From NCBI RefSeq assembly GCF_947648125.1, contig NZ_CANSMR010000019.1, positions 1 to 64,000 of the forward strand: 64,000 nucleotides of DNA, in the 5' to 3' direction. The translations under genes were made by a program, and so were the position numbers. The notes beneath the pieces are model-generated. The model saw only the letters and a list, made by a program, of their open reading frames with translations, ran no database searches and was not told where the DNA came from. Below, in pieces: positions 1-64,000 of this stretch; the first letter of the stretch is position 1; every line of letters starts with the position of its first letter. This DNA comes from an uncultured Bradyrhizobium sp. (GTDB lineage Bacteria; Pseudomonadota; Alphaproteobacteria; Rhizobiales; Xanthobacteraceae).

Positions 1-1158
1 CCGCAGGCCCCTGCCGGCCCGGATACCCAGGCGCCGCAAGCCCGGCCGACGCCGCCGCGCCGTGGCCCCGAAGGCGCGCCGCCCCCGACGCCGCCGGCCG
101 CCCCGGGTGTGCGCGGCTTCCGCGACATCACCGCCGACGCCGACGATCTCGGGCGTGCCGCGGCGCAGGCCAGCCGCAACGCGCGCAAGACCTACGCCAA
201 CGTGCCGTCGCCCTCGCCGGAATTCGACCGCCTCGAGCCGAGCCTCGAAAACCGCGGCGGCGATCCCGAGGCACCGTATTCCTACGACGAGTCGGTCGAG
301 GAGGCGGAGCGCTACACCCCGCAGCCGCCCCAGGCACCGCCGCCGCCGCGCGCGCGGGTCAGCAATGCCGAGCGCGAGCCGAAGCGGCCGCGTGTCGGTT
401 CGATGTTCCCGTTCAAGACCGCGATCGTGATCGGCATCCTGCTGATCCTGGTCGGCACCGGCATTCTGTTCCACCAGCAGGCCGCCACCCTTGTCAGCAG
501 CCTGTTCAAATCCTCGGCCCCCGTCGAGACGCCGAAGGATGCCGCGGCGACGCCTGCGAGCAAGAAGATCACCGACCGCGTCGGCCAGCCGTCGTCGTCT
601 GGCGAGCCGGTCGCTCCGGTGGCGCAGCGCGTGGTGCTCTATGACGAGGATCCGTCGGATCCGAAGGGCAAGCAGTATGTCGGTTCGGTGGTCTGGCGCA
701 CCGAGCAGGTCAAGGGATCGGGCAACCAGAAGCCCGACATCGCCGTGCGCGCCGACATCGACATCCCTGACCGCAAGTTCAAGATGACGATGTCGTTCCG
801 CCGCAACACCGATTCATCGCTGCCGGCGAGCCACACCGCGGAATTGACCTTCATCCTGCCGCAGGACTTCGCCAATGGCGGTGTCGGCAACGTGCCGGGC
901 ATCCTGATGAAGTCCAACGAGCAGGCGCGCGGCACGCCGCTGGCCGGGCTCGCGGTGAAGGTCACCGACGGCTTCTTCCTGGTCGGCCTCTCCAACGTCG
1001 ACGCCGACCGCTCGCGCAATCTGCAGCTCCTGAAGGAGCGCTCCTGGTTCGACGTGCCGCTGGTTTACACCAACCAGCGCCGCGCCATCATCGCGATCGA
1101 GAAGGGCGCCCCCGGCGAGCGCGCTTTCAACGACGCCTTCGCGGCGTGGGGTGAGTAG
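1..1158 (+). CDS. Proline-rich single-pass membrane protein, 5' end outside the window
   Basis: The reading frame is open from base 1, so the N-terminus is missing. The visible N-terminal third is rich in Pro, Ala and Arg and looks disordered and cytoplasmic. It is followed by one hydrophobic segment (about 420-480 in the DNA, AIVIGILLILVGTGILF) and a C-terminal domain of about 200 residues that should lie outside the membrane. I do not recognise the C-terminal domain. Similar proteins with this layout are annotated as hypothetical in Bradyrhizobium. Role unknown; one could think of envelope anchoring, but nothing here proves it. It ends with TAG and is followed by about 200 bp without a gene. 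Confidence 0.75.
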   Translation, partial: PQAPAGPDTQAPQARPTPPRRGPEGAPPPTPPAAPGVRGFRDITADADDLGRAAAQASRNARKTYANVPSPSPEFDRLEPSLENRGGDPEAPYSYDESVEEAERYTPQPPQAPPPPRARVSNAEREPKRPRVGSMFPFKTAIVIGILLILVGTGILFHQQAATLVSSLFKSSAPVETPKDAAATPASKKITDRVGQPSSSGEPVAPVAQRVVLYDEDPSDPKGKQYVGSVVWRTEQVKGSGNQKPDIAVRADIDIPDRKFKMTMSFRRNTDSSLPASHTAELTFILPQDFANGGVGNVPGILMKSNEQARGTPLAGLAVKVTDGFFLVGLSNVDADRSRNLQLLKERSWFDVPLVYTNQRRAIIAIEKGAPGERAFNDAFAAWGE

Positions 1159-1353
1159 CAGCCTTAACCGCTCACCTCGGTGCTCACGATCTCATCGCCC
1201 GGCTTTGTCCGGGCGATTCCGTATCGCAGCGAAGTCCGGCTGTTGCAGCGCATTCGACGCGCTGGCCCCGGAACAATGCCGGGCGCTTTCGAATTTCCCT
1301 AGTACCGTCGCGTGACTGCGTTACACTCGCCTGATGTCGGGCAGGGGCACGCC

Positions 1354-1788
1354 ATGAAACGCTATCTGATCTTCGCAGCCATCGGGCCGTTCATCGGCGG
1401 CTTCCTGCTGCTGCTCATGACCACCTATCAGTCCGGCTACTGGACCGAGACCAATGGCGGCGAAGTGGCGAAGCTGCTCGTCGTGTTCGTGAAGTCGCTG
1501 CAATACAATTATCTGTTCGGCATCGTACCCTCGCTGATGTTCGGTGCGATCGACGACATCCTGATGCATATGCGGCGGATCACGCCAACGGTGCGGATGC
1601 TCATTGTCGGCGCGGTGGCATTCGTCGGCGCGGCGCTGACCTACGCCTCGCACGGCTCCGAAAGCGGCGCCGTGCAGTTCATCCTCTACGGGCTGGTCGG
1701 CTTCATCCCCGGCGTGATCACGTCCTGGCTGGCGCACAAATACGCCGAAGAGCAGCACGTGCCGGCGACGCCGGCATCCCAGCATTAG
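1354..1788 (+). CDS. Small polytopic membrane protein, DUF5413-like
   Basis: 144 residues with four hydrophobic stretches (near residues 5-25, 40-65, 80-100 and 105-130), so an inner-membrane protein. I place the start at the ATG at 1354, preceded by a GGGGC purine stretch, rather than at the in-frame GTG at 1312, because the extra 14 residues are polar and precede a normal membrane start (MKRYLIFAAIGPFIGG). It resembles DUF5413-type membrane proteins of Bradyrhizobiaceae, a family without known function. It stands alone between the upstream membrane protein and the phosphate transporter. Confidence 0.7.
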   Translation: MKRYLIFAAIGPFIGGFLLLLMTTYQSGYWTETNGGEVAKLLVVFVKSLQYNYLFGIVPSLMFGAIDDILMHMRRITPTVRMLIVGAVAFVGAALTYASHGSESGAVQFILYGLVGFIPGVITSWLAHKYAEEQHVPATPASQH

Positions 1789-2073
1789 GGCACGTGCGCG
1801 GTTCCTTTGGAAAAGCAGAAGTGACCGGCTTTGACGCGATCGGCGATCTCTGGCCGGTCGGCGCAAATGAGCGCATCGCCACCGGACAGGAGACTCTGCT
1901 TAACGCACGGCGAGCAGCGGGTCGCGCTGTTATCGTAATCTTGTCAATGGATTGCACGCCGGCCTCGAGCCGGTCGCATCGTGCTTCATGGAACTGTCAC
2001 ATGGGCGTCATGTAAACGTAGTCCCAATGTCACACGGTCGCTTTTGTCCTCCCGCGGCCGTGAGGGCGATCAT

Positions 2074-3696
2074 ATGAGCGATGTAGCGTTACCTGGTTCG
2101 ATCGAGCCCGCGCGGCGCCGCGGCCCCGATCTCGAGAAAGGCTTTCATCCTCTCACCGGCATCATCTATCTCGGCGTGATCGGCGCCGCGCTGCTGTTCG
2201 TGGCCTACAGCATCTACGCGGACGTCGGCGCGACAGGCGCCGGCAAGACGTCGTATCTCGCGTTCCTGCTGCTGTTCGTGGCGCTGTTGATCTCGCTCGG
2301 CTTCGAATTCGTCAACGGCTTTCACGACACGGCGAACGCCGTCGCGACCGTGATCTACACGCGCTCGATGCCGGCCCACATTGCCGTTGTCTGGTCGGGC
2401 CTGTTCAATCTGATCGGTGTGCTGCTCTCCAGCGGCGCGGTTGCTTTCGGCATCGTCTCCTTGTTGCCGGTCGAACTGATCCTTCAGGTCGGCAGCAGCG
2501 CCGGCTTCGCCATGGTGTTTGCGCTTCTGATCGCTGCCATCATCTGGAACGTGGGTACCTGGTACTTTGGATTGCCCGCCTCGAGTTCGCACACCCTGAT
2601 CGGATCGATCATGGGCGTCGGTATCGCGAACGCGCTGATGCACGGACGGGAGGGGACCTCTGGCGTGGATTGGTCGCAGGCCGTCAACACCGGCAAGGCG
2701 CTACTGCTGTCGCCGCTGTTCGGATTTGCGCTCGCTGCCATCCTGCTCTACGGGCTGAAAACTGCACTGTTGCGCGCAACGCCGGCGCTGTTCGGTGAGC
2801 CGAAAGGCGATCAGCCGCCGCCATGGTGGATCCGCGGCATCCTGATCCTGACCTGTACCCTGGTCAGCTTCTTCCACGGATCGAACGACGGTCAAAAGGG
2901 CATGGGCCTCATCATGCTGATCCTGATCGGCGTGGTCCCGACCGCTTATGCGCTCAACCGCGCGATGCCTGCGAGCCAGATCGCGGCATTCACCGCGAAT
3001 TCGGCGGCGGCGAGCAAGGTGATCGAGGATCGGGGAGCCGATCGCAAGGTGACGGGCAATCCGCGTCCGGCGGTGACGAATTACATCACCCTTCGGCAAC
3101 TCACCGACGACACCTATCCGTCACTCGCCGTTCTCGTCGGCGAAATCAGCGACCAGGTCATTCAATACGGTTCGCTGGCAAAATTCCCGGCCGAGACCGT
3201 CGGCAACACGCGTAACGACATGTATCTGGTATCGGAGGCGCTTCGCTCGCTCATGAAGAGCAACGACAGCGGGCTGAACGATGCCGACGTCTCGACGCTC
3301 AATCGCTACAAGGGCTCGCTGGATGCCGCCACCAAATTCATTCCGTCCTGGGTGAAGATTGCGGTCGCCATCGCGCTCGGCCTCGGCACGATGGTTGGCT
3401 GGAAACGGATTGTCGTGACGGTGGGTGAGAAGATCGGCAAGACCCATCTGACCTATGCGCAGGGTGCCTGCGCCGAGATCACGGCGGCGGCGACCATCGC
3501 CGCGGCAGATGGATACGGCTTGCCGGTGTCGACGACGCATGTGCTGTCGTCCGGCATCGCAGGCACCATGACCGCAAATGGGTCCGGCCTGCAATGGTCG
3601 ACAATCCGCAACATCGCCATGGCCTGGGTTCTGACGCTGCCTGTGGCGATGCTGATCTCGGGCACTCTCTACTTTGTTTTCGCGCATCTATTTTAG
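2074..3696 (+). CDS. pit: Low-affinity inorganic phosphate transporter, PiT family
   Basis: 540 residues. PiT family carriers import phosphate (as metal phosphate, with protons) across the inner membrane. The duplicated PiT signature is visible: GFEFVNGFHDTANAVAT in the N-terminal half and SFFHGSNDGQKGMG in the C-terminal half, each in a hydrophobic repeat. A second pair, PASSSHTLIGS and PVSTTHVLSS, also matches the family. The start at the ATG at 2074 follows GAGGG; an upstream in-frame ATG at 1981 has no such site. A hydrophilic insert of about 100 residues (near 315-425) separates the halves, as in other alphaproteobacterial PiT proteins. The usual DUF47/PhoU-like partner is absent; a cyclic-nucleotide-binding domain protein follows 62 bp downstream instead. 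Confidence 0.93.
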   Translation: MSDVALPGSIEPARRRGPDLEKGFHPLTGIIYLGVIGAALLFVAYSIYADVGATGAGKTSYLAFLLLFVALLISLGFEFVNGFHDTANAVATVIYTRSMPAHIAVVWSGLFNLIGVLLSSGAVAFGIVSLLPVELILQVGSSAGFAMVFALLIAAIIWNVGTWYFGLPASSSHTLIGSIMGVGIANALMHGREGTSGVDWSQAVNTGKALLLSPLFGFALAAILLYGLKTALLRATPALFGEPKGDQPPPWWIRGILILTCTLVSFFHGSNDGQKGMGLIMLILIGVVPTAYALNRAMPASQIAAFTANSAAASKVIEDRGADRKVTGNPRPAVTNYITLRQLTDDTYPSLAVLVGEISDQVIQYGSLAKFPAETVGNTRNDMYLVSEALRSLMKSNDSGLNDADVSTLNRYKGSLDAATKFIPSWVKIAVAIALGLGTMVGWKRIVVTVGEKIGKTHLTYAQGACAEITAAATIAAADGYGLPVSTTHVLSSGIAGTMTANGSGLQWSTIRNIAMAWVLTLPVAMLISGTLYFVFAHLF

Positions 3697-3758
3697 CCGG
3701 AGCAGCAAGACAACCGGATGCATGAGATCTGCGTCCGGTTCGGAGAAAGGAATTTCGA

Positions 3759-4127
3759 GTGGCAGATGCAAGCTTCAGCCTTCTGACAGGCAACGATATC
3801 GAAACGCGCCTGGTTCGGGCCGGCGGCATTATCTTTCGCGAGGGTGAGCAGGCCAACGAGCTGTTCGTGATCAAGAGCGGCTATGTGCGCATTCAGGTCG
3901 GCAACAAGACCATGGCGGACCTGCCGGCGGACACGATCTTTGGCGAGATGGCGTTGATCGACAACGAGCCAAGAAGTGCGACCGCCACGGCGCTCACGGA
4001 TGTCGAGCTCGTCCCGGTCTCGGAAAAGCAGTTTCTCTTCCTCGTCAGCCAGACGCCGCATTTTGCGCTGAAGGTGATGAGGACGCTGGCCCAGCGGCTC
4101 AGAACCATGAACAAGGGCGTGTTCTAG
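3759..4127 (+). CDS. Stand-alone cyclic-nucleotide-binding domain protein
   Basis: 122 residues forming one Crp/cNMP-binding beta-roll. Visible hallmarks are the IFREGEQANELFVIKSG start of the roll and the phosphate-binding-cassette-like stretch IFGEMALIDNEPRSATATA. There is no helix-turn-helix after the domain, so it is not a transcription factor. It probably works as a small sensor or partner protein. Start GTG at 3759 is supported by GGAGAAAGG eight bases upstream. It lies 62 bp behind the phosphate transporter on the same strand, with an imperfect hairpin (about 3714-3741) in the gap, so co-transcription is possible. Partner and ligand are unknown. Confidence 0.8.
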   Translation: MADASFSLLTGNDIETRLVRAGGIIFREGEQANELFVIKSGYVRIQVGNKTMADLPADTIFGEMALIDNEPRSATATALTDVELVPVSEKQFLFLVSQTPHFALKVMRTLAQRLRTMNKGVF

Positions 4128-4341
4128 GCGACTCTTGGAGTAAGTCGGCGTCCACGTCGCTCGCGAAAGCGCTCCCACGGATCGTTGCAAGCAAGGACGG
4201 CGGACGCTTGCTTCCACCGCCGTTTCGGTCTGACGCTGTCTCCGGCGTGCGGCACGTGATGCGGCCTTGCGTGTGACGGCCTTGAATGTGACACACTGGT
4301 AATGTGACGCAACTTGAACCACCTGCCTGCGTTACCATGTG

Positions 4342-4905
4342 ATGGCCATGCCCGAAGACGACATTTTCTCCCCCCACGCCACGCGATCGCGGCCGCCTTT
4401 CGGCGGGGCACAGGCGCGCGGCAAGGTCATCGATCAGGACGGGCGCGAGCTCGGCGATGGCCCGCTGCATCCGCAGTTCCAAGGCTTTCAGGGAGCCTTT
4501 CAGGAGGGCTTCCGCTTCGACTTCCGCAACTCCTCCGCCAACCCGTTCGGCAATCTGACGCGCGAGGAGCGGCTCGCGCGGCTGGAGATGATTGCAAAGC
4601 TGCTCGACGTCGCCTTCGTCGTGCCGGGCACCAATGTCCGCTACGGCATCGACGGGTTGATCGGCCTGATCCCGGTGATCGGCGATCTCATTACCACCGC
4701 GATCTCGCTGTGGCTGGTGCGCGAGGCCCGTCTGTTGGGCGCGCCCTGGCACATCACCGCGCGGATGCTTGCCAATGTCGCCGTCGACGGCGTGGTCGGC
4801 ATGGTGCCGGTGGCGGGCGATGCCTTCGACGTCATGTTCCGCGCCAATATCCGCAATGTGCGGATGCTGCGGCGCTGGCTCGACAAGCAGCCGAGGCGCG
4901 CATAA
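4342..4905 (+). CDS. DUF4112 domain membrane-associated protein
   Basis: 187 residues. The C-terminal half matches DUF4112: RLEMIAKLLDVAFVVPGTNVRYGIDGLIGLIPVIGD followed by a second GLIP/GMVP-type repeat (GVVGMVPVAGDAFDVMFRAN). The two glycine/proline-rich hydrophobic segments suggest a membrane hairpin. Function of the family is unknown. Several starts are in frame (GTG 4339, ATG 4342, ATG 4348); none has a strong ribosome site, so the exact start is uncertain by two or three codons. It is followed by a repeat element and a shared terminator. Confidence 0.8.
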   Translation: MAMPEDDIFSPHATRSRPPFGGAQARGKVIDQDGRELGDGPLHPQFQGFQGAFQEGFRFDFRNSSANPFGNLTREERLARLEMIAKLLDVAFVVPGTNVRYGIDGLIGLIPVIGDLITTAISLWLVREARLLGAPWHITARMLANVAVDGVVGMVPVAGDAFDVMFRANIRNVRMLRRWLDKQPRRA

Positions 4906-4927
4906 TCCGGACCCGAAGGGCCGCGTT

Positions 4928-4993
4928 AGCGCAAAGTGTGCAGCGGTTTTCCCTCGCGACAAACGCAAGGCGTTTGCGCGGAGATTATGCGCC
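4928..4993. repeat. Bradyrhizobium-type intergenic palindromic repeat
   Basis: An imperfect palindrome in the gap between convergent genes, with arms CGCGACAAACGC and GCGTTTGCGCG around a short centre, inside a longer block (GCGCAAAGTGTGCAGCGG...GAGATTATGCGC). From memory this is one of the dispersed repeat types common in Bradyrhizobium chromosomes. No second copy lies in this window, so the family assignment rests on recognition only. Confidence 0.55.
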
Positions 4994-5011
4994 AATAAAT
5001 CGCCCCAAAAC

Positions 5012-5041
5012 AAAAGCCCCCGGATCGGTCCGAGGGCTTTT
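5012..5041. terminator. Bidirectional rho-independent terminator
   Basis: Arms AAAAGCCC and GGGCTTTT flank a GC-rich loop region, giving a T-run on both strands. It sits exactly between the convergent DUF4112 gene (plus) and the gene at 5064-5354 (minus), so it can end both transcripts. Confidence 0.8.
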
Positions 5042-5063
5042 CGTTGAGCGACGAGCCGAAAGT

Positions 5064-5354
5064 CTACGCGGCGTCGGCGTCGGTCTGGGCCGGCTCAGCA
5101 CGCGGACGGCGCGGCAGCGGGAAGCCTTCGCTCTCATACAGGGAACGGATGCCGTTCTGGTCGAAACGGGCTTCCTCGACCTGGAGATAGGCGCCGTTCA
5201 GCGAATCCGCCGGCAGTTGCTCCATCGCGAACTGCACGGCCTCGGCAGCAGTGCCGAAACGGCGGTAGGCAAAGCCGGCCCGCTTCTTCTTGCGGATCGC
5301 GGCAGGGAACAGTTCGGCGGACGTGTTATAGTTGAACGGACGCAGGGGACGCAT
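5064..5354 (-). CDS. Conserved small basic protein of unknown function
   Basis: 96 residues, start ATG at 5354 with GAGGT nine bases upstream. The N-terminal 70 residues ([18 protein letters not shown]...[18 protein letters not shown]) look like a compact alpha/beta domain; the last 20 residues are rich in Pro, Arg and acidic residues. It looks like a conserved Bradyrhizobiaceae protein but I cannot name a family. No signal peptide or membrane segment. It is transcribed towards the terminator at 5012-5041 and appears monocistronic. Confidence 0.7.
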
Positions 5355-5576
5355 GGTCGACGACCTCTTGTGTTCTTGGCATAGAGCGGCGAAAGGGATT
5401 TTGGGGGACGGCGGCCTATAATCGGCGGCGCGCCGTACATGTCATTTCGATCCCTAATATAGGCCTCTTTGACAAAAATGCGACCCCAGAAGCGCCCCCG
5501 GCAGGGCACATGCTGAATCCGCGCATGGCACGCGGTCAATCAGAATAACTCCATTTATTTCAATGGCTTATGGCCA

Positions 5577-5741
5577 TTAAATCTTGTCGAGCCAGGCCAG
5601 GATCGCGACCACGATCAAAATCACGCCGAAAAGGCCCATTCCGGAGTGGCCGAGACCATAGCCATAGCCGCGGATACGGCCGCTATAGCCGCCCAGCAGG
5701 ATAACCAGCAGGAGGATGATGAGGATCAGTCCGAGCGACAT
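5577..5741 (-). CDS. DUF3309 small membrane protein
   Basis: 54 residues starting MSLGLILIILLLVILLGG, the typical beginning of DUF3309 proteins, then a Gly/Tyr-rich turn and a second hydrophobic segment. I chose the ATG at 5741 because GAGGAGGG lies just upstream and the protein then has the usual family length; the frame is open back to 5813 but the added residues are polar and unlike the family. It is probably an inner-membrane hairpin peptide. Function unknown. Confidence 0.85.
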   Translation of the reverse strand: MSLGLILIILLLVILLGGYSGRIRGYGYGLGHSGMGLFGVILIVVAILAWLDKI

Positions 5742-5909
5742 GGCGCCCTCCTCAGAAGAGGCGGCAGCCGCTCGGCGAGACGCCGACGGCCCCGCGAATT
5801 CAGAGCAAAGCACATTCCGGGGCGCGAGTCGTTAAGGCCGCCGGCCGATCACGAGGATGTTGTTGGGCGCCGGGGCGGCGGAGGCGGGATGTTTGCCAAG
5901 CCTACCACC

Positions 5910-5974
5910 GTCATTGCCGGGCTCGACCCGGCAATCCATCGGGCGAAGGACTGCCTTGATGGATGCCCGGGTCC
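5910..5974. repeat. Intergenic palindromic repeat (GTCATTGCCGGGC type)
   Basis: GTCATTGCCGGGCTCGACCC and the facing GATGGATGCCCGGGTCC form an imperfect inverted repeat around 5910-5974, just downstream of the msrB stop codon. This is a very common dispersed element in Bradyrhizobium and relatives; it could act as a transcript-end hairpin for msrB. Confidence 0.6.
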
Positions 5975-5994
5975 AGCCGACGAGTTGGCCGCCG

Positions 5995-6408
<414 letters not shown>

Positions 6409-6425
6409 GGAAACTCCCTTGTTGT

Positions 6426-6541
6426 CGTCATTGCGAGCGAAGCGAAGCAATCCAGTGTGAGGGACGCACATGGATTGCTTCGTCCGCGGAGTTTATCATC
6501 GGGCCGGCCAAGGCCGGACCCGTTGGCTCCTTGCAATGACG
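6426..6541. repeat. Palindromic repeat between msrA and msrB
   Basis: CGTCATTGCGAGCGAAGCG... and ...CTCCTTGCAATGACG are facing arms, with an inner pair GAAGCAATCCA / TGGATTGCTTC. This is the widespread CATTGCGAGCGAAGCGAAGCAATCC element of Bradyrhizobium and related genera, inserted between the two sulfoxide reductase genes. Confidence 0.75.
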
Positions 6542-6553
6542 GTGACTGTTCCG

Positions 6554-7270
6554 TCAGTTGGTGACCTTGGTGCTGCTCACCAGCGTCGGCTTTTCGATGT
6601 AATTCTCCGCGAAGATCTTCTTCAGGTTCTCGACCTTCGGGATGTCGTTATAGGCAATATAGGGCTGGTTCGGGTGCAGCGTCAGATAGTCCTGGTGGTA
6701 GCCCTCCGCCGGATAGAACGCCTCCAGCGCACCGACCTTGGTGACGATCGGCTTCTTGTAGACCTTGGCCGCATTGAGCTGGGCGATATAGGCGTCCGCC
6801 ACCTTCTTCTGCTCGTCGCTGGTCGTGAAGATCGCCGAGCGATACTGCGTGCCGGAGTCGGGGCCCTGGCGGTTCAGCTGGGTCGGGTCGTGCACGACGG
6901 AGAAGAAGATCTGCAGGATCTTGCCGTAGGAGATCTTCTGCGGGTCGTACTTGATTTCGACGGACTCGGCGTGGCCGGTGGTGCCGGTCGAGACCTTCTC
7001 GTAGTCGGCGTTCGCCTTGCTGCCGCCGGAGTAGCCGGACACCGCGCTGACGATGCCGGCGGTGTGCTGGAACACGCCCTGCACACCCCAGAAGCAGCCG
7101 CCGGCGAGCACCGCGGTCTTGATGCCGGTTTCCGGCGCGCTCGCGGCCGGCGCCGGGATGACCACGGCGTCCTCGGCGGCAAGCGAGGGCGCAACGGCAA
7201 AAGCGGCAACGGCCAGCGCGCCGATCGCGGCGGCGCAAAGCGAGAGGCGGCTGAGGGAGCTTTTGGGCAT
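6554..7270 (-). CDS. msrA: Exported peptide-methionine (S)-S-oxide reductase MsrA
   Basis: 238 residues. MsrA reduces the S-diastereomer of methionine sulfoxide. The catalytic motif GGCFWG is at about residues 57-62, followed by family signatures TGHAESVEIKYDP and GTQYRS. A hydrophobic N-terminal stretch (LSLCAAAIGALAVAAFAVAPSLAAE) is a Sec-type signal peptide with cleavage expected after the Ala-rich end, so the enzyme should act in the periplasm, unlike the cytoplasmic MsrB next to it. Start ATG at 7270 has AGGAA upstream; the ATG at 7291 would add seven polar residues and is less likely. Confidence 0.94.
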   Translation of the reverse strand: MPKSSLSRLSLCAAAIGALAVAAFAVAPSLAAEDAVVIPAPAASAPETGIKTAVLAGGCFWGVQGVFQHTAGIVSAVSGYSGGSKANADYEKVSTGTTGHAESVEIKYDPQKISYGKILQIFFSVVHDPTQLNRQGPDSGTQYRSAIFTTSDEQKKVADAYIAQLNAAKVYKKPIVTKVGALEAFYPAEGYHQDYLTLHPNQPYIAYNDIPKVENLKKIFAENYIEKPTLVSSTKVTN

Positions 7271-7563
7271 GGGTTCCTCGTGGGATCGCAATTGGGGGCC
7301 AGTCTAGAGCGGGAGCCGGCATTGGCAAACCGGGCCGGGCTGCTCCGACGCTTCAAAATACGGGCGAGGGAGCGTTTTGTTACGGCGCCGGCCACACGGT
7401 TTCGTGAGGGAAATCAGCGAGGTCCAGGGATGACGGTGATGGATTTTTGCCCGCGGCCTCTCCACGCCCGTCGTCTTGGCTTTCGCCAGGACGACGCTGA
7501 ATGTTGGTGCCGCCTGCGAGTCATATACTCACTGTCAGGGTGACGTCGGCGCCTGCGGGACTT

Positions 7564-8673
7564 TCACACCACGATGCTGAGCCGCTTCGCGGCCCGCGTG
7601 ATGCCCGTGTAGAGCCACCGCGCGCGCGAGTCCTGGAACGCAAAGCTCTCGTCGAACAGCACGACGTCGTCCCATTGCGAACCCTGCGACTTATGGACGG
7701 TCAGTATGTATCCGTAGTCGAACTCGTCATAGGGCTTGCGCTGCTCCCACGGAATGCCCTCGATGCCGCCGTCGAAGCATTCGCCGCGCACCGACACCTT
7801 GGTGACCTTGTGGCCAAAGTCCTCGTCCGGCATCACGCGCATGGTGATGATCTTGGATTTCGACTGCGCGCGCGCCTTGACCCGCCACAGCCCGCCGTTG
7901 AACAGCGCCTTCTTGCGGTTGTTGCGCAGGCAGACCAGCTTGTCGCCGGCGACGGGGAGAGGATCTTCGATGTTTAGCCGCTGCCGCATCCGCATGTTGT
8001 AGGCGCGGCGGGTGTTGTTGCGGCCGACCAGCACCTGGTCGGCGCTCATCACGCGGTCCGGATCGAGCTCCTTGCGCGACACTACCTCGCTCTCGCCATG
8101 GCGGCCGATCTCGAGCTCGCGGCCCTCGCGGATATCCATCGACATCCGCACGATCGGATCGTCCTGCGCCTGGCGGTGCACCTCGGTCAGCATCGCGTCC
8201 GGCTCGGCGTCGGTGAAGAAGCCGCCGCCCTGGATCGGCGGCAATTGCGCGGGATCGCCGAGCACCAGCAGCGGGCAGTCGAACGACATCAAATCGCGGC
8301 CGAGCTCGGCGTCGACCATCGAACATTCGTCGATCACGATCAGCTTCGCTTTTGATGCGGGCGCGTCGTCCCACAACTCAAAGCTTGGCTGCTCGACGCC
8401 GGACTCGCGGGCGCGGTAGATCAGGGAATGGATAGTGGAGGCGCTGTCGCAACCCTTGTTGCGCATGACCAGCGCCGCCTTGCCGGTGAAGGCCGCGAAT
8501 TTTACTTCGCCGTCGACGCCCTCGGCGATGTGCTGGGCAAGCGTGGTCTTTCCGGTTCCGGCATAGCCGAACAGGCGGAACACCGGCGGCGTCCCGTTCT
8601 GGCCGGGCTTGGCTTTCAGCCAGTCGGCAACGGCTTTCAGCGCGGAGTCCTGGTGCGGCGTAAAGGTGGTCAC
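7564..8673 (-). CDS. RecD-like superfamily 1 DNA helicase
   Basis: 369 residues. Helicase motifs are clear: Walker A GYAGTGKTT (about 36-44), Walker B LIVIDECSMVD, motif III GDPAQLPP, motif V/VI TVHKSQGSQWDDV and YTGITRA near the C-terminus. This is the compact RecD/Dda-type 5'-3' helicase fold without the N-terminal RecBC-interacting part, and no recB or recC is near. It probably acts alone in DNA repair or replication. It lies about 100 bp downstream of napC on the same strand. Start ATG 8673. The 290-bp gap after its stop towards msrA holds a small CGTCGTCTTGG-type repeat fragment and no gene I can support. Confidence 0.88.
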   Translation of the reverse strand: MTTFTPHQDSALKAVADWLKAKPGQNGTPPVFRLFGYAGTGKTTLAQHIAEGVDGEVKFAAFTGKAALVMRNKGCDSASTIHSLIYRARESGVEQPSFELWDDAPASKAKLIVIDECSMVDAELGRDLMSFDCPLLVLGDPAQLPPIQGGGFFTDAEPDAMLTEVHRQAQDDPIVRMSMDIREGRELEIGRHGESEVVSRKELDPDRVMSADQVLVGRNNTRRAYNMRMRQRLNIEDPLPVAGDKLVCLRNNRKKALFNGGLWRVKARAQSKSKIITMRVMPDEDFGHKVTKVSVRGECFDGGIEGIPWEQRKPYDEFDYGYILTVHKSQGSQWDDVVLFDESFAFQDSRARWLYTGITRAAKRLSIVV

Positions 8674-8775
8674 GTGAGGCTGTCTTGGGGCTTTCGAAGA
8701 GGGAGCCAGCGGGGCATCGCCGCGACTCGGACCCCAAACCTAACCATTCGAGCCGTCCGCGCAAGGCGGCGGGCA

Positions 8776-9414
8776 CTACTGCCAGCCCGGAATACCGTGC
8801 ATGTCGGGCAGCTTGTGGGCGATGCCCTTGTGGCAATCGATGCAGGTCTTTTCGCCTGAGAACAGGAAGCGCTCATGTGCGATGCTGGCTCGGGGCGATT
8901 GCTTGGTGACGTCCATCGATTGCGCGCTGTGGCAGTTGCGGCATTCGAGCGAATCATTGGCCTTGAAGCGGGCCCATTCGTGCAGCGCGAGCTCCAGACG
9001 GTGGTCGATGAACTTGTCGCGGGTATCGATGCTGCCGAACAGGTGGCCCCAGACTTCCTTGGAGGCCTGCATCTTGCGAGCGATCTTGTCGGTCCAATTG
9101 TGGGGCACGTGACAATCCGGGCAGCTGGCGCGCACGCCGGACCGGTTGCTGAAGTGGATGGTCGATTTCAGCTCCGCGAAGACGTTGTCGCGCATCTCGT
9201 GACAGCCGGTGCAGAACTTCTCGGTGTTGGTCAGCTCCAGCGCGGTGTTGAAGCCACCCCAGAAGATCACGCCGGCGACGAAGCCGGCGAGCACGAGCAC
9301 GCCGAGCCCGAACACCGAACTCGGCCGGATCAGGACGCCCCAGAGCTCGACGGCAAAACGCCAAGCACGCGCAATGAAGCCCTGCCGCCCAGCGGGAGGA
9401 TCGACGCTGCTCAT
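8776..9414 (-). CDS. napC: NapC tetraheme cytochrome c, quinol dehydrogenase for nitrate reductase
   Basis: 212 residues. NapC is membrane-anchored and passes electrons from the quinol pool to the periplasmic NapAB. One N-terminal membrane helix ([20 protein letters not shown]) is followed by four CxxCH heme sites: CTGCH, CPDCH, CRNCH and CIDCH, as expected for the NapC/NirT family. Start ATG at 9414 overlaps the napB stop (ATGA), indicating translational coupling. It is the last gene of napEDABC. No napGH genes are present, so NapC should be the sole quinol oxidising partner. Confidence 0.96.
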
Positions 9415-9881
9415 CTGCGACCACCGGGGGCAGCGCGGTTGAGCATCGTGTCAATGTCGACGAAGTCGTTGGTCACCGGCGGCGTCACCACGTTCTGCGG
9501 CACATGGCATTCGGTGCAGAAGAACCGGCGCGGCGATACCGAGGCGAGGAACTGGCCGTCACGATCCATGAAGTGGGTGATGCTGACCATCGGTGCCCGG
9601 GACTCGCCGGTGCGTGCGCGGGCATGGCAGGACAGGCATTTGTTGCCCTGGATGTCGACCTGATAGCCGTCGATCGAATGCGGGATGACGGGCGGCTGTT
9701 CGGGATAGTTGCGCACCTCCTTTTCGGAGCTGTTGCGCGGTCCCGTCATCGGCGGCGCCGGGCCTTCCTCGTTGAGCGGCGCCGGGCCGCGCAGGCCGGA
9801 GTTCAGCCCTTGGGCGGCAAGGGTGCCAGAGCCCGCGGCCAGGATCAGGAGGAGAAGCAGACTGCGGAATTTCATCATCAT
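9411..9881 (-). CDS. napB: NapB diheme cytochrome c subunit of periplasmic nitrate reductase
   Basis: 156 residues. The small electron-transfer subunit that feeds NapA. A signal peptide is visible ([22 protein letters not shown]), and two heme sites, CLSCH and CTECH. Start lies in the run ATGATGATGAAA; the first ATG (9881) overlaps the napA stop codon, so coupling is expected and the exact initiating codon is one of three. The frame is open far upstream inside napA, but that part is antiparallel-frame shadow. Followed by napC with a 4-bp overlap. Confidence 0.94.
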
Positions 9882-12391
9882 GTCGTCGCCACCTTCTCGA
9901 TGCGGACGGCGCATTTCTTGTAATCGGTCTGTAGTGAAATCGGATCGGTGGCGTCGAGCGTCACCTTGTTGATGAGCTTCGACTCGTCGAACCAGGGCAC
10001 GAACACCAGTCCTCGCGGCGGCCGGTCGCGGCCGCGCGTTTCGAGCCGTGCGCGGATGAAGCCGCGGCGCGATTCGACCTTGACCTCGTCGCCGCGCCTG
10101 AGCTTGAGCTCCGTCGCATCGTCCGGGTGCATGAAGCAGACGGCCTCCGGAAATGCCTTGTAGAGCTCGGGCACGCGCCGCGTCATGGTGCCGGAATGCC
10201 AGTGCTCCAGCACACGGCCGGTCGACAGCCAGAACGGATAGTCGTTGTCGGGGGATTCCGCCGGCGGCTCGTAGGGCAGCGCGAAGATGCGCGCCTTGCC
10301 GTCCGGGAAGCCGTAGAACTGCACCTCGGCCCCCTGCCGCACATAGGGATCGAGACCTTCGCGGAAGCGCCAGCGGGTTTCCTGGCCGTTGACGACCGGC
10401 CAGCGCAATCCGCGAACCTGATGATAGGTGTCGAACGGTGCCAGATCGTGGCCGTGACCGCGGCCGAACGAGGCGTACTCCTCGAACAGTCCCTTGTGCA
10501 CGTAGAAGCCGAATGCCTTGGACTCGTCGTTGGCGTAGCCGGCCTCGATGTCGGTGACGGGAAATTTGTCGACCTCGCCGTTGCGGAACAGGATGTCGAA
10601 CAGCGTCTTGCCGCGATATTCCGGCTTCTTCGCCAGCAATTCCTCCGGCCAGACCTCCTCGACCTTGAAGCGCTTGGAGAACTCCATCACCTGCCAGAGG
10701 TCCGAGCGCGCCTCGCCCGGCGCCGAGACTAGCTGGTGCCACATGTGGGTGCGGCGTTCGGCATTGCCGTAGGCGCCTTCCTTTTCGACCCACATCGCCG
10801 TCGGCAGCACGAGATCGGCGGCGAGCGCAGTTACCGTCGGATAGGCGTCCGACACGACGATGAAGTTCTCGGGATTGCGGTAGCCGGGATAGGTCTCCTC
10901 ATTGGCGTTGGCGCCGCCCTGCAGGTTGTTGTTGACCTGGATCCAGTAGGCGTTGAGCAGTCCGTCCTTGAGCATGCGGTTCTGCAGGACCGCGTGGTAG
11001 CCGGGCTTGTCCGGGATGGTGCCCTCGGGAAGCTTCCAGATGTGCTCGGCCTTGTCGCGGTGCTCCTTGTTGGTCACCACCATGTCGGCCGGCAGGCGAT
11101 GAGAGAAGGTGCCGACTTCACGTGCCGTGCCGCACGCCGAGGGCTGGCCGGTCAGCGAGAACGGGCTGTTGCCGGCTTCGGAGATCTTTCCGGTCAGGAG
11201 ATGGATGTTGTAGACGAGGTTGTTGCACCAGACGCCACGCGTGTGCTGGTTGAAGCCCATGGTCCAGAAGCTCGTGACCTTGACCTTCGGGTCGGCATAG
11301 ATCTCGGCGAGCGCCTCCAGGCGATTGAGCGGCACGCCGGACATCTCTGCGGCCTTTTCCAGCGTATAGTCGGCGAGGAACTTGACGTAGTCGTCGTAGC
11401 TCATGTCGGTGGCGTCGCCGGCCTTGGCGCGCCCGGTCGCTTTCTTCTCCAGTGGATGTTCCGGGCGCAGGCCGTAGCCGATGTCGGTCTGCCCCCGCTT
11501 GAAAACCGTATGCTTGCCGACGAAGTCTCGGTTGACCCGACCGGTCTTGACGATGTGATTGGCGATCGCGTTGAGCAGATAAAGGTCGGTCTGAGGCTTG
11601 AACACCAGCCCGATGTCGGCGAGGTCGAACGAGCGGTGCTCGAATGTCGACAGCACGGCCACGCGCACATGCGGCGCGGAGAGCCTGCGGTCGGCGACCC
11701 GGGTCCACAGGATCGGGTGCATCTCGGCCATGTTCGAGCCCCATAGCACGAATGCGTCCGCGGCCTCGATGTCGTCGTAGCAGCCCATCGGCTCATCGAT
11801 GCCGAAGGTGCGCATGAAGCCGGCCGCCGCGGAGGCCATGCAGTGGCGGGCATTGGGGTCGATATTGTTGGAGCGGAAGCCCGCCTTGAACAGCTTCAAG
11901 GCGGCGTAGCCTTCCCAGATCGTCCACTGGCCGGACCCGAACATCCCGATGCCGCTCGGCCCGCGCTTCTTCAGCGCCGCCTTGTACTTCTCGGCCATCA
12001 CGTCGAAGGCCTCGTCCCACGACACCGGGGTGAACTCGCCGTTCTTGTCGAACTTGCCGTTCGTCTTGCGCAGCATCGGCTGCGTCAGGCGGTCATGGCC
12101 GTACATGATCTTGGACAGGAAATAGCCCTTGACGCAGTTGAGCCCGCGATTGACCTCCGACTTGATATCGCCATGGGTAGCGACGACGCGGTTGTCCTTG
12201 GTCGCCACCATCACGCTGCAACCGGTGCCGCAGAAGCGGCATGGCGCCTTGTCCCATTTCAACTCGCTCTCGCCGCGATCGGTGACGAGATTGGCAGCGC
12301 TGGCAGCAACCGGCAGTCCGCCTGCCATGGCGGCCATGGCTGCGGCCTCCAGTTTCAGCACCTGGCGGCGATCAAGCTTGGATGCGGTCAT
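9878..12391 (-). CDS. napA: NapA catalytic subunit of periplasmic nitrate reductase
   Basis: 837 residues, normal length. Reduces nitrate to nitrite in the periplasm with a bis-MGD molybdenum site and one [4Fe-4S] cluster. Tat signal: DRRQVLK at residues 7-13 followed by an alanine-rich stretch. Cluster cysteines C51, C54, C58 and C86 (CRFCGTGC ... NCVKGY), and the probable Mo ligand Cys184 in ARHCMASA. It is preceded by napD, its Tat-signal-binding chaperone, and overlaps napB. In Bradyrhizobium Nap is the respiratory nitrate reductase used for denitrification and microaerobic growth; that role is inferred here from the family and the FixK-type box upstream. Confidence 0.98.
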
Positions 12392-12433
12392 GATGCGTCT
12401 CTCTTGTGGCGTATCGGACTTGTAGACAGGAGA

Positions 12434-12760
12434 TCAGGCGCCGGCGACGCCAAGGGCATGGAAGACCAGCGAAGCCGAGTAGACGTCGGGCAGCGTGCTG
12501 ATCGCGTTGAGCGTCGTCCCGAGCGAGCCGGCATCGGGCGCATCGACCACGACGACGAGTTTTCCCCTGATGTCGCGCTGGTAGATTTCGCAGCCCGCGA
12601 GCGCGGTGATGGCGTGCTCGGCCGAGGCGAGGCGCTCGGGGCGCACCTGCACCAGGATGCTCGCGATCTCGCCCCCCGGTGGGGCGACCACCCGCTCGAC
12701 CTGGGGCAACTGGCCCGTGATGAGGGCTCGGCGATCGATGTTTGTGTGAGGTCTGATCAT
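12434..12760 (-). CDS. napD: NapD chaperone for NapA maturation
   Basis: 108 residues with the small ferredoxin-like NapD fold: EIASILVQVRPERLASAEHAITAL and GKLVVVVDAPDAGSLGTTLNAISTLPDVYSASLVFH. NapD binds the twin-arginine signal peptide of NapA and holds it until the molybdenum cofactor is inserted. It is cytoplasmic, with no signal peptide. It lies between napE (28 bp) and napA (42 bp) on the same strand, the standard order. Confidence 0.93.
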   Translation of the reverse strand: MIRPHTNIDRRALITGQLPQVERVVAPPGGEIASILVQVRPERLASAEHAITALAGCEIYQRDIRGKLVVVVDAPDAGSLGTTLNAISTLPDVYSASLVFHALGVAGA

Positions 12761-12788
12761 GGTGGACCGCCGTTCTTGAATGGGCTGT

Positions 12789-12974
12789 TTAGTAGTGCGC
12801 AGGCGGGCCGGGCGGGCCCGTCATCATCTGGTAGATCCACACCGCAAGGCCGTAGCTGCCGACCGTGGCGACCGCCAGGGCGGGCATCACCACCGCGGTG
12901 AGGAACAGGAACGCAAAAATTTCCATGCGCCTGCGGCGCGGCCGCGCGCGCGTGCTGTCGCCTGTGGCCGACAT
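12789..12974 (-). CDS. napE: NapE small membrane protein
   Basis: 61 residues with one membrane helix (EIFAFLFLTAVVMPALAVATVGSYGLAVWIYQM), matching NapE. Its role in nitrate reduction is not established in the family. I place the start at the ATG 12974 (MSATGDSTRARPRRRR); a longer frame reaches 13076 but would run through the promoter region. First gene of napEDABC. The 386-bp divergent gap upstream holds the FixK-type box and the promoter of the monooxygenase gene at 13361. Confidence 0.9.
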   Translation of the reverse strand: MSATGDSTRARPRRRRMEIFAFLFLTAVVMPALAVATVGSYGLAVWIYQMMTGPPGPPAHY

Positions 12975-13053
12975 GCGTCGTCTCGCTGGGATTATGTGGG
13001 GGAAAGGCCTCGTTGCCTTCCTCAGAAAGTAACGATTGAGCCGGAGAATAGCA

Positions 13054-13067
13054 CTGATCCAGATCAA
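13054..13067 (-). promoter_or_regulatory. FixK/FNR-type box in front of napEDABC
   Basis: On the minus strand the sequence reads TTGATCTGGATCAG, one mismatch from the FNR/FixK palindrome TTGAT-N4-ATCAA. Its centre is about 86 bp upstream of the napE start codon, leaving room for a transcription start 40 bp downstream of the box, as for class II activation. FixK2 control of nap genes is known in Bradyrhizobium; here it is inferred from the site alone. Confidence 0.75.
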
Positions 13068-13360
13068 TGCGCGCAAAAATTACAATCCTCCAGGAGCGAT
13101 TCGGATGCGGCAAAGAGCGTCGCTGGAGGCTGGGCAGGGCAGCAGACCGAAGGGCGTGTCTTGTCAGGCGAAATTCACCGACGCGGGCATCCGTTTACCG
13201 GACGCAATACGTTGGTGCCGTGCGTAGCGCACTCGTCGCGGATCAGTAATGATGGAGCGTCGCGCGCCAATCCGTCTCGTCTGGCGAAATTCGGCGAGCT
13301 GGACTCGGTTTCCCACCGCAATACACTGAGACCAATAACAAACGCCCGGGAGAAAAACTG

Positions 13361-14566
13361 ATGAAATTCGGCATCTTCTACGAGCTGCAACTGCCGCGCC
13401 CCTGGAACGACGGCGACGAGCTCCGGCTCTACCAGAACGCGCTGACGCAATTGGAGACCGCCGACCGGCTCGGCTACGATTATGCGTGGGTCGTCGAGCA
13501 TCATTTCCTCGAGGAATATTCGCACTCGCCGGCACCGGAATCCTTCCTCGCCGCCGCGAGCCAGCGCACCAGGAATATCCGGCTCGGCCACGGCATCTTC
13601 CAGCTCACCACCAACCATCCCGCGCGCGTTGCCGAGCGCGTCGCGGTGCTCGATCTGCTCTCCAACGGCCGTTGTGAATTCGGCATGGGCGAGAGCGCCT
13701 CGATCACCGAGCTGACGCCGTTCGGCCGCGACATGGAGACCAAGCGCGAGGTGTTCGAGGAGGCGGTCAGTGCGATCTTCCCGATGTTCACCAAGGTCGG
13801 CACCGAACATCACGGCAAATATTTCGACATCCCGCTGCGCAATGTCGTGCCGAAGCCGGTGCAGAAGCCGCATCCGCCGCTCTGGATGGCGTGCTCGCAA
13901 CTGCCGACGATCGAACGTGCCGGGCAGAACGGATTTGGCGCGCTCGGCTTCCAGTTCGTCAGCGCCGAGGCGGCACATGCCTGGGTGCACGCCTATTACA
14001 ACGCGATCACCAAGCGGCTGAAGAAGCTCGCCGACTACGAAATCAATCCCAACATGGCGCTGGTCTCGTTCTTCATGTGCGCCGAGACCGATGAAGAGGC
14101 GCGCAAGCGCGCCGACGGTGCGACCTTCTTCCAGTTCGCGCTGCGCTACTATGGCCAGGCACAGAACCGGCAGCGCCCGGCGCCCGGCACCGTCAACATG
14201 TGGGACGAGTACAACAAGTGGAAGCGCGAGAATCCCGAGGCGCAGGAGGCCGCATTGCGCGGCGGCCTGATCGGTTCGCCGGAAACAATCGCTAAGAAGC
14301 TGCGGCGCTTCCGCGCCTCGCACATCGATCAGGTGATCCTGCTCAACCAGGCCGGCAAGAACACCCATGAGCACATCTGCGAGTCGCTCGAGCTGTTTGG
14401 GAAAGAGGTGATGCCCGAGTTCCAGCACGATCCCGAGCACGATGCCTGGAAGAAGGGTGTGCTTGACGGCTCGATCCAGCTCGAGGAGATCGACACCCAA
14501 GCGTTCTCGGATCGCTATGGCAAACTCGCGGTCAATGTCGGTCCGAAGACCGCAGCCGCCGGCTGA
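13361..14566 (+). CDS. Luciferase-like (LLM class) flavin-dependent monooxygenase
   Basis: 401 residues of the bacterial luciferase fold: MKFGIFYELQLPRPW, the YDYAWVVEHHFLEEYSHSPAPE and IRLGHGIFQLTTNHPARVAERVAVLDLLSNGR segments typical of LLM enzymes. Such enzymes use FMNH2 and O2; the reductant could come from the flavin reductase at 19860-20450. Start ATG at 13361 follows GGGAG. It lies 420 bp upstream of the sulfonate operon on the same strand, behind a repeat and a strong terminator, so it is a separate transcript. Substrate unknown; a link to sulfonate or other carbon-sulfur metabolism is only suggested by position. Confidence 0.85.
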   Translation: MKFGIFYELQLPRPWNDGDELRLYQNALTQLETADRLGYDYAWVVEHHFLEEYSHSPAPESFLAAASQRTRNIRLGHGIFQLTTNHPARVAERVAVLDLLSNGRCEFGMGESASITELTPFGRDMETKREVFEEAVSAIFPMFTKVGTEHHGKYFDIPLRNVVPKPVQKPHPPLWMACSQLPTIERAGQNGFGALGFQFVSAEAAHAWVHAYYNAITKRLKKLADYEINPNMALVSFFMCAETDEEARKRADGATFFQFALRYYGQAQNRQRPAPGTVNMWDEYNKWKRENPEAQEAALRGGLIGSPETIAKKLRRFRASHIDQVILLNQAGKNTHEHICESLELFGKEVMPEFQHDPEHDAWKKGVLDGSIQLEEIDTQAFSDRYGKLAVNVGPKTAAAG

Positions 14567-14606
14567 TCGAGAGCAGTAGCTTGAATAGGTGCGGCCGCGT
14601 GTTCGG

Positions 14607-14730
14607 TCCACCTCTCCCCAACGGGGAGAGGTCGATTTGCGCAGCAAATCGGGTGAGGGGCCGCAGCTCCCGCGAGAGACTGTGACCCCTCACCCGGCGC
14701 TGCGCGCCGACCTCTCCCAAGGGAGAGGTG
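14607..14730. repeat. Intergenic palindromic repeat (CCTCTCCCC...GGGAGAGG type)
   Basis: Nested inverted repeats: CCACCTCTCCCC... and ...CCCAAGGGAGAGGTG form the outer arms, with CGATTTGCGCAGCAAATCG and CCTCACCCGGCGCTGCGCGC inside. This is a dispersed intergenic element type common in Bradyrhizobium. It could fold into a long hairpin behind the monooxygenase gene. Confidence 0.7.
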
Positions 14731-14851
14731 ACCTACCGACGTTGCTTGAGATTGCTCTAATCTCATCGCGTTTGGTCCTGTGCAGCCACCTCGCGATCGC
14801 GTGAAGAAAATAATTCGCTACGCGCGACCTGCGCCTTAAACGAAACGACAC

Positions 14852-14888
14852 GCGCGATGCCTGCACCGAAGTGCAGGCATCGCTATTT
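14852..14888 (+). terminator. Very strong rho-independent terminator ahead of the sulfonate operon
   Basis: A perfect 12-bp stem (GCGATGCCTGCA / TGCAGGCATCGC) with a six-base loop is followed by TATTTTT. It is on the plus strand, 286 bp after the monooxygenase stop and about 100 bp before the first binding-protein gene. It can end the upstream transcript, an unannotated short RNA, or act as an attenuator in the ssu leader. Confidence 0.85.
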
Positions 14889-14986
14889 TTGTGCGGTGCT
14901 CGACAGCTTCATTCGCGCGCCCCATCATCCTGACAACGCATGATCTTGCAGCGCGATAGCGCGCGTGATCGTCAGGAGATTTTGGA

Positions 14987-15937
14987 ATGAAGCGTCGTGA
15001 ATTCCTCCAGCTGTCGCTTGCCACAGCCGCTGCCGCTGCACTGTCGCGGCAGGCACAGGCACAGGCGGACGCTAAGGAAATTCGTATCGGCTACCAGAAG
15101 AACGGCGTGCTCGTTATCACGCGCCAGCGTGAGGCTTTGGAAAATCATTTCAAGCCACAGGGCGTCAACGTGAAATGGGTCGAGTTCTCCTCGGGCCCGC
15201 CGATGATGGAGGCGATGAATGTCGGCAGCGTCGATTACGGCGCGGTCGGCGATTCCCCGCCGATCTTCGCCCAGGCCGCGGGCGCGGCCATCGTCTATGC
15301 CGCGGCGCAGCCGATCATGAACGGGTCGGGCGTCTTGGTGCCGCAGCATTCTGCGATCACCACCATCGCCGATCTCAAGGGCAAGCGCATCGGCTTCACC
15401 AAGGGATCCAGCGCGCATAACGTCGTGATCCAGACGTTGGAGAAGGCCGGGCTGACCTATGAGGACATCACGCCGGTCTATCTGACGCCGCCGGACGCCG
15501 GCCCCGCCTTTGCCAATGGCGGCATCGATGCCTGGGCGATCTGGGATCCATATTTCGCGATCGCCGAGACCAGGCAGAACGGCCGCATTCTTGTCAACAG
15601 CCGCGACGTTACCAAGACCAACGCGTTCTACATCGCCAACCGCGACTTCGCGCGGAATCGCGGTGCGATCCTGCAGCAGATCGTCGATGTCACGGCATCG
15701 ACGGCGAAATGGGCAGAGGCGCATCCCGATGACGTCGCGAAATCGCTGGCAGCGGTCACCGGCGTGCCGCTCGATATCCAGACCATCGCGGCGCGGCGGG
15801 CGGGATTCTCGGTCGGCCCCGTGACCGACGACATCATTGCGACCCAGCAGGGCGTCGCCGACCGCTTCTTCAAGCTCGGCCTGATCCCGAAGCAGATCGC
15901 GATCCGCGACATCGTCTGGCGCAACACCCAGACCTGA
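14987..15937 (+). CDS. ssuA: Aliphatic sulfonate ABC transporter, substrate-binding protein (first copy)
   Basis: 316 residues. Periplasmic binding protein of the SsuA/TauA/nitrate family: [55 protein letters not shown]. The N-terminus MKRREFLQLSLATAAAAALSRQAQAQA is a signal peptide with a twin-arginine-like RREFLQ motif. Start ATG 14987 is preceded by AGGAG. It is first in the operon ssuA-ssuA2-ssuD-ssuC-ssuB-flavin reductase. The second copy follows 39 bp downstream and is clearly homologous; the pair may widen substrate range. Sulfonate specificity is inferred from the neighbouring SsuD. Confidence 0.9.
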   Translation: MKRREFLQLSLATAAAAALSRQAQAQADAKEIRIGYQKNGVLVITRQREALENHFKPQGVNVKWVEFSSGPPMMEAMNVGSVDYGAVGDSPPIFAQAAGAAIVYAAAQPIMNGSGVLVPQHSAITTIADLKGKRIGFTKGSSAHNVVIQTLEKAGLTYEDITPVYLTPPDAGPAFANGGIDAWAIWDPYFAIAETRQNGRILVNSRDVTKTNAFYIANRDFARNRGAILQQIVDVTASTAKWAEAHPDDVAKSLAAVTGVPLDIQTIAARRAGFSVGPVTDDIIATQQGVADRFFKLGLIPKQIAIRDIVWRNTQT

Positions 15938-15976
15938 TCGACGCGCCTTGGTCAATTCAATGCAGAGGACATTCCC

Positions 15977-16930
15977 ATGACGCGTTTATTTCGACGCTGG
16001 GTTGCCCGCGCGGTGCTCTCGGTCAGTATCGTCGCGGCGACCGTCGGCGCCTCCTACGGCCAGGAGAAAGTCGTCCGCATCGGCTATCAGAAGTACGGCA
16101 AGCTGGTGCTGCTGAAGAGCAAGGGCTCGCTCGAGGAGAAGCTGAAATCGGTTGGCACCAAGGTGGTGTGGACCGAGTTTCCGTCGGGGCCGCCGCTGCT
16201 TGAAGCGCTCAATGTCGGTGCGATCGATTTCGGCAACACCGGCGAAGCGCCGCCGATCTTCGCGCAGGCCGCCGGAGCGCCGATCCAGTATGTCGCCTAT
16301 GAGCCGCCGGCGCCGAAAGGCGAGGCGATCCTGGTGCCGAAGGACAGCCCGATCAAGTCGGTCGCCGATCTCAGGGGCAAGAAGGTCGCGCTGAACAAGG
16401 GCTCCAACGTCCATTATCTGCTGGTGAAGGCGCTGGAGAAAGCCGGCGTCAAATATTCCGAGATCGAGCCGGTGTTCCTGGCGCCGGCCGATGCGCGCGC
16501 GGCGTTCGAGCGCGGCGCGGTCGATGCCTGGGTGATCTGGGATCCGTTCCAGGCCGCCGCGGAGGCTGCGACCGGCGCGCGCACCATTGCCGACGGCACC
16601 GGCATCGTCGCGAACTATCAGTTCTACTTCGCCTCGAAGAAGTTTTTGCAGACCGATCCGAAGATCGTCGAGCTCGTGCTGGCGCAGCTGAGCGAGGTCG
16701 ATGACTGGGCCAAGGGCGACATCCACGCCGTCGCCGAACAGCTCGCGCCGAGCATCGGCCTGTCGGTGCCGGTGGTGGAGGTCGCGCTGAAGCGGCAGGC
16801 CTATGGCATCAAGCTGGTCACCGACACCGTCATCGCGGATCAGCAACAGGTCGCCGACACGTTCTTCGCGCTCGGCCTGATCCCCAAACATATCAAGATT
16901 TCCGACGTCGCATGGAGACCGGGCACGTGA
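15977..16930 (+). CDS. ssuA: Aliphatic sulfonate ABC transporter, substrate-binding protein (second copy)
   Basis: 317 residues, same fold and same motifs as the previous gene ([58 protein letters not shown]), and the shared WVIWDPF in the hinge region. It has an ordinary Sec-type signal peptide ([22 protein letters not shown]) and no twin-arginine-like motif, unlike its upstream paralogue. Its stop codon overlaps the likely GTG start of ssuD, so the two are translationally coupled. Two different export routes for paralogous binding proteins of one transporter would be unusual and need testing. Confidence 0.9.
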
Positions 16931-18093
16931 GCACCCCAACCAACGCCAACATCCTCTGGTTCCTGCCGACCCACGGCGACAGCCGCTATCTCGGCACGTC
17001 GATCGGCGGCCGTGAGGTGAACTTCAACTATCTGCGCCAGATCGCACAGGCCGCGGACCAGCTCGGCTATTACGGCGTGCTGCTGCCGACCGGGCGGAGC
17101 TGCGAGGATTCCTGGGTGGTGGCCTCGGCCGTCGCGCCCTGGACCGAGCGCCTGCGCTATCTGGTGGCGGTCAGGCCCGGCCTGCAGTCGCCGAGCGTTG
17201 CCGCCCGCATGACCGCGACCTTGGACCGGCTGTCGAACGGTCGTCTCTTGATCAACGTCGTCACCGGCGGCGATCCGATCGAGAACAAGGGCGACGGCAT
17301 CTTCCTCGACCACGACGAGCGCTACGCGGTGACGCGCGAGTTCCTCAACGTCTATAGCGATCTGCTCGCGGGCAAGACGGTCAATGTCGAAGGCCAGCAC
17401 ATCCGGATCGAGGATGGCCGCCTGCTGTTCAATCCGGTGCAGTCGCCGCGCCCGCCGCTGTATTTCGGCGGCTCGTCGGACGCCGGCATCGACGTCGCGG
17501 TCGACACCGTCGACAAGTATCTGACCTGGGGCGAGCCGCCGGCGCAGGTCGCCGAGAAGATCGCCAAGGTGAAGGCCGTCGCCGCGCAACGCGGCCGCAA
17601 GCTGTCGTTCGGCATCCGCCTGCATGTGATCGTGCGCGAGACCAACGCGGAGGCCTGGAAGGCCGCCGACGAACTGATCCAGTACGTCACCGACGACACC
17701 ATTGTTGCCGCGCAGAAGATCTTTGCGCGGATGGATTCAGTCGGCCAGCAGCGCATGGCGCAGCTGCATGGCGGACGGCGCGACAAGCTCGAGATCAGCC
17801 CGAACCTCTGGGCCGGCGTCGGCCTGGTGCGCGGCGGGGCCGGCACCGCGCTGGTCGGCGATCCCCAGACCGTCGCCGCGCGCATCAAGGAGTATCAGGA
17901 CGTCGGCGTCGATACCTTCATCATGTCGGGCTACCCGCATCTCGAGGAAGCCTATCGGTTCGCCGAACTGGTGTTCCCGCTGCTGTCGCTGGCGCAGCCC
18001 GGCAACGTGACGCCGATCCGCGTCAACACCGGGCCGTTCGGTGAGACCATCGGCAACGACTACCGTCCGCAGAAGCAGGCATCGCAATCATGA
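16927..18093 (+). CDS. ssuD: FMNH2-dependent alkanesulfonate monooxygenase SsuD
   Basis: 388 residues. SsuD cleaves alkanesulfonates to aldehyde and sulfite with FMNH2 and O2 in the cytoplasm. Family sequence is clear: [71 protein letters not shown] prefer the GTG at 16927, which overlaps the ssuA stop as GTGA and has GGAGA nine bases upstream; the ATG at 16912 is possible and would add five residues. It overlaps ssuC by ATGA. Flavin is likely supplied by the reductase two genes downstream. Confidence 0.94.
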
Positions 18094-18998
18094 GCTTGAT
18101 CGATTCACTCCCGCGTCGCAAAGCGTTTTCAAGCGAAGTGGATGCCGGTTCGCGTGAAGAAAACGCGTCAAAACAAAAATCTGGAGCTCCGTTCCGATCC
18201 CATCGGAACGGAAACAGCTCCAGCGCGCCGAAACTCCCCAAGGTCGACGGGCTGATCCCCTGGATCGTGCCGCTTGCCATCGTGCTGGTCTGGCAGCTTG
18301 CCTGCGTCACCGGCTTTGTTCCTTCGCGCGTGTTGCCGGCGCCGACCGATGTCGCACTGGCTGGTTGGAAACTATTGCTATCCGGCGAACTGGTCCGCAA
18401 CATCTGGGTCAGCTTCTGGCGCGCGTCGATCGGCTTTGTGATCGGTGGCGGCATCGGCTTCGCGTTCGGGCTCGCCAACGGGCTGTCGCAGCTGTCGGCG
18501 AAGCTCACCGACACCACGCTGCAGATGGTGCGCAACATCCCGCATCTGGCGCTGATCCCGCTCGTCATCCTGTGGTTCGGCATCGACGAGTCGGCAAAGC
18601 TGTTCCTGGTCGCGCTCGGCGTGTTCTTCCCGATCTATCTCAACACGCTGCACGGCATCCGCACCGTCGATCCGCAGCTGATCGAGATGGGCCGCATCTA
18701 CGGCATGACCGACGGCGAGCTGTTCCGCCGGGTGATCTTCCCGGGCGCGCTGCCCTCGATCTTCGTCGGGCTACGCTTTGCGCTCGGCATCATGTGGCTG
18801 ACGCTGATCGTCGCCGAGACCATCGCGGCCTCGTCGGGCCTCGGCTACATGGCGATGCAGGCGCGCGAATTCATGCTGATCGACGTCGTCGTGCTCTCGA
18901 TCCTGATCTACGCCTTGCTCGGCAAGCTCGCCGACAGCGCCTCGCGGGCGCTGGAGCGGCTGACCCTGTCGTGGCACCCCGCCTTCCAGAAGAAGTGA
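18090..18998 (+). CDS. ssuC: Sulfonate ABC transporter permease SsuC with a repeat-encoded N-terminus
   Basis: 302 residues. Inner-membrane permease of the sulfonate importer, with about six membrane helices and the ABC-permease loop [31 protein letters not shown]. The start overlaps ssuD (ATGA). Residues about 10-45, before the first membrane helix ([16 protein letters not shown]), are encoded by a dispersed genomic repeat (18117-18223) that is normally intergenic; this stretch is polar and unlike permease N-termini. The frame is kept, so the protein should be functional with a longer cytoplasmic tail. An internal start after the repeat cannot be excluded, but no good ribosome site is visible. 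Confidence 0.93.
18117..18223 (+). repeat. Dispersed palindromic repeat inserted inside the ssuC coding sequence
   Basis: The block runs from CGCAAAGCGTTTTCAAGCG through GTGGATGCCGGTTCGCGTG, AAAACGCGTCAAAACAAAAA and ends in the hairpin CTGGAGCTCCGTTCCGATCC / CATCGGAACGGAAACAGCTCCAG (18181-18223). I recognise this as a repeat found in many Bradyrhizobium, Rhodopseudomonas and Nitrobacter intergenic regions. Here it lies between the start codon and the first membrane helix of SsuC and is translated in frame, which is the reverse of its usual position. Confidence 0.8.
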
Positions 18999-19000
18999 GA

Positions 19001-19852
19001 ATGAGAATGCAAGAAGCGCTTCGTTTCCAGCCCGCAGGTGCCGAACCGGTCGACCACGCCGACATCGTCGTGAAGGCGCGGCATTTGCGGCGCGCGGCGG
19101 AAGGTACGGCCCGCGGGTTGTCGCTGAGCATCCGCGGCTTGCGCAAGGCGTTCGGCGACAATGAGGTGCTGCGTGGCATCGACCTGCACATCCCGGCCGG
19201 CCAGTTCGTCGCGATCGTCGGCCGCAGCGGCTGCGGCAAGAGCACGCTGCTGCGCCTGGTCGCCGGCCTCGACGCGCCGACCGCAGGAAGCATCGCCTTC
19301 GGAGAACAACCCCGGGCGCAGGACGTCCGCGTCATGTTCCAGGAGCCGCGCCTGCTGCCCTGGGCGCGGGTGCTGTCCAATGTCGAGGTCGGTCTGGGGC
19401 GCGAGCGCTCGTCTGCGGATGCGCAGGCGCGCGCCGAGCGCGCGCTGGTCGAGGTCGGCCTCGGCGACAAGCGCGACCAGTGGCCCTCGGTGCTGTCAGG
19501 CGGCCAGAAGCAGCGTGCGGCCCTGGCGCGGGCGCTGGTCTCCCAGCCGCGCGTGCTGGCGTTCGACGAGCCGCTCGGTGCGCTCGATGCGTTGACCCGC
19601 ATTTCGATGCAGCAATTGCTGGAGCGCGTCTGGCGCGACCAGGGCTTCACCGCGATCCTGGTGACGCACGATGTCGCCGAGGCGGTCGCGCTCGCCGATC
19701 GCGTGCTGGTCATCGAGGACGGCCGGATCGCCGAGGATGTCACGATCGACCTGCCGCGGCCGCGCCGGCGCGGTTCGGCCGAGCTCGCCACGCTGGAAGG
19801 CGAGATACTAAAGCACCTGCTCGAGGGCAGCGAAGACACATCCGATCTGTGA
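19001..19852 (+). CDS. ssuB: Sulfonate ABC transporter ATP-binding protein SsuB
   Basis: 283 residues. Walker [11 protein letters not shown]-loop in [11 protein letters not shown], signature [15 protein letters not shown], Walker [13 protein letters not shown] and switch histidine in LVTHDVAEA. It energises the SsuC permease from the cytoplasmic side. Start ATG at 19001 lies two bases after the ssuC stop; an in-frame ATG at 19007 is also possible. The first 40 residues before the ABC domain ([32 protein letters not shown]) are an extra N-terminal stretch not needed for the fold. Followed by the flavin reductase after 7 bp. Confidence 0.94.
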
Positions 19853-19859
19853 GGTCGCC

Positions 19860-20450
19860 ATGAATTCCATCGTCCGCAATGTTTCGATCGAGCCCGCGGT
19901 GGCGGCCGATGAATTCCGTGGCGCGATGCGCCATCTCACCGGCGGCGTCAGCGTCATCACCGCCGGCCGAGGCAAGGAAATTTCGGGCATGACGGTGACC
20001 TCGGTGTCGTCGCTGTCGGTCGAGCCGCCGTCGCTGATCGTCAGCATCAACCGCGCTGCCTCGTCATGGCCGCTGATCGCGCGTCATGGCGTGTTCGGCG
20101 TCAACATCCTGACTGCGGATCAGCTCGACATCGCCGAGCGCTTCACCGGCAAGGGCGGCTTGAAGGGCGTCGACCGGTTCACGGGCGCCGAATGGACCAC
20201 GCGCGCCTCGGGCGTGCGGTTGCTGGTGGGAGCGCTGGCGGCGATCGACTGTGAGGTCGAGGAGGTCATCGAGCGGCATTCGCACGCGATCGTCATCGGT
20301 CGCGTGCTCGATGTGATTGCATCGGAGCGCACCGCCGCGCTGGCGTATTGGCACCGCGAATACGTCGCGATCGACCGCGACGAAGACGCCGCCAGGTTGG
20401 CCGAGATCAGCCTGCCGTCACGTCACGTCCATGCCCGGGGCGCGCGCTAG
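19860..20450 (+). CDS. NAD(P)H:FMN reductase of the HpaC/flavin reductase family
   Basis: 196 residues of the flavin-reductase-like split-barrel fold: FRGAMRHLTGGVSVITAGRGKEISGMTVTSVSSLSVEPPSLIVSINRAASSWP and NILTADQLDIAERFTGKGG. It reduces FMN with NAD(P)H and should feed SsuD, playing the part of SsuE, although it belongs to the HpaC-type family rather than the flavodoxin-like SsuE family. Last gene of the sulfonate operon, 7 bp behind ssuB. It could also serve the luciferase-like enzyme at 13361. Confidence 0.88.
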   Translation: MNSIVRNVSIEPAVAADEFRGAMRHLTGGVSVITAGRGKEISGMTVTSVSSLSVEPPSLIVSINRAASSWPLIARHGVFGVNILTADQLDIAERFTGKGGLKGVDRFTGAEWTTRASGVRLLVGALAAIDCEVEEVIERHSHAIVIGRVLDVIASERTAALAYWHREYVAIDRDEDAARLAEISLPSRHVHARGAR

Positions 20451-20476
20451 CGCACGTTGCTGGTCCGGATCGGCCT

Positions 20477-20877
20477 TTAGAAGACTGCGCTCCGCGACGC
20501 CGGGCTGTCGATGATTACGGTGCTGCCGCGGACGCCAGCCCATACGGCCTGGATGGTCTGAGCTGTATTGCCCAGCGGAATGCCGACGACGAGCGTGGTC
20601 GGGATACGGCCGAAGCTCGACGGGGTCTCGTTATAGGTAAAGCTCGCGACCACCGGCGAGACCTTGCCATTGACGGTGACGCCGAACATGCCGCCCGGAA
20701 TATCGTTCCCCGTGGCGTAGGGATTCGGAACGTTGAGGGTGATGATCGCGGTGGTGCCGCGCCCTCGGGGATCGTCAGGCTGAGGCCTTGCATTGCCGTA
20801 AAGGAAGAGGAGTTGGTGGACAGGGTGCCGCTGGTCTGCGCGCAAAGAGCCGTATCACTCTTCAGTTGTCTAAACAT
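20477..20877 (-). pseudogene. Frameshifted secreted-type beta-sandwich protein gene
   Basis: Two overlapping minus-strand frames make one protein. The first frame from ATG 20877 gives MFRQLKSDTALCAQTSGTLS...MQGLSLTIPEGA, and the second, one base shifted, continues with GTTAIITLNVPNPYATGNDIPGGMFGVTVNG to SRSAVF. The two join smoothly if one G is restored near 20757-20762 (the run GGGCGCGGCACC). The restored product, about 130 residues, resembles small beta-sandwich proteins seen in several copies in Bradyrhizobium genomes. The shift may be a true mutation or a sequencing error. No membrane helix. Confidence 0.65.
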
Positions 20878-21032
20878 AAAAGTGCAATAAAAGATTGCAT
20901 AAGCCAGTCGACCGCAAACTCAAGGGATGAACGGCAAGGGGACGGCAAGGGGGCTGGCGCGGCATGTTGGCCGTGGCGCTTTGCCGGCAAGCGCACTAAA
21001 AGCCGCGGATGTTTCGGAGACATGACGGTTCG

Positions 21033-21188
21033 ATGAAGCGCGTGGGAGCCTGGCTGTTCTATCTCGTCGGCGCAATCGCCGTCGCTTATCTCGCGCTCTA
21101 TGCGTATGTGACTTTCACCGGCCGCGACATCACACCGGGCGATCCGATCCGGATATTTCGCAAGCCCGATGCGCCCAACTATTCCTGA
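21033..21188 (+). CDS. 51-residue single-pass membrane protein
   Basis: An ATG-started frame encoding MKRVGAWLFYLVGAIAVAYL followed by a further hydrophobic stretch and a polar tail ending in KPDAPNYS, then TGA. One clear membrane helix (residues 6-27) with a basic N-terminus, so the tail should face the periplasm. Composition and codon use look genuinely coding. Upstream GGAGA (21016-21020) is about 12 bases before the ATG, slightly far. I do not recognise a family. It points towards the flagellar genes, which lie on the other strand. Confidence 0.6.
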   Translation: MKRVGAWLFYLVGAIAVAYLALYAYVTFTGRDITPGDPIRIFRKPDAPNYS

Positions 21189-21230
21189 GGCTCGGCAAGC
21201 GGCGGGACTTTCTCCACCGCTCTCCCTTTC

Positions 21231-22616
21231 TTAGCCGGCGCTTGCCATGCGTTGATAGTCGGGCGCGCCATTGCCGGCCGGGGTGATCGGGATGCCGCCG
21301 TCGGCATATTCGTTCAGCTTGTTGCGCAGCGTGCGGATCGAGATGCCGAGGATGTTGGCGGCATGGGTGCGGTTGCCGAGGCAGTGCTTCAGTGTTTCCA
21401 GGATCAAATCGCGTTCGACGTCAGCGACGGTGCGGCCGACGAGCGCGCGGGTGACCTGCTCGGCGGCCAGCGTGGCATGCGCGACCGCGGGTGCGGTCTT
21501 GGCGAGGTCGAGACGGTCGCCGTCGGGGGTCAGGATCGCGTCCGCACCGATCTCGTCGCCCTGCGCCATCAGGACCGAGCGATGAATGGTGTTCTCGAGC
21601 TCGCGGACATTGCCCTGCCAGCGGTTCGCGGTCAGGACGCGGCGGGCCTCGGTCGAGATCGGGCGCACCGCGAGGCCATTAGCCTCGGCATATTTCTTGG
21701 CGAAATGCTGCGCCAGCTCGAGGATGTCGGCTGGACGATCGCGCAGCGGCGGGATCTTCAGGTTGACGACGTTGAGGCGGAACAGCAGGTCCTCGCGGAA
21801 GCTGCCTTCGCGCACCGCCTCCGACAGATTGCGGTTCGAGGTCGCGATGATGCGGATGTCGACCGGGACCGGCTTGGTGCCGCCGACGCGGTCGATCACG
21901 CGCTCCTGGATCGCGCGCAGCAGCTTGGACTGCAGGCGGACATCCATCTCGGAGATTTCGTCGAGCAGCAGCGTGCCGCCGGTCGCTTCCTCGAACTTGC
22001 CGATGCGCCGCGCCACCGCGCCGGTGAAGGCGCCTTTCTCATGGCCGAACAGTTCGGATTCAAGCAGGTGCTCGGGGATCGCCGCGCAGTTGATCGAGAT
22101 GAACGGCCGCTTGGCGCGAGCCGACCGGGAGTGGACATAGCGCGCCAGCACCTCCTTGCCGGTGCCGGATTCGCCGGTGATCATCACGGAGGCATCTGAG
22201 CCCGCGATCTGCTGCGCGAGCTTGATCACCCGGCCCATCGCCTCGTCGCGATAGATCAGATCGCGCGCGTCGTTGGCGACCGCGGCGAGCACTGCTGCGA
22301 TCAGTTCGGGGTCGGGCGGCAGCGGGATGTATTCCTTGGCGCCGGCATGGATCGCGGCGACCGCGGCGCGGGCATCGTTGGAGATGCCGCAGGCGACGAT
22401 CGGCACGTGGATATGTTCGGCCTCGAGCCGCATCACGAGGTCGCGGATGTCGAGGCCGACATCGACCAGCAGGAGGTCGGCGCCCTTGCCGCTGCGCAGC
22501 ACATTCATCGCCTGCTCGGCGGCCTCGGCGTGAGTCACCGAGGCGCCGTTGTCCATCGCGATCTTGGTCGCGGTCGTGAGCTGGCCCTTCAGGGTGCCAA
22601 CGATGAGAAGCCGCAT
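21231..22616 (-). CDS. flbD: FlbD, sigma-54-dependent flagellar transcription activator
   Basis: 461 residues. An N-terminal receiver-like domain (about 1-120) is followed by the AAA+ domain with Walker A GESGTGKE, the sigma-54 contact loop GAFTGA, GGTLLLDEISEM and RLNVVNLKIPPLRDR, and a C-terminal Fis-type helix-turn-helix (THAANILGISIRTLRNKLNEY). In Caulobacter and relatives FlbD activates late flagellar sigma-54 promoters. The receiver keeps one central aspartate (LLVDVGLD) but its acidic pocket is weak, in line with FlbD being controlled by FliX rather than by a histidine kinase. Last gene of the fliF-fliG-fliH-fliN-flbD run. Confidence 0.93.
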   Translation of the reverse strand: MRLLIVGTLKGQLTTATKIAMDNGASVTHAEAAEQAMNVLRSGKGADLLLVDVGLDIRDLVMRLEAEHIHVPIVACGISNDARAAVAAIHAGAKEYIPLPPDPELIAAVLAAVANDARDLIYRDEAMGRVIKLAQQIAGSDASVMITGESGTGKEVLARYVHSRSARAKRPFISINCAAIPEHLLESELFGHEKGAFTGAVARRIGKFEEATGGTLLLDEISEMDVRLQSKLLRAIQERVIDRVGGTKPVPVDIRIIATSNRNLSEAVREGSFREDLLFRLNVVNLKIPPLRDRPADILELAQHFAKKYAEANGLAVRPISTEARRVLTANRWQGNVRELENTIHRSVLMAQGDEIGADAILTPDGDRLDLAKTAPAVAHATLAAEQVTRALVGRTVADVERDLILETLKHCLGNRTHAANILGISIRTLRNKLNEYADGGIPITPAGNGAPDYQRMASAG

Positions 22617-22670
22617 GATGATCTCCTGTTCGTCTGGTCGCGCAGTTCCGCGCGCTACCGTTGCGTTCGT

Positions 22671-23021
22671 TTAAGAGCGTTCTGCCTTGATGATTTCGGT
22701 CATGGTCACGCCGAGCTTGTCTTCCACCAGCACCACTTCACCGCGCGCCACCAGGCGGTTGTTGACGTAGATGTCGATCGCCTCGCCGACGCGGCGGTCG
22801 AGCTCGAGCACGGTGCCCGGTCCGAGCTTCAAGAGGTCGCCGACGTCCATCTTGGAGCGGCCGAGCACCGCCGAGACCTGCACCGGCACGTCGAACACGG
22901 CCTCGAGATCGGCGGCGATGCGCGCGGCATTTTCGTCCTCGTTGTAGCCGATGTCGTCGATCCCGGGCGCGTCGGCGGCGTTGAGATCGGGAAGCGGGAC
23001 GTGGGTGTCGGTGTCGCTCAT
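22671..23021 (-). CDS. fliN: Flagellar switch protein FliN
   Basis: 116 residues. The C-terminal SpoA/FliN domain is clear: VFDVPVQVSAVLGRSKMDVGDLLKLGPGTVLELDRRVGEAIDIYVNNRLVARGEVVLVEDKLGVTMTEI. FliN forms the C-ring of the motor and helps direction switching and export. The N-terminal 35 residues are acidic and variable. It lies 18 bp behind fliH and 54 bp ahead of flbD on the minus strand. Confidence 0.95.
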   Translation of the reverse strand: MSDTDTHVPLPDLNAADAPGIDDIGYNEDENAARIAADLEAVFDVPVQVSAVLGRSKMDVGDLLKLGPGTVLELDRRVGEAIDIYVNNRLVARGEVVLVEDKLGVTMTEIIKAERS

Positions 23022-23039
23022 GGTTCAGCCCTCAATCCT

Positions 23040-23663
23040 TCAGCCGGCCTGGCCGCGGGACGCCAGATAGCGCCCGACGAGTTCGTTGATCTTGCCTTCG
23101 ATCGCGGCGCGTTCCAGCACCACGCCGCCGTCGGCCCATTCGATCCGGCAGTCGCCGGTCGCGATCGTGGGCTCGGCCAGGATCACCAGCCGGCCCTGGA
23201 AGCCGGAATGCGTCGCCATCCGCTCGATATTGTCATGCGCCGCCTCGTAGAGCGCGTCATTGATGCGGACCACGAGATGCGGCGTCGCCACCAGGTGCGA
23301 GAAGCAGTCGGAGACCAGCGCGGTGATCTCGCCGAGCGGCTCGCGTGCAATCAGTTCGGAGCAGAGCTTGCGGGCGACCGCGACCGCGACATCCACCGCC
23401 TCGGTCTCCATCCGCGTCTCGATGCCGGCGAAGCGGGCGGCGATGCCCTTGATCGCGGTGCCGATCTCTTCCAGCGCCTGGGCCGCGCGGCGGTCGCTCT
23501 CGACCTTGGCCTCGCGCAGCGCGGCCTCGTAGCCAGCGCGATAGGCCCGCGCCTCGGCGTCGGCGACCTTCTGCGCGACCTCGGCCGGGGTCGGGGCGCG
23601 CTCGCGCGAACGGTCCGGCGCCGAGAAGTCCGTGTCGAACAGGAATTTTGCGGGTGCGGCCAT
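23040..23663 (-). CDS. fliH: FliH-type flagellar export regulator
   Basis: 207 residues. FliH-like architecture: a charged alpha-helical N-terminal half (ADAEARAYRAGYEAALREAKVESDRRAAQALEEIG, with the YRAGYEAAL-type GxxxG-like helix) and a C-terminal domain containing VRINDALYEAAHDNIERM and GDCRIEWADGGVVLERAAIEGKINEL. It binds the FliI ATPase and guides substrates to the export gate. Start ATG overlaps the fliG stop by one base (TGATG). Sequence is typical of the alphaproteobacterial FliH/FlbE branch. Confidence 0.85.
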   Translation of the reverse strand: MAAPAKFLFDTDFSAPDRSRERAPTPAEVAQKVADAEARAYRAGYEAALREAKVESDRRAAQALEEIGTAIKGIAARFAGIETRMETEAVDVAVAVARKLCSELIAREPLGEITALVSDCFSHLVATPHLVVRINDALYEAAHDNIERMATHSGFQGRLVILAEPTIATGDCRIEWADGGVVLERAAIEGKINELVGRYLASRGQAG

Positions 23664-24748
23664 CAGTACACCAGCTCGTCGTCGGCGCGGTTCTTGGTCA
23701 GGGTGATCTCGCCGCGCGCGGCGAGATCCTTGGCGAGGTTGACCAGCAGCGCCTGGGCCTCGTCGACGTCGCGCAGCCGCACCGGGCCCATCGCGGCCAT
23801 GTCGTCCATCAGCATCTTGCCGGCGCGGGAGGACATGTTGCCGAGGAAGAAGCTGCGTACCTCCTCGTTGGCGCTCTTCAGTGCGACGCCGAGCTTGTCC
23901 TTGTCGATGTTGCGCATCAGCGTCTGGGCCGAGGCGGAATCGAGCTTGATCAGGTCGTCGAAGGTGAACATCAGCGCCTTGATGCGCTCGGCGGATTCGC
24001 GGTTTTCCTCTTCCAGCGAGGTGATGAAGCGGGTCTCGGTCTGGCGGTCGAAATTGTTGAAGATCTCGGCCATCACCTCATGGGCGTCGCGGCGGCGGGT
24101 CTGCGACAGGTTCGACATGAACTCGGTGCGCAGCGTCTGCTCGACGCGCTCGATGACTTCCTTTTGCACCGCCTCCATCCGCAGCATGCGGCCGACCACG
24201 TCGAGCGCGATGTCCTCGGGCAGGATCGCCAGCACCCGCGCGGCGTGCTCCGGCTTCAATTTCGACAGCACCACGGCGATGGTCTGCGGGTACTCGTTCT
24301 TGAGGTAGTTGGCGAGCACCTCTTCCTGCACGTTGGAGAGCTTCTCCCACATGTTGCGCCCGGCGGGGCCGCGGATCTCGTCCATGATTCCGGTGACGCG
24401 CTCGGCCGGCAGATATTGCTGCAGCAGCCGTTCGGTGGCGTCGAAATTGCCCATCAGCGCGCCGGAGGCTGACATCCGCGACACGAATTCCAGCATCAAA
24501 TCCTCGACCACGTCGGCCTCGACGGTGCCGAGCGTCGACATGTGGACCGACAGCTCGCGGACCTCCTCGTCGTCGAGCATCGACCAGATCTTGCCGCCAT
24601 ACTGCTCGCCGAGCGCGAGCATCAGGATCGCGGCGCGCTTGGGACCGGGCAGCGGCTTGCCCTTGGCGCGGCCGCTCTGCCGGCTCGCCAGCGTCGAGAG
24701 GACGGTGGCGATGTCGTTGGCGTTGGTGGTCTGGGGTACTGCGGCCAT
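23663..24748 (-). CDS. fliG: Flagellar motor switch protein FliG
   Basis: 361 residues. Three FliG domains are recognisable: an N-terminal part ([38 protein letters not shown]), the middle [33 protein letters not shown] segment and the C-terminal torque-generating domain ([58 protein letters not shown]). FliG couples the MS ring (FliF) to the C-ring and to the stator. It lies one base behind the fliF stop codon. Confidence 0.97.
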
Positions 24749-24749
24749 G

Positions 24750-26384
24750 TCAGTTCTCTACCGGCTCGCTCAGCCATTGACGGACGATGGAGACGGTTTC
24801 GTTCGGATTGCGTTCGGCGAGTTCGCCGACCCGGTGCACGGCCTGGGCATGGACCTGACCCTGGATCTGGGCGACGTCGATCAATTGCGCCGCGCCGCTG
24901 CCGCTCGGGATCAGCGCCTGACCGGTCGCACCGGCGCTCTCGGCATGGGCTTCGGCCAGCGCGGGCACGCTCGCACCGCCGCCCAGCGCCGGGATCACGT
25001 CGGCGGCCACGATGCGCTTGACCAGCGGGCGCACCACCATGAACAGCACGACGAGGCCGAGCATCATCATGACGCCGAGCTCGATGACATACATCACGTC
25101 ATCCTTGGTGAATTGCAGCATGCCGAGCAGGCCGGTCGGCTCGGCGATCGGCTGCGCGGTCGGTGGCTCGGCAAAGCGGAGGTTGACGACCTCGACCTGG
25201 TCGCCGCGCTTCTGGTCGAATCCGATCGCGGAGCGGACCAGGGCGGCGATGCGGTCGAGCTGCTCCTTGGTGCGGTCCTGATAGACCATCTCGCCTTTTT
25301 CGTTCTTGGAGTAGGCGCCGTCGACCAGCACCGCGACCGAGATGCGGTTGACGCGGCCGGCCTCGGTCACCTCGGTCTTGGTGGTGCGGGAAATCTCGTA
25401 ATTGTTGGTTTCCTCGCTCTTCTTGCTCTGGTCGCGGGCGCGCGCGGCGTTGTCCTGGTTCTGGTTGCCCGGCAGCTCGTTGGCGACGGTGACCTGACCG
25501 GAATTGTCGGCGGTGAGGCTCGATTCCTCGCGGGTCTGGGTCGAGCGCAGCACGCGGCCCTCGGGGTCGAACTTGTCCGAGGTCTGGGTGATCTTGTTGT
25601 AGTCGAAGTCGGCGGAGAGCTGGACGCGGGCGCGCCCGGCGCCGACCACCGAGGAGACGATGTCCTCGACCTGCTTGCGCATCCGCTTCTCGAAGGCGGC
25701 GCGGCGCTCGTCGCCGACCGCGGCATCGGCATCGGATTGGGCGCCGTCGGCGAGCAGCTGGCCGGCCTCGTCGACGATCGAGACCCGCTGCGGCTTCAGT
25801 CCGTTGACGGCGGAGGCGACGACATGGCGGATCGCGCGGATCTGCTGCGGCTCCAGCGCGCCGCGCACCCTGAGCACGATCGAGGCCGATGGTTCCGGCG
25901 TCTCGCGCGAGAACAGCGGCTTTTCCGGCAGCACGAGGTGGACGCGCGCGGCCTGGACGCGGTCGATGGCGCGGATGGTGCGGGCGAGCTCGCCCTCCAG
26001 CGCGCGCAGATGATTGATGTTCTGGACGAAACTGGTGGTGCCGAGCGCGTCCGACTTGTCGAAGATCTCGTAGCCGACGCCGCCGCCCTTGGGCATGCCG
26101 CCCTCGGCGAGTTTCATCCGGAGCCGCGTCACCTTGTCTTTCGGCACCATGATCGCGGCGCCGTCACTGCGCAGCTCGAACGGGATCGCCTGGCGCTCCA
26201 GCTCCTTGATAATGGCCGAGGAATCCTCGGTCGACAGGTCGGTGAACAGGGTGGTCATCTGCGGCGTGGTGACGCGCATGATGACGAATGCGAAGAAACC
26301 GATCAGGGCTGCGGTGACCGCAACCATGGCCGCGAGGCGGGCCGCACCTAGACCTCTCAGGAAAGCAACCAGACTTTGCACCAA
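24750..26384 (-). CDS. fliF: Flagellar MS-ring protein FliF
   Basis: 544 residues. Two membrane helices frame a large periplasmic region: [20 protein letters not shown] near the N-terminus and [26 protein letters not shown] near residue 440. The YscJ/FliF ring domain ([29 protein letters not shown]) and the conserved [16 protein letters not shown] segment are present. The C-terminal tail should bind FliG. It is the first gene of the fliF-G-H-N-flbD transcript and has a CtrA-like site about 65-85 bp upstream. Confidence 0.96.
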
Positions 26385-26450
26385 CGGCCCCCAGGGATTC
26401 GGCCCACGCGGGTCCGACTGGGCAAATATTGCCTAGGGTATGGTTTCCAT

Positions 26451-26468
26451 ATGGTTAACGAAGGTTAA
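26451..26468 (-). promoter_or_regulatory. CtrA-like binding site upstream of fliF
   Basis: The minus strand reads TTAACCTTCGTTAACCAT, two TTAACC half-sites with the TTAACCAT form that CtrA recognises in alphaproteobacteria; the spacing (six bases between TTAA units) is one short of the Caulobacter consensus. It is 67-84 bp ahead of the fliF start codon. Since the neighbouring gene is sciP, the CtrA inhibitor, control of this operon by the CtrA/SciP pair is a reasonable inference. Confidence 0.5.
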
Positions 26469-26496
26469 GAACCGCGGCAAAAACGCGGACATGAAA

Positions 26497-26527
26497 AAAA
26501 CCGGCTTCGCAAGGCGAGGCCGGTTTT
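26497..26527 (-). terminator. Terminator behind sciP
   Basis: AAAACCGGC and GCCGGTTTT are perfect arms around a short loop, with a run of seven A at 26494-26500 that gives a U-tract on the minus strand. It lies 27 bp after the sciP stop and before the fliF promoter, isolating the two transcripts. Confidence 0.85.
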
Positions 26528-26554
26528 CGTCAAATACCACTCTTTAGGAGAAAC

Positions 26555-26830
26555 TTACTGCCGGTACTGCTGGATACGTGTAGTGCGCAGTCCGGCCAGA
26601 CCATGCTGGTCGATCGAGAACTGCCAGGAAAGGAATTCATCGACGGTCAACGTGTAGCGGCTGCAGGCCTCCTCAAGGGAGAGCAGGCCGCCGCGGACCG
26701 CAGCGACGACTTCGGCCTTGCGGCGGATGACCCACCGTTTGGTACCGGGGGCCGGCAAATCAGCAATCGTTAACGGGCTGCCGTCAGGCCCGATGACGTA
26801 TTTCACCCTCGGGCGATGGGGTTCTGTCAT
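26555..26830 (-). CDS. sciP: SciP, CtrA inhibitor (DUF1153)
   Basis: 91 residues, almost all DUF1153: RPRVKYVIGPDGSPLTIADLPAPGTKRWVIRRKAEVVAAVRGGLLSLEEACSRYTLTVDEFLSWQ. In Caulobacter SciP is a small helix-turn-helix protein that binds CtrA and blocks it from activating transcription, including of flagellar genes, after division. I use the ATG at 26830 (MTEPHRP), which gives the family length; the frame extends to 26884 without a family match. It stands alone upstream of the fliF operon, with its own terminator. The 570-bp region 26831-27401 otherwise holds one palindromic repeat and no gene I can support. Confidence 0.92.
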   Translation of the reverse strand: MTEPHRPRVKYVIGPDGSPLTIADLPAPGTKRWVIRRKAEVVAAVRGGLLSLEEACSRYTLTVDEFLSWQFSIDQHGLAGLRTTRIQQYRQ

Positions 26831-27021
26831 GGCGTACTCACAAACTCTCAACCACTGAACTCGCGATTGGTAACCTACGCCCACCGGTTTAAAATTTGCC
26901 TAAGCCCAAGGCTTCAATACGATTCTCGTTGGAACGGCCGGGAACAGGGCGGCGGATTGGCTGTTGGACGCTGCGCTCGGCGCCGGTTTTCTCGGGTTCG
27001 TCGGGCTCCTGAACAAGCGGC

Positions 27022-27189
27022 ACCCCTCTCCCTAACCCTCCCCCACAAGGGGGGGAGGGAACCCGGCCGCCAATGCGTCCCTCACATTTCTTACGCGCAA
27101 TTCTTGCGCGCAATGCGTGTACGCAACGTGAGGAGAGCACGTCGGTCAGGCTCCCTCCCCCCTTGTGGGGGAGGGTTGAGGAGAGGGGT
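27022..27189. repeat. Large palindromic intergenic repeat
   Basis: CACCCCTCTCCCTAACCCTC...AAGGGGGGGAGGGA and, facing it, CTCCCTCCCCCCTTGTGGGG...GAGGGTTGAGGAGAGGGG form long complementary arms, with a second inner pair CTCACATTTCTTACGCGC / GCAATGCGTGTACGCAACGTGAG. This is a dispersed non-coding element type frequent in Bradyrhizobium. Confidence 0.7.
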
Positions 27190-27401
27190 AAGCCCCGGGC
27201 GAGATGATTGATCTTGGCTTGCTCGCGCAGTCACGGCTGCCGTCGCGCAAAAGAACGATCGTCGTGCTTTCCACCTGTTCAACTATCCTTGATCTCCACG
27301 GCGCCGTCGCGCGTAACCAGGCGCCTTTGCATGCGTAGGAGAGATTGTCCGCTCACCGCCGGTGGGCGCGGTTTTCCAATCCTTCCATCCGAGCCCTGGT
27401 C

Positions 27402-28181
27402 ATGATGATGAACAGACGCACTTTCTCGACCGCCTTGCTTGCGGGAGCTGCAGCTTCGCTGGTGTCCTCGCGCGGCATCGCCGCAACGCAGCCGCCGGTG
27501 AAGGCGCGCAACGTCGTCTTGGTGCACGGGCTGTTCGCCGACGGCTCGTGCTGGTCCGAGGTCATTCCGCGCCTGCAGGCCGCGGGGCTCAATGTGACGT
27601 CCGTGCAAAATCCGCTCACCACGCTGCCGGAAGCGGTCGCCGCGGCGCAGCGCGTGCTCGATCGTCAGGATGGCCCGACCGTTCTGGTCGGCCATTCCTT
27701 CTCCGGCATGATCGTCACCGAAGCCGGCGTGCATCCGAATGTTTCGGCGCTGGTCTATGTCGCCGCGCGCGCACCCGATGCGGATGAGGACTATATCGCG
27801 CTTGCCAAAACCTATCCGACGCCGCCCGCGAGCGCCGGCATCGTGTTCGATGGCGACGAGGGCCGGCTGAATGAAGCAGCGTTCCTGCGCGATTTCGCCG
27901 GTGACATCCCGGAAGCGAAAGCAAAAGTGCTCTATGCCGTGCAGCAGCCGTTCCACAAGCAACTGCTCTCAGGCAAGACCAGCCATGCGGCCTGGCGCAG
28001 CAAGCCGAGCTACTACGCCGTCTCGACCGAGGACCGCACCATCAATCCGGATCTCGAACGCTTCATGGCCAAGCGGATGGGCGCCACCACGATCGAGGTG
28101 AAGGCCAGCCATCTCGCGCTGATCTCGCAGCCTGAGCCGATTGCGCGGCTGATCATCGAGGCCACGGGCCGGTCGGAGTGA
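27402..28181 (+). CDS. Exported alpha/beta hydrolase
   Basis: 259 residues. An N-terminal signal with twin arginines (MMMNRRTFSTALLAGAAASL, ending AATQPP) points to Tat export. The hydrolase fold follows: NVVLVHGLFADGSCWSEVIPRL, nucleophile elbow GHSFSG (serine about 107), and the C-terminal histidine in KASHLALISQP. It resembles EstC/salicylate-esterase-like hydrolases seen as secreted proteins in proteobacteria. Starts at 27402, 27405 and 27408 are equivalent. It is alone on its strand; the OpgC gene is convergent. Substrate unknown. Confidence 0.88.
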   Translation: MMMNRRTFSTALLAGAAASLVSSRGIAATQPPVKARNVVLVHGLFADGSCWSEVIPRLQAAGLNVTSVQNPLTTLPEAVAAAQRVLDRQDGPTVLVGHSFSGMIVTEAGVHPNVSALVYVAARAPDADEDYIALAKTYPTPPASAGIVFDGDEGRLNEAAFLRDFAGDIPEAKAKVLYAVQQPFHKQLLSGKTSHAAWRSKPSYYAVSTEDRTINPDLERFMAKRMGATTIEVKASHLALISQPEPIARLIIEATGRSE

Positions 28182-28323
28182 GGGTCGGCGGCAAGTGTGC
28201 TTCGGCAGCGAACTCCGTTTCCGCCTCGCCCCGCGTGCGGGGGAAGGTCGGAATGGTTGCGTCGCGAATGCGTGTGCGCCCGAACGTGGCAAACAGCCGA
28301 TGTCCGGCACGATTCAAATTTCA

Positions 28324-29580
28324 TCAAGGGCAGTACGTCGACGGAGCGGTGACCGCTCTCAGCTGTGCATCAAGAACGGTCCCGCGTGCGCGATCCTCAA
28401 CTTTCCGATTTGTAACGTCGGCGGGCATTTTCCGATCAACTGCGCCCACCGCAGGCTTTCGCTTGGTGCTGAGCGCATTCAGGAGCGCCGCGACGGCGGT
28501 CATCATCAAGACGCCGCCGAGACTGAGTGCGATCTGCATCGAAAGCCGGTTCGCGACGTCGAACAGATCAAACTGGCAGATCAGCGTCAGGAGCACGCCG
28601 AGACAATAGATCGGCAGCGAATTCTCCCCACAACGCCTCGCGCCGCGCAGCATAGGTGTCGACAGCCCTCGCCAACCCTGCGGAACGAGCCATGACGCCA
28701 CGATCGCGAGAGCCAGGAAATGCAGCAGCCGCAACGGGCTCAGATTCGATTTGTCCAGTGGAAATAGCAAATCCGTCAAAGCCTGCGGCACCAGCGGCTT
28801 GATGTGCTGGCCGAGTGCAAGGACCAGGCTCAACGCCAGAAGGAGAACGGAAACAACCAGCGCGGAGCGCGACGTCACCCATCCCCGGATTTTCTTCCCC
28901 TCGACCACATACCAAGCGCCCAGCACGACCAGCAACTGCCAGGCCAGCGGATTGAAGAACCACACGCCGCCGGGCCAGGCAGGAACCCGCCAGCCGAAGA
29001 CGTGCACCAGCGCATAGAGCAACAGCGAGAGGCCAAGCGTCACGTTTGGTGCGCGCAACAGCAGCCACAACAGCGGCGCGAACAGGACGTGACAGATCAC
29101 AAAGACCGGCAAGACATCGGCATTGACGGGGCGGTATTGCAGAATCGCGGCATGTGCAAGCGTCGCTCCCGGACGCTCGAACAGAACCCGCGTGTTGCTC
29201 TCGTCGGCAAGACGATCGCTGCCCGCGATGTAGACGAGGACGGCGCAAGCGAGTGTAAGCAGGAGCAGGGCGGCATAAATGTCCCATCCGCGCCGCAACG
29301 AGCGGCCGATCATGCCTCTCCAGCCGTCGCGCTGACGCGTTCTTCCGTAGGCCAGCGCGCAAGTCATGCCCGAGATGAACATGAATATTTCGGCGGCATC
29401 GCAAAAGCCGTAGCTGCGCAGCGTCAGCCAGCTTCCGACGTTGTTTGGAATGTGGTCGAGAAAGATCCACCATAGCGCGATGCCGCGGCAAACGTCGATG
29501 CGCGGGTCGCGGTCGGTCGATCTGAATTCCGGCGGAGTTTCGCCGATCATTCGCTTCGAGGTGTGGGTTCGGTCATGCAT
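28324..29580 (-). CDS. opgC: OpgC-type membrane acyltransferase
   Basis: 418 residues. OpgC proteins add succinyl groups to osmoregulated periplasmic glucans. The family start is visible: RDPRIDVCRGIALWWIFLDHIPNNVGSWLTLRSYGFCDAAEIFMFISG, then about ten membrane helices. Start is uncertain: ATG 29580 (MHDRTHTSKRM) or ATG 29550 (MIGETPPEF), neither with a strong ribosome site; the frame stays open upstream to 30084 but that part is Arg/Ser-rich and unlikely to be coding. The C-terminal tail of about 50 residues is basic and cytoplasmic. Adjacent genes give no clue. Confidence 0.85.
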   Translation of the reverse strand: MHDRTHTSKRMIGETPPEFRSTDRDPRIDVCRGIALWWIFLDHIPNNVGSWLTLRSYGFCDAAEIFMFISGMTCALAYGRTRQRDGWRGMIGRSLRRGWDIYAALLLLTLACAVLVYIAGSDRLADESNTRVLFERPGATLAHAAILQYRPVNADVLPVFVICHVLFAPLLWLLLRAPNVTLGLSLLLYALVHVFGWRVPAWPGGVWFFNPLAWQLLVVLGAWYVVEGKKIRGWVTSRSALVVSVLLLALSLVLALGQHIKPLVPQALTDLLFPLDKSNLSPLRLLHFLALAIVASWLVPQGWRGLSTPMLRGARRCGENSLPIYCLGVLLTLICQFDLFDVANRLSMQIALSLGGVLMMTAVAALLNALSTKRKPAVGAVDRKMPADVTNRKVEDRARGTVLDAQLRAVTAPSTYCP

Positions 29581-30446
29581 CGGTCGATCTGTCCGGCGTG
29601 CGCGTACGGCCTCATCGGGCGTCGGCCCGTGAGACGCCCGGATGCTCCGAGGCGCGCGTGCCGGACTAGCCTCCGGCCAAGCCACAGGATTGTACGCGCG
29701 GCTACCCGAGGGTTGGCGGCGCCTTCGCCGGCCAGCCGCAATCAAGGGGCCCGGAACGATCGCCGTCTTCCGGCGGCGGCTGCGGGACTTCGCCGACGGG
29801 CGGTATGAAAAGCTGCTTTCGCATTTCGGCGAGGCGGGCACGACAGTACTCGTGATAAAGCATGTCGAATATGATGGACATGATCGAACGCCTTCTTGAT
29901 CACTGAGGTTGACTTCCCACGTGACAGATTTCGACCATTTCAACCGGCGGCCAAAAAACCAACAGTGCCGCAGGCATTTTATGTCCGACAAATTCTGCTC
30001 AGCGATTTGGCTAGAGCAGCGAAATAAAATCGGTATCGGCAATCTTTCAAAACAACCTGCCCGCGGCTCCGTAAACCGGATCAAGTGCGAACAGGGGCAT
30101 CAAGTTGATCTGCGCTTGCGTGCCGCCAGGGATGTCCAATGAATCCGTTGGCGGCAATTACAGATTGAGCCATCACGACCGTCTCCTCCTAAGGGAGAAA
30201 TAAAGGCCGCGACTCTCGCGATCAGTATAAACATAATATTCTGACCGACAGGTGAACCAGTTCACACATGCATCGATCACAGGCAATCAGACTAGCAGAT
30301 CGATAGCATGGCTTCTTGGACTTGCGCGCACGGACCCTGAGAAGGCCGGTGCGTGAATTGCAAAATGCAGACATTGAAAATGCAGATATTGAAAATGGTG
30401 TGCCGCAGCATTTCATCCTGATGCTCTGTGAAGGCTGGAGGTCCCC
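29581..30446. other. Long intergenic region between opgC and the AraC gene
   Basis: About 870 bp without a gene I can support. Several short frames run through it on both strands, but none has a family match, a good start or sensible composition. The second half is AT-richer (around 29930-30060 and 30200-30270) and should contain the divergent promoters. The direct repeat AATGCAGA(C/T)ATTGAAAATG at 30364-30395 is the only clear structure. Confidence 0.6.
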
Positions 30447-31424
30447 ATGCCTACGGACGCAGCCGATTTTGCATCGTATCGTTTTTCGACGCGCGACCTT
30501 CCGGAGCGTATTCGCATCCCACTATGGCGCGAGCACTTTGGGCGATGCGTCGTGCACGCCGATATCGAGCCGCTGTCGAACATTCCAATCCAGGCCGATG
30601 CGTCGCTGCAGGCGGTTCAGGGTTTGCGTATGCTCGCGCTAAAGGGTACTTCGATGCGCTTTGAGCGTTCGCAGGCGAACCTCGCCGATGGCGATGATTC
30701 CGTCGGCGTCATCTTCTGCTCTCCTGGCAGAAGTCAGCTATCGCAACGCGGCCGGGAAGTTGAGCTTCGCGCCGGCGATGCGATCGCAATTCTGCATTCC
30801 GAGCCCGTCAGCGTCACCTATGTTGATGGATTGCAATTCGGTCTCGCGGTGCCGCGCGCGGAGCTTGAGCAGCGCGTATCGGATGTCGAAAGCCTGGTCA
30901 TGCAGCCGATCGGGCGCCGAAAAGAAGCATTCCGACTATTCGCGGCATACCTGAAGTCGGTGCTCAAGGCGAGAGCACTGACCGCCCCAAAACTTCGTCA
31001 TACGGTCGTGACCCACATCCACGATCTCGTCGCACTCGCGATCGACGAGTGTCCTGCCTTGGGCGAGAGCAGCGCGAGCGCCGTGATGGCTGCGCGGCAC
31101 AATGCAGCCCTCGACTACATCGCGATGCACTTTCAGAAGCCTGGGCTCAGCGTGCGAACGGTCGCCCGTTGCCAGGGCATCTCGCCGCGCTATCTACAGC
31201 GCCTGATGGCGTCGTCGGGAACGTCGTTCACCGAGCGCCTGAATGAATTGCGTCTCCAGCGGGCGCTCGAATTGCTAACCGGGTCTCACGCCGGCCGTCA
31301 GCGGATTTCCGATATCGCGCTGGAGGTTGGCTTCTCGGATGTTTCGCATTTCAATCGCTTGTTCCGAATTCGTTTCGGCGATTCTCCCCGCGGCGTTCGG
31401 CTTGCCCGAAAGGCGGCCAGTTGA
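30447..31424 (+). CDS. AraC-family transcription regulator
   Basis: 325 residues. The last 100 residues are an AraC double helix-turn-helix: LSVRTVARCQGISPRYLQRLMASSGTSFTERLNELRLQRALELLTG and ISDIALEVGFSDVSHFNRLFRIRFGDSPRGVR. The N-terminal 200 residues resemble the cupin-like binding domain of the AraC-binding-like (AraC_binding_2) group. Start ATG 30447 follows GGAGGT. Its target and inducer are unknown; opgC lies divergently 870 bp away and the small gene at 31896 lies 470 bp downstream. Confidence 0.9.
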   Translation: MPTDAADFASYRFSTRDLPERIRIPLWREHFGRCVVHADIEPLSNIPIQADASLQAVQGLRMLALKGTSMRFERSQANLADGDDSVGVIFCSPGRSQLSQRGREVELRAGDAIAILHSEPVSVTYVDGLQFGLAVPRAELEQRVSDVESLVMQPIGRRKEAFRLFAAYLKSVLKARALTAPKLRHTVVTHIHDLVALAIDECPALGESSASAVMAARHNAALDYIAMHFQKPGLSVRTVARCQGISPRYLQRLMASSGTSFTERLNELRLQRALELLTGSHAGRQRISDIALEVGFSDVSHFNRLFRIRFGDSPRGVRLARKAAS

Positions 31425-31895
31425 GTCGTGCAAACGTGATCGGCGCGTGTGCATTGCCCATCAAAGGATCTCTTGAAGAGATTGTAAGGCCATGGGCGGC
31501 CGGTTCTTCACCGGGGGCTCGGTGTCGGCCGCCAGGACAGGTCGTCGGACCAAAGGTAGATCGCGATCGCTGCCAGGCACAGGCGATGCCGATCCAGAAA
31601 ACCGGCGAGTGATGGATGGGTCGTCGATCGCTCGGAGTTGGCTTCATTCGATCAACTCATTGCGTGCGGAATATCGAGGCCGGCGATATCTGGAACCGGG
31701 AGTGTCGCTCAGGCAGGCCGCTCCTTGCAAGACATCCTCTACGAACGATCCCTCGCAAGGGCCCACGCACGCCGCTGGCGCGCTTGCATCGGTTGCAAAG
31801 CAGAGTGAGCTAGCTCACGGCGTGTGTGTGCGTAACCCATCATTGTCGGGGCGTCGCATCGGAGCGGCGAATGGAAAACGAAGGACCCTGACATC
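31425..31895. other. Intergenic region without a recognisable gene
   Basis: About 470 bp. Short frames exist on both strands but none shows a start site, domain or membrane pattern I would accept. Near the end, AGTGAGCTAGCTCACGG contains the palindrome GTGAGCTAGCTCAC (31804-31817), which might be a regulatory site for the following gene. Confidence 0.5.
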
Positions 31896-32183
31896 ATGGC
31901 CAATATCGACCACAAGCAAGGCACCTATACGATTGCTGCCAATTCGAGCCAGCCGTTCACGTTCTGGTGGGGCAAGGATTCGAAAGCGCCAAACGAGTTT
32001 TTCGACGTGTCGATCGCGCCGCATTTCGAGAAGAACCGGACCTCGATGGAGCCCCTGCACGAAACGGACCGGGCCGTGTACTGGGATCACCGCGGCGGTG
32101 TCGGCGTCGTGCTGATCCTGACCCTGCAGAACAGCAACAATTTTCCGGTGACGTTCGAGGCCAATCACGTTCGCATCTATTGA
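31896..32183 (+). CDS. Small protein of unknown function
   Basis: 95 residues, start ATG 31896 with GAAGGA ten bases upstream. The sequence alternates hydrophobic and polar residues (GTYTIAANSSQPFTFWWG, AVYWDHRGGVGVVLILTLQNSNNFPVTFEANHVRIY), suggesting an all-beta fold such as a small beta-sandwich. No signal peptide, membrane helix or cysteine. I do not recognise a family. A 14-bp palindrome lies about 80 bp upstream. No operon partners. Confidence 0.65.
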   Translation: MANIDHKQGTYTIAANSSQPFTFWWGKDSKAPNEFFDVSIAPHFEKNRTSMEPLHETDRAVYWDHRGGVGVVLILTLQNSNNFPVTFEANHVRIY

Positions 32184-32762
32184 TGCGGCGAGGACATGGA
32201 GCAGGCCGCGCCGGTTGCGCGGTCGGCACAGGCCAGACCTGTCAGCCATGGCCGGTGTTCGGGGCTCGTGAGCGCGGCGAGACAGCCTCGCGCCCTATCA
32301 GTCCACTCCGGCGGCGTTCCTACTCGCCGGCAGTTGGCGGCAGCCGTTCCCGAAGCACTGCGATCTCGAGCATGACCGTGATGGCGATGGTTCTGAGGCG
32401 CGCATTCTCGGTCATTGTCTCGGCAAGCTGCGGGTGCGGCGCCACGGCATGGCTTGGAGTGGTCTGGGAGCGATCTGGCGGTGTCGGGGGTGTCGGGGTC
32501 ACGGGCTAGCTCTTGCCGGCGGTCAAAGGCGCGCAGCCTGGGCAACTGCGGAGTTTCAGGGCGGAATCGGCATTCAAATGTGGAACATGAAGATAACGTC
32601 CGCTTGCTTACAGGAAGCTGACGCGTAGCAATTTATTGCTGATTATGTCTGTCGATGTCGCTTGGGAAGCATGGGGCCCTGGCACTGATTTGCCCGACGG
32701 CGCAAGCCCCCGTCGCAAGCCCAGTCTCGCCGGCGAGATCACCAAGTAGGCCGTAACCCATC

Positions 32763-32871
32763 GCGCAGGGAAAGCCGGAGTGTTTCCGGCTACACCTGTG
32801 GTGGTCCTACCCCCGAGCTCTCTACCATTGCTCGGGCCCATAGGTGCGATCGGCACCGGCTTTCCCTGCGC
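32763..32871. repeat. Inverted repeat with 16-bp perfect arms
   Basis: GCGCAGGGAAAGCCGG (32763-32778) and CCGGCTTTCCCTGCGC (32856-32871) are perfect complements with 77 bp between. Likely a dispersed non-coding element. Confidence 0.75.
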
Positions 32872-32969
32872 CCTCTGCCAACGGAGAGGGCGGAACGAGC
32901 AGCAAAGCTCGGACAATCATGTCGCGAGAACGCGGAAGTATGATTCGATGGCCACGCAACAAACTCAGT

Positions 32970-33090
32970 GTCGTCCCTGCGAAAGCAGGGACCCATAACC
33001 ACCAAAGTTCTTTGTTGTGCGTTGCTGCATGACGGGTCCCGTCAACAACACCCGCCGCAGAGTATGGGTCCCTGCTTTCGCAGGGACGAC
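32970..33090. repeat. Inverted repeat with 28-bp perfect arms
   Basis: The arm GTCGTCCCTGCGAAAGCAGG... (32970-32997) is exactly complementary to the arm at 33063-33090 (ending GCAGGGACGAC). The arms contain their own inner palindrome CCCTGC-GAAA-GCAGGG. This element type is frequent in Bradyrhizobium intergenic regions; the 65 bp between the arms are unique. Confidence 0.85.
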
Positions 33091-33184
33091 AGGTGTGTAT
33101 GCGGTTACTCGTGACGCGCAAAAGCGCTCGCGCAATTCCCGCGAAGCTGAGCGCTGGATTGGCGGGATGCAGCGAGGCCTTGAC

Positions 33185-33901
33185 TTAGCTGCTGCTCGTC
33201 GCGCCGCGCACCACGCGCTTGATCTTGTCGGTGGTGTAGGTCTGGCCGCCGATCGAGAGCAGCGGCGGCGAGGCGGTCAGGTCGACGGAGTCGACGACGC
33301 CCTGAACCTCGGTCGAGATGGCGAGGTCGTTGCCCTTGGAATCCTTGCCGGTGGCGGTCAGCGTGTAGGTGCCAGCCGGCCATTGCGTGCCGTCATTGCC
33401 TTTGCCGTCCCAGACGAAGCTGGCGTTGCCCTGCTTCAGGTTGAAATTGCCGGAATAGGCGGTCTGGCCGGACGCGCTCGTGATCGTGATGGTGGCGCTG
33501 GTGGCTTGCGGGGACACCAGATTCCAGGTCGCGGATTTGTTGAACTGGGTCTTGCTGCCGTCGACCGCGACCGTGTTGCCGACATAGACCAGCGCCTGGG
33601 TCGACTGCGCGCTCTTCTCGATCGCGATCAGCTGCTTCAGCTGATCGTTGGATTTCAGCTGCTGCTCGACGCCCGCGAACTGCACGAGCTGCTGGGTGAA
33701 CTGGTTGGTGTCGAGCGGGTCGAGCGGGTTCTGGTGCTGCAACTGCGTGGTCAGCAGTGTCAGGAAGGTCTGGAAATTGTCGGCGATGCCCTGCGACGAG
33801 GTCGTCAGGCCGCCGCCGGTGCTGCTGCTTCCGGAGCTCGTTCCGTTGCTGGTGCCCGGTGCTGAGACGACGGGCGTCGGCATGGTTGCATCGACTGCCA
33901 T
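33185..33901 (-). CDS. flgD: Flagellar hook assembly protein FlgD
   Basis: 238 residues. FlgD caps the growing hook and is removed when the hook is complete. The N-terminal FlgD motif is clear: FQTFLTLLTTQLQHQNPLDPLDTNQFTQQLVQFAGVEQQLKSN, followed by the beta-rich domain (SGNFNLKQGNASFVWDGKGNDGTQWPAGTYTLTATGKDSKGN). I set the start at ATG 33901 (MAVDATMP), which has AAGGAG upstream; the frame runs to 34003 but inside fliK. It lies 10 bp behind fliK. Confidence 0.95.
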   Translation of the reverse strand: MAVDATMPTPVVSAPGTSNGTSSGSSSTGGGLTTSSQGIADNFQTFLTLLTTQLQHQNPLDPLDTNQFTQQLVQFAGVEQQLKSNDQLKQLIAIEKSAQSTQALVYVGNTVAVDGSKTQFNKSATWNLVSPQATSATITITSASGQTAYSGNFNLKQGNASFVWDGKGNDGTQWPAGTYTLTATGKDSKGNDLAISTEVQGVVDSVDLTASPPLLSIGGQTYTTDKIKRVVRGATSSS

Positions 33902-33911
33902 GGTGAACTCC

Positions 33912-35504
33912 TTACACTCTGATATCGACGCCGCCGAGGGCGCCGGTTGCACGGCCGTAGGAGCGGCCTGCCACCGCGGCGGGAGCACTGTCTTCTTCGG
34001 CAACGATCAAACGATGAGCGTTCGGATTGGACTGGCCATTGTTGTTCTGGCCCGACTGCGACTGGTCGCGCAGGCTGAACTGCAATCCGCCATTGCCGGT
34101 CGACAGGCCGGCATTATCGAGCGCGCGCTGCAGCTGGTTGGCGTCCTGGCGCAGCATCGACAGCGTTTCCGGGCGTTCGACGGTGAGATGCGAGGTCACC
34201 TGGCCGTTGCGATCGACATCGATGCGGACATCGATGCGGCCGAGCTCGGCGGGGTCGAGCCGGATCTCGAAGCGGCTCTTGCCGCTCTTGGCGGAGGCGA
34301 CGATCTGCATCGCAAGTCCGCTGAGCGGCACGGCGGCGGCTTGCGCGGCGTTGGTCACGGTCAATTGCGCGGTCGCAGACGGCGTCGTCTGGCTGGTCGG
34401 CAGTTGCGCCTGGAGTGCATTCGCCGCCTGCGCGCTGGGATCGGGCGTCGTGAGCTGGGCTTGCGCCGCCGCGTGGCCGCCGGCCGTCGGCGTCGGCGCG
34501 GCGTTGCCGTCGCCGCTTGCATCGGCCTTGATGGCATCGGCTGCGCCGTCTGCGGTGGCCTTCGCCTTGCCGGATACGGCCGCCGGCTGCGTGGCTGCGG
34601 GAATGATGGTGGTCGGAGTGGCCTGTGCGGTGGCGTTGCTGCCCTGGGCCGCGCCGTCCTGGCCGGTTGGCGTTGTCGCGGTCGCGTCGTTTGCAGCCAC
34701 CTGTGCCTTGGCTTGCGTCGTCGCCTTCGTGGCCGGCGTTCCGGCGGCGACGGTGGCGGCGAGTGTCGCATCGCCGGTCGCCGTCGCTGCGCCCGAAACC
34801 GTCGCCGCATCTGTCGTGATGATCTGTCCCTCGGTCTTGACGCCGGCCGCCTTGGCGACCTTGTCGGCATTCGCCGCGGTGGTCGCCGCCGTTGCAGTGT
34901 CGGCGCCGGCAGGCGCACCGCTGCCGGCCGCCGCACCGGTGCCGGCGATGGCGGAGCTTGCGGCGATGGCCGCAGCCGCGATCGCAAGCGGTGCCGCCGG
35001 CTGGCCGGATGGCGCGGTCGCCGTCGCCGTCGGGTCGGTCGCCGCTGCAGCGGCAACGGGAACGGCAACCACGGCGTTGGCCGCTGCCGCATTGGCTGGG
35101 TCCGGCTGCGGCACGGCTTGCGTCGTGGCCTTGTCGCCGGTGGATTGCGCGTCGGTGCTCGACTTCGAGTCGTCGGATTTCGATTTCGACTTGGTCTTGC
35201 GCGGCGCGTCGCTATCGACCTTGTTGTCATCGCGCGAGCTGCCGGAATCCCGCGACGTCCGGTCGGGGGCCGTGCTGGTGTCGCGGGAGCGTGCATCGCT
35301 CGTCGTGGTCGAATCGTCGGGCCGGCGCGCGGGCGCCGGTTGGGCGTCGTATCTGTTGTTGTCGCTCGTGGACGCAGAATTGCTGTCGACCAGCGCGGCA
35401 AAGCCGTCGTTCCCCGCCTGCGAAGCGGGATCGGGCCGCGCCGATCGTGTCGTCGGGCCCTGAAAAGACCGGCTTGCCAATGCTTCCGACGTGACGCTGA
35501 CCAC
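33912..35504 (-). CDS. fliK: Flagellar hook-length control protein FliK
   Basis: 530 residues. FliK measures hook length and switches export specificity. The C-terminal Flg_hook domain is visible (KSRFEIRLDPAELGRIDVRIDVDRNGQVTSHLTVERPETLSMLRQDANQLQRALDNAG). The central 350 residues are of extreme composition (Ala, Thr, Gln, Asp), as usual for the flexible ruler part; this also makes long meaningless frames on both strands. Start GTG at 35504 has GAGGG upstream; a TTG at 35558 is an alternative. It precedes flgD by 10 bp. Confidence 0.9.
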   Translation of the reverse strand: MVSVTSEALASRSFQGPTTRSARPDPASQAGNDGFAALVDSNSASTSDNNRYDAQPAPARRPDDSTTTSDARSRDTSTAPDRTSRDSGSSRDDNKVDSDAPRKTKSKSKSDDSKSSTDAQSTGDKATTQAVPQPDPANAAAANAVVAVPVAAAAATDPTATATAPSGQPAAPLAIAAAAIAASSAIAGTGAAAGSGAPAGADTATAATTAANADKVAKAAGVKTEGQIITTDAATVSGAATATGDATLAATVAAGTPATKATTQAKAQVAANDATATTPTGQDGAAQGSNATAQATPTTIIPAATQPAAVSGKAKATADGAADAIKADASGDGNAAPTPTAGGHAAAQAQLTTPDPSAQAANALQAQLPTSQTTPSATAQLTVTNAAQAAAVPLSGLAMQIVASAKSGKSRFEIRLDPAELGRIDVRIDVDRNGQVTSHLTVERPETLSMLRQDANQLQRALDNAGLSTGNGGLQFSLRDQSQSGQNNNGQSNPNAHRLIVAEEDSAPAAVAGRSYGRATGALGGVDIRV

Positions 35505-35863
35505 TGCCAACCCTCGCAAATGAGACTTCCGGCCTTTTGTCAGCAAGGAGCGGGCCAATCATCGGTCGTGACAAATATCCAGCCATTTCAATTGGTTAGG
35601 AGTCGCGCGCGCGGCCTGGAACCGGTTCCTGGCAGGTCCCGTTTTTGCCCGGCGGCAAGATTTGCCGTCCGCGCACGGCAAGGCACAGATTCCGCCGGAT
35701 TGCCTCGCCGGAATACGGCCTATATTAAAGGTGGCCTCCGACGCGTCCCGAACCGACCGAACCGGTCTTGGACGCGTTCTAAGGCTCTCTGGACAAAGGC
35801 TTTTTCCAATTTCGTCGCGGAGCGCATAAGCTCGCCGCGACAGTGACCAATGACCGCTTAGAG

Positions 35864-37060
35864 ATGCTCAACAGTCTGGATCTTGAAGGCCGCCCTGAAG
35901 ACACACGGATCGTCGTTGCCATGTCCGGCGGCGTCGACTCGTCGGTGACGGCTGCGCTGTTGAAGTCGCAGGGCTATGACGTGGTCGGGATCACGCTGCA
36001 GCTCTACGACCATGGTGCTGCGACCCATCGCAAGGGCGCCTGCTGCGCCGGCCGCGACATCCACGACGCGCGCAATGTCGCAGAGCGGATCGGCATCCCG
36101 CATTACGTGCTGGATTACGAAAGCCGCTTCAAGCAATCGGTGATCGACAATTTCGCCGACAGCTACGCGCTCGGCGAGACGCCGGTGCCGTGCATCGAGT
36201 GCAACCGTTCGGTCAAGTTCCGCGATCTGCTCTCGACCGCGCGCGAGCTCGGCGCGCAGGCGCTGGCCACCGGACATTATGTCGCCTCGCGTCGGCTTGC
36301 CGACGGATCGCGCTCGCTGACTTGCGCGGCGGATGCCGATCGCGACCAGAGCTATTTCCTGTTCGCGACCACGCGCGAGCAGCTCGACTTCCTGCGCTTC
36401 CCGCTCGGCGACATGACCAAGCCACAGACCCGCGAGCTGGCGCGGCGCTTCGATCTCGAGGTCGCCGACAAGCAGGACAGCCAGGACATCTGCTTCGTGC
36501 CGACCGGCCGCTACACCGACATCATCGGACGGCTGAAGCCGAATGCGATCGCGCCGGGCGACATCGTCGATCTCGCCGGCAACGTCATCGGCCAGCACCA
36601 GGGCATCGTTCATTTCACCGTCGGCCAGCGCAAGGGCCTCGGCATCGCCTCGGGCCACCCGCTCTATGTGGTGAAGCTCGATGCGGCGACCCGCCGGGTC
36701 GTGGTCGGTCCCCGCGAGGCGCTGCGGATGGATCGCATCGCGCTACGCGACGTCAACTGGATCGGCGACGGCGCGCTGGACCGCGTGATCGGCGAGGGCA
36801 TCGAGATCTATGTCCGCGTGCGTTCGACGCGCGCGCCGCAGCCGGCATGGCTGCGCGCCGCCGATGGCGGCTATGAGGTCGAGCTCGTCGCCGGTGAGGA
36901 GGGCGTGTCGCCCGGCCAGGCCTGCGTGTTCTACGACGCGGCCTCCGGGCAGGCGCGGGTGCTCGGCGGCGGCTTCATCAGGAGTGCGAGCGCAAGCCGC
37001 GTCGTGCGGGCCGCGACGCAGGATACGATGGCGCCGGTTGCGGAAGCGGTTCGCGGCTAG
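35864..37060 (+). CDS. mnmA: tRNA-specific 2-thiouridylase MnmA
   Basis: 398 residues. MnmA transfers sulfur to U34 of tRNA-Glu, -Gln and -Lys in the cytoplasm. The PP-loop SGGVDSSV is near residue 22, the catalytic cysteines are in CIECN (with the PC pair) and DSQDICFVP, and the C-terminal tRNA-binding domains follow. I chose ATG 35864 (MLNSLDLEG); a GTG at 35843 in frame would add seven residues, and neither has a strong ribosome site. Monocistronic or with the methyltransferase 25 bp downstream. Confidence 0.95.
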
Positions 37061-37085
37061 ACAGAAGAAGCATCGGGGCAGGGGA

Positions 37086-37724
37086 ATGGCTGGGGACATC
37101 GACCGCGAGGGGGTCGAAAAGGCGTATGGCCGCTGGGCACCGATCTACGATCTGGTGTTCGGCAAGGTGTTCGATCAGGGCCGTCAGTCGACGATCGCGG
37201 AAGCCGACCGGATCGGTGGGCGCGTGCTTGATGTCGGCGTCGGCACCGGGCTGTCGCTGTCGGAATATGCGCGCACCACAAAACTGTGCGGCGTCGATAT
37301 TTCCGAGCCGATGCTGCGGCGGGCGCTCAAGCGCGTGCGCACGCAGGGTCTCAGCAATGTCGAGACGCTAGCGGTGATGGACGCCAAGAACCTCGCATTT
37401 CCGGATTCGTTCTTCGACGCGGTGGTCGCGCAATACGTCATCACTGCCGTGCCGGATCCCGAGGCGACGCTCGATGATTTCATTCGCGTGCTGAAGCCGG
37501 GTGGCGAGCTGATCCTGGTCAATCACATCGGCGCCGAGAGCGGCCCGCGCCGCATCTTCGAGCTCGCCTTCGCGCCGCTGGCGCGGCGGCTCGGCTGGCG
37601 TCCGGAATTTCCATGGGAGCGGCTGACCGATTGGGCCGCGAAGCATGGCGGCGTCAGCCTTGCGGAACGCCGGCCGATGCCGCCGATGGGGCATTTCTCG
37701 CTGATCCGCTTCCGCAAATCGTGA
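37086..37724 (+). CDS. SAM-dependent methyltransferase, phosphatidylethanolamine N-methyltransferase type
   Basis: 212 residues. Class I methyltransferase with motif I VLDVGVGTGLSL (about residues 48-59) and acidic GVDISEPML after it. The N-terminus YGRWAPIYDLVFGKVFDQGR matches the Rhodobacter-type PmtA and the UbiE-like group, which methylate phosphatidylethanolamine towards phosphatidylcholine. Several such paralogues are usual in Bradyrhizobium, and substrate cannot be fixed from sequence alone. Start ATG 37086 with GGGGCAGGGG upstream; the frame overlaps mnmA if read further up, which I reject. Confidence 0.8.
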   Translation: MAGDIDREGVEKAYGRWAPIYDLVFGKVFDQGRQSTIAEADRIGGRVLDVGVGTGLSLSEYARTTKLCGVDISEPMLRRALKRVRTQGLSNVETLAVMDAKNLAFPDSFFDAVVAQYVITAVPDPEATLDDFIRVLKPGGELILVNHIGAESGPRRIFELAFAPLARRLGWRPEFPWERLTDWAAKHGGVSLAERRPMPPMGHFSLIRFRKS

Positions 37725-37777
37725 GACTGCGGCGATCTTGACCGGGAACATCGGCCCGCCGTCACGGTTTTCCCGTC

Positions 37778-38134
37778 ATGAGGATCAATCGAACACTCGC
37801 TTTGTCCTGTGCCCTGATCATGGCGCCCGTCGTTGCCGCGGCGCAGGCGCCGCCGACATCAGCCACACCGCCGGCACAGACTGCGCCGCCGGCGCCGTCG
37901 CGGGCCGCCGCGAATTGCGCGCCGCAGCAGCCCTCGCATCCGGGTGTTGCGCTTCCGGAGGGAACCACCACCGGGCAGGCTTTGGGCGACAAGCTCGCCA
38001 AATCCGACGGCGTGCTGTGTCCGCCGGCCGGTATCGACCCCGAAATACGTGCACCGACCCCGCAGGGCGGCAACACACCGGTGATTCCTCCGCCCGGCAG
38101 CTCCGGTGGCGACCCCTCGGTCAGGTCAAAATAG
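37778..38134 (+). CDS. Secreted proline/alanine-rich small protein
   Basis: 118 residues. Signal peptide MRINRTLALSCALIMAPVVAAAQA, then a Pro/Thr/Ala-rich tail with two cysteines (ANCAPQQ, VLCPPAG), probably a disulfide in the periplasm. No family recognised. Similar short exported proteins of unknown function occur next to this gene order in Bradyrhizobium. Start ATG 37778; the ribosome site is weak. The following tRNA gene begins 116 bp downstream. Confidence 0.7.
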   Translation: MRINRTLALSCALIMAPVVAAAQAPPTSATPPAQTAPPAPSRAAANCAPQQPSHPGVALPEGTTTGQALGDKLAKSDGVLCPPAGIDPEIRAPTPQGGNTPVIPPPGSSGGDPSVRSK

Positions 38135-38250
38135 CCTCTATCTGCAATAGTTTGCGGTCCCGTCCGGGTTTGCTTGACAGGCGCGCGTGTCACTCTTTAT
38201 ATGCCGCGCGTTCGCACCCGCGGCTTGCATGCCGCCGATTGCGAGCCCAT

Positions 38251-38327
38251 GGCGGGGTAGCTCAGCTGGTTAGAGCACGGGAATCATAATCCTGGGGTCG
38301 GGGGTTCGAGTCCCTCTCCCGCTACCA
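38251..38327 (+). tRNA. tRNA-Met (CAT), elongator type
   Basis: A full cloverleaf can be folded: acceptor GGCGGGG with TCCCGCT, D-arm AGCTCAGCTGGTTAGAGCA, anticodon stem-loop CGGGA-ATCATAA-TCCTG (CAT anticodon), T-arm GGGGG-TTCGAGT-CCCTC, encoded CCA at 38325-38327. The acceptor has G-U pairs at both ends. D-arm and acceptor fit elongator tRNA-Met, not the initiator, which would show a CxxGGG...GCAGCCTGG start. Confidence 0.95.
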
Positions 38328-38720
38328 TAAAGCCGTTCACGACCAATGGGATAGTGAGCCAGCGCGGGGCGTAATGTCGGCGCGCAGTTGGCGCCGTAGC
38401 AAATCGATAGCGGCCAGGATCTTCGCGTTTAGCAACCTAATCTTTGAGGCCGACCTCGAAGTCTGAATCCTTCAACAGGCAATCTCTTGAAGGGCTGATC
38501 GCTCATTCTCTAGTTCTTTTTGCTTGGGTTTTCCCCGCCGCCCTTGGTGTCCGGAAATATTCAAACCGCAGCTGACGTGCGCTGTCGTACGCGAGCGCCC
38601 TCGGATGTTCGCATTGACGTTGATCGTTGCACAATCAGGTCTTGTCCTGTCGAGTTGTTCGAATATGAGGGCCACGTGAGATATAATGGAGGAGAGAAAG
38701 TTGGCGGACAACAGTCACAC

Positions 38721-38966
38721 GTGAGTCTATCCGCTCCGAAAGCCGCGGAACCGAGCACGATGCCATTCGCCCAGCGGCTCACCTGCACGGTTGACGATGC
38801 ATGCGAAGTGACCGGCTTGGGACGCACGAAGCTTTACGAGTTGATAGGAGCTGGGCGTATCGTCACGACAACAATCGGACGTCGGTGACTAGTCGTGGTG
38901 CGCTCACTTCTGGCGCTCCTTGACACCAACATGGTCGAACCAATGGTCGTGCGACTGAAGGGGTGA
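38721..38966 (+). pseudogene. Excisionase-like helix-turn-helix gene with an internal stop
   Basis: The frame gives AQRLTCTVDDACEVTGLGRTKLYELIGAGRIVTTTIGRR, a typical MerR/AlpA-type excisionase DNA-binding domain, and then stops at TGA (38886-38888). Directly after the stop the same frame continues with LVVVRSLLALLDTNMVEP..., which is how such domains normally go on (GRRRLVVVRSL). One changed base (CGA to TGA) explains it. The tRNA-Met gene 400 bp upstream suggests remains of an integrated element. The start (GTG 38721) is uncertain. No integrase is visible nearby. Confidence 0.65.
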
Positions 38967-39053
38967 AGTTAGTGCCACCAGAGTCAACTGATGAAGAGTT
39001 GCGCCTCAATGCGGCTGTGCTAGTACGCCCACTCTCGAATCGAGGAGCTAAAA

Positions 39054-39257
39054 GTGGCGAAGAAGAAGGCAAAGAAGACGGCTACGAAGAAGAAACCTGT
39101 GCGTCGCGAATACACGAAGGCTGACGTGAAGGAGCTGCGCGCTCATTCGAAAGCGAAGACTCCGGTTGCAAAAATTGCGAAGCTCACAAAGCGCTCCGAA
39201 GGCTCACTCCGCCAAAAGGCGCTCAAGCTTGGAATCCGGCTCGGTCACCAGCGCTAG
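39054..39257 (+). CDS. Small lysine-rich DNA-binding-like protein
   Basis: 67 residues beginning with a strongly basic tail (MAKKKAKKTATKKKPVRREYTK) followed by DVKELRAHSKAKTPVAKIAKLTKRSEGSLRQKALKLGIRLGHQR, a helix-turn-helix-like pattern. Short proteins of this type recur in alphaproteobacterial accessory regions; their role is unknown, nucleic-acid binding being likely from composition. Start GTG 39054 with GAGGAG eight bases upstream. It lies in the element remnant behind the tRNA gene, and a 41-residue frame follows after 11 bp. Confidence 0.7.
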   Translation: MAKKKAKKTATKKKPVRREYTKADVKELRAHSKAKTPVAKIAKLTKRSEGSLRQKALKLGIRLGHQR

Positions 39258-39268
39258 AAGGCGGCATC

Positions 39269-39394
39269 ATGACGCTCTTCAATAGAGTGTTCTCGACCAG
39301 AACGTTGTTGCAAATCATCTGCGTTCTTGTCGCTGTTGTCGCAATGAAGTTGTTGGGTGCTCACTTCAGCTGGGCAGCCGCAGTTGGCGGTTAA
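39269..39394 (+). CDS. 41-residue membrane peptide
   Basis: MTLFNRVFSTRTLLQIICVL followed by VAVVAMKLLGAHFSWAAAVGG and TAA. One hydrophobic helix, start ATG with AAGGCGG a few bases upstream, 11 bp behind the basic small protein, so possibly co-transcribed. No family known. It is too short to be sure that it is translated. Confidence 0.45.
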   Translation: MTLFNRVFSTRTLLQIICVLVAVVAMKLLGAHFSWAAAVGG

Positions 39395-39540
39395 CTAGAA
39401 GAACGCCCTGGAAGGCTGAGCAGAAAAGAACCACCTAGTGGCGAGCTATCACGCGGCGTTCAAGCGTACGAAGTAATGGCGTCTTCAGTGCCGCAGGGCG
39501 AAGGAGACTGGTCAAAAATCCAGCGCGGGCGATTTCCCGA

Positions 39541-39590
39541 TATGAGGGGCAGGACTTGAACCAGCAACCAGGCCGTTATGAGCGGCGGGA
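39541..39590 (-). other. Degenerate tRNA(CAU) 3' half
   Basis: On the minus strand the sequence contains GCCG-CTCATAA-CGGC (anticodon stem-loop with CAT), a short variable region and GCTGG-TTCAAGT-CCTGC (T-arm with one mismatch). No D-arm or 5' acceptor precedes it, so it is a broken tRNA, the sort of remnant left at an attachment site. Confidence 0.55.
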
Positions 39591-39900
39591 TAATGGCCGC
39601 CGCCGTTGATTTTCTTGCGTTTTTGTAGAATTCGACCACATTCGCCGCGCTTCGTGCGGGTTGTTTCTGGTGCGAAACTGGTGCGGCTCGTCTGCAATCG
39701 AAATTTGGACTTAGGGTATAGCGTTCTGTTGGTGATAACGTGAGATCGCAAGTCAGTCCCGGCGACCGACGGCAAGCGAATTCCGTGCACCATCGCTGTC
39801 GGCTGATCGCCGCGGCCTGTCAAGGTCAGCGTCCCGGTTCGCGCGCTATCGGTAGCGAGCAAAAGAGGTTCATGGGAAAGCAAGCCAGGCGAAACAGATC

Positions 39901-40575
39901 GTGAGTTTCTTCGAGCGTCTAAAGACAGAAGCATCCGCTGAGTGGCGGGCCTACACCGAGCATCCCTTCACGAACGGATTGGCGGACGGCTCGCTCGCCG
40001 AAGCGGCGTTTCGTCACTACCTCGCGCAGGACTACCTGTTCCTCATCGAGTTTGCGCGCGCCTACGCGCTCGCGGTCTACAAGTCGCCCAAGCTTGCAGA
40101 CATGCGTGAAGCAGCGGCCGGCCTCTCGGCCATCCTTGATGTTGAGATGAACCTTCATGTGAAGCTCTGCGCCGGTTGGGGTATATCTCCGAGCGACCTT
40201 GAACAAACCCCTCCGGCGGTCGAGATGCTGGCCTACACACGCTACGTGCTCGACGCTGGAATGCGCGGCGATCTGCTGGCACTCAAGGTGGCGCTTGCCC
40301 CCTGCGTGATCGGGTACGCGGAGATCGCCACGCGGCTCGCCTCGCGACCCGATGCGGACGCTGCGACGAACCCCTATCGCGTTTGGATCGCCGAGTACGC
40401 CGGCGCGCCATACCAGGAGGTCGCGGCGAAAGCGCGAGCGCACTTGGAGCATCTCGCCGATTTCTACGCCACACCGGCCCGCGAGGCAGAGCTGATTGCG
40501 ATCTTCAAGGAAGCCACCCGACTCGAGGCAGATTTCTGGGAGATGGGCTGGCGCGCGGGTCAGCGTGTCGAATAG
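39901..40575 (+). CDS. tenA: TenA-family thiaminase II / aminopyrimidine aminohydrolase
   Basis: 224 residues. TenA proteins hydrolyse thiamine breakdown products so that the pyrimidine can be reused. All-alpha heme-oxygenase-like fold; FRHYLAQDYLFLIEFARAYALAVYKS, LCAGWGI and the C-terminal ATRLEADFWEMGW are typical, with the active-site glutamate in LEADFWEM and Asp in LAQDY. The catalytic cysteine position of TenA appears as PCVIGYAEI (about residue 138). Start GTG 39901 has a weak site. It sits between two broken tRNA(CAU) halves in the element remnant region; no TPP riboswitch or other thiamine genes are near. Confidence 0.88.
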   Translation: MSFFERLKTEASAEWRAYTEHPFTNGLADGSLAEAAFRHYLAQDYLFLIEFARAYALAVYKSPKLADMREAAAGLSAILDVEMNLHVKLCAGWGISPSDLEQTPPAVEMLAYTRYVLDAGMRGDLLALKVALAPCVIGYAEIATRLASRPDADAATNPYRVWIAEYAGAPYQEVAAKARAHLEHLADFYATPAREAELIAIFKEATRLEADFWEMGWRAGQRVE

Positions 40576-40587
40576 CCGTTCGGCAAT

Positions 40588-40630
40588 CGTCAGGCTCATA
40601 ACCTGAAGGTCATAGGTTCAAATCCTATCC
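40588..40630 (+). other. 3' half of initiator tRNA-fMet
   Basis: CGTCAGGCTCATAACCTGAAGG... through CATAGGTTCAAATCCTATCC has a perfect 5-bp anticodon stem with CAT and a perfect 5-bp T-arm, as in initiator tRNA-fMet, but no D-arm, 5' acceptor or CCGCAACCA end. It looks like an attachment-site duplicate. From 40612 the T-arm sequence is repeated inverted (ATAGGTTCAAATC / GATTTGAACCTAT, arms 40612-40624 and 40633-40645). Confidence 0.75.
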
Positions 40631-40926
40631 GGGATTTGAACCTATTCGAGCACCATTTTGTGTGGCGAGGAATCGCGCGCGAACGGCGGCTCTTGACGGG
40701 CTATCAGGAGGCCAGCTCGGGAGTTATTAGGCTGCCCGCCAATAAGAAAACAAGGATTCCAAAATATTGGGTTTAGCGATGTAGCGCTCCCCCTCTACCA
40801 CCTTCCCCCGACGCCTTATCACTGGGGGATTGGCGGTAGCGCCCTCCCGCCCACCAATCCTGCGATTTCGACGTGGCCTGCCGTGCAGGCTGGTCGTGCC
40901 GATACGTTGTTGCACAAGTACCGCGC

Positions 40927-41349
40927 CTATCGCGCGGACTTCATCGGCATGCCAAAGATCTTGCCACTCATGAGGAGAGCGATTTCGGTGGCGGGCAGCG
41001 GCTTCTGACATTCGGATAACGGATTGAGCCAGAAATTAGAGTCAGGCAACATTTCGAACAGATTGCGCGCAGCGGCGCCAAGGCACACCTCAGGCTCCTT
41101 GATGTAGTCGTAGATGCGCTTCTTTGAGGTGAAGGCAGGGTGCCATCTTATGTTCTGGAAATCGACCGTTGCGACGTTGATCTCCTCCTGAAACTTGAGC
41201 GAGCGACGGCGTCCAGGTTTCATCGGCGCTTCCGGCGTTAGAATGTAAATCTCCGTCTCGAGCAACGCGCGATAGAATGCGGGAACGATGCTGGCGTCCC
41301 TTGCGGCGGCCTGCATCAGGGCCTCGAGACTGTTTTCCGGTTCGAACAT
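40927..41349 (-). CDS. SseB-like protein, N-terminal domain only
   Basis: 140 residues matching the SseB N-terminal domain: SLEALMQAAARDASIVPAFYRALLETEIYILTP and RNLFEMLPDSNFWLNPLSECQKPLPATEIALLMSGKIF. Full SseB proteins have a second domain of about 100 residues, which is missing here after KIFGMPMKSAR. Whether this is a natural short form or a truncation I cannot tell; the DNA behind the stop (40727-40926) has a different open frame without an SseB match. In this genus such proteins are of unknown function. It lies 94 bp downstream of the AcoR-like regulator on the same strand. Confidence 0.7.
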   Translation of the reverse strand: MFEPENSLEALMQAAARDASIVPAFYRALLETEIYILTPEAPMKPGRRRSLKFQEEINVATVDFQNIRWHPAFTSKKRIYDYIKEPEVCLGAAARNLFEMLPDSNFWLNPLSECQKPLPATEIALLMSGKIFGMPMKSAR

Positions 41350-41443
41350 GGCGATACTCCCATTGGACCCGGCGAGGGGCTGGACCTCAGTGCTTCCAGT
41401 TAAAGCCGGATCGAGTCGTCGCGGCTCCTTAGCCGCGATCGTG

Positions 41444-43321
41444 CTAGTCCTTGTTGCCGCGCAGGGCGCGATAGATCGTATTGCGCGACACGCCGAGGCG
41501 GCGCGCGGTCTTGCTGATGTTGTTGCCGGTTTCGGTGTACGCAGTCAGCACGTGCGAGCGCTGAATCTCGTGTAGATTGGCCTTGAGCCCACCACCCGCC
41601 GCCTTGCCGGTCAGGCGCTCGCCGCCGGAATGTGCAAGTACGGACTCGACCGATGTCTCGCAGATCAGATCTCCCGGCTCGGCCAGTGACAATCGGGAAA
41701 GCACGTTGCGCAGTTCGCGGATGTTTCCATCCCAATCGAGTTCGGCCAAACGATCGATCGCCCCTTCGGTCAAATCCATCAAGGGATCGATCTTGTGGAT
41801 CAAATGCCGCACGATCTCGGCGAAATCGGAACGCTCGCGCAAAGGCGGCAACGTCACCTCCAGCGTGTTGAGGCGAAACAGCAAATCCGATCGGAATCGG
41901 CCCTTCGCTATCGAGTCGTCGAGATTGGCATTGGTGGCAGACACCAGGAGAACGTCGACCTGACGTTTGGTGCCACCGACCGGCCGGACAGTCCAATCAT
42001 CTAGAAAGCGCAGCAGCACGGCCTGCAACGTCACCGGCATGTCGCCGATCTCGTCGAGGAAGAGCGTTCCGCCGTCCGCTTCCTTGAACAGTCCCGCAGC
42101 CCCGCCCTTTTTGGCTCCCGTGAAAGCGCCTTCGGCATAGCCGAACAACTCGGCCTCGATCAGGCTGTCGGGGAGCGCTGCGCAATTCACCGGAACGAAA
42201 GCGCCGGCCCGTCCACTGGCGGCATGAGCATGGCGGGCGAGTTGCTCCTTGCCTGTGCCGGTTTCGCCGCGGATGAGGATCGGCATCTTCCGGACGGCCG
42301 CGATGCCGACCTGCTGGACCACGGAGGCGATCGCGGGATCCGCCGATACGAATTGCGTGGCGACGCCCTTGGGTGCGGGAGGCCGGGGCCGCGAGACCGC
42401 CTGGATCATCGAGAACTGGCGCGCGTTTTCGATGGTTGCGACGAACTGGCTGCCGACCTCATCTTGCAGGCGCTGGCGTTCTTTGTGCCGCCCTTCATCG
42501 ACAAAGGCGCTGAACTTGGTGCGAAACACGTCGGCGAAGCGGCGCCCCGGTGAGGCGGGCAGGCCATGCAGCAGGACGCTCGCGGCGCGGTTCGCCGCAA
42601 GGATACGGCCCTCATTGTCGACGGCGAGCAGGCCGGCGCTCAGGGTGTGGAGGTATTCGCCGCGGTTGTGGAAGGCGATCAGGATGTTGCCGCGGTGATA
42701 CTCGCGGAACAGGCCGTTCTCGATCTGGGTTGCCGCCATCGCCACCAGCGCCTGGGTGTGAGCCTGGCGCGACATGCAATCCGATGACGCATCCAAGATT
42801 CCTGCCAGTTCTCCGTCGGGCGCGAAGATCGGGGCCGCGATGCATGTGAGGTTGCTGTAGCGCGGGAAGAAGTGCTCGCGTCCGTGAACGACGATGGCCC
42901 GCTTGAGATAAGCCGCCGTGCCGAGGCCGTTGGTGCCGCAACTGGCTTCGCTCCACACCGTGCCGGGCCGGATACTCGCGGCGTCGGAGGTGTCACTGAA
43001 GCTCGAGTCCGAGATGATGTCGAGCAGCAGGCCGTCGGCGTTCGCAAACGCGATCATGAAATTCGAGCCGGCGATCTGCTGATGCAAGGTGTGCATCTCC
43101 GCGAGCGCCAGGCCGCGGATCAGTGAGCAGCGCTGCTGTTCCTGGCGCAGCACGGCGCTGCTCACGAGTTCGGGCGACGGCGGACGCAGGGTGTCGAGGC
43201 CAAGCGAAATGCAGCGCATCCAGCTATCGTAGATGTCCGCGGACAGAAGTTCGGCCGGCAGTGCGCCGCGCTGCTCGAGCGTCATCCAAGCACTGTCGAT
43301 GCGTCGGCCGGATGTCAGCAT
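41444..43321 (-). CDS. AcoR/MimR-like sigma-54-dependent activator of the monooxygenase operon
   Basis: 625 residues. Order: N-terminal GAF-type sensor (about 70-210), AAA+ domain (about 320-550) with Walker A GETGTGKE, EGAFTGA sigma-54 loop and GGTLFLDEIGDM, then a Fis-type helix-turn-helix (NNISKTARRLGVSRNTIYRAL). Start ATG 43321 with GGGAGGAG upstream. It is divergent from the alcohol dehydrogenase; the 335-bp gap contains a palindrome and a sigma-54 promoter. Such activators (AcoR, MimR, PrmR) respond to alcohols, ketones or phenols and switch on the adjoining operon. It shares its AAA domain almost completely with the regulator at 53634-55559. Confidence 0.9.
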   Translation of the reverse strand: MLTSGRRIDSAWMTLEQRGALPAELLSADIYDSWMRCISLGLDTLRPPSPELVSSAVLRQEQQRCSLIRGLALAEMHTLHQQIAGSNFMIAFANADGLLLDIISDSSFSDTSDAASIRPGTVWSEASCGTNGLGTAAYLKRAIVVHGREHFFPRYSNLTCIAAPIFAPDGELAGILDASSDCMSRQAHTQALVAMAATQIENGLFREYHRGNILIAFHNRGEYLHTLSAGLLAVDNEGRILAANRAASVLLHGLPASPGRRFADVFRTKFSAFVDEGRHKERQRLQDEVGSQFVATIENARQFSMIQAVSRPRPPAPKGVATQFVSADPAIASVVQQVGIAAVRKMPILIRGETGTGKEQLARHAHAASGRAGAFVPVNCAALPDSLIEAELFGYAEGAFTGAKKGGAAGLFKEADGGTLFLDEIGDMPVTLQAVLLRFLDDWTVRPVGGTKRQVDVLLVSATNANLDDSIAKGRFRSDLLFRLNTLEVTLPPLRERSDFAEIVRHLIHKIDPLMDLTEGAIDRLAELDWDGNIRELRNVLSRLSLAEPGDLICETSVESVLAHSGGERLTGKAAGGGLKANLHEIQRSHVLTAYTETGNNISKTARRLGVSRNTIYRALRGNKD

Positions 43322-43465
43322 TCTGGCTCCTCCCAGAGTCGCGGCTTGGCGATTTCCTCTTGGTCGCGTCGCTCGGCTCGTCCTGTTCGCGCGACGCAGT
43401 TTTCACAATCATAGATCAAGCAGTCGAAAATCCAAATTTCTGCGCCGTCGTTGTCGCGCTCATCG

Positions 43466-43488
43466 AACTGTTCCGACTCGGAACAGTT
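43466..43488 (+). promoter_or_regulatory. Probable enhancer site for the sigma-54 activator
   Basis: AACTGTTCCGA-C-TCGGAACAGTT is a perfect 11-bp inverted repeat with a single-base centre. It lies about 85 bp upstream of the -24 element of the sigma-54 promoter, where activators of this class bind. No second copy is seen in the window. Confidence 0.7.
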
Positions 43489-43572
43489 GCGCGCAAAGCC
43501 TGCTCCGAGGCGGATCGGCGCGCGCACGCCGGCGATCGCAAGAACGATAGGTAGATCAGGCCTTTGTGGGCT

Positions 43573-43588
43573 TGGCACAGCCCTTGCT
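43573..43588 (+). promoter_or_regulatory. Sigma-54 (-24/-12) promoter of the mim operon
   Basis: TGGCACAGCCCTTGCT matches the sigma-54 consensus TGGCAC-N5-TTGC(T/A) without a mismatch, with GG and GC correctly ten bases apart. It faces the alcohol dehydrogenase start codon 69 bp away. The only match of this quality I see in the window. Confidence 0.9.
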
Positions 43589-43656
43589 GACTTATTCAGC
43601 GGGATGGCGATCGCGTCCGATCGACAGAATCAAAAAATTTTGGGGAGGCCTTTTCA

Positions 43657-44700
43657 ATGAAAGCGGCGGTGCTGCATGAGTTCGACGAGAAGCTGACGGC
43701 AAAGGAGTTCGTCAGGTTCGAGGACGTGACCGACCCGAAGATCTCGCGTCCGATGGACGTGATCGTGCGCCTCGGCGGCGCCGGCGTCTGTCGCACCGAC
43801 CTGCATATTGTCGAAGGCATTTGGCGCAGCAAGGTCGACGTCAAGCTGCCTTACATCATGGGTCACGAGAATGCCGGCTGGGTCGAGGCGATCGGGCCGG
43901 GTGTCGAAGGGGTCAAGGTCGGCGACAGCGTGATCTGCCATCCGCTGGTGACCAGCGGGCATTGTCTGGCATGCCGCCGCGGCGACGACATGCACGCGCT
44001 GGATAGTTCGTTTCCCGGCATCAACGCCAATGGCGGCTATGCGCAATATCTGCTGACCGGCCAGCGCTCGCTGATCAAGTTGCCGAAGTCGCTCGCACCG
44101 AAGGACGTCGCTCCCTACACCGACGCCGGCCTCACGGCCTATCGCGCCGCCAAGAAGGCATCCCGCCATCTGCTGCCGGGTGAATATGTCGCGGTGATCG
44201 GCGCCGGCGGGCTGGGCCATATCGGCATCCAGGTTCTGGCAGCGCTCTGCGCGGCAGAGATCATCGTGATCGATCGCGCTGCAGACTCGCTCGAGCTCGC
44301 CAGGAAGTGTGGCGCGCATCATCTCGTGAAGGCTGACGGCAATGAAGTTGAAGCCGTGCTGGCGCTGACCGGCGGGCGGGGCGCGGAGGCTGTGATCGAT
44401 TTTGTCGGCGAGGGTGACGCTATCGCCAAGGGCCTGTCGATGACGGCGAACGCCGGCTACTACTACATCGTCGGGTATGGCGGGAAGATCGATATCCCGA
44501 CCATCGACATGATCACGTCGGAAAAGACGATCGTCGGCAATCTGGTCGGCACCTATGCCGAACTGGTCGAACTGATGGCGCTCGCGGACCGCGGCCTCGT
44601 CGAACTCCACACCAAGGAATACCGGCTCAGCCAGGCCAACGAGGCGCTTCATGATCTGCATCATGGGCGCATTCATGGCCGTGCGGTGCTGATCCCCTAG
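43657..44700 (+). CDS. Zinc-dependent alcohol dehydrogenase of the mim operon
   Basis: 347 residues, medium-chain dehydrogenase. Catalytic zinc ligands fit CRTDLH (Cys43 region) and GHENAGWVE; the coenzyme site is GAGGLGHIG. The structural zinc lobe is altered: only the pair in GHCLAC remains, while the first and last of the four cysteines are Ser and Ala (TSGHCLACRRGDDMHA). It probably oxidises propanol or another alcohol to the carbonyl compound in the cytoplasm. First gene after the sigma-54 promoter; start ATG 43657 follows GGGGAGG. Next gene begins 3 bp after its stop. Confidence 0.9.
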   Translation: MKAAVLHEFDEKLTAKEFVRFEDVTDPKISRPMDVIVRLGGAGVCRTDLHIVEGIWRSKVDVKLPYIMGHENAGWVEAIGPGVEGVKVGDSVICHPLVTSGHCLACRRGDDMHALDSSFPGINANGGYAQYLLTGQRSLIKLPKSLAPKDVAPYTDAGLTAYRAAKKASRHLLPGEYVAVIGAGGLGHIGIQVLAALCAAEIIVIDRAADSLELARKCGAHHLVKADGNEVEAVLALTGGRGAEAVIDFVGEGDAIAKGLSMTANAGYYYIVGYGGKIDIPTIDMITSEKTIVGNLVGTYAELVELMALADRGLVELHTKEYRLSQANEALHDLHHGRIHGRAVLIP

Positions 44701-44703
44701 GGC

Positions 44704-45129
44704 ATGTGCCACGAGATGCAAAGCTTCAGTCCGGATCGTCGAGCGAGAGTGGCGCGAGTGACAGACGACAGCCCGCCAAGGCCACAGATCACCGCCGGGG
44801 ATGCGGCCGAACTGCGGCGCGCCCGCGACCGGATGATCGCCCGGGACAAGGTGATCGACGAGATGGTCGACAACAACGAGCGGCGGATCACCAACGAGCA
44901 TGCCCGCGGTGGCGCCGAAATCGAGCTCGCCTGTGCCGTGCGTGGCGCGGCGCGTGCCGAAGCCGGGCCTGAGGCGCATGCGGAGTTGGAGCGGGCGATC
45001 GCACGCCTGGAGCTGCTCCGGGAGGAGGATCGGCGCCTGGTGGCCGAGCGCGAGTGGCTCAACACGTCACTGCGCGAGATCGACGACGGCCCGTCACCCG
45101 GCGAACACGAACGTTCGGGGCACGCATGA
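44704..45129 (+). CDS. Unknown charged helical protein in the mim operon
   Basis: 141 residues if started at ATG 44704; GTG 44758 (VTDDSPPRP) is a possible later start. The body is rich in Arg, Glu and Ala with long heptad-like stretches (AAELRRARDRMIARDKVIDEMVDNNERR and ELERAIARLELLREEDRRLVAEREWLNTSLREI), so a coiled coil of two helices is likely. No membrane segment. I do not recognise a family. It lies 3 bp behind adh and overlaps the next gene by ATGA, so it belongs to the operon. I know of no counterpart in the actinobacterial mim or prm operons. Confidence 0.7.
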   Translation: MCHEMQSFSPDRRARVARVTDDSPPRPQITAGDAAELRRARDRMIARDKVIDEMVDNNERRITNEHARGGAEIELACAVRGAARAEAGPEAHAELERAIARLELLREEDRRLVAEREWLNTSLREIDDGPSPGEHERSGHA

Positions 45130-45359
45130 CGAACGAGGCGACCATGATTGCATCAGAGGAGCAGAAGCAAATGCCGTCTCCGCAACCGGGCATGAGCGAG
45201 GAGGACAGGTCGAAAGACGCCTTCTTCATCCAGCTGGCCGCGATCGCGGAAGCCATGATCGCCGCGCACGGCAAGGATTTCGCCACGGGCGCACTGGTTC
45301 TCTCGGCGAAATTCGTCGCCGAAGGAAAACCTCTCATCAAACGGGCCAGCGGAGGGTGA
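45126..45359 (+). CDS. Unknown small protein in the mim operon
   Basis: 77 residues, start ATG 45126 overlapping the stop of the previous gene (ATGA), a sign of translational coupling. The second half (SKDAFFIQLAAIAEAMIAAHGKDFATGALVLSAKFVAEGKPLIKR) is a mainly helical, amphipathic sequence. No cysteines, no signal. No family recognised. Its place directly before mimA suggests an accessory or regulatory role for the hydroxylase. The 152-bp gap to mimA contains a small inverted repeat (GTTTTGA / TCAAAAC, 45451-45471). Confidence 0.7.
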   Translation: MTNEATMIASEEQKQMPSPQPGMSEEDRSKDAFFIQLAAIAEAMIAAHGKDFATGALVLSAKFVAEGKPLIKRASGG

Positions 45360-45511
45360 CGAGGAACGACGAAGTCAGCAGATCGATCAATCCATTTGAC
45401 GGACTCAAAGTGAGTTTTGCAGCCGAGAATTTCAACAGAACGAACCAGGGGTTTTGACCTCTGATCAAAACGAGAATGCCGGAAGCAACGCAACGTTCAA
45501 AGGAGCTGGAA

Positions 45512-47182
45512 ATGACTGCAAGTCTGACACTGAACAAGATAACCGCGCAGAAAGGGATCAGCATCGCTGAAGCGGCCAACCGCGTCGCGGATCTTGGCTG
45601 GACGCCAAGCTACGTGCAGGAGGCGATGACGTTCCCGACCGACTACAAGATCTCGAAGACGCCGCGTGACCCGATGAAGCAGGTGCTGCGGTCCTATTTC
45701 CCGATGCAGGAGGAAAAGGACAACCGGGTCTACGGCGCGCTGGATGCCGCATTGCGCGGCGACATGTTCCGCAATGTCGAGCCGCGCTGGGTCGAGTGGA
45801 TGAAGCTGTTCCTGGCGATCATCCCGTTCCCGGAGATCTCGGCGGCGCGTTCGATGGCAATGGTCGGGCGGCTCGCGCCCGGCGAGGAACTGCGCACCGG
45901 CTTCACCATGCAGATGGTCGACGAGTTCCGTCACTCGACGATCCAGATGAACCTCAAGAAGTGGTACATGGAGAACTATATCGATCCCGCCGGGTTCGAT
46001 ATCACCGAAGCCGCGTTCGGCAAGTGCTATGCGACCACGATCGGCCGCCAGTTCGCCGAAGGCTTCCTGACTGGCGACGCGATCACCGCCGCCAACGTCT
46101 ACCTGACCGTGGTCGCGGAAACCGCCTTCACGAACACCCTGTTCGTGGCGATGCCCTCAGAGGCCGCCCGCAACGGCGACTATGCGCTGCCGACCGTGTT
46201 CCTGTCGGTTCAGTCGGACGAATCCCGCCACATCGGCAACGGCCACTCGATGCTGATGGCAATGATCAACGATCCGTCGAACCACCAATTGCTGGAACGC
46301 GACCTGAAATACGCCTTCTGGCAGAACCACGCGATCGTCGACGCCGCGATCGGCACCTTCATCGAATACGGCACGACCAACCGCGACAAGAACAAGGAGT
46401 CCTACGCGGAGCTCTGGCATCGCTGGATCTACGAGGACTACTACCGGACCTACATGCTGCCGCTCGAGAAGTACGGCATCAAGATCCATCACGACGACGT
46501 CGCGGCCGCCTGGGACCGGATCGTCAAGAAGAACTACGTCCACAAGACCGCACAGTTCTTCACGGTCGGCTGGTCGGTGAACTTCTGGCGCATCGAGGCC
46601 CAGACCGAGCGGGACTTCGAGTGGTTCGAGCATAAATATCCGGGCTGGTACGCCGAATTCGGCGACTTCTGGAAGTGGCACGCAAAGCTCAGTGTGCCCG
46701 GCGAGACCAACATCCTGTTCAACAGTGAAGTGGGCTACGTGTACCCGCATCGGTGCTGGAGCTGCATGGTGCCGTGCCTGATCCGCGAGGACTTCGTCTG
46801 CGACGAGGTCGATGGCAAGATCTACACCTACTGCTCGGAAGGCTGCCGTTGGACCCACAAGGTGGCGTTCGCCGCGGAATACGAGGGGCGGGCGACGCCG
46901 GCGATGGGCCGCTTCAGCGGTCGCCGCGAATGGGAAGACTGCTACCACGGCTGGGATGTCGCCGATGCGATCAAGGATCTTGGTTTTGTCCGGCCTGACG
47001 GCAAGACCATGATCGCACAGCCGCATCTGCGCTTCGACGCCAAGGACATGTGGACGCTCGATCACGTGCGCGGCCACACGCTCGGCAGTCCGTTGCGCGG
47101 GTTCCGGGCGCTCTCGCCCGCCGAACGTGAGGTCGCGACGGCCGAGTATCGCAAGGGCTTCAAGATCAACCCCTGCCACTAA
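45512..47182 (+). CDS. mimA: Soluble di-iron monooxygenase hydroxylase alpha subunit (MimA/PrmA type)
   Basis: 556 residues. The catalytic subunit of a soluble di-iron monooxygenase. All six expected iron ligands are seen with the spacing of methane monooxygenase: Glu108, Glu138-x2-His141 (DEFRH), Glu203, Glu237-x2-His240 (DESRH). The order of genes (alpha, reductase, beta, coupling protein) is that of mimABCD and prmABCD, which oxidise propane, acetone, methyl ethyl ketone or phenol. Start ATG 45512 has AAGGAG six bases upstream; the ATG at 45476 has none. The C-terminal third has a cysteine pair region (RCWSCMVPC, YCSEGC) also found in relatives. Confidence 0.95.
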   Translation: MTASLTLNKITAQKGISIAEAANRVADLGWTPSYVQEAMTFPTDYKISKTPRDPMKQVLRSYFPMQEEKDNRVYGALDAALRGDMFRNVEPRWVEWMKLFLAIIPFPEISAARSMAMVGRLAPGEELRTGFTMQMVDEFRHSTIQMNLKKWYMENYIDPAGFDITEAAFGKCYATTIGRQFAEGFLTGDAITAANVYLTVVAETAFTNTLFVAMPSEAARNGDYALPTVFLSVQSDESRHIGNGHSMLMAMINDPSNHQLLERDLKYAFWQNHAIVDAAIGTFIEYGTTNRDKNKESYAELWHRWIYEDYYRTYMLPLEKYGIKIHHDDVAAAWDRIVKKNYVHKTAQFFTVGWSVNFWRIEAQTERDFEWFEHKYPGWYAEFGDFWKWHAKLSVPGETNILFNSEVGYVYPHRCWSCMVPCLIREDFVCDEVDGKIYTYCSEGCRWTHKVAFAAEYEGRATPAMGRFSGRREWEDCYHGWDVADAIKDLGFVRPDGKTMIAQPHLRFDAKDMWTLDHVRGHTLGSPLRGFRALSPAEREVATAEYRKGFKINPCH

Positions 47183-47193
47183 GCGTGACGATG

Positions 47194-47220
47194 GGAGGGG
47201 CCGCGCTTCGCGGTCCCTCC
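47194..47220 (+). other. Strong hairpin between mimA and mimB
   Basis: GGAGGGGCCGCG pairs with CGCGGTCCCTCC (12 bp, one G-U) around the loop CTT, 12 bases behind the mimA stop and 66 bases before the mimB start. There is no T-run, so it is not a simple terminator; it could stabilise the mimA message or lower expression of the downstream reductase. Confidence 0.75.
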
Positions 47221-47286
47221 TGCCGGCGGCCGGCGAAGGTTCGTCCGGCTGTTCTGTTCAATTGCCGTGACGACAAGGCGGGGACG

Positions 47287-48327
47287 ATGACGGACGTGCT
47301 GGTTCATAAGGTTCGTTTCGAGCCGGTGGGCATCGAGATGGAAGTGGAAGAGGGCGAGACGGTGCTCGACGCGGCGTTTCGCCAAGGCATCTCGCTGATG
47401 CATGGCTGCAAGGAGGGCCAGTGCGGGAGCTGCAAGTCCAGGCTGGTCGACGGCGACATCGAACTGCTGAAATATTCGACCTTCGCCTTGCCGGACTACG
47501 AAAGCGAGACCGGCCACGTGCTGCTGTGCAGGACGCATGTCTACAGCGACATCAGCGTCGAGCTGCTCAATTATGACGAGGATCTGCTCAGCCGCTCGAT
47601 CGCGGTGAAGGCGTTTGCCGGCCGCGTGACTGATGTGACGGCGCTGACGTCCGACATCAGGCTGCTGGAGATCGACATCGACAGACCGATGAAGTTCTGG
47701 GCCGGCCAGTATGTCGATCTGACGCTGGAGGATGGCAGCATCACGCGCGCATTCTCGATGGCGAACCCGCCGTCTGAAGCGACCCGTCTCCGCTTCATCA
47801 TCAAGAAATACCGGAACGGGGCGTTCTCGGCCCAGCTCGATGGGAAGCTCGGTATCGGGGATGCGGTGACCGCCAAGGGGCCTTACGGCACCTGCTTCCG
47901 GCGCGAGGAGCGGCCGGGGCCGATGCTGCTGATCGGAGGCGGTTCGGGCATGTCGCCGCTGTGGTCGATCCTGGCCGATCACATCGGCAGCGGCGAGCAG
48001 CGGCCGGTGCGGTTCTTCTATGGTGCGCGCACCCGTGCCGACCTGTTCTATCTCGAAGAGCTCGCGGCGATCGCCGCGCGGCTCGACGATTTCAAATTCG
48101 TGCCGGCGCTGTCGCATGCCGAGGCGGGCGATGGCTGGGACGGCGAGACCGGGCTGATCCACGAGGTCGTACAGCGGCATCTGCGCCAGGAGAAATTGAG
48201 CGGTGCCATCGACGCGTATGCGTGCGGGCCGACGCCGATGATCGACGCCGTGTTGCCCGTCCTGCAAATGAACGGGGTCGAGCCCGAACACATCTACTTC
48301 GACAAGTTTACGCCGGCGGTGCGATGA
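47287..48327 (+). CDS. mimB: Monooxygenase reductase component (MimB/PrmB type)
   Basis: 346 residues. N-terminal plant-type [2Fe-2S] ferredoxin (Cys41, Cys46, Cys49, Cys81: GCKEGQCGSC ... LLCRTHV), then an FAD domain (RAFSMANPPSE) and an NAD(P)H domain (LIGGGSGMSPLWSIL, ACGPTPMIDAV). It carries electrons from NADH to the di-iron centre of MimA. Start ATG 47287 (MTDVLVHKVR) is 102 bp inside an open frame that begins at 47185 within the hairpin region; the ATG fits family length. Followed by mimC after 49 bp. Confidence 0.94.
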   Translation: MTDVLVHKVRFEPVGIEMEVEEGETVLDAAFRQGISLMHGCKEGQCGSCKSRLVDGDIELLKYSTFALPDYESETGHVLLCRTHVYSDISVELLNYDEDLLSRSIAVKAFAGRVTDVTALTSDIRLLEIDIDRPMKFWAGQYVDLTLEDGSITRAFSMANPPSEATRLRFIIKKYRNGAFSAQLDGKLGIGDAVTAKGPYGTCFRREERPGPMLLIGGGSGMSPLWSILADHIGSGEQRPVRFFYGARTRADLFYLEELAAIAARLDDFKFVPALSHAEAGDGWDGETGLIHEVVQRHLRQEKLSGAIDAYACGPTPMIDAVLPVLQMNGVEPEHIYFDKFTPAVR

Positions 48328-48376
48328 CGGCGTTCAAAAGTTCGTCGCAGAACAGAATGGCAAGAGGGAGTGAGCA

Positions 48377-49480
48377 ATGAGCGCGCAAGCAAGTAGAGCA
48401 GCAGCAACCAAGCCGGCAGCAATCGTCAAATCCGGGGCAGCGGGGGCCGCAGTGTTCCCCGGCTCTGACAGTCGCAAGTACAACTACTTCGAACCCAAGG
48501 GCCGCAAAGCGACCCACTACGAGGACATGACGGTTGACGTTCAACCGGATCCGGAGCGCTATCTGCTGCAGGACTGGATCATCTCCTTCCCGGACGGAAC
48601 GCCGACCTATTCCAAGGATTGGACGGCTGCGAAAAGTTCGAACTGGCACAAGTTCCGCGCCGTCGACCAGGAATGGGAGCGCACGCACTATCAACGCCAG
48701 TCGACGATTTGCGGCATGGTGCAGAACACCATCGAGAACGGCCGGAAATCGGGCGCGCCAACCCGCTTCGATCCGGCCTGGGTGAAGATTTTGCAGAACC
48801 ATCTCGGCGCCTACAAGCATGCCGAGTTCGGTCTCGGCACCTCCACGATGCAGGCGCAGCGTTACGGTTATACGCAGATGGTCAACAATGCGATCCTGAC
48901 CAACTCGTCCTACAAACTTCGCTTCGCGCAGGACATCACTCTCTATCTGAGCGAAATCGGCCTCGACCTTCCAGGCTTCGACATTGCCGCCGGCAAGAAG
49001 CACTGGCTGGAAGATCCGATCTGGCAAGGCGTGCGCAAGTCGGTTGAGTCGGTGATGGGTTCAAACGACTATCTGGAGCAATATTTTGCGACCAATGTGG
49101 TGTTCGAGCCGCTTATCGGAGAACTGTTCCGTTCAGGCTTCCTGATGCAGGCGGCATCTGCGCAGAACGACTTCATCACTCCGGCTGTCGTCTCCGCCGC
49201 GGAAGCCGACTATGAGCGCAATCTCGCCAACACAGTCGAGCTGTTCCACATCCTCGGCACCGATCCGACCTACGCGGCGCAGAACCTTTCGTTGTTCAAC
49301 AAATGGTTGGCCAGGCATGCCGATCTCGCGCTCGATGCCGCCAATCATCTGCAGCCGATCTGGTCGCAGCCGCGTGTCAAGGTCGCGGCTTTCGCCGACG
49401 CGCTGGCGCACGCGAAGAATCGCATCAGGGGCATTGCTGCCGAGCTTGGTCTGACGGTTCCGGAAAATCTCGCGTCGTAA
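48377..49480 (+). CDS. mimC: Monooxygenase hydroxylase beta subunit (MimC/PrmC type)
   Basis: 367 residues, ferritin-like helical protein of the hydroxylase beta family: KYNYFEPKGRKATHYEDMTVDVQPDPERYLLQDWI, WHKFRAVDQEWERTHYQRQS, and the YLEQYFATNVVFEPLIGELFRSGF segment. It pairs with MimA but does not bind iron itself (the ligand pairs are not complete). The first 35 residues are Ala-rich and low in complexity. Start ATG 48377 with GGGAG upstream. Between mimB and mimD. Confidence 0.93.
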   Translation: MSAQASRAAATKPAAIVKSGAAGAAVFPGSDSRKYNYFEPKGRKATHYEDMTVDVQPDPERYLLQDWIISFPDGTPTYSKDWTAAKSSNWHKFRAVDQEWERTHYQRQSTICGMVQNTIENGRKSGAPTRFDPAWVKILQNHLGAYKHAEFGLGTSTMQAQRYGYTQMVNNAILTNSSYKLRFAQDITLYLSEIGLDLPGFDIAAGKKHWLEDPIWQGVRKSVESVMGSNDYLEQYFATNVVFEPLIGELFRSGFLMQAASAQNDFITPAVVSAAEADYERNLANTVELFHILGTDPTYAAQNLSLFNKWLARHADLALDAANHLQPIWSQPRVKVAAFADALAHAKNRIRGIAAELGLTVPENLAS

Positions 49481-49524
49481 CCAACACCGCTTCACATCCT
49501 CACTCAATTCTTCAGGAGATCGAC

Positions 49525-49881
49525 ATGCTGCACGAGAATGACAACATCTTCAAATCGATGAAAGACATCACGTTCGAGGACACGGTATCGCATCAATGCG
49601 GGGTCACCATGAACGATAGTGTCGAGGCGCGTGCCATTGCCGAGGTCATGAGCCGTCACGACCACATCAAGGTGACATACATGCCGGCGATGATTCGCAT
49701 CGATGGCGACGGCAAGATGGAATTCAAGATGGACGAGATCTCGGAAGAGCTCGGCCGGGTCATGACCCCGCATCTCTTCGAGATCTCTACCTCGACGCAT
49801 TACGGCCGCATGGTGATGACGGATGACAACACCGTCATGCTGTTCGGCGACATGAACGAGATGATGAAATACATCGTCTGA
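49525..49881 (+). CDS. mimD: Monooxygenase coupling/effector protein (MimD/MmoB type)
   Basis: 118 residues of the MmoB/DmpM family: DSVEARAIAEVMSRHDHIKVTYMPAMIRIDGDGKMEFKMDEISEELG. The small cofactor-free protein binds the hydroxylase and controls substrate access and electron flow. Start ATG 49525 is preceded by AGGAG. It closes the core mimABCD set and is followed by a perfect 8-bp hairpin before the amidohydrolase. Confidence 0.92.
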   Translation: MLHENDNIFKSMKDITFEDTVSHQCGVTMNDSVEARAIAEVMSRHDHIKVTYMPAMIRIDGDGKMEFKMDEISEELGRVMTPHLFEISTSTHYGRMVMTDDNTVMLFGDMNEMMKYIV

Positions 49882-49903
49882 TGACCGCCTGCGAACAAAC
49901 CCT

Positions 49904-49922
49904 GGCCGGCGCGACGCCGGCC
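49904..49922 (+). other. Perfect 8-bp hairpin between mimD and the amidohydrolase
   Basis: GGCCGGCG-CGA-CGCCGGCC, 22 bases behind the mimD stop. No T-run follows. As with the hairpin behind mimA it may mark a processing or attenuation point separating the enzyme genes from the accessory genes. Confidence 0.7.
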
Positions 49923-49992
49923 GGGCTCGTTCGACGACATTAATCGCGCGCCTCGTAACAACACGCCATCCAGCGGGATCGGGAGAAACGCC

Positions 49993-51036
49993 ATGTACAG
50001 GACAGCCAAGGGTGAAGAGATTTTTGTCATCGATGGGCATACGCATTTCTGGGATGGAAGTCCGGCAAACCAGAAGAACATCCACGGCAAGCAGTTCATC
50101 GACTGCTTCTACGCCTACCACTCGAACCTGAGCCCGCCCTCGGAGAAATGGGAGAAGGAGAAGTTCGAGAAATACGATGCCAAGACGATGTTCGACGACC
50201 TGTTCGTCACCGGCTATGACGACATGGCGATCCTGCAACCGACCTATCTCACCGATTTCTACAAGAGTGGTTTCAACACCACTGAACGAAATTCGGCGAT
50301 GAAGAAGAGCCATCCGGATCGCTTCATCCTGAATGGCGCGTTCGATCCGCGTGACGGCACCAAGGGCCTGGAAGCTCTTCATGCGCTGTCCGAGAAGCAC
50401 AAACTCAAGGGCGTCAAGCTCTACACCGCGGAATGGCGTGGCGAATCGAAGGGCTACAAGCTGACCGACAAGGCGTCCTACCAATATCTCGAGGCTGCGC
50501 AAAAGCTTGGCATCAAGAACATCCACGTCCACAAGGGACCGACAATCATCCCGCTCAACCGCGATGCGTTCGACGTGGCCGACATCGATGATGTGGCGAC
50601 CTCGTTCCAGGACCTGAATTTCATCGTCGAGCATTGCGGCTTGCCGCGGCTCGACGATTTCTGCTGGATCGCGACCCAGGAGACCAACGTCTATGCGGGT
50701 CTTGCGGTGGCGCTGCCCTTCATCCATTCGCGGCCGGGTTATTTCGCCCATGTGATTTCCGAACTGTTGTTCTGGGTTGGACCGGAGAAGATCCTTTACG
50801 GTAGCGATTACGGCATCTGGACGCCGAAATGGCTGATCGACAAGTTCATGGCATTTGAGATTCCGGCCGACGTCACCAAGGAGACCGGTTCGGTGTTGTC
50901 GATGGAGGCCAAGACCAAGATTCTCGGCCTCAACGCCGCCCGCATCTACGGCATCGATGTCGAGGCGCAGAAGAAGAAGATCCGAGCCGGCGGCGGTTAT
51001 GCCCATTTGCCCGAAGCCGTTCACGCGCCGAGGTGA
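49993..51036 (+). CDS. Amidohydrolase-2 family protein of the mim operon
   Basis: 347 residues. Metal-dependent hydrolase/decarboxylase fold with the HxH start (IDGHTHFWDG), a central histidine (NIHVHKG), VEHCGLPRLDD and the C-terminal aspartate in LYGSDYGIW. The same kind of gene follows mimD in Mycobacterium and prmD in Gordonia. Its reaction in the pathway is unknown; hydrolysis or decarboxylation of an oxidised ketone product is possible. Start ATG 49993 has GGGAG upstream. Overlaps the next gene by TGATG. Confidence 0.9.
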   Translation: MYRTAKGEEIFVIDGHTHFWDGSPANQKNIHGKQFIDCFYAYHSNLSPPSEKWEKEKFEKYDAKTMFDDLFVTGYDDMAILQPTYLTDFYKSGFNTTERNSAMKKSHPDRFILNGAFDPRDGTKGLEALHALSEKHKLKGVKLYTAEWRGESKGYKLTDKASYQYLEAAQKLGIKNIHVHKGPTIIPLNRDAFDVADIDDVATSFQDLNFIVEHCGLPRLDDFCWIATQETNVYAGLAVALPFIHSRPGYFAHVISELLFWVGPEKILYGSDYGIWTPKWLIDKFMAFEIPADVTKETGSVLSMEAKTKILGLNAARIYGIDVEAQKKKIRAGGGYAHLPEAVHAPR

Positions 51037-51842
51037 TGGTCATGAAGCGTGGCGTTGAGGGGAGGGAGCGGCAGAGAAGCCGCTCGTCAGATGACAAGCA
51101 GTCCCAGATATGGGCCTGCTTGCAAGGCGTGATGGATCCGGAACTCGACGAGTCCGTCACCGAGTTGAATTTCGTGACCAAGGCCGACGTCGACCCGAAG
51201 GACCACGTCCACATCGAGTTTCGTTTGCCGACCTATTGGTGCGCTGCCAATTTCTCATTCCTGATGGCAGACGACATGCGCCGGGCTGTCAGCGCGTTGG
51301 ACTGGGTCAAGGGCGTCAGCGTGGTCTTGGGTGAGCACATGTATGCCGACAAGATCAATGCGGGCCTCGCCCAGGGACGCTCGTTCCAGGAAACGTTTGG
51401 CGCCGAGGCCGATGGCAGCCTCGATGATCTGCGTCAGACATTCCTCGTCAAAGCGTTCCAGCGCCGCCAGGTTGCGCTGCTCGGCCACCTCGTTGCGCTC
51501 GGGCAGTCGCCAGCACAGATTGTGAGCCTGACGTTGAGGGAGCTGGGTTGCCTGCCGCTCGACGATGCAGGTGAGAAGCTGATTCAGCGCTATCTTGAGC
51601 GGCGTGCTGTCGTAGGCCCGGCAAGCGGTGATAGGATTGCCTTTGTCGACGCGAACGGAGCGCGGCTAAGCGCCGACGGCCTCGCCGGATACGTATCGAA
51701 TCTACGGCGTGTCGGCATCAATGCCGAATTCAACGGCGCGTTGTGCCGTGGCCTGCTTGCCGCGCGATTCGACCTCGAGACACCGTTCGTATCGAAAGCG
51801 AGGACGATACCGGCGTCGCCGGGTACGCAACAGGGGCCGTGA
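51036..51842 (+). CDS. DUF59/MIP18-type protein with unknown C-terminal extension
   Basis: 268 residues. The first 100 are a DUF59 (PaaD/SufT-like) iron-sulfur assembly domain: QIWACLQGVMDPELDESVTELNFVTKADV and FRLPTYWCAANFSFLMADDMRRAV, with one conserved Cys in TYWCAANF. The remaining 160 residues (from about residue 110, KAFQRRQVALLGHLVALGQSP onward) match nothing I know. DUF59 proteins help to load iron into enzymes, so a maturation role for the di-iron centre of MimA is plausible. Start ATG 51036 overlaps the amidohydrolase stop. No [4Fe-4S] motif of its own. Confidence 0.85.
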   Translation: MVMKRGVEGRERQRSRSSDDKQSQIWACLQGVMDPELDESVTELNFVTKADVDPKDHVHIEFRLPTYWCAANFSFLMADDMRRAVSALDWVKGVSVVLGEHMYADKINAGLAQGRSFQETFGAEADGSLDDLRQTFLVKAFQRRQVALLGHLVALGQSPAQIVSLTLRELGCLPLDDAGEKLIQRYLERRAVVGPASGDRIAFVDANGARLSADGLAGYVSNLRRVGINAEFNGALCRGLLAARFDLETPFVSKARTIPASPGTQQGP

Positions 51843-51908
51843 TGCCGGTGCGCAGCGTCGATAACCAGGCCAGACCAGACGACCTCAAGGCAAAGTCGGG
51901 GATTTAGA

Positions 51909-53537
51909 ATGCCGAAGATCATGTTGCACGATGAAGCTGCGCGGGCCGCGCTCGGCCGGGGCGTCGCCAAGCTCGCCAAGGCGGTACGCGGGACGCTGGG
52001 TCCGAAGGGCATGAACGCGATCATGGACCGGCCGATCGGCACGCCGATCGTGTCGCGCGATGGCGTCAGTATTGCCAGCGAAATCGAACTTGAATGCCCG
52101 TTTGAGAATATGGGCGCGCAGGTGTTGCGCGAGGTTTCAGCGCGAACCAATGAGGTGGCGGGGGACGGCACCACCACGGCCACCGTGCTCGCCGATGTTC
52201 TTGTGCAGGAAGGCCTGAAATGTCTGGCGGCCGGCGCCAATCCGGTCGAACTGGTCGAAGGGCTGGAGCTGGCGGTTACCGAAACCATCACGGCGTTACG
52301 ACGGTCGGCGAGACCGCTGCAGGGGCCTGCCGGCCTGCGGGCTGTTGCGAGCATTGCCGCCAACGACACAGCGCTCGGCGCCATGGTAGGCGAAGCCTTC
52401 GAGCGCGCCGGCAATCACGGAATCGTCGCGGTGGAATTCGGCAACACGGTCGAGACGACGCTGGAAATCGTCGAAGGCATGGCCTTCGATCGAGGCTATC
52501 TTTCACATCACATGGTCACCGATGTCGAGAAAATGCAGGTGGTTCTAGACAATCCCTTCATCATCATGACCGATCTCAAGATCCAGGCCGGGGAGCAACT
52601 CGCTGGTGTTATCTCGCTCATCGAGAAGAGCGGGCGACCCTTGCTGATCATCGCCGAGGAAGTAGCGCCGTCGGTCATCATGCAATTGCTGGCGCATCGG
52701 GAGAAATCCAATTTCAAGGTCGCCGCGATTCACCCGCCGGAGTTCGGCCATTGGCGCAAGGCGATGCTCGAGGATATTGCGATCACGACCGGAGGGCGCG
52801 TCATCTCGGCTGATCTGGGCGGAAGGCTCGAGAAGGCGGAACTGCACGACCTCGGGTCCGCGCGCCAGGTGCGCATTTCCGCCTCGAAGACCCTGATCAC
52901 AGCGGGAGGTGGCGATCAGAAGACCATCGCGGCGCGACGCGAACAAGTGTTGCGCCAATACGATGCCGCTCCCGAAAATATCGAACGGGACAAGTTCCAG
53001 GAGCGCATCGCAAAACTGTCCGGCGGCACGGCGATGATTCTCGCCGGCGGCGCGACGCCGGTCGAGCAAAAACGCCGGACCCAGTTGATCGAGGATGCCA
53101 TCAACGCGACCCGCGCTGCGCTCGAAGAAGGTATTGTGCCGGGTGGCGGAGTGGCCTTGTTGAGGATCGCTGCAAGGCTCGACGAATTGATCAATCGCCT
53201 GGACGGAGGCGCCAGGCAGGGCGCCGAACTGCTGCAACGCGCACTCAGTCGGCCGCTTTTCTACATCGCCGCCAATGCCGGCCTGAACGGAGAGGCGGAG
53301 GTTGCGAAAATTGCCAAGGCCAGGAATGGCTACGGGCTCGACGTGCGCAATGGCTCGGCGGTCGATCTTGTCGAAGCTGGTATCATCGACCCGGTCAAGG
53401 TTTGCTACAGCGCGGTTCGCAATGCGGCATCGGTGGCCGGACTTATCCTGACGACGCAGACCTTGATCGCCAAGAAGCCGGATGATTACGATCCGACCGC
53501 CGGCCCGGCCCGAGGTGGTGGTGCTGAGCTGCTCTGA
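51909..53537 (+). CDS. GroEL-like chaperonin dedicated to the monooxygenase (MimG type)
   Basis: 542 residues, full-length chaperonin. ATP-site segments RGTLGPKGMNAIMDRPIG, GDGTTTATVLA and INATRAALEEGIVPGGGVALL are intact. The C-terminal GGM tail of housekeeping GroEL is missing (ends GPARGGGAELL), and the apical domain is divergent. No groES is beside it. Mycobacterial mimG, required for active MimABCD enzyme, sits at the same position, so folding of the hydroxylase is the likely task. Last gene of the operon. Confidence 0.92.
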   Translation: MPKIMLHDEAARAALGRGVAKLAKAVRGTLGPKGMNAIMDRPIGTPIVSRDGVSIASEIELECPFENMGAQVLREVSARTNEVAGDGTTTATVLADVLVQEGLKCLAAGANPVELVEGLELAVTETITALRRSARPLQGPAGLRAVASIAANDTALGAMVGEAFERAGNHGIVAVEFGNTVETTLEIVEGMAFDRGYLSHHMVTDVEKMQVVLDNPFIIMTDLKIQAGEQLAGVISLIEKSGRPLLIIAEEVAPSVIMQLLAHREKSNFKVAAIHPPEFGHWRKAMLEDIAITTGGRVISADLGGRLEKAELHDLGSARQVRISASKTLITAGGGDQKTIAARREQVLRQYDAAPENIERDKFQERIAKLSGGTAMILAGGATPVEQKRRTQLIEDAINATRAALEEGIVPGGGVALLRIAARLDELINRLDGGARQGAELLQRALSRPLFYIAANAGLNGEAEVAKIAKARNGYGLDVRNGSAVDLVEAGIIDPVKVCYSAVRNAASVAGLILTTQTLIAKKPDDYDPTAGPARGGGAELL

Positions 53538-53633
53538 ACGGAGCGGATCATCGGTTCGAAGCGACCGGCGCTCCATCGCTAGCCGGGCATGCTGCGATAC
53601 TCGCAACATCCAGCGATTCGAGGCGCTATCGCA

Positions 53634-55559
53634 TCACTCGGGCTTCTTCTGCCCGAGAGCGCGATAAATGGTGTTTCTTGAGACGCCGAGACGGCGCGCG
53701 GTTTCGCTGACGTTTCCGGCGGTCTCGGCATAAACCACCAGGATTCGCGCGCGATGGATGTCGTGAAGTGATCCGGACTCCGTTCCGGCGGGGTGAACGA
53801 TGTTCTCCGCGCCGGCTCCGTTGATAAATCCGTCCGCAGCGGCAAGGCTGAATCGCGCCAGAACGTTGCGGAGCTCGCGGACGTTGCCGGGCCAGGGACG
53901 TGCGGCGAGATGCGCAATGTCGGTCGGCGTGATTTCGCAATTCGGGTCGATCGTATTGAGCAGATGGCGAACGATGGCATCAAAGTCGTTTCGATCCCGA
54001 AGTCGCGGCAGAGTGACCTCGAGCGTATTGAGACGATAGAGCAGGTCAGATCGGAACCGGCCTTCGACGATGGCCTTGTCCAACCTGGCGTTGGTGGCGG
54101 AGATGAGAAAGACATCGACCTTCGATCTGACGCCGCCGACGGGGCGCACGGTCCAGTCGTCGAGCAGGCGCAGGAGCACCGCCTGCAGCGCGACAGGCAT
54201 GTCGCCAATCTCGTCAAGGAACAGCGTGCCGCCGTCGGCCTCCTTGACCAGTCCAATCGAGCCGCCGCGCCGGGCCCCAGTGAATGCTCCTTCGGCATAG
54301 CCAAACAGCTCGCTCTCGATCAGGCTTTCCGGCAGGGCGGCGCAATTCACAGGAACGAACGCGCCGGTTCGCCCACTCGCGATATGGGCGTGGCGGGCAA
54401 GCTGTTCCTTGCCGGTTCCGGTCTCGCCGCGGATGAGGATGGACATCTTGCGTGCTGCTGCGGTCTCGACTTGACGGACGATGGCTCGGACCGCCGGGTC
54501 GTGCGCAACAAAGCTGGCGGCCATGCTCTGAGGAGACCGTGGTTCCGGCCTTGAATCCTTTCGGGCGGATGATGAACTCGCGCTGTCGCTGCCTTCGGAT
54601 TCGGACCTCGATTTCCGGGCGTCGGGATGCGTGATTAACTGGCGTCGGCGCGTATGCAGCACCACGATTGCGCCGATGCCGGAGCGTTCATTCTCGACGA
54701 AGTTGAAGCTCGCGTTGGGAAGCAGCTTCTTCAGCCTGCTCGGCCACTCATCGAAGGGAACCGTCTTCAAAAAGCGGGTTGGCGCGTCGTTGTGAATGCC
54801 GTGGCGATCATGCTGGAGTGCGTTCAGAGCACGCTCGGTGGCGTGGAGGATCATGCCACGACGATCGAGCACGATGCATTCATCGTTCGCCCATTGCGAT
54901 CTCTTGCCGAGAAAGCGGCATAGCAACTCCTCGTGTTCCTGTCGGACTGATTGAGCCAGAACGCTTTCCACGTGATGGCCGACCGCGACGGCCAAAGCCA
55001 GGCTCTGCGGATTGAAGGTGCTCGCAGGACCCGAGATGTCGACCACGCCAAGCAGTTCGCCATCGGTCGGGTCATGAACCGGGACGGCAGCGCAAGTCCA
55101 CCGCTGCACCTCCGAGCAGAAATGCTCCGTACCGTGAATCTGGACAGGTTTCGATTCAGCTATCGCGGCACCAATCGCGTTGGTGCCAATGTCGGCCTCG
55201 CTCCAGCGACCTCCGTGTTCGAGATGGACTGCGCGGCCGGCGTCAATGACCCTGTCGTCGCCCTGCGTATCGATGATCAGCCCACTCGGATCGGTGAGGA
55301 TCATGATTGAGTTTGCATCGCGTAGAAATGTTTTTGAATTTTCGAGAGCGCAGCGGGCGGCATGACGGAGCGGCGCGTATTTGGAGCGACGACGAAACAA
55401 CTCGGCGTCCGCGACGAGCGGCGCTCGCGCACGGTCGACGGTGACGCGATGGTTCCTGGATCGCTGCCACGACGCTGCGACCGATGATCTCAAGTCGGAT
55501 GACAACGCTCCGCGCTCGACGAACTTCTCCCATGCCGCCAGCACTTCCCGTTGGTCCAT
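53634..55559 (-). CDS. Second AcoR/MimR-like sigma-54-dependent activator
   Basis: 641 residues, start ATG 55559 with GGAGGAG upstream. GAF-type sensor (about 60-210: SIMILTDPSGLIIDTQGD, WSEADIGTNAIG, CAAVPVHDPTDGELLGVVDISGP), a PAS-like middle part, the AAA+ domain (GETGTGKE, EGAFTGA, GGTLFLDEIGDM) and a Fis helix-turn-helix (GNVSETARRLGVSRNTIYRAL). The AAA and C-terminal parts are very close to those of the regulator at 41444; the sensor parts differ more. It runs towards the mim operon from the far side, so it may answer another inducer of the same operon, or the nitrilase cluster. Confidence 0.88.
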   Translation of the reverse strand: MDQREVLAAWEKFVERGALSSDLRSSVAASWQRSRNHRVTVDRARAPLVADAELFRRRSKYAPLRHAARCALENSKTFLRDANSIMILTDPSGLIIDTQGDDRVIDAGRAVHLEHGGRWSEADIGTNAIGAAIAESKPVQIHGTEHFCSEVQRWTCAAVPVHDPTDGELLGVVDISGPASTFNPQSLALAVAVGHHVESVLAQSVRQEHEELLCRFLGKRSQWANDECIVLDRRGMILHATERALNALQHDRHGIHNDAPTRFLKTVPFDEWPSRLKKLLPNASFNFVENERSGIGAIVVLHTRRRQLITHPDARKSRSESEGSDSASSSSARKDSRPEPRSPQSMAASFVAHDPAVRAIVRQVETAAARKMSILIRGETGTGKEQLARHAHIASGRTGAFVPVNCAALPESLIESELFGYAEGAFTGARRGGSIGLVKEADGGTLFLDEIGDMPVALQAVLLRLLDDWTVRPVGGVRSKVDVFLISATNARLDKAIVEGRFRSDLLYRLNTLEVTLPRLRDRNDFDAIVRHLLNTIDPNCEITPTDIAHLAARPWPGNVRELRNVLARFSLAAADGFINGAGAENIVHPAGTESGSLHDIHRARILVVYAETAGNVSETARRLGVSRNTIYRALGQKKPE

Positions 55560-56078
55560 CCCGGCTCCTCCGAAGTGAGAGGTGCTGCACCCGCTCACGA
55601 CGGGCCCTGCGATCATTCACCTGAATGCGGGGGAATGCCTGCCGCAACTGCCGGTTCGCTCACGCAAAGTCCGACGGCAAGACCCGTCCAGGCCGCCGTA
55701 ACGGCCGTCCGATCGGATTCCATTCCGCCGCACCCGCCGTCAAGACGACCGCGCCTTCCGACAAGCAACCCCTTCAGCGTCCCACGTCCCTAACGTCCCA
55801 GGCTTTTCTCTCGTACCCGTTGACCAGATCAGCCTATCCTTTTCGAATGGTTCTAGCAAAGGTAGCGATCGAAGTTCCTTCGGGCCGCGGCTGGATATGT
55901 TGGAAAATTGGGGCCAGGCGCGCTGTAGTGCGGCGCAGCATTCGATCCTTCCGCCAAATTTCAAAACGAAGAGACGATAGCCCGATCGAACGTGAGACAT
56001 TAGCTTCCGGGGCACTGAACCACCGCAACGGTCGCGCTGATTGCACGCTAACGCTTGAACCAGCGCTGGATTGCGATT
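55560..56078. other. Intergenic region between the second activator and the IclR gene
   Basis: About 520 bp without a supported gene. It must hold the promoter of the activator gene. No sigma-54 motif or clear palindrome seen; short frames on both strands lack family matches. Confidence 0.5.
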
Positions 56079-56957
56079 TCAGCCTCCAGGTTGCCAGCCG
56101 GCGGTCGCGGAAAGGGCGCGCGCGTGGGCGATCAGGGCCGTCGCTGTCGGACCTTTCAGGTCATCGTCGAGAATACCGATGGGTCCCATCATCGTGATGG
56201 CTGCGATCATGAAGCCGGCCTGGTCGAAGATCGGTGCGGATAGGGAGGTGAAGTTCGGCAGAAGGGCGTCGCGACAGCGGCTGATGCCGTCGCGCCGGAT
56301 TGTGTCCATCATCTCCTCCACCTCGGTCTTGGTGGTTGGCGCGTCATCCACCCGCATCTCGCGCGAACGTTCTTCCTTGAGCTCTTGATCCAGCATTTCG
56401 CCCGTCAGCGAGCGCGGCAAGTGTGCAAGAAAGTTTCGCCCCAACGCAGACCGCAGCAGGCTCAGCACGCTTCCGACACGCAGCTCGATGATGGGTCGGC
56501 TGGCTCCACCCTCGACGCGATAGATGATGGTGGGGCCACGGTTGCCCCACACGCCGAGAAACACTGTGTGCCCGATCGTCGTTGCGAGTTCGGTCATGGC
56601 CGGCCGCGCAACGGCAAAGACGTCGAATTGCTCGATGGCCGCCATGCCGAGCTTCAATGCGTAAGGACCGAGAGCATAGCAGCCGGTGTCGGTTTCCTGT
56701 CGGACGATGCCGACAGCCTGAAAGCTCACCAGGTAATAGTGAACGTTGGCCGCCGACATTCCGGTGTTGGCGGCGATCATCTTCAGTGGCACCGGTCGAA
56801 GTTCGGTTCGCAGGTAGTCGAGGATCTTGAAGCCGATCTCGATCGACTGAATGCCGCGCCGACCGGTGCGTTCTGCGGTGGTGATTTTGACGGATCTGGC
56901 TCCTCGTGCGGGTACGGATGCCGGATCGGGCGGTCGGGGGCGGCGCGGCCTCTTCAC
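56079..56957 (-). CDS. IclR-family transcription regulator
   Basis: 292 residues. N-terminal winged helix-turn-helix (QSIEIGFKILDYLRTELRPVPLKMIAANTGMSAANVHYYLVSFQAVGIVRQE, about 35-90) and C-terminal IclR effector domain (ALGPYALKLG, RPAMTELATTIGHTVFLGVW, and the final LSAPIFDQAGFMIAAITMMGP). Start GTG 56957 with AAGGA upstream, giving a basic 30-residue N-terminal tail. Divergent from the MFS transporter, so it most likely controls the transporter-nitrilase genes. The effector is unknown. Confidence 0.93.
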   Translation of the reverse strand: MKRPRRPRPPDPASVPARGARSVKITTAERTGRRGIQSIEIGFKILDYLRTELRPVPLKMIAANTGMSAANVHYYLVSFQAVGIVRQETDTGCYALGPYALKLGMAAIEQFDVFAVARPAMTELATTIGHTVFLGVWGNRGPTIIYRVEGGASRPIIELRVGSVLSLLRSALGRNFLAHLPRSLTGEMLDQELKEERSREMRVDDAPTTKTEVEEMMDTIRRDGISRCRDALLPNFTSLSAPIFDQAGFMIAAITMMGPIGILDDDLKGPTATALIAHARALSATAGWQPGG

Positions 56958-57055
56958 TCAAAATCCTTAAAAATCATAGCGTTAGGGCGGTTGTCGTCGT
57001 GGCGCATTATTGAGCGCGACTCGCCGGATATTCAAGCTTGCCGTATTTGACGACA

Positions 57056-57069
57056 TCATATGTATATGA
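57056..57069. promoter_or_regulatory. Candidate operator between the IclR and transporter genes
   Basis: TCATAT-GT-ATATGA is a perfect 6-bp inverted repeat in an AT-rich spot of the 173-bp divergent gap, about 60 bp ahead of the transporter start. IclR proteins bind such short palindromes near their own promoters; assignment is by position only. Confidence 0.4.
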
Positions 57070-57130
57070 CTAAATAAAATGGCTTGATGCGGGGCTGGGT
57101 TTGGCCGCGGGCGCAAACAGGGGAATGACG

Positions 57131-58771
57131 ATGGATGCACGAGTGACGGCGGTACCGGCCGATCAGAACCTGACCCGCAGCGAGGAACGGCGGGTCGTTC
57201 TCGCCTCGACCCTCGGCACGGTGTTTGAGTGGTACGACTTCTTCATCTACGGCTCGCTCGCCGTGTTCATGAGTTCGGTATTGTTTCCCCCGGACAACCC
57301 GACCGCGGCCGTGCTTGCTTCGCTCGGCGCTCTTGCGGCCGGTTTCGTGATCCGCCCGATCGGCGCCGTGGTTTTTGGCCGCATCGGCGATCTCGTCGGT
57401 CGCAAATATACCTTCCTCATCACCATCGTGATGATGGGAGGCGGCACGGCCCTGATCGGCTTCCTGCCCACCTATGCCAGCGTCGGTCATGCTGCATGGA
57501 TCTCGCTGGTCGTGCTGCGATTGATCCAGGGCCTCGCGGTCGGGGGCGAATATGGCGGCGCCGTCGTCTACGTTGCGGAACACTCGCGTCCGGACCGGCG
57601 CGGGCTTCTGACCGGCTGGATCCAGATCACATCGTCGGTCGGGCTGGCGCTCTCCATCGCGGTCATCATCGGCACGCAAAGCGTCATGAGCGAGGCCGAT
57701 TTCAGGGCTTGGGGATGGCGCGCTCCCTTTATCATCTCGATCGCGATGCTGGCATTCTCGATCTACGTCCGAGCCAGGCTGCACGAATCGCCCGTCTTCA
57801 CGCGTCTCAAGGCGGAGCGCCGCCTGTCCATGAGCCCGGTTAGAGACACGTTCGCCCGGTGGTCCAGCCTTCGCCTGGTGTTGCTCGCGCTGTTCGGTGT
57901 GACCGCGGGGATGGGATCCACCTATTTCACCGGCCAGTTCTACGTGATGATCTTCATGCAGCAGATCGCAAGGATCGATCTGCAAACATCCTATATCCTG
58001 ATGGCCATCGGCCTCGTCATCGGTGCACCCGCTTTCATTTTCTTCGGCTGGCTGTCCGATCGGATTGGACGCAAATGGCTGATGATGACGGGGCTCGTGC
58101 TGTCGGCGCTGTGCTACCGGCCGATGTTTTCATCGCTTCTGGAGGCTGGAAATCCGCAGCTCGTGGCGGCGACCCGCAGTGCGCCGGTGACGGTGCATGC
58201 GGACACCACCAGCGAAGCGTGCAAGTTCGGCCTTGCGGCTGCGCTGCTGAGTTCGCACGGCGACCACGGCAAGCCTTGCGTCCAGGCCAAGAAGCTGCTG
58301 ATCGGAAGCGGAATCAACTTCAGCTATGGCGCTCCGGTGGACGGCCAGGCCGTGTCCATGACGGTCAATGGCAGGACGATTCCCGGATACGACGCGGTGG
58401 CTTATCGCAAGGCACTGTCCGAAGCAGGTTATCCCGCCAAGGCCGATCCCGCAAAGGTGTCGTCCGCCCACATCGTCTTTCTGCTGGTCGTCATGACCGT
58501 GATCGTCGCGATGGTCTATGGGCCGGTGGCATCGTTCCTGGTCGAGATGTTCCCGGCGAACATCCGATACACGGCGCTTTCGTTTCCTTACCACATCGGT
58601 GCCGGCATCTTCGGTGGCTTCCTGCCCTTCTTTGCAACCTATCTTTCGCTGGCGGTTGGCGACGTTTTTGCGGGGCTCTGGTATCCGGTTGTCATTTGCA
58701 CGGTCGTCGCGGTGATCGGATCGATCATGTTGCCGAACAGGCCGCAAATCGAGACTGATCACTCGGTGTGA
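57131..58771 (+). CDS. MFS transporter of the metabolite:proton symporter (MHS) type
   Basis: 546 residues, about twelve membrane helices. MHS signatures: LGTVFEWYDFFIYGSLAVF at the start, GRIGDLVGRKYTF, RLIQGLAVGGEYGGAVVYVAEH, GWLSDRIGRKWLMM. Between helices ten and eleven there is an insert of about 90 residues (about 325-425) with two cysteines, predicted outside the membrane. Start ATG 57131 has AGGGG at a proper distance; ATG 57125 is too close. It probably imports an organic acid or the nitrile-related substrate. A hairpin with a short T-run lies between it and the nitrilase gene. Confidence 0.9.
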   Translation: MDARVTAVPADQNLTRSEERRVVLASTLGTVFEWYDFFIYGSLAVFMSSVLFPPDNPTAAVLASLGALAAGFVIRPIGAVVFGRIGDLVGRKYTFLITIVMMGGGTALIGFLPTYASVGHAAWISLVVLRLIQGLAVGGEYGGAVVYVAEHSRPDRRGLLTGWIQITSSVGLALSIAVIIGTQSVMSEADFRAWGWRAPFIISIAMLAFSIYVRARLHESPVFTRLKAERRLSMSPVRDTFARWSSLRLVLLALFGVTAGMGSTYFTGQFYVMIFMQQIARIDLQTSYILMAIGLVIGAPAFIFFGWLSDRIGRKWLMMTGLVLSALCYRPMFSSLLEAGNPQLVAATRSAPVTVHADTTSEACKFGLAAALLSSHGDHGKPCVQAKKLLIGSGINFSYGAPVDGQAVSMTVNGRTIPGYDAVAYRKALSEAGYPAKADPAKVSSAHIVFLLVVMTVIVAMVYGPVASFLVEMFPANIRYTALSFPYHIGAGIFGGFLPFFATYLSLAVGDVFAGLWYPVVICTVVAVIGSIMLPNRPQIETDHSV

Positions 58772-58779
58772 CATCGTCG

Positions 58780-58809
58780 CGGGCCGCAGCCGCGGCCCGT
58801 TCCCCTTTT
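58780..58809 (+). terminator. Possible terminator or attenuator behind the transporter
   Basis: CGGGCCGC and GCGGCCCG form an 8-bp stem with a four-base loop, followed by TTCCCCTTTT. It lies between the transporter and the nitrilase, so it may reduce read-through. Confidence 0.6.
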
Positions 58810-58828
58810 CGGTGCCCAGGATAGCGTG

Positions 58829-59791
58829 ATGGATATCAATCGACCGAACACATACAAGGCGGCCGTCGTTCAGGCCGCGTCAGATCCGACAAGCTCGCTG
58901 GCGTCGGCGCAAAAGGCGGCGGCCTTGATCGAGAAGGCGGCTGACGCCGGCGCCAGGTTGGTCGTCTTCCCTGAAGCGTTCCTTGGCGGCTATCCCAAAG
59001 GAAATTCGTTCGGCGCTCCCGTCGGCATGCGCAAGCCCGAAGGACGCGAGGCGTTCCGTTTGTACTGGGAGGCGGCCATCGATCTCGATGGCGAGGAGGT
59101 CGAGACAATCGCCGCGGCCGCGGCCGCAACCGGTGCTTTCACGGTCATCGGCTGCATCGAGCGAGAGCAGGGCACGCTCTACTGCACGGCGCTGTTCTTC
59201 GACGGAGCTCGTGGTCTCGTCGGCACGCATCGCAAGCTGATGCCGACCGCAGGCGAGCGGCTGATCTGGGGTTTTGGCGACGGCTCGACCATGCCGGTGT
59301 TTGAGACCTCGCTCGGCAATGTCGGCGCGGTGATCTGCTGGGAAAACTACATGCCGATGTTGCGTATGCACATGTATAGCCAGGGGATCAGCATCTACTG
59401 TGCCCCAACCGCGGATGATCGCGACACCTGGCTTCCGACCATGCAGCATATCGCCCTGGAGGGACGCTGCTTTGTCTTGACGGCCTGTCAGTATCTCAAG
59501 CGCGGTGCCTTCCCGGCGGACTACGAGTGCGCGCTGGGCGCCGATCCCGAGACCGTGCTCATGCGCGGCGGCAGCGCCATCGTCAATCCGCTAGGCAAGG
59601 TGCTGGCGGGGCCATGCTTCGAGGGTGAGACCATCCTGTATGCCGACATTGCGCTCGATGAGGTGACGCGCGGCAAGTTTGATTTCGACGCTGCGGGGCA
59701 TTATTCGCGTCCGGACGTTTTCCAGCTCGTCGTCGACGATCGACCGAAGCGGGCGGTCTCCACCGTCAGCGCCGTTCGCGCGCGCAATTGA
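58829..59791 (+). CDS. Nitrilase
   Basis: 320 residues of the carbon-nitrogen hydrolase superfamily, branch 1 (true nitrilases). Catalytic triad: Glu in VFPEAFLGGYPKG, Lys in GTHRKLMPT, Cys in VGAVICWENYMP. Nitrilases turn nitriles into carboxylic acid and ammonia, forming helical oligomers in the cytoplasm. Start ATG 58829 (a GTG three bases before is also in frame). It is followed after 7 bp by a flavin reductase, with IclR, MFS and AspT genes around, so the product acid may be exchanged or used for growth. Natural nitrile unknown. Confidence 0.93.
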   Translation: MDINRPNTYKAAVVQAASDPTSSLASAQKAAALIEKAADAGARLVVFPEAFLGGYPKGNSFGAPVGMRKPEGREAFRLYWEAAIDLDGEEVETIAAAAAATGAFTVIGCIEREQGTLYCTALFFDGARGLVGTHRKLMPTAGERLIWGFGDGSTMPVFETSLGNVGAVICWENYMPMLRMHMYSQGISIYCAPTADDRDTWLPTMQHIALEGRCFVLTACQYLKRGAFPADYECALGADPETVLMRGGSAIVNPLGKVLAGPCFEGETILYADIALDEVTRGKFDFDAAGHYSRPDVFQLVVDDRPKRAVSTVSAVRARN

Positions 59792-59798
59792 GGGACCG

Positions 59799-60416
59799 AT
59801 GCTCTTCGATATGGGCCAGCTTCCGGCGGATATCCGCTACAAGATTCTCACCGCGACGGTTACGCCGCGCCCCATCGCGTGGGTGACGACCCGTTCCCGG
59901 GGCGGCGCCGCCAATGCGGCACCTTTCAGCTTCTTCAACGTCCTCGGGCATGAGCCGCCGACGGTCGTGCTCGGCCTGCTGCGTCATCCGAACAAAGGCT
60001 TGAAGGACACGGCGCAGAATATCGTCGAGACGCGTGAGTTCGTCGCTCACCTGGTGTCGCGCCATATGGCCGAAGCCATGAATGCGACGGCAGTCGATGC
60101 TCCGACCGGGGTCGACGAGACGGAGATTGCAGGGCTTCAGACGCTTCCCTCGCAGATGGTTGCGCCTCCGCTCATCAAGGGGTGCCCAGTGGCGTTTGAA
60201 TGTCGCTCCCTCTCGGTTCAGGAGACCGGGCCCCGGCAAATCGCGGTGATCGGCGAGATCGTTTGTGCGCATGTGGCGGAGCCGTTCGTGATCGATGCGG
60301 AGAGAGGCTATATCGATACGATCGGCCTCGACCTCATTGCCCGCATGCACGGGTCGGGCTGGTATGCGAGGCCACGCGACCTCTTCCAGCTGGTGCGGCC
60401 GCCGCCGATCGAATAG
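59799..60416 (+). CDS. Flavin reductase family protein
   Basis: 205 residues of the flavin-reductase-like split barrel: YKILTATVTPRPIAWVTTRSRGGAANAAPFSFFNVLGHEPPTVVLGL. The TPRPIAWVTT type is the DIM6/NTAB-like branch, often of unknown oxidoreductase function. Start ATG 59799 with AGGGA upstream, 7 bp behind the nitrilase. Its last 109 bp overlap the end of the convergent MarR gene. Confidence 0.88.
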   Translation: MLFDMGQLPADIRYKILTATVTPRPIAWVTTRSRGGAANAAPFSFFNVLGHEPPTVVLGLLRHPNKGLKDTAQNIVETREFVAHLVSRHMAEAMNATAVDAPTGVDETEIAGLQTLPSQMVAPPLIKGCPVAFECRSLSVQETGPRQIAVIGEIVCAHVAEPFVIDAERGYIDTIGLDLIARMHGSGWYARPRDLFQLVRPPPIE

Positions 60417-60922
60417 GGACGGCCGGCGCGCGGCCCCGGTCCATGCGGGTACATATGAATTCGGTAGTCTGAAGCACCTGGCCTTGCGTCAGCTCCGGTT
60501 CGCCCGCGAGCAGCTGCCGGCTGCGAAGTGCCGACGTTAGGGCTGATTCGCCGCGTGATCGCGGCTTGGGCCGCCTGGGCACAGAGGCTCGCGATCAGGT
60601 CAGGATGGTTGCCGGCAGCCTCGGATTTCTCCGCCCAGCCCTCCAGTGCCTCCAGCATCGGCGGAAGGGTCGCGGCGCGCAGGTCCGCATAGTCTTCGGT
60701 GACGGAGCGGCCAAGATCGGTGACACGGTAGCGTGTTTGCTTGCGCGATGAGGAGCCTTCGGTCTCGATCAGGCCGGCCTTCACCAGCTTTCGCGTGGCA
60801 TATTGCAGATTGGGTACGTTGACGCGGTTGACCAATTGCCCGATCTCGGAGAGCCGCTTGGGCTCGTCGCCCATTCTGACCACGTTGAGCACGGCGACGT
60901 GTCCCTTCTTTGTACCCTCCAT
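60308..60922 (-). CDS. MarR-type winged-helix regulator with an over-long tail
   Basis: 204 residues if started at ATG 60922. The winged helix is visible: HVAVLNVVRMGDEPKRLSEIGQLVNRVNVPNLQYATRKLVKAGLIETEGSSSRKQTRYRVTDLGR, followed by a helix (LRAATLPPMLEALEGWAEKSEAAG). The frame is open up to 61036, so a longer N-terminus (RRKFAIFPPIVRLSAETCR) is possible and would restore the first MarR helix. After about residue 125 the sequence becomes Arg/Gly/Pro-rich and then reads the antisense of the flavin reductase to its stop at 60308; the natural end may have been lost by a frameshift. Confidence 0.7.
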   Translation of the reverse strand: MEGTKKGHVAVLNVVRMGDEPKRLSEIGQLVNRVNVPNLQYATRKLVKAGLIETEGSSSRKQTRYRVTDLGRSVTEDYADLRAATLPPMLEALEGWAEKSEAAGNHPDLIASLCAQAAQAAITRRISPNVGTSQPAAARGRTGADARPGASDYRIHMYPHGPGPRAGRPYSIGGGRTSWKRSRGLAYQPDPCMRAMRSRPIVSI

Positions 60923-61080
60923 TCGACAAGTTTCTGCGCTTAGGCGGACGATCGGAGGAAATATCGCAAATTTACGTCGTGTGAGGAAAGGCGGTAGCGG
61001 TCTTCCGCTACCATGCGCCGCGATTGCGCGCGCCAATCTGCGATATTCCGCGATTTCGTACGCTCACTACGCGCGTCGGC

Positions 61081-62775
61081 TCATCCAGCGACAACGACCA
61101 CCATGATCGATCCCCAAGTTGTCAGCAGAATATTCGAAATCGGATAGGCCGGCGTATAGCCGAGCACCACCACGGAGCTGCCGGAGCGCTCCTGAATGGC
61201 GGCCATCGCTGCCGTGACCGTCTGTGCCCCGGTCAATGCGCCGAGCAGGAGAATGGGATTCATGCGCAGCACGAAATGGCCAAAGCAGAAACCGACGATC
61301 TGCGGCAACAGGGTGACGATCATGCCGCCCAGCAGCAGGCCGATGCCCGACTCCCGTAGAGCGGAAAGGAAGATCGGTCCGGCATGAATCCCAGTGAGCC
61401 CGACGAAGGCCGCCAGTCCGAGCGACGTCATCAGACTGATCGCGCCGTCGGGGATCCGGCCGAAATACGGCAGACGGGTGCGGAGATAGCCGACCAGAAG
61501 TCCGGCGAGCAGGGTGCCGACGCTGGTGCTCAGCGAGATCGTGATGCCGCCCACGGAAAAGCTCAGGAGAACACCAACGAGGCCGCCGAGGAAAATCGCG
61601 AGCCCCAGCACGACGAAATCGATGCTGGTGCTCGGCGCGACGATGACGCCGATGCTGTTGGCTGCATTCTGCACCACCGGTTCAGGACCCACGATGCGAA
61701 GCAGATCGCCGCGCTGCAGGACGACGCCGGCGGCAATGGGAAGTGCCTCGCCACCCCGGCTCACCGAGCGCAGATAGAGGCCGCGTGCCCAGCTCTGCTC
61801 CGACGCTTGCTGGAGACTGCTGCCCGCGAGCTTCGGGTTGATCAGGAACACGTCGGCCGAGACCAGCGGGATATCGAGCAGCTCCCGGTCCTCCACCTCC
61901 TCGCCGCGCGGCTCGATCAGCTCCACGACGATTTGGCGCGGAGCGGACAGCGCGACAACGTCGCCGGCCGCCAGTATGGTTCCAGGCTCCGCCTCGAGGA
62001 TGCGCTCTCCGCGGCGAATGCGGTGGATGAACACGCGCTGCCCGGGCACCCGCGCCTCGGCGGCCGCAACCGTCAATCCGACGATCGCCGCGCGATCATC
62101 CAGCCGGTAGGCACGCATTTCGAACTTGCGCCAGGCGGACGCCAGGCCGGGCTTGGCGCGCGTGATGCCCAGGGCCTGTTCCAGCTTCAGCGCTTCCGTC
62201 TTCAGGTCGATCTTCAGCAGCGCCGGAACGACAATCGTGCAGAACGTGATCACGCCGGCATAGCCGAAGATGTAGCAAACCGCATCGGCCACCGCGATGT
62301 GCGAGACAAACAACGCACGCTCTGCGTCGGAAACGGGCAGCGAATTGACTGCGTCGGTCGCCGTACCCATTGCGGCACTCTGGCTCAGCGCACCGGACAG
62401 GAGTCCGGCCGCAAAGCCGGGGTCAAGTCGCAGTACGCGTGCCACGACGATCGCGGCGGCAAGGCCAGTGAGGCTCACGACAACGGCCATCAGCACCGGC
62501 TTCAGCCCGTCGCGCTTCATCGCCAGCACGAATTGCGGACCGACCGAATAACCCACCCCGAACAGGAACAGCAGGAACAGGAACGATTTGGTCATGCTGG
62601 AGACGGGCACGTGCGCGAAGTCGCCGACCGCAAGGCCGGCGAAGAGCGAGCCCGTCACCGGGCCAAGGCTGAAAGCGCCGATCCTGAAGCTGCCGATCCA
62701 GTAGCCGGCCGCGATCACCAGGAACAGTGCGAGCTCCGGATAGCGGACCAGAAACTGCTGTAGCCAGATCAACAT
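61081..62775 (-). CDS. AspT/YidE/YbjL-family antiporter (complete copy)
   Basis: 564 residues. Two membrane halves of about five helices each (AspT domains: GSFRIGAFSLGPVTGSLFAGLAVG and VGGITISLSTSVGTLLAGLLVGYL, both with the SxSxGxLxxGLxxG pattern) enclose two regulatory RCK_C/TrkA-C domains (about 205-370: VAAAEARVPGQRVFIHRIRRGERI..., VVLQRGDLLRIVGPE). The family includes aspartate:alanine exchangers, but most members have unknown substrates. Lies 15 bp behind the next gene, same strand. Confidence 0.88.
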   Translation of the reverse strand: MLIWLQQFLVRYPELALFLVIAAGYWIGSFRIGAFSLGPVTGSLFAGLAVGDFAHVPVSSMTKSFLFLLFLFGVGYSVGPQFVLAMKRDGLKPVLMAVVVSLTGLAAAIVVARVLRLDPGFAAGLLSGALSQSAAMGTATDAVNSLPVSDAERALFVSHIAVADAVCYIFGYAGVITFCTIVVPALLKIDLKTEALKLEQALGITRAKPGLASAWRKFEMRAYRLDDRAAIVGLTVAAAEARVPGQRVFIHRIRRGERILEAEPGTILAAGDVVALSAPRQIVVELIEPRGEEVEDRELLDIPLVSADVFLINPKLAGSSLQQASEQSWARGLYLRSVSRGGEALPIAAGVVLQRGDLLRIVGPEPVVQNAANSIGVIVAPSTSIDFVVLGLAIFLGGLVGVLLSFSVGGITISLSTSVGTLLAGLLVGYLRTRLPYFGRIPDGAISLMTSLGLAAFVGLTGIHAGPIFLSALRESGIGLLLGGMIVTLLPQIVGFCFGHFVLRMNPILLLGALTGAQTVTAAMAAIQERSGSSVVVLGYTPAYPISNILLTTWGSIMVVVVAG

Positions 62776-62790
62776 TTTCCAGGGCCGCGG

Positions 62791-64000
62791 CTACGTCATC
62801 ATCATCACGAGCACCATGCCCCAGATCGTCAGCAGCGTGTTTCCGACCGCGTAGGTGACGGTATAGCCGAGGCCGGGTATCTGGCTTTTCGCGCGGTCGT
62901 TGATCATGCCGAGCGATGCGGTGGTCGTGCGTGCGCCGGAGCAGCATCCGAGCAGGATCGCGTCGTGGAAGCGGAACAGGTATTTGCCGACGAACATCGC
63001 CAGGATCAGCGGAACGGTGGTCACGACGACACCCCAGAGGAACAGACTGAAGCCAAGCTTCTGCAGACCTGCGACAAATCCCGGTCCCGAGGAGATGCCG
63101 ACCACGGCGATGAAGACGTTCAGGCCGACCGAGTTCATGAACCACACCGTGGGTGAGGGGATGCGGCCGAAAGTCGGGTGCACGGATCGCAGCCAGCCGA
63201 AGAACAGACCGGAGATCAGCGCGCCGCCGGAGGTGGACAGAGTGAGCGGCACGCTTCCGATCTTGTAGACGAAGGCGCCGACCAGGGCGCCGATCGCAAT
63301 GGCCGCGCCGATGAACGCGACGTCGGCAACGTCGGTCGCGCGATCCGGCCGGCCCAGCATCTTTGTGGTGGCTGCGACATCGGACGTGCGGCCGACCAGG
63401 GTGACGATGTCGCCCCGATTGATCTTGGTGTTCGGCAGGATCGGAATCTCGGTCGCGATCGCGCCCCGGGCGATCCTGCGCAGGAACACGCCGCGCGCGC
63501 CCGGTTCTTTCGCCAGTTGCTCCAGCGTCTTGCCATCGACGTCCTTGCTGGTCACGTAGACATCGACGCCCTCGATCGGCACCGCAAGCAGCTCGCGATC
63601 GTCAACTTCCTCGGCCTGCTCGCCGATCAGCTGCACGAGCACATCGCGGCGGCCGGCGACGGCGACGACATCGCCGGCATGAATCACGGTGTCGGAGGCT
63701 GCCTCCACGATCTGCCCGCCTTGCCGAAGCCGAAGGACGAAAATGCGATGATCGGGAATCAGGGCCTCAGCCTGCGCGACCGTTTTGCCGACGACAGGCC
63801 CGCGCTCACGAACGCGATAGGCGCGCACGTCGAACTGATGCCAGGCCGTTCCCGGGCCGCCCAGCTCCTTTTTGCCGCCATGCTCCTCTTCATATTTCTT
63901 GCATGCGGCCTCGAGATCGATGCCGAGCAGCGCAGGCCCGAGCAGGGCCAGCACGATCGCCGACCCGACCGTGCCGAAAATATAAGTCACGGCATAGGCG
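62791..64000 (-). CDS. Second AspT-family antiporter, N-terminus outside the window
   Basis: The gene runs off the window end, so the first membrane half is missing; about 403 residues are seen. Two RCK_C/TrkA-C domains ([40 protein letters not shown]) are followed by the C-terminal AspT membrane domain ([23 protein letters not shown]). It is homologous to, but clearly distinct from, the copy 15 bp downstream. Tandem pairs like this may form a heteromeric carrier. Confidence 0.85.

Follow-up and report, generated by a model that had tools for sequence, protein, structure and literature searches.

Genes A and B, two short genes that lie between an alcohol dehydrogenase gene (adh) and mimA in the operon of a Mim-like soluble di-iron monooxygenase from an uncultured Bradyrhizobium sp., are real genes, and B was shown to be tied to Mim-type monooxygenases. 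Judged by the company that they keep in relatives, it is moderately probable that both are maturation factors of the MimA/MimC hydroxylase, acting in its folding or iron loading.

The window, which is the whole stretch of 64,000 nucleotides that was analysed (contig C19 of genome G000, positions 1 to 64,000), belongs to a genome of 8.57 Mb. Its operon shows the Mim/Prm-type order of large subunit, reductase, small subunit and coupling protein, together with a GroEL-like gene, and it is called here Mim-like because the best NCBIfam match of its coupling protein, the MimD equivalog NF045941, scores 107.1 bits, below the cutoff of 150. The features of the region are as follows:

41444 to 43321, minus strand: sigma-54 activator (Pfam Sigma54_activat, 8.8e-58), divergent from adh
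43466 to 43488, no strand assigned: perfect 11-nt inverted repeat, a possible binding site of a sigma-54 activator, judging by its position
43573 to 43587, plus strand: sigma-54 -24/-12 promoter-like site, TGGCAC-N5-TTGC, a perfect match upstream of adh
43657 to 44700, plus strand: adh, zinc-type alcohol dehydrogenase (Pfam ADH_N and ADH_zinc_N)
44758 to 45129, plus strand: gene A, no known family, 123 residues from a GTG (141 from an ATG at 44704)
45126 to 45359, plus strand: gene B, no known family, 77 residues
45476 to 47182, plus strand: mimA, hydroxylase large subunit (Pfam Phenol_Hydrox)
47287 to 48327, plus strand: mimB, reductase; start probably at 47287, not at 47185
48377 to 49480, plus strand: mimC, hydroxylase small subunit (Pfam Phenol_Hydrox)
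49525 to 49881, plus strand: mimD, coupling protein (Pfam MmoB_DmpM; NCBIfam MimD model, 107 bits)
49993 to 51036, plus strand: amidohydrolase-family protein, by domain match
51033 to 51842, plus strand: protein with a FeS-assembly (DUF59-type) domain, by domain match
51909 to 53537, plus strand: GroEL-like chaperonin in the position of MimG, by domain or family match
53634 to 55616, minus strand: second sigma-54 activator, located after the GroEL-like gene and convergent with the operon

The first possible start of mimB, a GTG at 47185, is probably too early and the ATG at 47287 is the better candidate, since in many relatives the match starts only 20-40 residues further on. A sigma-54 activator gene is also kept behind the GroEL-like gene in relatives, and in Aminobacter aminovorans an ORF of 63 residues without a Pfam match lies between mimA and the reductase gene (L190:13728-13919).

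The first-pass annotation had placed two ORFs between adh and mimA, at 44704-45129 (141 codons) and 45126-45359 (77 codons), overlapping by ATGA, and both are borne out as genes. Compared with 10 relatives of the same operon type, gene A has dN/dS values of 0.17-0.37 and gene B of 0.23-0.47, indicating purifying selection on both, and the overlap between the stop of A and the start of B is kept in 11/11 loci (4 bases in four of them, 1 base in seven). The start of A probably has to be moved: codons 1-18 of the 141-codon reading are unconstrained (mean pN 0.27, pS 0.24) and not all relatives have the ATG at 44704. Translation probably begins instead at the GTG of codon 19, which is present in 9/11 loci, at position 44758. 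This would leave a protein of 123 residues, 18 codons shorter than had been proposed, and widen the distance from adh, given before as 3 bp, to a probable 57 bp.

Neither gene could be assigned to a family, in agreement with their description as unrecognised: neither Pfam nor NCBIfam gave a match of A or B at E up to 1, other profile searches gave no known family either, 23 B homologues gave no Pfam match at E up to 0.1, and comparison with solved structures yielded nothing above chance level, the B profile matching none of them. The one PHROG match of A (E 0.081) was set aside as chance level. B has a conserved core around the motifs sKD.fF and hG..F..G.lvL.Ar..ae (96 distinct sequences). In some loci B is found inside open frames of 237-387 codons, which might suggest a gene fusion, but in the loci read the long frame simply continues from the overlapping neighbour gene and B has its own start.

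The link between B and MimA was followed in a sample of 149 relatives and in a phylum-wide sample of 398 genomes, both including the genome of the window. Among the relatives, B was matched in 23 and MimA in 29, the latter comprising 26 close matches (E reported as 0) and three weak ones (26-28% identity) that represent other monooxygenases. All 23 genomes with B are among the 26 with a close MimA, leaving three that have a close MimA and no B (G009, G055 and G060), and B was found in no relative lacking a close MimA; gene A, searched as a single query sequence, was found in 12/149 relatives, one of them weakly (G007). In the phylum-wide sample, MimA (E up to 1e-100) occurs in four genomes and B in five, including all four with MimA. 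The fifth (G478) is no exception, as its B lies in a decayed mim locus, together with a fragment of mimA and the terminal part of a WD40 gene. In-frame TGA codons in the MimA of four relatives, considered as possible selenocysteine codons, turned out to be stops lying outside the gene (the stop shortly precedes the start in L048 and L045, and the tblastn alignments of L047 and L049 contain none).

On plasmids, MimA at 74% identity or more is present in 18 records, 11 of which carry B (10 found by tblastn and one more, from Skermanella, by profile). The seven records without B come from Azospirillum (four), Methylocella (two) and Indioceanicola (one); the B profile gave no match on the one Azospirillum and the one Methylocella record searched with it. 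Far from being missing in most related operons, B thus accompanies 23/26 close MimA genes in the relatives, 4/4 in the phylum-wide sample and 11/18 in the plasmid records. Two plasmids have B and no MimA match, and both look like remnants: that of Rhizobium sp. CB3171 (L189) retains WD40-B and mimB-C-D, with mimA not found in the 24-kb stretch, and that of Phyllobacterium zundukense (L188) retains WD40-B in a stretch that lacks mim genes and has ISL3 transposase genes close by.

A wider scan of one genome per species (84,980 species) yielded 121 confirmed relatives of B, and the best 80 of them were retained as loci. These best 80 are all from Alpha- or Betaproteobacteria, so that the presumed restriction of the genes to rhizobia does not hold for B, although the broader proposal that this monooxygenase class has new accessory factors agrees with the absence of a family match and with the linkage of B to mim. 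Genes mimA, mimC or mimD are visible in 74/80. As for the rest, L161 shows amidohydrolase, DUF59 and groEL genes, and in L108, L124, L146, L149 and L153 the contig ends within 0.5 kb of B; a different contig of the L124 genome (L077) carries its remaining cassette and mim genes. Because B was the criterion by which the set was collected, the set gives no information on the frequency of mim operons without B. Nine of the 80 duplicate loci collected earlier, and the earlier copies were left out of the gene-content table and of the tree, except for four kept in the tree whose counterparts show no mimA. Where both genes are in view, B lies directly 5' of mimA in 41/65 loci, divergent from it in 22/65 and elsewhere on the same strand in 2/65.

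A different role is conceivable for B, that of a small subunit, structural or auxiliary, in the active hydroxylase complex, by comparison with the third subunit that methane monooxygenase and phenol hydroxylase possess. The frequent position directly 5' of mimA and the core conserved in 96 distinct sequences fit such a role, but MimABCD sets whose MimA is about 79-81% identical to that of the window can lack B (G009, G055 and G060, as well as Methylocella and Azospirillum), and no solved structure was matched, where such subunits would be expected to give a match. A subunit role is accordingly rather unlikely.

The role in maturation is suggested instead by the genes that accompany A and B in relatives. 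In a second set of loci from Bradyrhizobium and other Hyphomicrobiales, B closes a run X-coil-WD40-B, composed of a protein X, a coil protein, a WD40 protein and B. In Rhizobium and Rhodobacterales this cassette is divergent from mimA, and X was not found in all of these loci; the order is WD40-B-mimA in Acetobacteraceae and adh-A-G3E-WD40-B-mimA in Caballeronia and Burkholderia sp. S171, the G3E GTPase gene being absent from the cassette of C. zhejiangensis. By profile comparison (E 1.8e-5 over 61 columns, probability 78) and by iterated searches started from either side, which found 77 and 80 sequences with 77 shared, A and the coil protein of the cassette are one family; a kinship of A to X was rejected. 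The window-type operon contains no G3E, WD40 or X gene and has kept A and B alone, and X was not found in the genome of the window, in 8/8 others of its type tested (of 10) or in the three Bradyrhizobium without B. The two genes proposed in the earlier reading as an accessory set are therefore real and linked to mim, but they do not form a stand-alone pair, since elsewhere they are members of a larger cassette, for which searches of open-licence papers turned up no description.

Protein X (L080:13979-14428 and homologues) has about 150 residues and no named family, and its core is strongly conserved in 37 loci (gesq..l..hF, HP....F.e.Ha and RvD.WD), which might include metal ligands. Profile and database searches with A, B and X matched neither a named family nor a solved structure; three Pfam matches of single X members (E 0.059-0.097) and one of a single coil protein (E 0.017) were set aside as chance level. 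The GTPase is better defined, the one of L157 being a CobW-family protein (PF02492, 1.3e-54; PF07683, 2.8e-25) that does not reach the cutoff of any of three NCBIfam models (CobW, PRK11537 and ZigA). Twelve such G3E genes lie upstream of WD40 and B on the same strand, and 12/12 have a Walker A motif and CVCC (the CxCC metal motif); a further GTPase match in L150, 6.6 kb off and on the other strand, was left uncounted. Among the mapped loci the gene is found in Burkholderiales and in one Acetobacterales locus only. A and B themselves have no cobW domain (no Pfam match), and hence no G3E membership.

A similar pair of genes exists outside mim operons. In the genome of the window, a His-rich G3E GTPase gene and a WD40 gene (L172:4843-6965) lie directly behind a ZnuA gene (PF01297, 5.1e-88), so that its WD40 match is this zinc-linked pair and not a cassette gene that has moved. 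The WD40 profile is matched with E below 1e-33 in 13/14 genomes searched, and the GTPase beside the chromosomal WD40 gene has a His-rich stretch in 4/4 genomes checked. According to Haas et al. 2009 (PMC2770081), COG0523 subfamily 5 genes, implicated in zinc homeostasis, are found in clusters with znuABC and WD40 genes. In the mim cassettes of Burkholderiales, G3E and WD40 are similar to this pair, although 11/12 cassette GTPases lack the His-rich stretch of the chromosomal copies, and A and B are neither GTPases nor propellers. AztD is an example of a beta-propeller able to transfer a metal (PMC6689063).

To our knowledge, how soluble di-iron monooxygenases acquire their iron is poorly understood, and active enzymes of this kind are hard to make in foreign hosts. 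A and B would be the members retained of an accessory module of varying composition (X, A, G3E GTPase, WD40 and B) dedicated to proteobacterial MimABCD, and a maturation role is proposed for them because of their company: a GroEL-like chaperonin, a FeS-assembly-type protein and, in relatives, the GTPase and WD40 proteins. The module would act beside the GroEL-like chaperonin of the operon to mature the MimA/MimC hydroxylase, with the GTPase/WD40 pair handing over iron, and A and B docking on the apo-hydroxylase and keeping it open or passing it on. In the lineage of the window, the partner of A and B might be just the GroEL-like protein, or else the zinc-linked GTPase/WD40 pair of the chromosome. 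A more specific version is put forward only tentatively, and is doubtful as it stands: a Mim iron-loading machine in which the G3E GTPase would be the insertase, assisted by WD40, and X, A and B would be adaptors docking on the chaperonin-bound apo-hydroxylase, the lineage of the window keeping only the adaptors A and B and borrowing the chromosomal zinc-type pair. If true, it would represent a dedicated metal-insertion system of soluble di-iron monooxygenases. A cassette that in some lineages includes a metal-insertase-type GTPase provides a short list of genes to delete or add, which would make iron loading a question for knock-outs and could help to express proteobacterial Mim enzymes.

Known systems offer partial parallels to such a maturation module. 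The di-iron monooxygenase operons of phenol hydroxylase and methane monooxygenase likewise encode small auxiliary proteins (DmpK and MmoD) with a presumed role in assembly, but A and B gave no Pfam or NCBIfam match to these families at E up to 1, and the B profile remained unmatched among solved structures. The actinobacterial mimABCD/prmABCD operons (Rhodococcus, L187) have the same mimA-B-C-D order with adh, amidohydrolase, DUF59 and groEL genes, and likewise a dedicated GroEL-like maturation factor, MimG being described as a maturation factor of MimAC (PMC7176365). A, B, X and WD40 are absent from the two Rhodococcus operons examined, unlike the window with its A and B, and to this extent the claim that the two genes have no counterpart in actinobacterial operons is upheld. 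Chaperonin-like helpers are reported to be necessary for several soluble di-iron monooxygenases (PMC11057499). By analogy, the activator of iron-type nitrile hydratase (Nha3/P47K) may also be compared, being a COG0523 GTPase whose operon encodes a non-haem iron enzyme; Haas et al. 2009 tie it to iron incorporation and mention that GroESL bypassed it in one study (PMC2770081). Its target enzyme is different, and the mim cassette adds WD40, A, B and X.

The promoter arrangement bears on whether A and B could instead be regulators, for example partners of the sigma-54 activators or sensors of iron or of enzyme assembly. Sigma-54 sites with up to one mismatch are no more frequent in the window than by chance (three found vs 4.74 expected), the site at 43573-43587 being the sole perfect one, and support for this promoter therefore comes from its conserved position in relatives: a site with at most one mismatch is found upstream of adh in 50/67 loci, vs 0.5 expected from base shuffles. 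At the same threshold, a site precedes A in 1/74 loci, X in 0/37, WD40 in 6/74 and B in 4/102. Upstream of mimA it is present in 55/90 loci, including 21/21 of those where WD40 and B directly precede mimA, and in only 1/26 loci of the type of the window, where mimA therefore seems to depend on the adh promoter. In this lineage A and B thus seem to lie inside one adh-mim operon, consistent with the earlier statement that they share the promoter of adh, the single operon being deduced from site positions. A sigma-54 operon with a divergent activator, and flanked by a second one, would be a natural place for regulators, but no known domain, DNA-binding or other, was matched in A or B; in loci whose cassette is set apart, B comes after WD40 and X rather than after an activator (although a second activator is often near), and the company of GTPase and WD40 points elsewhere. 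Regulation is accordingly quite unlikely as their function.

A maturation module need not serve every Mim enzyme, because mimABCD-groEL operons without any module gene exist in Methylocella, Azospirillum and three Bradyrhizobium. These operons are the strongest argument against a strict requirement, and the lack of G3E, WD40 and X in the window-type operon, like the narrow distribution of the G3E gene, also counts against the maturation reading. A tree of MimA was built by a quick method from 92 rows (32/86 inner branches are open; the short rows L117, L148, L152 and L194 were dropped), with the states of L079, L081, L082 and L085 set by hand, A of L121, L127 and L135 taken from iterated searches, and B of L077 scored as present because it lies on another contig. 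In this tree neither of the two Rhodococcus outgroup rows has B, and it is also missing in 5/6 rows of one clade, formed by Methylocella, Azospirillum and the three Bradyrhizobium together with Skermanella, which keeps B. The fewest changes required are four for A, five for X, three for the GTPase, four for WD40 and three for B. On the simplest reading of this distribution, B would have been present early in proteobacterial Mim operons and the lineage of the window would have lost WD40.

The operons without B also bear on a very unlikely alternative, namely that the module serves the downstream pathway (alcohol dehydrogenase and amidohydrolase) and not the monooxygenase. That A follows adh in the type of the window, and that adh, amidohydrolase and DUF59 are likewise missing in most B-less operons, would fit this alternative; but WD40 and B accompany mimABCD-groEL in L129, L131, L139, L152 and L162, where amidohydrolase and DUF59 are not in view, L193 has B alone with mimABCD-groEL and again neither of those genes in view, and B is missing in the two Rhodococcus operons despite their adh, amidohydrolase and DUF59 genes. 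One clade of mim operons (L185, L186, L193 and L089-L091) has no adh, amidohydrolase or DUF59 gene nearby, and its three annotated operons have GMC oxidoreductase and VOC-family genes near, perhaps reflecting another substrate.
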